DNA of 23,157 nucleotides from a virus. Location of the stretch: positions 1 to 23,157 of IMG/VR virus record IMGVR_UViG_3300037070_001665. One strand, written 5' to 3'. The position numbers and the translations under genes are program-made. Below the pieces are notes generated by a model, which did no database searches, had not been told where the DNA came from, and worked only from the letters and a program-made list of their open reading frames with translations. Below, piece after piece: positions 1 through 23,157 of this stretch; position 1 is the first letter of the stretch, and each line of letters starts with the position of its first letter.

Positions 1-665
1 AAATGAATCTGCAGTTCCATTGTCTGCATTGATAGAAGCGATGCCGTATCCTGCGTATCGTCCAGCTGAAACTGCACCGCCTTCACTGATGTGGCTGTAT
101 TGCCCACAAACATGGTGCAGCCGCCGTAGATCAGACCGGAGTTATCTGTGCCTGTGTTTATCTGATAGATGTTGAGCCTGTGATCAATGGCAGTCTCTGC
201 ACCCATCGCCACCTTGCCAGTTGCCGCAACAGTGAAGGCAAAGGCGCCTCGCGTCTCAATCCTCAAAGGATTCTTCTCTGTCGTTGCGCCACTGGCACGT
301 AAGAGCAGAATAGAACCAGCCGCCCCAGGCGTGACCGGCTCTGAAGTTCCGATGACAAAGCATTCCTCTGACTGTGTTCCATCAAAGCCAAACACCAGCG
401 AGTGATCTGTCATCGAGAATGTCTTGACTCTGTTGACTGGCGGCACTTCCGGCGGGATGTTCGGATCGAGCACCTGATCGAGGCGCACAGTGCCACTACC
501 GCCACCTGTGCCGAAGTCAGTCCACGCCCCGCCATTTGCACTGTATTGAAACTGCGTAGCGTCAGGCTTTGCGCGCAGCGCGACAGTACCAGCCGGGCTG
601 ACAGGCGCACTCGCCATTGATGATGCGTCGAGGATGACGCCTGTAGATTTGATGCGCTTGCCCAT
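1..665 (-). CDS. Tail fibre-like structural protein, 3' end missing
   Basis: The frame opens with ATG at 665, directly after the TAA stop of the tail-tip gene (TAAATGG), and stays open to the left edge, so only about 221 N-terminal residues are present. The start reads MGKRIKSTGVILDAS. A Gly/Thr/Ser-rich stretch follows (FGTGGGSGTVRLDQ, about residues 46-60), then a Pro-rich linker (PNIPPEVPPVN) and beta-prone sequence. No catalytic motif, signal peptide or membrane segment is visible. Being directly downstream of the tail-tip host-specificity gene suggests a fibre or tip-attached protein. I do not recognise a specific family; the role is inferred from position and composition. Confidence 0.7.
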   Translation of the reverse strand, partial: MGKRIKSTGVILDASSMASAPVSPAGTVALRAKPDATQFQYSANGGAWTDFGTGGGSGTVRLDQVLDPNIPPEVPPVNRVKTFSMTDHSLVFGFDGTQSEECFVIGTSEPVTPGAAGSILLLRASGATTEKNPLRIETRGAFAFTVAATGKVAMGAETAIDHRLNIYQINTGTDNSGLIYGGCTMFVGNTATSVKAVQFQLDDTQDTASLLSMQTMELQIH

Positions 666-2819
666 TTATGGTGTATCCCAAAGGGTCATGTGCCCATCGT
701 CAGGGTCGTATTCGAACGCGATTGGATCAGCATCAGTCTCCTGCTGCTGAAGCGTGAGCGCCTTGAAGTTCCATGTATTGTCCTGTTCGATGATGTCGAG
801 CGGCACTCGGATCAGGCTGTCTGGATTCCAGAGCACAAATCCTTCATTGATAGCGTGCGTGGCTGTCATCGTGGTCGTATCACGCAACCCACGCTTCAGT
901 TGCGACAATCGCCAGACACGGCCCGCTGCAAGCGAATAGGACGCGCTCACGTCGGTCACGTCACGAAACTGCAATACCTCCTTGCCAAGTATGCAAAGGT
1001 TCGACTGCGTGATCTTCGTGAATGCGTCGTTGTGGATGCCGAGCACGGTGTTCGTGCCCGCGCCGTATGGGAAGTCAACATCAACCGTATGCGTGGCATC
1101 AACGCCGCTTCCATCAGCCAGCACAGTGCGCGCTTTGCCAATCACAGCTGCTGCGCGAGTCAGTGCGACGGCATAATATTGCTTGTTGGTATCGTCTGAC
1201 CCGCAAGCATTTCGAAACAACGTAGCGCCGGTCCACGAGGCGGGTGGTGTCGTAGTTGGCACATTGCGCGGCCCTGCTGCCCAGTAGATGCCATCAAACC
1301 CGTCGTGATCGTCTATGAGGGGCGGTGCGTTCGAGAGGATGAAGATAGTGTCAAGTGGCGGTACTTCGTCACTCTCGCCTGGCGTGACTATATCCGCGTC
1401 TGATGGCCCGACACCTGCCGCGCGCAACTGGCGCACGCCCTCCACTTTGACCTTATCGCCAGGTATGAACTCCATCCCGGTGATGCGCAGATCAAGCAGC
1501 TGCGAGTTGGGTGCCGGCACTGTGACCACATCGCCCGGATGATATTTGACATATTTCGGCGGCAGTTCCACCTTGAGCGAGTCCGTCTCCATCCGCGTGC
1601 GTGCCAATAACCTGCTCGCCCTATTTCGCATCTGATTGCGATCTGATGCCATCGGCAGAAATATCTCCTTGACTGCCGCACCTGATCCGAATTGCAGACC
1701 ATAGCCAGCGGTGGCTTCCTCATACTGGAAGTCAGGATCAAAGAAAGTAATCTCGACGCGCTGCGCCACCTCGGTCAGACTCTGCTCGCTCGAGAGTGCA
1801 AACTTGATCGCCTTGTCTGCCTGCTCCTCGCGACCTGTAGAGACTGCGCCCAGATCGCCATCAGGGATGGTCACGCTCGAGGATTGCGGCTGCGAGATGA
1901 ACTTGAGCTTTCCGTCTACTTCCGCACAGTCAAAAGGCTCAACGATTGAGAGTGCTTCGAAGGTGTTTTTTGGCGGTGTCGGCCCTACGACAATCCAGCC
2001 ATTCACTCCCTCAGCAGGCGCACCATTCGTGATTTGCGCAGCTGAGACGCCCGCATACGCGCATTCTGCGGTGACTATCTGCGAGATTAACCCGTCATTA
2101 TTGACCACCTCGAATTGATATTGGGCTATCTGATTGTATGAAGGCGTCAGATCAACGTCATCGAGCCACACGGTCACAGAGCCCCGATAGCCAGGATAGT
2201 CATCGTCATCACCGCTGGTTGCATACCATGGGCAACGTTCTGTCTGCGTTTCATGGCCGAGAAGGATTTGCAGCCGCCTCGCGAAGAGCAGATCAGCCCT
2301 GAATGGGCCGCTTGCGCTGCCCTCGATGCCAGGATTAGTGCCAGTGAGCGTGACTGGATCACGTTCATAGAGTACGTTGCCGTTGGCATAGATGCGCGAG
2401 ATGCCCCGCACTGAGTCGTTTCGGTTCTCGCAGATCAGAAACCCCATTGAGCAGGAATATGCGGTCGTAGGCGGTGAGCTGCGCTTGCCGCTGCCCTGTG
2501 ATACTGATCGTCGTGTGACCGATCCCAGCCAGATAACTTTTGCGCCCACAGCGGCCTGACCATAGATGCGCGGGATAGGCTCACCTTCACGTGATGTGGT
2601 GATTTGCAGATCAACGTGTGGCGCTTCAGAGGGCTTTGCGCGTGGCGTGGTTATTCGCTGGAGCAGATAGGATGCGGTGATGGTGATTGCCGCGACCGTG
2701 AGGTAGTGAATGATCGCCGCTGCGGTAAAGAGCACGCTGAACGGTTCAGCCAGGGCAGGCGTCGTCAGCACGACGAGTGCCGCAATGATGTGACTAACTC
2801 TGCGCCAGTCTAAAATCAT
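666..2819 (-). CDS. Tail-tip host-specificity protein (GTA gp15 / Phage-tail_3-like)
   Basis: A 717-residue protein, fourth in the tail-tip cluster. The ATG at 2819 (MILDWRRVSHI) is chosen over an in-frame start 27 bases upstream because it reduces the overlap with the peptidase gene to 26 bases; both are possible. Two hydrophobic stretches (about residues 10-24 and 28-52) form the N terminus, which is common in tail-tip proteins that thread into the hub. The body holds a segment around 'FDCAEVDGKLKF' and 'TIPDGDLGAV' that resembles the Phage-tail_3 domain of the Rhodobacter GTA host-specificity protein. The expected role is the central tip protein that contacts the cell. It is clearly shorter than the roughly 1,300-residue GTA homologue, and I see no N-terminal TIM-barrel half. 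The stop TAA touches the next ATG. Confidence 0.75.
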   Translation of the reverse strand: MILDWRRVSHIIAALVVLTTPALAEPFSVLFTAAAIIHYLTVAAITITASYLLQRITTPRAKPSEAPHVDLQITTSREGEPIPRIYGQAAVGAKVIWLGSVTRRSVSQGSGKRSSPPTTAYSCSMGFLICENRNDSVRGISRIYANGNVLYERDPVTLTGTNPGIEGSASGPFRADLLFARRLQILLGHETQTERCPWYATSGDDDDYPGYRGSVTVWLDDVDLTPSYNQIAQYQFEVVNNDGLISQIVTAECAYAGVSAAQITNGAPAEGVNGWIVVGPTPPKNTFEALSIVEPFDCAEVDGKLKFISQPQSSSVTIPDGDLGAVSTGREEQADKAIKFALSSEQSLTEVAQRVEITFFDPDFQYEEATAGYGLQFGSGAAVKEIFLPMASDRNQMRNRASRLLARTRMETDSLKVELPPKYVKYHPGDVVTVPAPNSQLLDLRITGMEFIPGDKVKVEGVRQLRAAGVGPSDADIVTPGESDEVPPLDTIFILSNAPPLIDDHDGFDGIYWAAGPRNVPTTTPPASWTGATLFRNACGSDDTNKQYYAVALTRAAAVIGKARTVLADGSGVDATHTVDVDFPYGAGTNTVLGIHNDAFTKITQSNLCILGKEVLQFRDVTDVSASYSLAAGRVWRLSQLKRGLRDTTTMTATHAINEGFVLWNPDSLIRVPLDIIEQDNTWNFKALTLQQQETDADPIAFEYDPDDGHMTLWDTP

Positions 2820-3237
2820 AGAATCGCCAGACCAGATCCATCTCAAGCGGAATGATCGTCACCCACGGTCGCTGCCCGTACACGTCAATGCCGATGCACT
2901 TCCACTTCTCGTCAGCCCAATCCACGATGCCGGTGTGCCGTGGTGCGCCATCCGTATTTGCAAGAATCGCCACCGCCCCTCGAGCCGGAATCATTGACTG
3001 ATCCATATGCTCTTCGAAGAGCGCGAATGCCTCACGCTGTGGTGGGTACGCATAAGGCGGAATCGTCAAATCGGCAGGCAACACTCCGCACTGCTTGCCA
3101 ACCCACTCCACAACGCCAATGCAATCGAGCCCGTACTCAGGATCACGCCCATAGGGACGGAACTTGACGCGCGGTCGAAGCAAGCCGCGCGCAGTCCTGA
3201 CAATCAATTCCCTATCCACCTGATGCGATGATTCCAT
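2794..3237 (-). CDS. NlpC/P60-type cell wall peptidase of the tail tip (GTA gp14-like)
   Basis: A 147-residue protein. The catalytic cysteine lies in YGLDCIGVVEW (Cys39) and the catalytic histidine in APRHTGIVDW (His101), the spacing and local sequence expected of NlpC/P60 cysteine peptidases. In tailed phages with this tip type the enzyme is carried in the baseplate and opens peptidoglycan during DNA entry. The ATG at 3237 overlaps the hub gene by 26 bases and has AAGG about six bases upstream; a GTG at 3219 is a weaker alternative. It lies between the DUF2163 hub and the host-specificity protein, the usual place for gp14. Confidence 0.85.
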   Translation of the reverse strand: MESSHQVDRELIVRTARGLLRPRVKFRPYGRDPEYGLDCIGVVEWVGKQCGVLPADLTIPPYAYPPQREAFALFEEHMDQSMIPARGAVAILANTDGAPRHTGIVDWADEKWKCIGIDVYGQRPWVTIIPLEMDLVWRFYDFRLAQS

Positions 3238-4132
3238 CTGCTGCCTTGTAGATGATTGCGCCTGCGAGGTCAGGATAGCCGCGAAAGTTCACGAGATTGC
3301 CATCGGGCTGCGCAGCGTTTCGAAACTTGTTCTGACAGGTATGGTTGAACCGATCACACCCGGCAGTTGCGCTGCACGTGTCTCCAACCTGAATGTCCTG
3401 GCCCGGCTGCATAATTAGCGACAGTGTCAGACTCCCAAAGCCGATAATTATCCCCGCGCCAATGTCTGCCGTATATCCAGCATTATTACCTGTCAGCCAT
3501 GTGAGATAGCCGCCATCGAACCAGTCAATGCCGCCGCTCGAGCCACTCACTTCAAATTCATTTGCAGTGTTTACGTCGGTAACTGTCAGCGTCTGCGTGA
3601 ATGGCGTGCCCGTTCCAGCCTGCGTCGTTGCAAGATTGAACTTGCACCTCGCATCACCCACGCGCTGCACATCGCACATCCTCGAAGTGACACGGCCCAC
3701 AGGTTGTGACAGCTTCTGAATCAGCCCGCGCAGCTCCACCGTGAATGAGTTGTCAGCAACATCCACGCGCCCAATCTGCCCTGACTGGTACGTATAGCCG
3801 CCATCGCCAGGCGAGTCGTAATTCGCAAACCGTCGCTCGAAAGTCGCATCCCTGAATTTGCCTTTGAGAATATCGGCAAGCGTAATCACACCTGACTGAA
3901 AGAAGCCCTGTGCCTGCGATGTGTCGATCTCCATCTTGAGGCCGCTTTTCACCTCACTCACGCGCATTCCGGGCCGTGCGAGATAGAGCTGCGAATCAAC
4001 CGTCAGGTTCTGAATATGATTCGTGAAGGCGAGCACGCTGCCCACCGTTGGCGTCACCTTGATCAGCTCACACAGACTGGTTCCGCCAAGTGCGATGTGG
4101 GTTGCCAGTGCTGCTGGTATGTTTCGAGGCAT
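3212..4132 (-). CDS. Tail-tip hub protein, DUF2163 family (GTA gp13-like)
   Basis: A 306-residue protein starting with ATG directly after the TAG of the upstream gene (TAGATG). Family marks are the two cysteines in RMCDVQRVGDARCKF (Cys153, Cys163) and the C-terminal block AGCDRFNHTCQNKF plus VNFRGYPDL (Cys259, Cys266), with a further Cys253. DUF2163 proteins form the trimeric hub that closes the tail tube and carries the central tip protein. The conserved cysteines may hold an iron-sulphur cluster as in lambda gpL; that part is inference. The N-terminal half (residues 1-145) has the beta-rich character of tail hub domains. Confidence 0.85.
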   Translation of the reverse strand: MPRNIPAALATHIALGGTSLCELIKVTPTVGSVLAFTNHIQNLTVDSQLYLARPGMRVSEVKSGLKMEIDTSQAQGFFQSGVITLADILKGKFRDATFERRFANYDSPGDGGYTYQSGQIGRVDVADNSFTVELRGLIQKLSQPVGRVTSRMCDVQRVGDARCKFNLATTQAGTGTPFTQTLTVTDVNTANEFEVSGSSGGIDWFDGGYLTWLTGNNAGYTADIGAGIIIGFGSLTLSLIMQPGQDIQVGDTCSATAGCDRFNHTCQNKFRNAAQPDGNLVNFRGYPDLAGAIIYKAADGIIASGG

Positions 4133-5047
4133 CTAGATGATTCCCACAAACCCCAAAGGGCACTGAAACGATTCATTGCCGGTGTAGCCAATCACGAGCG
4201 CGTCACGATCAAACCGCACATTGAATGCTTCACGCTGGAATGCAGTGCGCCTGCCACGCACGCAGAGAAAGGCGCTCAAGAGCGTCTCGAGCTCAGTGCG
4301 ATCCGCGCAGAGCACGTTGCCCTCGAAACCTACGAGGCCGCTTGAGTATTGCGCGAAGCGGTCCTCAGAGTACCCACCACCCTGCACGACATACGTGGAA
4401 TAGTCGGCGTATCGATTGCGGCCCACCTCGAGTGGAAGCGGGAACTCATATGTAATGCTCGATGCGAGGCTCGAGCCTGCTGATCCAGGGATGTCGTAAT
4501 CAAATGTCTCAACTACTTCCAGCTGCACCTCGTGCCAGTCAATGAAGAAATTGCGCTCAGTGTAGCGGTCACCCGTGAAGCGTGCCTGAATCTCAAACTC
4601 GCCTGACCACGTGCCGCCCGCACCACCGCTGATAATGCCGGTTTCGTAGTCGAGCGTGCCACCGCCTGAGAAGCTCACAGTGCCGCTGATTGGTTTCACT
4701 ATTGGCCGGTCATAGCTGACGCTCCCTGCCGTGTATCGCTTCACGAGCTGCCCACTCACGATTGGTTCACCACTCGCCTCAAAGTCGAACGGATCTTTGA
4801 ATCGAAAAGAATCTGACTGGCCACGCCTGTTGATAAAGAAATTGAGCACCTCAACGCGCACAGCATCGGTGATGGTGCTTGTGTCTACTCTGAATATCCG
4901 CCGCGCGTGGATGCCGCTTGCCGCATTGCGCTGCTCCGTACCATTGGCTGAATGCACTACAGTTGTCTGAAACATTGGCCCGCCAGTGATCGCGCCGTTC
5001 GCGAAAATAGCTAATTCAGGAAAGCTGCTGGCATCGTAGGTCGCCAT
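4133..5047 (-). CDS. Distal tail protein, DUF2460 family (GTA gp12-like)
   Basis: A 304-residue protein. The N terminus (FPELAIFANGAITGGPMF followed by TTVV and EQRNAASG) is the DUF2460 signature, and FFINRRGQSDSFRFKDPFDF (about residues 70-89) is its second conserved block. The family forms the distal tail ring joining the tube to the hub. About 100 residues around 105-215 look like an inserted beta-rich region (glycine-rich SFSGGGTLDYETGIISGGAGG) compared with the usual roughly 200-residue length. ATG at 5047 follows the tape measure stop by one base (TGAGATG), with AGGTGAG as ribosome binding site. Confidence 0.85.
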   Translation of the reverse strand: MATYDASSFPELAIFANGAITGGPMFQTTVVHSANGTEQRNAASGIHARRIFRVDTSTITDAVRVEVLNFFINRRGQSDSFRFKDPFDFEASGEPIVSGQLVKRYTAGSVSYDRPIVKPISGTVSFSGGGTLDYETGIISGGAGGTWSGEFEIQARFTGDRYTERNFFIDWHEVQLEVVETFDYDIPGSAGSSLASSITYEFPLPLEVGRNRYADYSTYVVQGGGYSEDRFAQYSSGLVGFEGNVLCADRTELETLLSAFLCVRGRRTAFQREAFNVRFDRDALVIGYTGNESFQCPLGFVGII

Positions 5048-5048
5048 C

Positions 5049-6995
5049 TCACCTGGCCCCCTCGTTGCGTTGCGCTCGCTTCACCGCGCTCATCACGGTC
5101 GCAGCAAGCTGATCCTGTGTGCGCTTGTCTACCGTGCCTGATGGCGCATTCACCCCGACGCTGATGTTGAATACATTGCCAGCACTGCCTGCTGTGACGG
5201 GTGCGATGTGCATTGGCTGATTGCCGCTGAAGATAAGCTCCGGCCCACGCTCACCAGCCACGCCAAACTTGCCTGGCCCCAAAGTTCCCCCCGACGCAAA
5301 GAATCCGCCGAATATGGTGCCGATGCCTTTGGCTATTCCACCGAACACGCCCTTCAGCCCGCCCGCACTCAAGCCGCCAAACAAGTCCTTGAGTGCGCTT
5401 TGAAGCATGTCAGTCAGACCGCGAACGACAGGAGTAATGAAAGACTCGCGCAGTGCTTTCGTGAACTCGATGGCGAAGGTATCAACGACGCCAATGGCGA
5501 GGCCCGCGAATGCCGCGCCCACCGTCTTTTGCGCTGTCAGGATGCTCACGAGCATGTCATCGAAGATGGCTGAGAATTGCTCATCGAGCCGCGCCTGTTC
5601 TTCTGTTCGAACAGTGCTCGGATGTGGTGGAAGCCCGGAAGCCGACAGACCTGGAATGATCTGACCTGGCCGTGCTTGCTGGAACGGCGAGCCGGACACT
5701 GCGAGCGGTACGCCTTCGGTGATGTTTGCAACTTGATTGCCTAATATTGTCAGGTTGCGTGCAATCTCACGCGCGTCCACTTCTGCCAGTGCGCGTGCCA
5801 TATCAGCCGCATCGTCTGCCTCGCGTTCCAGTCGCTCGAGCGCGGGGCGCAATAATGCAATGGGATCGAATGCACGCCCTAGTGGTAGCCGCGACTCAGC
5901 CGCCCTTGCTGCACGACCAGCCCGAGCGCCACCACCGCCTCCTCCCCTGCCACCAGTAACGAATCCTGCATTTGGCGGCCCTGCAACCTCATCCGCTCCC
6001 GCCAACGGTGCCAGCAGCCCCACAGGATTGACAGCGACCTTGCCTAAGCCCAGCAACAGCTGCAGATATGTTGATTTACTTATGAGACTGTCAACCTTTT
6101 GCAGTCCCGCAAACGTAAGTCCCAAGCTCGTCGATATGCCATCAAGCGTGTTAGCGACTGTATCTCCCGCTGACGTGCCCGCAAGATTCTGCTTGAATAC
6201 AGTCCACTGGTTATCAAGATGGTTGATCTTCGCGTCGAGTCGCCCCGCCGCGTCGATGGCCCTCTCTGTTGCGATCACACCCGACTCTTCAAGTTCCTTC
6301 CTTGAGCCCTGCAGGACCGTGGTCAGATTCTCTGCTGATCGCACAAGCTGGCCCACACTACGCCCAAATACCTCATTGGTCGCAGCGGCGCCCTCGGTGG
6401 TTGATCTGTACTCCTTAAGGTTGCTTATCGCCTTGAGGAATGCATCGCCGGTATCCTTACCCGCCTCGACTGCATTAATGCCCAGCACGTTCAGTGCTTT
6501 CGCCGCATCGCTTGCCGGATCATTGATGGCTGATTGAATTACATTCTCAAACGTGCGGAATGATCGCTCTGCAAAGTCTGCGCTTTCGCCTGATAGCCGT
6601 GCCGCTGCTGAGAGCCGCTGCACCTGATCGATGCTCAAGCCCGTGCTCTCAGCCACATCGAGCATTGAGTCTGAGACTGCCACGCCCTCAAGCGTCAGCT
6701 TCACAAGTGCCGAACCGAGTGCTGCAATTCCGGCAACAGCCGCCACAGCCGCGCCGCCAACCACACCAAAGCTCCCCGTCAACGATTCGAGCTGGCCACT
6801 CAGGTTTGAAACTTCGCCGCCAACCCGACCGACAGGCCCGCCAAGCCCCTGCAATGCTGAACCGAATCGCTGCGCCTGCTTCTCCGAACGCTGCATCGAA
6901 GAGTCAACGTTCTGTAGTGCGCGTGTGGCCTGCTTCTCGCCAGCCACAACACCTGACGAATCAAGCGCAAGATGTACTAAAGCAATGTCAGCCAT
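5049..6995 (-). CDS. Tail tape measure protein
   Basis: A 648-residue protein, the longest in the tail module apart from the tip protein, lying between the tail chaperones and the distal tail protein. It shows the expected make-up: Ala/Gln/Ser-rich helical N terminus, hydrophobic helices (about residues 74-103 and a second near 'VGAAFAGLAIGVV'), a glycine-rich linker (GGRGGGGGGARAGRAARAAE, mid-protein) and a C-terminal block FASGGTLGPGKFGVAGERGP, a common tape-measure ending. By the usual rule of about 0.15 nm per residue the tail would be near 100 nm. The start ATG shares one base with the upstream stop (TAATG). Confidence 0.92.
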   Translation of the reverse strand: MADIALVHLALDSSGVVAGEKQATRALQNVDSSMQRSEKQAQRFGSALQGLGGPVGRVGGEVSNLSGQLESLTGSFGVVGGAAVAAVAGIAALGSALVKLTLEGVAVSDSMLDVAESTGLSIDQVQRLSAAARLSGESADFAERSFRTFENVIQSAINDPASDAAKALNVLGINAVEAGKDTGDAFLKAISNLKEYRSTTEGAAATNEVFGRSVGQLVRSAENLTTVLQGSRKELEESGVIATERAIDAAGRLDAKINHLDNQWTVFKQNLAGTSAGDTVANTLDGISTSLGLTFAGLQKVDSLISKSTYLQLLLGLGKVAVNPVGLLAPLAGADEVAGPPNAGFVTGGRGGGGGGARAGRAARAAESRLPLGRAFDPIALLRPALERLEREADDAADMARALAEVDAREIARNLTILGNQVANITEGVPLAVSGSPFQQARPGQIIPGLSASGLPPHPSTVRTEEQARLDEQFSAIFDDMLVSILTAQKTVGAAFAGLAIGVVDTFAIEFTKALRESFITPVVRGLTDMLQSALKDLFGGLSAGGLKGVFGGIAKGIGTIFGGFFASGGTLGPGKFGVAGERGPELIFSGNQPMHIAPVTAGSAGNVFNISVGVNAPSGTVDKRTQDQLAATVMSAVKRAQRNEGAR

Positions 6996-7393
6996 TAGCG
7001 TTTGGCCCTTGCCGATTGTGTCTTAGCCTTAACCTCTTGCCCCTTTGCACTTGCTGCCAGGAATATCTGGTCAATTCGCATGAGCATCTTCACCTGCCAG
7101 GCATTGAGCACAGTGCCCGTCATTCGCCTGTATGCATCGACTTCCGTGTAAGTGAGCGGGTTGTAGCCGAATCCATTGTGTGATCTGGATGCATTCAGTT
7201 CCTGGAAGATTCCAAAGAGGTACGCATCGTGCAGTGGGAATGGCGGCTCACGTTCACTGCGTGGCAACCGCGATGCCCTTCGGTTCACCTCAATCATCTT
7301 CGCAGAGGTACTGTCCCCTTCGAGGTCGCCGCGCAGCGCACTCACCATCAGCTTGTTGCTTACGGCGAACTGCCAGAAGCACCAGTCAACAAT
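6995..7393 (-). CDS. T part of the tail assembly chaperone, made by -1 frameshift (GT fusion)
   Basis: This frame has no stop between the A-run at 7393-7400 and its TAA at 6995. After a -1 slip the G protein would continue as IVDWCFWQFAVSNKLMVSAL and on for 132 residues, ending KTQSARAKR, to give a fusion of about 289 residues. An ATG at 7348 is present inside but is probably not the main start, because the sequence upstream of it reads as protein (WCFWQFAVSNKL). GT fusions bind the tape measure protein and recruit tail tube subunits in lambda-like phages. Position between the G gene and the tape measure gene fits exactly. The frameshift itself is inferred. Confidence 0.8.
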   Translation of the reverse strand: MVDWCFWQFAVSNKLMVSALRGDLEGDSTSAKMIEVNRRASRLPRSEREPPFPLHDAYLFGIFQELNASRSHNGFGYNPLTYTEVDAYRRMTGTVLNAWQVKMLMRIDQIFLAASAKGQEVKAKTQSARAKR

Positions 7394-7863
7394 TTTTTTT
7401 CGCTGTCCTCCACGACATCAGCCGGAACATGCCCATTGAGTGTTCCTTCAGGTGCGCCAAAGTTGGTCAGATCAGACACAAACTCAAGCAGCTGACTGCG
7501 CACCCACGGCAAGCCGTAGAGCCACTCCATATTCACCGGCGTACAGACGAGCGGTGCCCCATCGCGATCGATGTGTTCCCATTCCCTTGTGACTGCCATG
7601 TAGCACCGCACGCGATGCGCTTCGAATTTCTCTATGTCATCTGACTGCACCTTCCCGGCATCGCGCTGGCGGCTCACGATGCGCTCCACCTGCCAGGTGC
7701 GATCCATCTCCTGCCACCTTTTCGAAAGAGGCGAAGTCAGCAGGATTTTGGCAGGCTCATCACCGCCTATTGGCTCGCCGGTATAGGGATGCTTCAAGAC
7801 GAGCCAGGCTGCGCGTTCCTGCCAGCTTTCAATCTCTTTTGAGAGTTGCCCGAAGTCTGCCAT
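7360..7863 (-). CDS. Tail assembly chaperone (G-like)
   Basis: A 167-residue soluble protein starting two bases after the tail tube gene stop (TAGCTATGG). No catalytic motif is visible; it is rich in Trp and charged residues (IESWQERAAWLVLKHPYTGE near the N terminus). Its place between tail tube and tape measure genes, and the slippery A-run ten codons before its stop, identify it as the G-type chaperone made in excess over the GT fusion. It should act in the cytoplasm during tail assembly and be absent from the virion. Confidence 0.85.
   Translation of the reverse strand: MADFGQLSKEIESWQERAAWLVLKHPYTGEPIGGDEPAKILLTSPLSKRWQEMDRTWQVERIVSRQRDAGKVQSDDIEKFEAHRVRCYMAVTREWEHIDRDGAPLVCTPVNMEWLYGLPWVRSQLLEFVSDLTNFGAPEGTLNGHVPADVVEDSEKKLLTGASGSSP
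7393..7411 (-). promoter_or_regulatory. Programmed -1 ribosomal frameshift site with internal Shine-Dalgarno
   Basis: On the minus strand the coding sequence reads GGAGGA (7411-7406), five bases, then eight A residues (7400-7393) and TTG. In the zero frame this is GAA AAA AAA TTG; slipping back one base gives ATT GTT GAC and enters the open T frame. A run allowing A-AAA-AAA tandem slippage, preceded about ten bases upstream by a Shine-Dalgarno-like GGAGG, is the arrangement known to stimulate -1 frameshifting in E. coli dnaX. No downstream hairpin was worked out. Confidence 0.8.
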
Positions 7864-7865
7864 AG

Positions 7866-8804
7866 CTATGCCACCGTCATTCCGATAAGCGAACTGATGC
7901 CGGTATCGTATTGGCCGCGAAAGTCCACAGCACTTGCCATTGACCCGGCGCTATCACTTACCGGCGCATTCACTGCCAGCGCCTTTGGAATGTTGACTGT
8001 GAAGGTATCCTCAGCTGCGCCCTCGCTTGACTTGAGGATAAAAGTGAGAGGCGTGAGCGTGCCTGCAATGGCATCAACGATGAACGCATCGTCGCGGTAG
8101 TAGACTTCAGCAGTACCACTGACTCGCAGGTTCTTATTGATGATGTGATCTGCGCTGGCGCTGCCCCACGCATACTTCGGGTCAGCCTGATTGTCGAGCG
8201 TGAGTGATGCTGTAAAAGCGCCAGGCACTGACACCCCATCCCACGTAACTGTCGCCCCAGCGAAGCCGGTAGTGAATGGCGATTTGCCTGTAAGCGTGCC
8301 GATCGTAGCCGTGCCAGGCATTGCGCTGCCAACGGTCTGCGCCAATCCAAAGATGTCGTAATTGACTGACACCTTGTCATTGAGCGGCATATCCATCGTG
8401 GCTGATGCCACTTCACAGCCAGTGAAGATCAGGTAGTCGTCCCCTGTACTCAGTTCCATCTTGGCGACAATCGTGAAGAAGTAGCCCGGATCAGCATCGG
8501 CGACAATCGCACCGCCTGCCCATGCAGCCGCGTGCAGCCACGCCCTCAGCAAGTCCTGCTGCCCCTGCTCATAATTGAGCACTGTGGGAATGCGCAGCCG
8601 CACAGCCCTGCTGCCACCTACCGTGAACGACTTCATGCGAGTGCCGTCATACACATCAAACTCAGTGGGAGTTGATTCATATGAGAGGCTGATGCCGTCG
8701 AGGAATGGCACAGCCGCATATACGCCTGTAGTTGGGGCAGTCCCGCGCACAGTCTCACGCTGGATGCCTATGATCGTGTTCGAAAGTAATGCGGGATCTG
8801 GCAT
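7866..8804 (-). CDS. Major tail tube protein
   Basis: A 312-residue beta-rich protein, one gene after the tail terminator and before the chaperones. The N terminus (NTIIGIQRETVRGTAPTTGV) and block LRIPTVLNYEQGQQDLLRAWL resemble tail tube proteins of phages with similar gene order. The C-terminal half (about residues 185-300: TVTWDGVSVPGAFTASLTLD, then NKNLRVSGTAEVYYRDDAFI) looks like a second tube-like or Ig-like domain. ATG at 8804 has a strong AAGGAG eight bases upstream, and a large hairpin lies before it, consistent with high expression. No catalytic residues are expected. Confidence 0.82.
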   Translation of the reverse strand: MPDPALLSNTIIGIQRETVRGTAPTTGVYAAVPFLDGISLSYESTPTEFDVYDGTRMKSFTVGGSRAVRLRIPTVLNYEQGQQDLLRAWLHAAAWAGGAIVADADPGYFFTIVAKMELSTGDDYLIFTGCEVASATMDMPLNDKVSVNYDIFGLAQTVGSAMPGTATIGTLTGKSPFTTGFAGATVTWDGVSVPGAFTASLTLDNQADPKYAWGSASADHIINKNLRVSGTAEVYYRDDAFIVDAIAGTLTPLTFILKSSEGAAEDTFTVNIPKALAVNAPVSDSAGSMASAVDFRGQYDTGISSLIGMTVA

Positions 8805-8825
8805 TGGTGCTCCTTAGTTAAAAGG

Positions 8826-8870
8826 GCGGACAAGCAAGCCTCGTGACCATCACATTGTTTGCATGTCCGC
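8826..8870 (-). terminator. Large intergenic hairpin, terminator or mRNA processing site
   Basis: Arms GCGGACAAGCAAGC (8826-8839) and GTTTGCATGTCCGC (8857-8870) pair at 12 of 14 positions. The 17-base loop contains its own small hairpin (GTGA-TGG-TCAC). On the minus strand the stem is followed by CCTTTTAAC, a weak T-tract. It fills most of the only sizeable gap in the tail genes, just before the tail tube ribosome binding site. It could end or slow upstream transcription, or stabilise the 5' end of a processed tail tube message. Confidence 0.6.
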
Positions 8871-8894
8871 TGAATGTACATCGCTCAACCAACT

Positions 8895-9335
8895 CTAGAG
8901 TGCTATGTCTTCGATAAACTCAAATGGGAACAGGAACGCTCGCCCGGCCCATTGCTGTTCGAAGGCGGTATCGTTCGGCCCAAGCGATTCCCTGAAACGT
9001 ATGCCATCGCCAAATGACCGGCGCTCGAATGCCGCGCGCAGCGCATCACTTGCCGCAATCAGCAGCGCATCGCCTGCATTCCGTGGTGCAAATACCTGAA
9101 TGGCGAGTATGCCAATCGTCGTGTTTTGCACCGTGCCCGCACTCCACGTGAAGGCAGCTGTGGACCATTGCGGGAACGTCACGCGAATCCAGGCACCATT
9201 GCCCGGCTTCACAAAGTAGGTGTTGGGCCATTCAATGGTGTCAGCCGTGTAGCCGAGGCCCGTCCACACCGCCTCAACTGCCGGTTCGATGACCGCACGC
9301 ACTTCACTGGTGGATGTGGCGATTGCGTAGCTCAC
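8895..9335 (-). CDS. Tail terminator-like protein (DUF4128-type)
   Basis: A 146-residue protein starting with GTG that overlaps the previous stop (GTGA). The pattern ATSTSEVRAVIEPAVEAVWTG near the N terminus, a mid-protein GILAIQVFAPRNAGDALLIA, and the C-terminal FLFPFEFIEDIAL resembles small tail terminator proteins. These sit between the gp10-like gene and the tail tube gene and form the ring that stops tube growth and joins the tail to the head. Order supports this strongly; sequence similarity seen by eye is moderate. Confidence 0.72.
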   Translation of the reverse strand: MSYAIATSTSEVRAVIEPAVEAVWTGLGYTADTIEWPNTYFVKPGNGAWIRVTFPQWSTAAFTWSAGTVQNTTIGILAIQVFAPRNAGDALLIAASDALRAAFERRSFGDGIRFRESLGPNDTAFEQQWAGRAFLFPFEFIEDIAL

Positions 9336-9766
9336 GATGATCTTGGGTCTCTCGAAAATGCCACTTGAATTGCCTTCTGCCAGAGCAGGTTCACTTCCGC
9401 CAGGGTAATGGCGACAATGCCAGCAGGCGCTTGTTTCGAAGAGCCATGCTCGAGGTAGACAAAGTACGGTGCTGAGTTAACAAGCCATACTGTCTGGCCG
9501 ATCCTGAAGAGCTTCACATCTCGCTTCGCTTGGGCCTTTGCCCTGGTGCCACTTGGGTCGGTGCGTTCCTTGTCAAAGTTTTCATCCGGCTGCAGCCGCA
9601 CAAACCAATGCGCTTTGGCCGCACCTGTATCGACTGGCGTGCGATCTATGAGCTTGTCGATCGTCTCAATGGCAGTGCTCTGCAGTGCCTTCGTCAGCCG
9701 TGCCGGTGTCTGTCGCTCCACCTTCTTGAGCACCTGCTTGTAATTGCTTCTGCCGATTGCGGCCAT
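9332..9766 (-). CDS. HK97 gp10-like head-tail/tail completion protein
   Basis: A 144-residue protein with a basic helical N terminus. It has the motif IDRTPVDTGAAKAHW (about residues 39-53) and, in the C-terminal half, VWLVNSAPYFVYLEHGSSKQ with APAGIV. The 'TPVDTG...A..W' and 'N..PY...LE.GSS.QAP.G' pattern is the HK97-gp10_like signature. Members act at the head-tail junction or in tail completion. The next gene starts inside its stop codon. Confidence 0.85.
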   Translation of the reverse strand: MAAIGRSNYKQVLKKVERQTPARLTKALQSTAIETIDKLIDRTPVDTGAAKAHWFVRLQPDENFDKERTDPSGTRAKAQAKRDVKLFRIGQTVWLVNSAPYFVYLEHGSSKQAPAGIVAITLAEVNLLWQKAIQVAFSRDPRSS

Positions 9767-9767
9767 T

Positions 9768-10133
9768 CTAGTTCCCCAATGTCAGGACGTAATTCGCGAG
9801 GACGCTCCCAAACCACGCGCGCCGCAACTCGACCACGCGGTACGAGACGCCGCTATGCTCAAGGCGATCGCCAGGTGATGGTGTGCCCGGATATGCGCCG
9901 GAGCTGATTGTGAATGTGGTGGCGTAGGTGATTGCCCCTTCGGGTGCCGTGACTCGCTCTTCGCCAAATATGCCGGACACTTCTACGCTCGCGCTCTCAG
10001 CTGGGCTGCGCGATTGCGTTGCCGTGCTATATCCCTGCAATACAACCGGATAGTAGGTCACGCGAGTACCTGCGAGCGTTACAAGGCCGTCAAGCTGCTC
10101 TTGATACAAATCGGCTATAGTCAAACACGCCAT
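9768..10133 (-). CDS. Head closure / stopper-like protein
   Basis: A 121-residue protein. The C-terminal half (PGDRLEHSGVSYRVVELRRA followed by NYVLTL) has the beta-hairpin pattern of small head-closure proteins of the SPP1 gp16 / HK97 gp7 type, which plug the connector after packaging. No catalytic motif. It lies between a connector-like gene and the gp10-like gene, where the stopper normally lies. Assigned mainly by order and length. Confidence 0.6.
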   Translation of the reverse strand: MACLTIADLYQEQLDGLVTLAGTRVTYYPVVLQGYSTATQSRSPAESASVEVSGIFGEERVTAPEGAITYATTFTISSGAYPGTPSPGDRLEHSGVSYRVVELRRAWFGSVLANYVLTLGN

Positions 10134-10164
10134 AAAGTCACCATCCCTTCAGACGCGAAGCGAA

Positions 10165-10644
10165 TCAAACAAACGGTGTGAACTCGCGGGCACGCGCTCG
10201 ACACTGTTCGTGGAGCAGCGATGCTTCAATCCTTGAATTGCCTGCTGATGTGGTCACAAGGTGCGATGCTCGTGCCGCCTTGACTGACCACGCTTCGTGC
10301 GCAGCCGCGCGCACATCAAACACATTCTCGTAATCCGGCCCAATCTCTTCCCAGTTCGCAGTACCATCTGCCATCCTCGAAGAGGGATGGCTTGACCAGT
10401 CAGGCACAGTTGCTGAACTTGTGCCGGTCTGGATGCACATGTACCGCCGCCCGTTGCGCGGATAGATCTGCACCTCATCCCCATAGATGTAGAGCGTCGA
10501 AGGTGTCCACACCCCGCACCGCATGTGCCGCTCGAGGATCGCCGCTTCCTCACCCACGATGCTTGGCGTGCAGTCAGGTTCTGCGTGCAGCAGAAGCTGC
10601 TCGTATGCCTGGTGTCGCATTTCTTCGAGCGTAAAATCAGCCAT
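10165..10644 (-). CDS. Head-tail connector region protein with a carbohydrate-binding-like segment
   Basis: A 159-residue protein whose ATG overlaps the previous stop by eight bases. The N-terminal 40 residues and C-terminal 50 residues are helical, as in connector adaptor proteins. Between them, residues 45-102 (VWTPSTLYIYGDEVQ, then RRYMCIQTGTS, PDW and DGTANWEEIG) form a compact module of the 'W.P...Y..GD.V...G..Y.C...GTS...P.W' kind, resembling ChiA/CBM5_12-like or phage decoration folds. The position suggests an adaptor; the embedded module is unusual there. Function is inferred. Confidence 0.55.
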   Translation of the reverse strand: MADFTLEEMRHQAYEQLLLHAEPDCTPSIVGEEAAILERHMRCGVWTPSTLYIYGDEVQIYPRNGRRYMCIQTGTSSATVPDWSSHPSSRMADGTANWEEIGPDYENVFDVRAAAHEAWSVKAARASHLVTTSAGNSRIEASLLHEQCRARAREFTPFV

Positions 10645-10942
10645 CTCTTTTTGGTCGTTTCACCAGTCTTGGGCCACGCTCTGCCTTTGTTTCAGGCGGT
10701 TCATGTAATGCTTTAGCTTCAGGTTCTACTTCAGGTTCTACTTCAGATCGCCTCAGCACTTCTTCCATGTCGATTAGCTCAGTAGTCACTTCACGCTCTG
10801 GCGGTGGCCAGCCGAGCCGCTTTGCTTCGTCCTCATCGTAGTAATCGCCGTGCTTAACCCAGAGGAAGGCGGCACTCGGGTCGCCTTCCTCCACAAGGGT
10901 TTTACGATCAGCAGTTAGATAGAGCCTGCGATCTGCAATCAT
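10637..10942 (-). CDS. Small charged protein of the head-tail region, unknown function
   Basis: A 101-residue protein. The ATG at 10942 (MIADRRLYLTADRKT) is preferred to an in-frame TTG at 10963 that would overlap the upstream gene. The N-terminal half (RRLYLTADRKTLVEEGDPSA, then DEDEAKRLGW) resembles small proteins encoded next to the decoration protein in many siphoviruses. The C-terminal third is low-complexity and charged, with a repeated Glu-Val-Glu-Pro unit produced by a 12-base tandem DNA repeat, and ends in a basic tail (RLVKRPKRDG). I cannot assign a role. Confidence 0.6.
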   Translation of the reverse strand: MIADRRLYLTADRKTLVEEGDPSAAFLWVKHGDYYDEDEAKRLGWPPPEREVTTELIDMEEVLRRSEVEPEVEPEAKALHEPPETKAERGPRLVKRPKRDG

Positions 10943-10946
10943 AAGC

Positions 10947-11459
10947 TCACGTCTGCGTGCCAACTTTCGTCCAGGTCGGACCTGCCGCCGTGCCGGTATT
11001 CACGTACAGGATGCCATTCGTGGTATCAGTCAAGAGCGCGCCCTTTGGTGCGCCTCGCCCGCCTGAATCCACGCCTGGCGTTGTTGTGACCATCCCGGTA
11101 ACGATGCTCGTGCCGGTCAATGAGCTGGTCACTGTCATGAGGCCCACATCCCGCTTGGCGAGTGCCCCAGTGAACGTGATCGTTGCCGTGCCAACACCTG
11201 CGGTCATTGTGCCAACAGCAGTGGTCACATTGCCGGTGCCGATGTTCGAAAGAGCCTCGAGAGCCGCATCAATCGCAGCTACGAGCGTGGCATTGACATT
11301 GCTCCACGTGATCGCTGCGGTCGTGAGCCCTTCGAATGAGATTGTGAACGTCCCGCCTGTGATCGTGCCGCCCAGTGTGAGCGTCTGCACTTCATCAGTG
11401 CCGGTCGCCGGAGTTCCGGCATATTGAAGCAATCCAAAAGAACCTTCGATGATTGGCAT
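10947..11459 (-). CDS. Capsid decoration-like beta protein
   Basis: A 170-residue protein, nine bases after the capsid gene, with ATG at 11459 preceded by AGGAGG. Residues 26-120 form a Thr/Gly-rich beta domain (LGGTITGGTFTISFEGLTTA, ALEALSNIGTGNV, TITFTGALAKRDV), a repeat-like fold seen in phage head decoration and surface proteins. The tail end (GALLTDTTNGILYVNTGTAA) resembles the trimerising ends of decoration or fibre proteins. Being next to the capsid gene suggests it decorates or stabilises the head. The role is inferred from context and composition. Confidence 0.65.
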   Translation of the reverse strand: MPIIEGSFGLLQYAGTPATGTDEVQTLTLGGTITGGTFTISFEGLTTAAITWSNVNATLVAAIDAALEALSNIGTGNVTTAVGTMTAGVGTATITFTGALAKRDVGLMTVTSSLTGTSIVTGMVTTTPGVDSGGRGAPKGALLTDTTNGILYVNTGTAAGPTWTKVGTQT

Positions 11460-11468
11460 GTGTGCCTC

Positions 11469-12716
11469 CTATATTCCCGTTACGAGGCAGAAGGCGGTCG
11501 GTCGAATCACTGCAAAGGCTGCGCGAATCTCCGCGACTATGCTGCGCTGATTCTTGATGAAGTCATCGTTCTGATAACCCACCTTGATGGTCAGCCCCTT
11601 GCGTTCTGCAAGCAGTGAATAGTTGGCGAAATCACCCACGATTCCGGTGCCTTCGGTAAGTCCCGCATCGAGCACAACTGGCAGACCCCAGATGCGATCC
11701 GGGCCCATCTCTGACGGGTTGCCCCAGATGTAGATGCCATCAGTGGTGCGAAGCAGCTTCACATCCTGCCAGTCATTGGGATGCGATACGTATGCGCTTG
11801 GCATTGCCTGCCCAGTCACGCGCACCTTCGTCATCGCCTTATAGACTGCATCAGGCGTTGGATCTGTGGCTTTAGCCTGCGTCTGCACGCCCACGACGTT
11901 GACAATGCCCAGCAGGTTCGGCGTAATGCCGCTGCCCACGAGGATCTGCGTATTCAGCCGCTGGCGCACCATGAATCCGAGCCGGTTCTCGATGTACTCC
12001 TGCATTCCGGGCACATCCTCGAGCTGCTCATCCGTCACAGGAATCCATACGGCAATCTTGCGCACAGGGCTCGTGCGCTCTGTCAATGCGAGTGTTGCTT
12101 CAGGCTTGGCCGAACCTTCAGCAGTCTCCACAGCCGCATTCGTGAAGGTAGTTTCCTCCATGTAGATGAATGCATTCTGAGTGATCTGGATCGTCGGGAT
12201 GAGATCAGTGACTGCGGGCTGTGGCGTAGCGTATGGAACTACAACGGTCGAGCGCACTCGCTCAGGCACCCAGCCTGTCGTGGTCGTCAAGAGCGTCTTA
12301 AGGCGCATGTCAATGAACACGGCATCGGATTCCTGCCCTGTTCCGTGATTGCGCAGAAACTCCTGATATGACTTCGACTCTACGAACTGCTGGCCGATGC
12401 CCTTCTCGGATGGCTCAGGCGCATTGCCCTTTGGATTGCCGCCAAAGTTGGGGCGGTTCGGTTTCGAAAGATCGTCCTGAATGCTCTTGACGCTCGCGGC
12501 GATCTGCTCAGTCTCGAGCACCTCATCGCGCGCTTTGCCGATGGCGTTGATTTCCGCCATTCGCGCACGCACGTCATCAAGCTGCTCAGGCGTCAGGTCG
12601 TACGTAGTCTTGCCATCCTGCTCAACCTTGTGCGCATCGAAAATCTTCTGACATTCTTCTGACTTTGCCAGGCGCAGCTGCTCAAGCTCCGTGGCTGTTT
12701 TGCCCTTATGACTCAT
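11469..12716 (-). CDS. Major capsid protein, HK97 fold
   Basis: A 415-residue protein. Residues 1 to about 105 are charged and helical (LEQLRLAKSEECQKIFDAHK) and end in a Pro/Gly/Asn-rich linker: a scaffold-like delta domain probably removed by the protease encoded just upstream. The rest has HK97 capsid features: TGWVPERVRSTVVVPYATPQ, AEGSAKPEATLALTERTSPV, VTDEQLEDVPGMQEYIENRL, ILVGSGITPNLLGI and the C-terminal NQRSIVAEIRAAFAVIRPTA. The start ATG has AGGAG seven to eight bases upstream. No separate scaffold gene is visible, as expected when a delta domain is present. Confidence 0.95.
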   Translation of the reverse strand: MSHKGKTATELEQLRLAKSEECQKIFDAHKVEQDGKTTYDLTPEQLDDVRARMAEINAIGKARDEVLETEQIAASVKSIQDDLSKPNRPNFGGNPKGNAPEPSEKGIGQQFVESKSYQEFLRNHGTGQESDAVFIDMRLKTLLTTTTGWVPERVRSTVVVPYATPQPAVTDLIPTIQITQNAFIYMEETTFTNAAVETAEGSAKPEATLALTERTSPVRKIAVWIPVTDEQLEDVPGMQEYIENRLGFMVRQRLNTQILVGSGITPNLLGIVNVVGVQTQAKATDPTPDAVYKAMTKVRVTGQAMPSAYVSHPNDWQDVKLLRTTDGIYIWGNPSEMGPDRIWGLPVVLDAGLTEGTGIVGDFANYSLLAERKGLTIKVGYQNDDFIKNQRSIVAEIRAAFAVIRPTAFCLVTGI

Positions 12717-12725
12717 TGCAAACTC

Positions 12726-13460
12726 CTATTTGTTCACTACAAGTGTTTTTAGAAACTCTGCATAAACTGCGCGGGCTTCAGCATCGCTCGCCTTTTCGGG
12801 CGGTCTGATGAGCTGCCTGAGTTTGCGAGTCTCAACCGCACAAATCTGCAAGGCATCATCAAAAGCAATGAACCTGTCCTGATTCGGCAGTGAGATGTCA
12901 CGCCCTTTGGCTGCGCACAGTTCGTAGAGCGACTTACTGCGAGTAGCAAACCGAGTCACGCAATCAAGAGCGGTTTCGGCTTGGTTGGCGTACGTGCTAG
13001 GGACGTCCGATTTTATGGTGAGAAGTTCAGTGGCCGGGTTCATCCCCACGAGGACTGGCGACCACTCATAAAGCTCCAACTCATCAAGCTGCCGTATGTC
13101 TTTGGATTCACCGTCGAATGAATCCTTAACCACACGATAACCGATGGAAAACTCATCAATGATACCGAATTTGATGTCACTAAACGCTTCGCGGCCACGC
13201 TGCGTGTCGGGATTGAATACAGCGTCAATGACTAGCCCCTTGTCTGTCTCGTGCGCTTCGAGCGTCTTGGCTACCGGTGTTTGCCAGTCGTGAGCCCACA
13301 CGCCTTTCGGCATGCGCCTCGCCAGACTCGCCTTGAATGCACCCGGCATTACCCTTTCGTTAGCGTGATCAACGACGTTGAACACGCTCACAAGGGCGGT
13401 AATCCTATACTCGTCTGCCGCCTGCACACTGGCTGTGAATTGTTTGCGTTCAAGCTCCAT
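12726..13460 (-). CDS. Prohead protease, HK97 (U35/S78) family
   Basis: A 244-residue protein. The catalytic histidine lies in WAHDWQTPVAKT (His57) and the serine in IIDEFSIGYRV (Ser105), with VFNPDTQRGREAF between them, the normal order of this herpesvirus-assemblin-like family. It should cleave the capsid delta domain during head maturation. Residues 150-244 form an extra C-terminal region of unknown role (many members end near 180-200). The start codon lies in the right arm of a perfect 8-bp hairpin and lacks a clear Shine-Dalgarno; a promoter-like -10 lies only about 16 bases upstream. Confidence 0.92.
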   Translation of the reverse strand: MELERKQFTASVQAADEYRITALVSVFNVVDHANERVMPGAFKASLARRMPKGVWAHDWQTPVAKTLEAHETDKGLVIDAVFNPDTQRGREAFSDIKFGIIDEFSIGYRVVKDSFDGESKDIRQLDELELYEWSPVLVGMNPATELLTIKSDVPSTYANQAETALDCVTRFATRSKSLYELCAAKGRDISLPNQDRFIAFDDALQICAVETRKLRQLIRPPEKASDAEARAVYAEFLKTLVVNK

Positions 13461-13475
13461 CTGAAATGATGGAGC
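13454..13475. promoter_or_regulatory. Perfect 8-bp inverted repeat covering the prohead protease start codon
   Basis: The arms GCTCCATC (13454-13461) and GATGGAGC (13468-13475) are perfect complements around a six-base loop. On the minus-strand message the right half contains the ATG of the protease gene. It could be a DNA operator next to the promoter-like element upstream, or an RNA hairpin limiting initiation. Confidence 0.6.
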
Positions 13476-13525
13476 CTTATAGCATGGGAGGTGCCCTTAC
13501 TTTTGGGCGGTACTTTTGGCGGGAG
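13476..13525 (-). promoter_or_regulatory. Candidate late promoter before the capsid maturation genes
   Basis: On the minus strand an extended -10 (TGCTATAAG; core at 13481-13476) is preceded by two direct copies of a CCGCC(C)AAAAGTA unit (within 13525-13497). There is no TTGACA at -35, so an activator bound to the repeats is plausible. The same arrangement (CCGCCAAAGTAAG, CACC, CATGCnATA) recurs at 21452-21486. It is 16 bases from the protease start codon. Inferred from shared sequence and location. Confidence 0.55.
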
Positions 13526-13528
13526 TTT

Positions 13529-14140
13529 CTAGCTGTCTGCTGTGGCGGATTGGCGGTACTCAAACTCGCATTGATCATTCGCGCGGCAGGTGCGCTCGCC
13601 TACCGGCACAAGTGTCCCGATTGGTTGCCAGCCCTTGCCTGCCTCCTGAAAGCATTCCTCACAATGATCCGCGTCAGGCTCGAGGAAGCTGCGCTCTTCC
13701 TGCATTCCGGCGTACTTCTCGCGCTGGCCGATTGATTCTGTATAGCTGATCCAGCCTGACTGCCCATACTGTGCCGAACGTCCCGGCGATGGCGTATCCT
13801 GCCCCGATTCGACGCCCAAGAGAAACCGGCTGAGGAAGCCGTATTGCTGCACGAGCAGTGAGCCGAGCTTCCCGCGCTGCCTTGCGCCCATCTGCTCTTT
13901 GCCACCAAAGGCAAGCTGAGACATGGCGCTGTGCGTTGCCTTGACGCCTTCACGCATTGCAACGGCCCAATCCTCGAAGGTGATCTTCCCGTCTACGTAT
14001 GTTTGGGTTAAGTCTTCAAGCGCATCGGCACTCTTCGAAACGATTCTCAGCCCGATCTTGCGCACTTCGGCAGGTGTGAGCGGTTTGCCGTTAGGTTTGA
14101 TGTACTGCCGCCGTCTTGGGTCCCACTGGTAGTCAGGCAC
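13529..14140 (-). CDS. Minor head / head morphogenesis protein (MuF-like)
   Basis: A 203-residue protein starting with GTG (VPDYQWDPRRRQYI) five bases after the portal stop. The C-terminal block has DADHCEECFQEAGKGWQPIG and, a few residues on, GERTCRANDQCEFEYR, the Cys-rich end typical of Mu gpF-type minor head proteins encoded after the portal; the paired cysteines may bind a metal. The N-terminal two thirds are helical. Such proteins are internal head components, often ejected with DNA. It is short for the family. Its stop lies at the edge of the candidate promoter region. Confidence 0.65.
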   Translation of the reverse strand: MPDYQWDPRRRQYIKPNGKPLTPAEVRKIGLRIVSKSADALEDLTQTYVDGKITFEDWAVAMREGVKATHSAMSQLAFGGKEQMGARQRGKLGSLLVQQYGFLSRFLLGVESGQDTPSPGRSAQYGQSGWISYTESIGQREKYAGMQEERSFLEPDADHCEECFQEAGKGWQPIGTLVPVGERTCRANDQCEFEYRQSATADS

Positions 14141-14144
14141 ATTG

Positions 14145-15614
14145 TCACTCGTGCTCGATTGTCACTTTGGGTTTTGCCTTGAGCATCTTCGCGGCTTCAT
14201 CCTCACCGAGTGCCAGCAGCCACGGAATTGCAGCATCCAGCACTGCGTCATTGCCGCTCGCGTTCGGATCAGCAGCTTTGAATGTGAGCACCTTGCCGCC
14301 CTGCTCACCATCCCTCATTGCGTCATCACCCACAGGTGGTCCTCCGCTCTCGATTGGCGCATATATCTCGTCCTCCGCATCGAACTCGTAGCCTGCAAGC
14401 TCACGCACTTCGCTGCGCTTCAGCCAGCCGCTCTTATAGCCAACTGAAAGCCGCGCATAGAGCGCGTCCTGATCTTCGCTGAGTGCCCGTATCGCAGTCA
14501 GATCAAACCTAAATTGATGGCGCTCAGTATCATCCTCAAAGTCACCGAGGAACTGCGTCGTGAGTTCTTCCTCGATGTAACGGTACAGCGGGACGAGATA
14601 TGATTCCGTTGCATATTCTACCAGTTGACGCGCGTTAGAGTAAGTCGCTTTGTCTAGTCCTGCGCCATAGCCAAGCACAATCGCTGGTATGCCAATGACT
14701 GCCGAGAGGCGCTCTTCCGGGAGCCGTCGCAGCTGCGCCAGGTTGAGATCATTCGGGCTGAAGCCCACCTTCTCGACATTCACCGCCGCCCCGCTCACCC
14801 ACGCCTTGCCACGCTGATCACCTTGCGTCTGCCGCAGGTACTTCTCGCGCACATCGTTCGGATCAAACTGGTACGCATTCACGTTCTCTTTGAGGCTGAT
14901 CACAACAGGCGGCACTGCGCCATTCTTCATCAGCAGCGCACTGTAGTTCGCAATCTCATTGTCTGTGTAGACTTCGCGCATCACGCTTGCAACGGGCGAG
15001 AGGCCCATGCGCGTGTTCATCGGGTCAATACCATCCCGGAAGTGGATCACATCTTCCTGTTCGAAGGTCTGCGTTGCCCCGTCCACCTTGTACTCGTAGC
15101 CTGTGATGAACTCTGAGCCGCTCTGCGGCCACAATGGGCGCATCATATGCGGTGGCACATACCAAAGCTCAGTCACGCGACTGCCGCCATTGCGCACTTT
15201 GAGCACATACGGGTTGCCGCTCACGATCCACGAGTATGCGAATGCCTTGAGCAGTGTTGTGCCTGAGTAATAGAGATTGGGTCTGCGCAAGAGCTTGGCT
15301 GCCGGATGGCCTGGAATGACCTGCTCCATCCCATCTTCGTCAAGCTCAACCACGTTGAGTGGCGCTTCAGGTAGCACACGTCCGAGCCAGTTGACTGCTG
15401 CGATTACGAGCGACGAGCCGCCAACGCTCCCAACCTCAGATGCGTAGTCGATGTTCTTGCCGCTGTAGCCGTAGCCGTTCCACGCATCACTCAGCACGTT
15501 CCACACAATGCCGGAACTGCCAGCAGTGCCGCCCTGACTTGGGAAGCGCATGGCGTCCTTCAAGCTGGCGAGTGCTTGGATCGAACGTCTGATGATGCCC
15601 GTTTCTTTCGTCAT
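14145..15614 (-). CDS. Portal protein, HK97 family
   Basis: A 489-residue protein with many recognisable portal segments: EVGSVGGSSLVIAAVNWLGR (about residues 60-79), RPNLYYSGTTLLKAFAYSWI, GNPYVLKVRN, EQEDVIHFRDGIDP, GLSPVASVMREV, EERLSAVIGIPAIVLGYGAG and RQLVEYATESYLVPLYRYIE. It forms the dodecameric ring through which DNA enters the head. Start ATG at 15614 lacks a clear Shine-Dalgarno and lies at the end of a tandem 10-bp repeat. It follows the HNH cassette and the small helix-turn-helix gene. Confidence 0.95.
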   Translation of the reverse strand: MTKETGIIRRSIQALASLKDAMRFPSQGGTAGSSGIVWNVLSDAWNGYGYSGKNIDYASEVGSVGGSSLVIAAVNWLGRVLPEAPLNVVELDEDGMEQVIPGHPAAKLLRRPNLYYSGTTLLKAFAYSWIVSGNPYVLKVRNGGSRVTELWYVPPHMMRPLWPQSGSEFITGYEYKVDGATQTFEQEDVIHFRDGIDPMNTRMGLSPVASVMREVYTDNEIANYSALLMKNGAVPPVVISLKENVNAYQFDPNDVREKYLRQTQGDQRGKAWVSGAAVNVEKVGFSPNDLNLAQLRRLPEERLSAVIGIPAIVLGYGAGLDKATYSNARQLVEYATESYLVPLYRYIEEELTTQFLGDFEDDTERHQFRFDLTAIRALSEDQDALYARLSVGYKSGWLKRSEVRELAGYEFDAEDEIYAPIESGGPPVGDDAMRDGEQGGKVLTFKAADPNASGNDAVLDAAIPWLLALGEDEAAKMLKAKPKVTIEHE

Positions 15615-15655
15615 TCTACGTCACTCAACGTCACTTGCCGTCACCTGCTGTCACC
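15611..15655. repeat. Five tandem units with 10-bp period ending at the portal start codon
   Basis: On the plus strand TCA[TC][TC] recurs at 15611, 15621, 15631, 15641 and 15651; on the minus strand it reads GTGAC, GTGAC, GTGAC, GTGAC, ATGAC, with the last unit being the portal ATG. Ten-base spacing is about one helical turn, so all units face the same side of DNA. It could be an operator array or an initiation-region repeat; there is no usual ribosome binding site here. Confidence 0.65.
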
Positions 15656-15693
15656 GCTAAGTGGTTTAACGCCACAAACTTAGCCCGCTTTTT
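15656..15693 (+). terminator. Hairpin with T-run upstream of the HNH promoter
   Basis: GCTAAGTGG (15656-15664) can pair with CCAC (15672-15675) and TTAGC (15680-15684) with a four-base bulge, followed by CCGC and five T residues on the plus strand. It would stop plus-strand (antisense to portal) transcription before the HNH promoter. The stem is imperfect. Alternatively this stretch is a remnant of the 3' end of the helix-turn-helix gene. Confidence 0.35.
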
Positions 15694-15696
15694 CTG

Positions 15697-15725
15697 TTGA
15701 CAGCCTCCCTCTCTGTGGGTATTCT
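15697..15725 (+). promoter_or_regulatory. Sigma-70-type promoter for the HNH gene
   Basis: TTGACA (15697-15702) matches the -35 consensus exactly and is followed, after a 17-base spacer, by TATTCT (15720-15725), four of six to TATAAT. The HNH start codon is about 42 bases downstream with AAGGAGGG between. It points against the rest of the late operon. Confidence 0.7.
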
Positions 15726-15766
15726 TCGCGGCACAATAATCACATTTGAGAAGGAGGGAGTTTCCC

Positions 15767-16174
15767 ATGATGGAATCAATCGCGAATTTCAAAGCAAAAG
15801 CACTTGGGTTTTCTGGATACCAGGACTATCTCAAGAACAGTTTCTACTGGCACAATTTCAAGAAACGGTTTCTCACAGACACCTGCGCCGGCTGTCTCGG
15901 TCGTCGGTATAAAGGCCCTTGCAAATGGATGGAAATGCATCATCTCACCTACGACCGCTTAGGCAACGAATTGCCCGAAGATTGCGCCACCTTGTGTACG
16001 TTCTGCCACGAGCAAGCAACTCGCGCGGAATGGAACGACGAATGCCCGCTCGAAGATACTGTGCTGTTTTTGCGCAAGAAACATCTGGGGTTTCAATTCC
16101 AAATGGCCTTCAACTTCGATGATCAATGTAATCAACCCGATCGAATGCCCGATGAACTGAAGAAGGCCGCTTGA
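15767..16174 (+). CDS. HNH endonuclease, inverted relative to the late operon
   Basis: A 135-residue protein. ATG at 15767 is chosen because AAGGAGG lies eight to ten bases upstream; an in-frame TTG at 15746 lies before that site and is rejected. The zinc ribbon cysteines (DTCAGCLG and LCTFCHEQA) surround the HNH core: EMHHLTYDRLGNELPEDCATLC. The N terminus (MMESIANFKAKALGFSGYQD) is helical. HNH proteins beside the terminase may help packaging-site cleavage (as HK97 gp74) or be selfish homing nucleases. Its own promoter, terminator and opposite direction favour a mobile cassette. It separates the terminase-side genes from the portal gene. Confidence 0.88.
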   Translation: MMESIANFKAKALGFSGYQDYLKNSFYWHNFKKRFLTDTCAGCLGRRYKGPCKWMEMHHLTYDRLGNELPEDCATLCTFCHEQATRAEWNDECPLEDTVLFLRKKHLGFQFQMAFNFDDQCNQPDRMPDELKKAA

Positions 16175-16203
16175 TAGCGTTCATGTTCGATTCGTTTCGC
16201 CTT

Positions 16204-16248
16204 GCGGCTGATCTGTCAATCATCTGATTCCCAAATCAGCCGCTTTTT
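16204..16248 (+). terminator. Rho-independent terminator after the HNH gene
   Basis: GCGGCTGAT (16204-16212) and ATCAGCCGC (16235-16243) pair perfectly over nine bases and are followed by five T residues on the plus strand. A competing inner hairpin CTGATT-CCCA-AATCAG (16224-16239) uses part of the same right arm. The right arm lies in the last codons of the convergent helix-turn-helix gene. Confidence 0.8.
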
Positions 16249-16518
16249 AAGTTCTACCTCAACATCACCGGACTTCTCTCGTATGACAACAAAGTGCTGT
16301 GTGGCCAGCGTTAGTATCCAGCGATATACTTCTCTTACCTCTCGCTCCACAAAACGAACGCGACCGTCTACTCTATGTTCAATACTTCTCCAGCACGCCA
16401 CCTGCCGAAGTGTATTGACAGGTATGCCAGTGCGATCTTCCACTCCTTTTCGTGAAATGATGTAATCGTCAGCACGAATCTCCAACGCCGGAAATTTCAC
16501 TGCGTGATAATTGCTCAT
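16216..16518 (-). CDS. Small helix-turn-helix DNA-binding protein (excisionase/MerR-like)
   Basis: A 100-residue protein. ATG at 16518 overlaps the large terminase stop (ATGA), preferred to an in-frame start 42 bases upstream. Residues about 20-65 (YIISRKGVEDRTGIPVNTLR, then IEHRVDGRVRFVEREVREVY) fit the HTH_17 pattern: a first helix with 'GVEDRTGIPVNTLR' as helix-turn-helix, a wing with the arginines, then a final helix. It could regulate late genes or bind DNA in packaging. The C terminus (KKRLIWESDD) is part of the HNH cassette boundary and may be a replaced end. Confidence 0.65.
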   Translation of the reverse strand: MSNYHAVKFPALEIRADDYIISRKGVEDRTGIPVNTLRQVACWRSIEHRVDGRVRFVEREVREVYRWILTLATQHFVVIREKSGDVEVELKKRLIWESDD

Positions 16519-17750
16519 CCCGACACCACCCAACTGCGCACACCCACAACAGCACGCCACGCAAGCGCACGCGCTATCACCGTGTCATCATGCAAGCCCT
16601 CTGGTGCCGCATAGCTCACACGCTGCGTATTCGCTGCCACCTTCGATTCGAATGCGTGCAGCTCTGCCGTGGCTGCTGGCACATCAAGCCATCTGCACTC
16701 ACTGCGCTCAAACGCAAGCATCAAAGACTGGATCAATGGCGGTTTCGATGCAGCCGTAGTCGTGAACGGAATCACCGGCAATCCCTCACGCTGCAATGCC
16801 TCGATATTTGGTGAGCCGATCGAGTTCTCTTCCGCTTCGATGTGCTGCACACCCCAGCGCCTGGCAAGCGCGTCCAAGCGCGCTCGCTGAAATGACCACT
16901 GAATCTTGTTGAAGCGATCAAGCGCCACCTCGAGGCGGCATTCTGTACACACCACACTTAAGCACGTGAAATCGCCCTTCATGGCCCAATCAACACCCAT
17001 CACCAGCCGATGGCCGCTGTGATCCGCAGGGCTCGCACCTGGCAGCGCAGTCAGGTTTGCGGCAATGTTTCGAAACACGCTCCCCTCACCCTCGAGGAAC
17101 TCTGCAAGTATCTCTTCGCGGTATGCCTCATCTGTCAGATCGCCCGCAATCTCATCCAGCGCCTCCCTGCTCAAGTGCGGATTATCAAGCGACGTGAAGT
17201 GCCACGCCTGCCAGCGCCCTGACTCATCGCTCTTTGCTTTCTGATAGAGATCGTGAAACCAGTTCCTTCTGCGCGGTGTCGAGATGAACCACGCATCGCC
17301 GTTGTTGTCGAGAAGCATTGGCGCTCCCACCTTGCCCCACGCATCAGGTGCCAGGTACGCGCATTCATCGAGCACGAGAAAGTCCGCATGGTCGCCGCGC
17401 AGCGTATCGGCATCGCTTGCAGTCTTCACCTTGATCCGCCCGCCGTTATTGGGCATCAGCATGATCCTGCGTTGTTCGTTCTTTTCGATCACGCCAAACT
17501 CCGTGACTTCATAAAGCCACGCCTTCACTTTGTCCCAGAACGCATCTGCCTGATCCTGCGTAGTTGATGCGAGGAGCACGCGCCTGCCCTCGAGCATCTT
17601 CTTGACCGAGACGCGAGCTGCAAGTGTCGTTTTGCCGGCGCGACGCCCGGCATTAATCACGACTCTCTTCGCCTTCGTCTTCGCTATCATCGCCTGCTTC
17701 AAGTGCATTGATGGCAGGTGTATCGTCAGTTCTTTGGCCGTCGCTATCAT
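16515..17750 (-). CDS. terL: Terminase large subunit
   Basis: A 411-residue packaging motor. Numbering from the ATG: Walker A NAGRRAGKTT (33-42), Walker B DFLVLDE (123-129), coupling motif WFISTP (154-159). The nuclease domain has Asp254 in GVDWAMKGDFT, Glu307 in HIEAEEN and the C-terminal pair in LHDDTVIA. ATPase translocates DNA into the head and the RNase H-like nuclease cuts the concatemer. ATG at 17750 (or TTG at 17753) has AGGA upstream but overlaps the small subunit by 98 bases; ATG at 17708 is an alternative that keeps the adenine-binding LKQAMI motif. Confidence 0.95.
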   Translation of the reverse strand: MIATAKELTIHLPSMHLKQAMIAKTKAKRVVINAGRRAGKTTLAARVSVKKMLEGRRVLLASTTQDQADAFWDKVKAWLYEVTEFGVIEKNEQRRIMLMPNNGGRIKVKTASDADTLRGDHADFLVLDECAYLAPDAWGKVGAPMLLDNNGDAWFISTPRRRNWFHDLYQKAKSDESGRWQAWHFTSLDNPHLSREALDEIAGDLTDEAYREEILAEFLEGEGSVFRNIAANLTALPGASPADHSGHRLVMGVDWAMKGDFTCLSVVCTECRLEVALDRFNKIQWSFQRARLDALARRWGVQHIEAEENSIGSPNIEALQREGLPVIPFTTTAASKPPLIQSLMLAFERSECRWLDVPAATAELHAFESKVAANTQRVSYAAPEGLHDDTVIARALAWRAVVGVRSWVVSG

Positions 17751-17979
17751 CAACTATCCTGATGAGCACTCCACCTGAATGCTCGTGATATTCCTTCGGC
17801 TTCCCGAACGTGTAAGCTAAGAGAATCTTGGTGGCTTCCAAGTCCTCCGCCTTCGCTCGCCGCACGAGCATCTGAATCACTTCCATTCGGTCATCTTCCG
17901 TGAATGCGGTGCGCAAGAGCCACGACAACCCCTCACGGTAGGCTTTGCTCGGTCGCCCTTTTGGTAAAGCGTTAGCCAT
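17653..17979 (-). CDS. Terminase small subunit-like protein
   Basis: A 108-residue protein directly before the large terminase. The basic N terminus (LPKGRPSKAYREGLSWLLRT) could bind DNA. A helical pair follows, VIQMLVRRAKAEDLEATKIL then AYTFGKPKE, a 'LV.RAKAGD..A.K.LL.Y.FGKP' pattern shared by small terminase-like proteins. The last 30 residues are acidic (Asp/Glu-rich, ending in SEDEGEESRD) and are coded in the overlap with the large subunit. Small subunits recognise the packaging start and control the large subunit. Assigned by order and this motif. Confidence 0.75.
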   Translation of the reverse strand: MANALPKGRPSKAYREGLSWLLRTAFTEDDRMEVIQMLVRRAKAEDLEATKILLAYTFGKPKEYHEHSGGVLIRIVDDSDGQRTDDTPAINALEAGDDSEDEGEESRD

Positions 17980-17980
17980 A

Positions 17981-18943
17981 CTATGCAGCTCGCCTCACTA
18001 CCATTTGCCTTGCGTGACGCGCGATAGGCGTGGCGATTGTTTGAAGACGCGGTTCGTGCGCTTCAACTGTCACGCTCAGTGCGGGCGCGATGAACTGCCC
18101 TTCCGTCACGGCAGGCGCGTACAAGCCGACACTGACCGCAAGACCGGGTATTTCAAATGCTGCTTCACGAATGATTGTGGGTGCGTGCAGGCTGACACTT
18201 GTGGATAAGACGATCGAATCAAGCACGCGGCAGCATCGCTCGAAGAACGGCACAACCTCTGCTGGTGTCATCCCATGCTCAACGCCATGCTCACCGTGAA
18301 TTGTGAGCACTGCATACTCAAGCGCCACGCCGCTCACGTATGCCGAGAATGCGTCAGCGTTCGTGGATTTAAGGACGAGAGTATCTTCAGGTGATGCAGT
18401 AAATCGAAATCGCTTCCCGGCGTATTCACTCACCGGGCGAAGAATTGGATCATGCCCTGCCGTTTGTGTTGCGTAGCTTCCGCCGCCTGGAATGTTGTAA
18501 GCCGTATTGATCGAACTATCAGCCCAATCGAGGTCGTTGTACATCGAGCCAAGATTGCATACCGGCAAGCCCAGGAATGCGCCCTTGACGCCTGCAATCT
18601 CACCGCGTGCAATCGAAAGCAGCCCCGTAAGCCCACCCATTGACCCGCCCCAAAAGCCAACAAACGTGATGCTGTAATTCGCGCGCATATACGCGATGAG
18701 ATTTGCGTAATCGATAAGCGCGGCTTCATTGCCCCAGTTATCGCCATGCGCGCTCGTGCCTGCAAACAAATAGCCAAGCGGAAGCATTGCATTGATGACA
18801 TCTGAATAGCCGAGCATCCCCTGCTCGTCATCGCCCATGCCGTGCGACCACACGATGAGGTAGTAAGTGCGCGCTGCCGAGAAGTCATCCGGCAATACGA
18901 TGAGCACTTCCTGACCACCGACAATCGTGTTTATCTGCTGCAT
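17981..18943 (-). CDS. Esterase-like alpha/beta hydrolase with C-terminal repeats
   Basis: A 320-residue protein. The nucleophile elbow is FWGGSMGG (Ser101). An oxyanion-type SHGMGDDE lies at 33-40, a likely acid at Asp187 (SPEDTLV), and histidines in HGEHGVEHG (216-224). The fold resembles PHB-depolymerase/esterase-type hydrolases; substrate unknown, possibly an O-acetylated or polymeric cell-surface glycan. The C terminus has three short repeats (LSTSVSLHAPTI at 246, LAVSVGLYAPAV at 268, LSVTVEAHEPRL at 289) shared with the LamG protein upstream. No signal peptide, which fits a virion-borne tail enzyme. Start ATG has only a weak GAAGA upstream. Confidence 0.8.
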   Translation of the reverse strand: MQQINTIVGGQEVLIVLPDDFSAARTYYLIVWSHGMGDDEQGMLGYSDVINAMLPLGYLFAGTSAHGDNWGNEAALIDYANLIAYMRANYSITFVGFWGGSMGGLTGLLSIARGEIAGVKGAFLGLPVCNLGSMYNDLDWADSSINTAYNIPGGGSYATQTAGHDPILRPVSEYAGKRFRFTASPEDTLVLKSTNADAFSAYVSGVALEYAVLTIHGEHGVEHGMTPAEVVPFFERCCRVLDSIVLSTSVSLHAPTIIREAAFEIPGLAVSVGLYAPAVTEGQFIAPALSVTVEAHEPRLQTIATPIARHARQMVVRRAA

Positions 18944-18950
18944 TCTTCGA

Positions 18951-18956
18951 TATAAT
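18951..18956 (+). promoter_or_regulatory. Perfect TATAAT -10 box next to a small plus-strand gene
   Basis: TATAAT ends eight bases before the ATG at 18965, so transcription would start about two bases before the start codon and give an almost leaderless message. No good -35 is seen 16-18 bases upstream. Confidence 0.4.
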
Positions 18957-18964
18957 TGCGATTG

Positions 18965-19120
18965 ATGAAGAACTGGTACATTGACAAGCGTGGCAACCCA
19001 CGCCAGGTATCGCGCGAATATCCGCTTCCATGGCGTGAATACAGCACCGCTGAGAAGGTTGACGCTATTGCAAGTGGCGCGGCATTTATTATCCTGGTCA
19101 TTCTTCTCAGTTTTCTTTAG
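18965..19120 (+). CDS. Small plus-strand membrane protein (51 residues)
   Basis: ATG at 18965 to TAG at 19118-19120, occupying almost all of the 173-base gap between the LamG and esterase genes. The N-terminal 33 residues are hydrophilic (MKNWYIDKRGNPRQVSREYP) and the C-terminal 16 form one membrane helix (AAFIILVILLSFL). There is no Shine-Dalgarno; a perfect TATAAT eight bases upstream suggests a leaderless message. Its stop overlaps the convergent stop of the LamG gene. It could be a superinfection exclusion or lysis-related peptide; nothing proves function. A minus-strand reading of 56 codons exists in the same gap and is less convincing. Confidence 0.45.
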   Translation: MKNWYIDKRGNPRQVSREYPLPWREYSTAEKVDAIASGAAFIILVILLSFL

Positions 19121-20529
19121 CTCGTAGCGTCTGTAACTCCCTGCTGCATTACGATGACACCCTTCTCACACGTATAGACGGCCCCTGCCTGCGAAACGAT
19201 CTGCACATCGTAGTGACAGGGAATCAAGGGCGTTAGAGTGGCCGTTTCTGCGCCCGTCAGATCGAAATAGAGTGCAATCGAACCGCCTGTGGTTATAGCG
19301 TCTGTAATCTGACCGGCTATGCCTTCAGATGCAGTGACCTGCTTTTGAAGTGCCGCCTCAGCATCAGTGTCATCCTTCGCGTGTCGCTTGATCGTGAGAT
19401 ATGCCTTGTTGACGATGATGCCGCCAGGGAGTTCCGTGTATGTGCGTGATATGCGCAGATCATCGCCACCCACATAGTTGACAATGCGCACCTTGAAATT
19501 GAACGGCTCAAGTGTCTGCTCATCTTCCTGAACTACTTCTTCCTCGATGTTGACTGACGCAGGCGTCACCGCTGTGACCGCAACCGTAAGCGCCGAAACC
19601 TGAAACCCCAAATCTGCAAGTATTGCGGGAGCGGGTGCGGCAGTCGTAATTGACTGCGCTGGAAGTGCTATGCCCACCGGAGCGAACATCTCCGGCGTGT
19701 GGAGCGTGACCGATGTAGTGAGTAGAGGCGGCTCGACTATTACCGGCGGCGTGCTCGTAACGAAGAATTGAAAATCATCATCGCGGTCAAGCTGCTGATA
19801 GATGTCATATGGATTCCGGTAGATTGCTTCGAGTTCGCCAAGCTCAAGTGCGTAATTGTAGATGCGCACATCGCGCATTGAACATGAAATCGCGACTCCG
19901 GCAGTGCCGCCAAACGTCGGCCCACCCAGCGCGAGAGTGTCCTTCGCCACAACGGGCGTCAGTGCATCAGTGTTGTGCGCACCGACAATGCCGTTGCAAT
20001 ACGCCCACCTGTCAGAATTTGAGACAAAGACACCCGCGCAAAATACCCAGTCACTGAATGGTACAGCCAGACTTGCCATCGCTGCGCCGAACACGGTGGT
20101 TTCAACCTGCACTGCGTTCAGCATCGTTGCTTCCAGTTGTAAATAAAAAGCATCCCACACCGACGCATGTGCCCGCCCTATCCATACATTTATGCCCTGC
20201 GTAAAATTCGCGATGCGCCGCATCCAGCACGTGATAGTCAACGGCACCGTTGTCACTTTCGGTACAAGGTAGGGCACGCCTCCGGCTATCACCTGTACTG
20301 CGCCCCAGTTGCCGCGATACTCGTCACCAAACCACCAGCCGCCGGGAAGCGCCACACTAGTCGCAGGTCGAAACCGCCTGTCAGCGGCAATGCCGTGAAG
20401 CGAGTCAATACGCCCGAGCGGTATCCATTGCACCAGGCCGCGTTTCTGAAGTGACAGCGGGTTGAGTACCGGCGCCCACGGCGCAGCGCGCTTATCTACT
20501 GAGCGATAATCCGTTACTGACGGAATCAT
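19117..20529 (-). CDS. LamG-domain tail adhesin
   Basis: A 470-residue protein. Residues about 90-240 form a concanavalin/LamG jelly roll: LTITCWMRR, WIGRA, AFYLQLE, FSDWVFCAGVFVSNSDRWAY, LALGG and the typical ending MRDVRIYNYALELGELEAIY. Residues 265-326 hold three beta repeats (TTSVTLHTPE, AQSITTAAPAPAI, ALTVAVTAVTPAS) like those of the esterase next door. After an acidic linker (EEEVVQEDEQ), residues 340-470 form an Ig-like beta domain (SRTYTELPGGIIVNKAYLTI). A carbohydrate-binding virion surface protein is likely. ATG overlaps the previous stop (ATGA). Confidence 0.75.
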   Translation of the reverse strand: MIPSVTDYRSVDKRAAPWAPVLNPLSLQKRGLVQWIPLGRIDSLHGIAADRRFRPATSVALPGGWWFGDEYRGNWGAVQVIAGGVPYLVPKVTTVPLTITCWMRRIANFTQGINVWIGRAHASVWDAFYLQLEATMLNAVQVETTVFGAAMASLAVPFSDWVFCAGVFVSNSDRWAYCNGIVGAHNTDALTPVVAKDTLALGGPTFGGTAGVAISCSMRDVRIYNYALELGELEAIYRNPYDIYQQLDRDDDFQFFVTSTPPVIVEPPLLTTSVTLHTPEMFAPVGIALPAQSITTAAPAPAILADLGFQVSALTVAVTAVTPASVNIEEEVVQEDEQTLEPFNFKVRIVNYVGGDDLRISRTYTELPGGIIVNKAYLTIKRHAKDDTDAEAALQKQVTASEGIAGQITDAITTGGSIALYFDLTGAETATLTPLIPCHYDVQIVSQAGAVYTCEKGVIVMQQGVTDATS

Positions 20530-20918
20530 ATTTGAAACGTAAGTCGCTTAGTGCCGGATGTGGTGAAGGTGAGACGATCCACCTCAAGCGCGGTCGTATC
20601 GTCGTCAAAATCAGTGCCATCTGTTGAGCGTTTGAAGAGCAGCGTTACCGGCCCAGCCGCGCTCGCGGGCGCAGTCACCACAAATTCGACCGTGCCGCCT
20701 TCCCACTTATCAGTGGAATTGTCCTGTGCTGTGCCGTCAACGTATGCCGGATGCGCAAGCGTACCCGTATTCTCGAGCACCGTGGCTTCGCCTGCCTCGA
20801 ATGTGATCGAGCCATCGCTCGCACGTTTCCAGCGGCGCATATGGACAATGACGCCACTAATGGCAATGGTCTGCCCGCAGGCATTCTGCGCTGCAAATTT
20901 GTAGTTGCGCGGTAGCAT
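20526..20918 (-). CDS. Small beta-rich structural protein, unknown function
   Basis: A 130-residue protein. ATG at 20918 (MLPRNYKFAAQNACGQT) has AAGGAGG seven bases upstream, so an in-frame start 48 bases upstream is rejected. It alternates short strands and Thr/Gly turns (ASDGSITFEAGEA, VTLLFKRSTDGTDFDDDTT), fitting a beta sandwich. Located between a tail-associated beta protein and the LamG adhesin, it is probably a virion attachment component. No enzyme motif. Confidence 0.6.
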   Translation of the reverse strand: MLPRNYKFAAQNACGQTIAISGVIVHMRRWKRASDGSITFEAGEATVLENTGTLAHPAYVDGTAQDNSTDKWEGGTVEFVVTAPASAAGPVTLLFKRSTDGTDFDDDTTALEVDRLTFTTSGTKRLTFQI

Positions 20919-20932
20919 CGAGAAACCTCCTT

Positions 20933-21328
20933 CTAGGTAAGCGTGATAATTCCCGAGGCGCTCCACTGCGCGACCACGTTCGTGCCAACCGGCGTCAACG
21001 GAAAGCCGGCGACGCCTGAATCCCAGTAAGAGACAAGCGGCGAGGTCCCTTCCGTGCCGGTATCAATCCAGAGCACAAGCGCCTCACTCACATCGCCCGA
21101 TACACTCGCGAATGTTGTATCAGCCGCATCGAGCGTGCCCGCGGTTGTGGTGATGCTCGCAAGCGTGGATGTTGCAACGCGAGAGATTGCCGGAACGCTC
21201 GAGATGAACTCATGCGCGGCGCTATAGGTATAATCCGCGCTATCGACTATCGACGCCTTGAGCGTACCAAGCGCGAGTAACTGATCGAGCATCGCCTTCT
21301 TTGCTGTTGCTTGAACTGCGTTTGCCAT
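20933..21328 (-). CDS. Phage structural beta protein of the tail/adsorption module
   Basis: A 131-residue protein with AGGAGG seven to eight bases before the ATG. Conserved elements of a common phage structural family are visible: LLALGTLKASIVDSADYTYS, then a mid Thr-rich stretch, ALVLWIDTGTEGTSPLVSYW and a final QWSASGIITL. The family pattern 'DTG...TSPL(V/I)(S/A)Y.D.G' recurs near tail fibre and head decoration genes of many siphoviruses. Role is unproven. It opens the host-contact gene group after the small membrane protein. Confidence 0.6.
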   Translation of the reverse strand: MANAVQATAKKAMLDQLLALGTLKASIVDSADYTYSAAHEFISSVPAISRVATSTLASITTTAGTLDAADTTFASVSGDVSEALVLWIDTGTEGTSPLVSYWDSGVAGFPLTPVGTNVVAQWSASGIITLT

Positions 21329-21341
21329 TGCAATAGTCCTC

Positions 21342-21440
21342 CTAGACGTGTTTCAGGAGAATGAGGAGGGCAAGGATCACAACGAGCACCACGAGTAGTG
21401 CCACCGCCCACAAGATCACGCGATCCCTGTTCCAGTTCAT
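21342..21440 (-). CDS. Very small membrane protein (32 residues)
   Basis: ATG at 21440 to TAG at 21342. Eight polar residues (MNWNRDRV) precede a membrane helix of about 20 residues (ILWAVALLVVLVVILALLIL) and end KHV. Its stop codon overlaps the ribosome binding site of the next gene, tight packing that supports a real gene. No Shine-Dalgarno precedes it; a promoter-like element lies about 12 bases upstream. Single-helix peptides of this size can be holin-like, spanin-like or host membrane modulators. It is the only holin-like candidate near the lysozyme, about 1 kb away. Confidence 0.55.
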   Translation of the reverse strand: MNWNRDRVILWAVALLVVLVVILALLILLKHV

Positions 21441-21451
21441 TTCAAGGCGGG

Positions 21452-21486
21452 AGTATCGCATGCAGGGTGTGCTTACTTTGGCGGGA
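21452..21486 (-). promoter_or_regulatory. Candidate late promoter before the adsorption genes
   Basis: On the minus strand CTCCCGCCAAAGTAAG (21486-21471) is followed by CACC and an extended -10-like TGCGATACT. This is the same layout as at 13476-13525, with identical CCGCC, AAAGTAAG, CACC and CATGCnATA blocks. A second CTCCCGCC (21453-21446) follows. It lies between the regulator terminator and the small membrane protein, where a new transcript would be expected. Confidence 0.5.
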
Positions 21487-21496
21487 GCAAAGAAAC

Positions 21497-21528
21497 GGCG
21501 TCCGAGCTACTCACTGAGCACGGACGCC
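21497..21528 (-). terminator. Rho-independent terminator after the regulator gene
   Basis: GGCGTCCG (21497-21504) and CGGACGCC (21521-21528) pair perfectly over eight bases with a 16-base loop. On the minus strand the stem is followed by GTTTCTTTG. It separates the regulator gene from the downstream promoter element. Confidence 0.72.
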
Positions 21529-21570
21529 AAGAGCGAAAGGATTGAGTGTGAATCCAACGGACGTAGATCG

Positions 21571-21948
21571 TTACTTGCGAATGATCGTGTAGGTGCGCAG
21601 CTCCGGGCCCTTCGTCACACTCTGCCGTCGCTCGCGATGCTCACGCACAATGCCACGCGCCACCAGCCCCTCGAGCAGGTCAATCACCTTCACCTTTTCC
21701 ATTCGCGTGTACATCTGGATGTCGAGCACAGTCGAGTGATGCTCTTCGACAGCTTCGAAGATGAGTTCTTCGTCAGCCGTGAGCATCTTGAATGCCTGGG
21801 GATATTCGCTCTTTGCTTTGCGGATCGTAGCTACTATCGCCTGATGAAGCCGCCCCGACATACTCACACCGAGCAGCTGACATGATCTGCGGTACTCATA
21901 TTTGAGCCGCTTGTCAGGCACTCTCAAGAAAACGCGGGGTTCTGGCAT
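21571..21948 (-). CDS. Ribbon-helix-helix plus winged-helix transcription regulator
   Basis: A 125-residue protein. Residues 1-45 fit an Arc/MetJ-type ribbon-helix-helix: strand PRVFLRV, then KRLKYEYRRSCQLLGVSMSG and RLHQAIVATI. Residues 56-125 look like a winged helix: LTADEELIFEAVEEHHSTVL, VIDLLEGLVARGIVREHRER and a final strand RTYTIIRK. Such proteins act as dimeric DNA-binding regulators. A GTAC-based palindrome lies 15-25 bases before the ATG, suggesting self-control. No strong Shine-Dalgarno. A terminator follows, so it forms the end of the lysis-side transcript. Confidence 0.65.
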   Translation of the reverse strand: MPEPRVFLRVPDKRLKYEYRRSCQLLGVSMSGRLHQAIVATIRKAKSEYPQAFKMLTADEELIFEAVEEHHSTVLDIQMYTRMEKVKVIDLLEGLVARGIVREHRERRQSVTKGPELRTYTIIRK

Positions 21949-21962
21949 AGGAAAGTTTTGTG

Positions 21963-21976
21963 CGTACAGTACGTAC
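21963..21976. promoter_or_regulatory. Candidate operator upstream of the regulator gene
   Basis: CGTACAGTACG (21963-21973) is a perfect odd-centred palindrome, directly followed by another GTAC (21973-21976), giving three GTAC half-sites in 13 bases. It lies in the 41-base gap before the regulator start codon. Confidence 0.5.
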
Positions 21977-21989
21977 AGATCCAGAAAAC

Positions 21990-22496
21990 CTAAACTTCTT
22001 GCAAGCCTTTCATTTTACGCATCGGCGATTCGAAGCGTTCCTCCATCGCCCTTCGATACGCTTCGTAAGCTACGCCATCTTCCGGTGCGCGATGCGTTGG
22101 CCCGTCAACGTTGACATGCGTAAACACGCAGCAATCGTTCACGATGTACGAGCCTCGGATCAAATCAGGACTACCAAAAGCGACGTACGCATTCTTCGTA
22201 TGCGTGAATCTGCGCAGCATCGAAAGCGTGTGCACGTGTGAGTGCGCAAACTGGCGGTCGGTTGTTGGCTTCACTTCAAACCACGCATCCCATTCGTGAA
22301 TGTAGAAGTCGGGAAGGTAACGTGTGCCATCGCGAAACTCGTACCCCTCGATTTCATATTCCCAGCGCACTCCCAGGTGTTCGAAGAAGCACGCCCAGCG
22401 GGCTTCCGTGCGCGAGCGAAAGAAGCGATTCGCATAGCGCGTCTGGATGATGTGACCGACGCGGGTGTCGGTGTGTACGCTTCGCGGCAAGCTCAT
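21990..22496 (-). CDS. PD-(D/E)XK nuclease-like protein
   Basis: A 168-residue protein. Its core matches the PD-(D/E)XK nuclease fold: Glu31 in FRSRTEARWACFFEHLG, Asp63 in RYLPDFYI, Glu74 and Lys76 in WFEVKP. The 'SRTEARWA.FF..LG..WEYE.EG' block is seen in many small phage proteins of this kind, and their role is usually unknown. The metal ligands are intact, so DNA cleavage is plausible. ATG overlaps the lysozyme stop (ATGA), so the two are translated together. Confidence 0.75.
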   Translation of the reverse strand: MSLPRSVHTDTRVGHIIQTRYANRFFRSRTEARWACFFEHLGVRWEYEIEGYEFRDGTRYLPDFYIHEWDAWFEVKPTTDRQFAHSHVHTLSMLRRFTHTKNAYVAFGSPDLIRGSYIVNDCCVFTHVNVDGPTHRAPEDGVAYEAYRRAMEERFESPMRKMKGLQEV

Positions 22497-23068
22497 ACTT
22501 CCTCGAGAAACAATGCGCGTTCCTTCTCGCGGCGATTCGCGAGCCCCTCACTCACCACCTTCTCACCATCCACCGTGATCTTGTTCCACACGAGGAACTG
22601 ATCGGCGACGACGGTTCTCGCTTCGCCTTCGTTCAGCAGCCTCAGCAGTGTGCTATCCGCGAACGCATACACGCCAATGTTGAACGCGAGCGAGCACATT
22701 GCGTTGTACTCGTTCTGGTTCACCAGCACTTTCACATTCGCGTCCATACACTCCTCAGTCTCAAGCAAGTCACCTTCGAGCAGCATATCGGATTCGTTCT
22801 GCGTGATCGTGCGATTGTACGGATCGTCAGGCCCGTCGAGAAGATGACCAACTCCTACGGTGAGGTAGCCTGCGGAATCGTAGTACGGGTCGAGTTCGCA
22901 CCCCTCGCATTCGGTGATGAATGCTATGCCGGCAGAGTCAACGCAGTCCGGTTCATCACTTGGCGGGAGCGCACTTGAAGTTTTGTCGTCAATGCGGCGA
23001 AGGAGCTTTTCGATGCGTCTCAATCGGCGGATGATATTGCGCTCGCAATGTGGTTTTGGTGTGCTCAC
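22493..23068 (-). CDS. Endolysin, GH24 T4-type lysozyme
   Basis: A 191-residue protein starting with GTG that overlaps the previous stop (GTGA). The catalytic triad of T4-type lysozymes is present with exact spacing: Glu55, Asp64, Thr70 (E-x8-D-x5-T) in ECEGCELDPYYDSAGYLTVG. Further family blocks are EYNAMCSLAFNIGVYAFADS and GLANRREKERALF. It cuts the glycan strands of peptidoglycan at lysis. The first 47 residues are an extra extension: basic and helical (RNIIRRLRRIEKLLRRIDDK) with no clear signal or anchor, so it probably needs a holin. No obvious holin gene is next to it in the window. Confidence 0.93.
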   Translation of the reverse strand: MSTPKPHCERNIIRRLRRIEKLLRRIDDKTSSALPPSDEPDCVDSAGIAFITECEGCELDPYYDSAGYLTVGVGHLLDGPDDPYNRTITQNESDMLLEGDLLETEECMDANVKVLVNQNEYNAMCSLAFNIGVYAFADSTLLRLLNEGEARTVVADQFLVWNKITVDGEKVVSEGLANRREKERALFLEEV

Positions 23069-23157
23069 TCAGCCTCCTTCTCCATCGCAGCGAGTTCCTC
23101 ACGAATACAATCTCCGTATAGAACAATCTGCCCGACTGTAGCCGATTCTCCCGCCGC
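23065..23157 (-). CDS. 3' end of an unknown gene upstream of the lysozyme
   Basis: Only the last 30 codons are present, ending TGA and overlapping the lysozyme GTG. The visible part is hydrophilic (GQIVLYGDCIREELAAMEKE). The tight overlap shows it belongs to the same operon. It cannot be classified; a holin C terminus is possible because such tails are often charged, but nothing visible proves it. Confidence 0.5.
   Translation of the reverse strand, partial: AAGESATVGQIVLYGDCIREELAAMEKEAE

Follow-up and report, generated by a model that had tools for sequence, protein, structure and literature searches.

Two distant intergenic sites share a putative activator-dependent promoter in the late region of a tailed phage

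The 23,157-base virus record analyzed here (the window) carries on its minus strand the late region of a tailed phage, with genes for lysozyme, p168, p125, a small membrane protein, a LamG-domain protein, terminase, portal, protease, capsid and tail proteins. Two intergenic sites in this region, approximately 8 kb apart, display the same promoter-like motif, which raises the question of what this motif is and what might read it. The analyses described below suggested that the two sites are very probably a pair of promoters, and probably copies of a phage-specific, activator-dependent late promoter for which p125 would be the likeliest activator. From sequence alone, this defines a late regulon with two promoters and a candidate for its regulator.

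Both sites carry AAGTAAGnnCACCnnnCATGCnATA in ungapped register on the minus strand (13502-13478 and 21478-21454), as the initial annotation had stated. Site 1 comprises an AAAGTA box (13498..13503), which in the predicted promoter spans -34 to -29, and an extended -10 element, TGC-TATAAG (13476..13484), which matches TATAAT in five of six bases; its predicted transcript start lies near 13469. At site 2, the AAAGTA box (21474..21479) is followed by TGC-GATACT (21452..21460, 4/6 to TATAAT), with a transcript start predicted near 21445. The first start codons lie 15 nt (13460, site 1) and 11 nt (21440, site 2) past the -10 hexamers, and the predicted leaders are 5-9 bases long. A good Shine-Dalgarno sequence is lacking in front of both start codons, in agreement with the earlier claim, while several of the neighboring genes have one.

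The tandem unit noted earlier at site 1 is real, with two copies of AAGTA at a distance of 13 bp (13515 and 13502). The upstream unit, AAGTACC (13509..13515, minus strand, 13 bp from the box), is a possible second binding unit; AGTACC is found at the same distance upstream in all nine site-1 copies collected from this phage group and is absent at site 2, where the tail of a terminator lies instead. As a separate observation, the upstream half of site 1 (L010:3020-3050, GAGTTTGAGTACCaCCAA in L010; window 13529-13590) is similar to the 3' terminus of the gene before it (GAGTTTGAGTACCGCCAA); a short duplication of that gene's end may have supplied some of the site-1 promoter.

The mutual similarity of the two sites was rejected as stand-alone evidence, given that 141 same-strand pairs of 25-mers with at least 19 matching positions were counted in the window, compared to 73 in a shuffled window. 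No further copies of AAGTAAGnnCACCnnnCATGCnATA were detected in the window with up to 3 mismatches allowed, and the expectation of zero copies applies to a pattern that was derived from the sites themselves. The promoter reading is based instead on conservation in relatives.

The location of the sites is informative as well. Site 2 is found between a terminator-ended lysozyme-p168-p125 operon and the downstream block encoding terminase and portal, and the first gene after it encodes a 32-residue membrane protein (21342..21440, minus strand), which is retained there in most relatives. Directly upstream of site 2 is a Rho-independent terminator (21489..21528, minus strand; GGCGTCCG...CGGACGCC followed by a T-rich tract), with a hairpin of -21 kcal/mol (z -3.5). 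Three different sequences, in the window and in two diverged relatives, form this same hairpin, which escaped a terminator pattern search because of its longer loop. Site 1 has no terminator and precedes the protease-capsid block, consisting of the prohead protease gene (12726..13460, minus strand; PF04586, 2.4e-24), whose start MELERKQF is common to the window and its relatives, and the capsid gene that follows it (11469-12716, PF05065). In one relative, the 32-residue membrane protein after site 2 is replaced by a short gene (L104:2790-2990) whose lipoprotein-like product has a lipobox and ends in a proline-rich tail; it is a candidate Rz1-like spanin, and a broken remnant of it seems to be retained in other relatives.

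Relatives were collected through two proteins. A search with the protease returned 80 contigs. In the closest of these, the region in front of the protease gene, located via the gene start and not via the motif, contains the motif at the corresponding position. A search with p125 returned eight contigs, and in each of them the motif follows shortly after p125. Altogether, the motif was present before the prohead protease gene in nine distinct phage sequences and where the structural operon begins in eight, for a total of 17 sites, which are not independent as they come from a small group of close relatives. Invariant across the 17 were the AAAGTA box (-34 to -29), C at -17, TG at -15/-14 and ATA at -11 to -9, the last preceded by T or G; A was found at -28 and at -23 in 16 of 17, and the remaining spacer and the upstream flank varied. 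The AAAGTA(AG) box and the extended -10, TGn(T/G)ATA, are exactly 13 bases apart in the relatives, and all 17 sites have TGn followed by TATAAG (5/6) or GATACT (4/6). When the two sites within one genome were compared, AAAGTAA agreed at 7/7 positions and TGnnATA at 5-6/7, with flanks agreeing at 9-22 of 60 positions upstream and 8-10 of 40 downstream. That one site arose recently as a duplicate of the other was rejected, the flanks being unrelated.

These comparisons redrew the boundaries of the initially proposed consensus, of which AAAGTA(AG) and the extended -10 were upheld and two other parts were not. The sequence CTCCCGCC precedes AAAGTA in only four of nine site-1 copies and, at site 2, only in the window, and CACC is kept only partly among relatives. 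Additional copies of CTCCCGCC exist where they had been reported, at 21446-21453 and in the lysozyme gene (22962-22969), and two on the plus strand had been overlooked (5996-6003 and 23148-23155). At the copy inside the lysozyme gene, the other elements are all missing. Just after the site-2 -10, CTCCCGCC is exact in six of eight relatives, with no counterpart at site 1.

The motif search in relatives that had been suggested as a check came out in favor of the proposal: the motif was found in the two intergenic regions homologous to those of the window, both preceding late genes, and at no other position of a 37.8-kb genome (the contig of relative L007). A weight matrix scored these two matches at 39.9 and 34.2 bits, with the next at 0.8 and the best score in 20 random genomes at 16.3, the matrix including the sites of this relative themselves. 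The motif is in this genome shared by two late units and absent elsewhere. Among 2.9 million viral contigs, the exact pattern was confined to this group and to six contigs of AT-rich phages, where it falls by chance within genes, in five cases the same gene. The spaced pattern was absent from 680 kb of distant relatives, and the motif from the 25 kb examined of MW202444, the closest catalogued capsid relative (49%). Outer relatives L141 (5072-5084), L014 and L015 have extended -10-like sequences upstream of the protease (CATGTGATAGG, TGGTAGAAG, TGGTATAAC) and lack the AAAGTA box. The collections searched contained no cultured member of this phage group, and the attempt to find a host via prophages gave a single distant, motif-free match to an Acidobacteria MAG (47%).

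As claimed initially, TTGACA is missing from the two window sites, where one or two of its six bases are present, and at most two are found at any of the 17 late sites, the conserved AAAGTA box occupying the place of the -35. Lack of TTGACA commonly marks promoters that depend on an activator, as with the T4 middle promoters (PMC6024815). The early region of the L007 relative, by comparison, has a perfect TTGACA-16-TATAAT promoter (L106:994-1021) with the palindrome TGTCTAGACA in its spacer and an integrase encoded nearby, which is likely a repressor-controlled early promoter of a temperate phage; CGTCTAG, related to TGTCTAGACA, was also observed downstream of it. The late sites differ from this perfect early promoter, and activator dependence of the pair is likely. 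Of the activator-dependent late promoter proposed at the outset, the shared motif without TTGACA upstream of late genes was borne out; activator dependence, late timing and transcript starts at the two sites are inferred.

Under the proposed mechanism, the extended -10, TGn(T/G)ATA, would be read by the host RNA polymerase carrying the main sigma factor. The AAAGTA(AG) box centered near -31 would replace the missing -35, and a phage activator would probably bind to this box. Site 2 would restart transcription right after the terminator and drive the structural region, including terminase and portal. Site 1 would add an extra promoter for protease and capsid, which are needed in large amounts.

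The pair could also consist of constitutive or host-regulated extended -10 promoters, with TGn(T/G)ATA and AAAGTA used without a phage activator and late timing arising from read-through or copy number. TGnTATAAG by itself makes a good extended -10, and the TGG/TGT-type -10-like sequences near the protease gene of L014, L015 and L141 occur without AAAGTA. However, AAAGTA is invariant at both sites and does not resemble TTGACA, which calls for some reader of the box; this explanation is unlikely in our estimation. Less credit is given to operators or other protein-binding sites (for packaging, partition or repression), or to conserved short ORFs starting from an ATG inside the motif. The RTG in the motif does open short frames (ATG CTA TAA at site 1 and ATG CGA TAC at site 2), but they are not the same at the two sites or among relatives and lack a Shine-Dalgarno, and a position after a terminator and before a structural operon is the place of a promoter; we consider such roles quite improbable.

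Two alternative sigma factors were weighed. A sigma-28-type promoter (TAAAGTTT-N11-GCCGATAA), with the sigma factor supplied by host or phage, would account for 9-11 of 16 consensus bases at a spacer that is always 12; yet that spacer should be 11, about 6% of shuffled sites score equally well, and 39 such positions occur in the window. CG at -13/-12 is the hallmark of sigma-28 promoters. At the sites studied here these two bases vary, while TG at -15/-14 is invariant, and a sigma-28 promoter is accordingly disfavored as very doubtful. A sigma-54 promoter (GGCAC-N5-TTGC), for which GG at -24 and GC at -12 are obligatory, has practically no probability, as the 8/10 bases with rightly spaced GG and GC at site 1 of the window, L005 and L007 are contradicted by the relatives, with GG and GC gone in L010-L013 and L104 and GG gone at site 2.

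Returning to a phage activator, attention was directed to p125, a protein of 125 residues encoded directly upstream of the terminator (21571..21948, minus strand). Its C-terminal 74 residues (52-125) were predicted by AlphaFold2 to form a winged helix (pLDDT 80.7), for which Foldseek returned MarR-type regulators as the best matches (TM up to 0.77), and Pfam gave weak matches to TrmB and MarR_2. The full-length model was unusable (pLDDT 48). A ribbon-helix-helix had been suspected by eye in the N-terminal 50 residues and was dropped, Pfam and PDB searches giving it no support; no recognized fold was found for the N-terminal half in the same searches. Among catalogued phages p125 has no match.

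All contigs with p125 also carry the motif. Additionally, four mosaic contigs (L095, L133, L134 and L137), two of which extend through protease and capsid, have a p168 that is 78-95% identical and, next to it, another head module (portal 39%); neither p125 nor the motif is present in them. This joint absence fits p125 acting on the motif, but exchange of the head module as a block would give rise to it as well. Taken together, p125 could well be the activator of the AAAGTA box, an assignment that we make tentatively and rate somewhat below even. If it is the activator, it would be a late regulator without a clear PHROGs or cultured-phage relative. With regard to the mosaic contigs themselves, their lysozyme and p168 genes, which are close to those of the window (up to 95%), are joined to a different terminase-portal-capsid module, and in L095 a p131-LamG module (80-99%) has been relocated downstream of the capsid gene.

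A hairpin was also identified over the protease start codon (GCTCCATC-ATTTCA-GATGGAGC; 13454..13475, minus strand; 8 bp, -14.1 kcal/mol, z -4.3), and the predicted site-1 transcript start falls at the end of its left arm. In the T4 gene e leader, late transcripts miss the left arm of a hairpin (PMC3014915), and the placement of the site-1 start resembles that arrangement. The case of site 1 differs in that masking of the start codon is not significant against shuffled leaders, about 6% of which behave likewise, and in that the hairpin is lost in L008. The motif-less L014 and L015 also mask their start codon, and, on account of these two relatives and the shuffled leaders, masking was demoted to a side hypothesis. 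A joint reading would have p125 found a new family of late activators (combining a ribbon-helix-helix-like N-terminal part with a winged helix and recognizing AAAGTA at -31) in combination with a translational switch at site 1. Read-through mRNA from site 2 would then hide the protease start codon in the hairpin, site-1 mRNA would miss the left arm and be translated from a leader of 7-9 bases, and head maturation would wait for the second promoter. We regard this combination as improbable.

The activator-dependent late promoter favored here can be compared to known phage systems. Like the T4 middle promoters with their MotA box, the sites have a phage box near -30 in place of a -35 and upstream of a sigma-70 -10, but the box here is AAAGTA(AG) and stands before late structural genes (PMC6024815). 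No relative of MotA or AsiA was found among the scanned proteins of the window, which is a fragment. The late promoters of P2, activated by Ogr, are likewise several, dispersed and of one consensus at structural operon starts; their sites are TGT-N12-ACA and the activator has the zinc motif CX2CX22CX4C (PMC3931495). Neither window site has an upstream TGT, and p125 contains a single cysteine and lacks this zinc motif, so that membership in the P2/Ogr class was rejected. In Mu, a single activator, C, serves dispersed late promoters with a poor -35 and binds upstream of or overlapping the -35 (PMC4461284), unlike the box at -31 described here; no match to the C or Mor families was found. The fixed-spacing consensus marks both late operon starts in fragmentary genomes. 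The value of these findings to specialists is moderate, since P2, Mu and T4 already offer examples of one activator serving late promoters at several places. On our best reading, the two sites would resemble the T4 middle, P2 late and Mu late promoters in logic and would apparently be unrelated to them in sequence.
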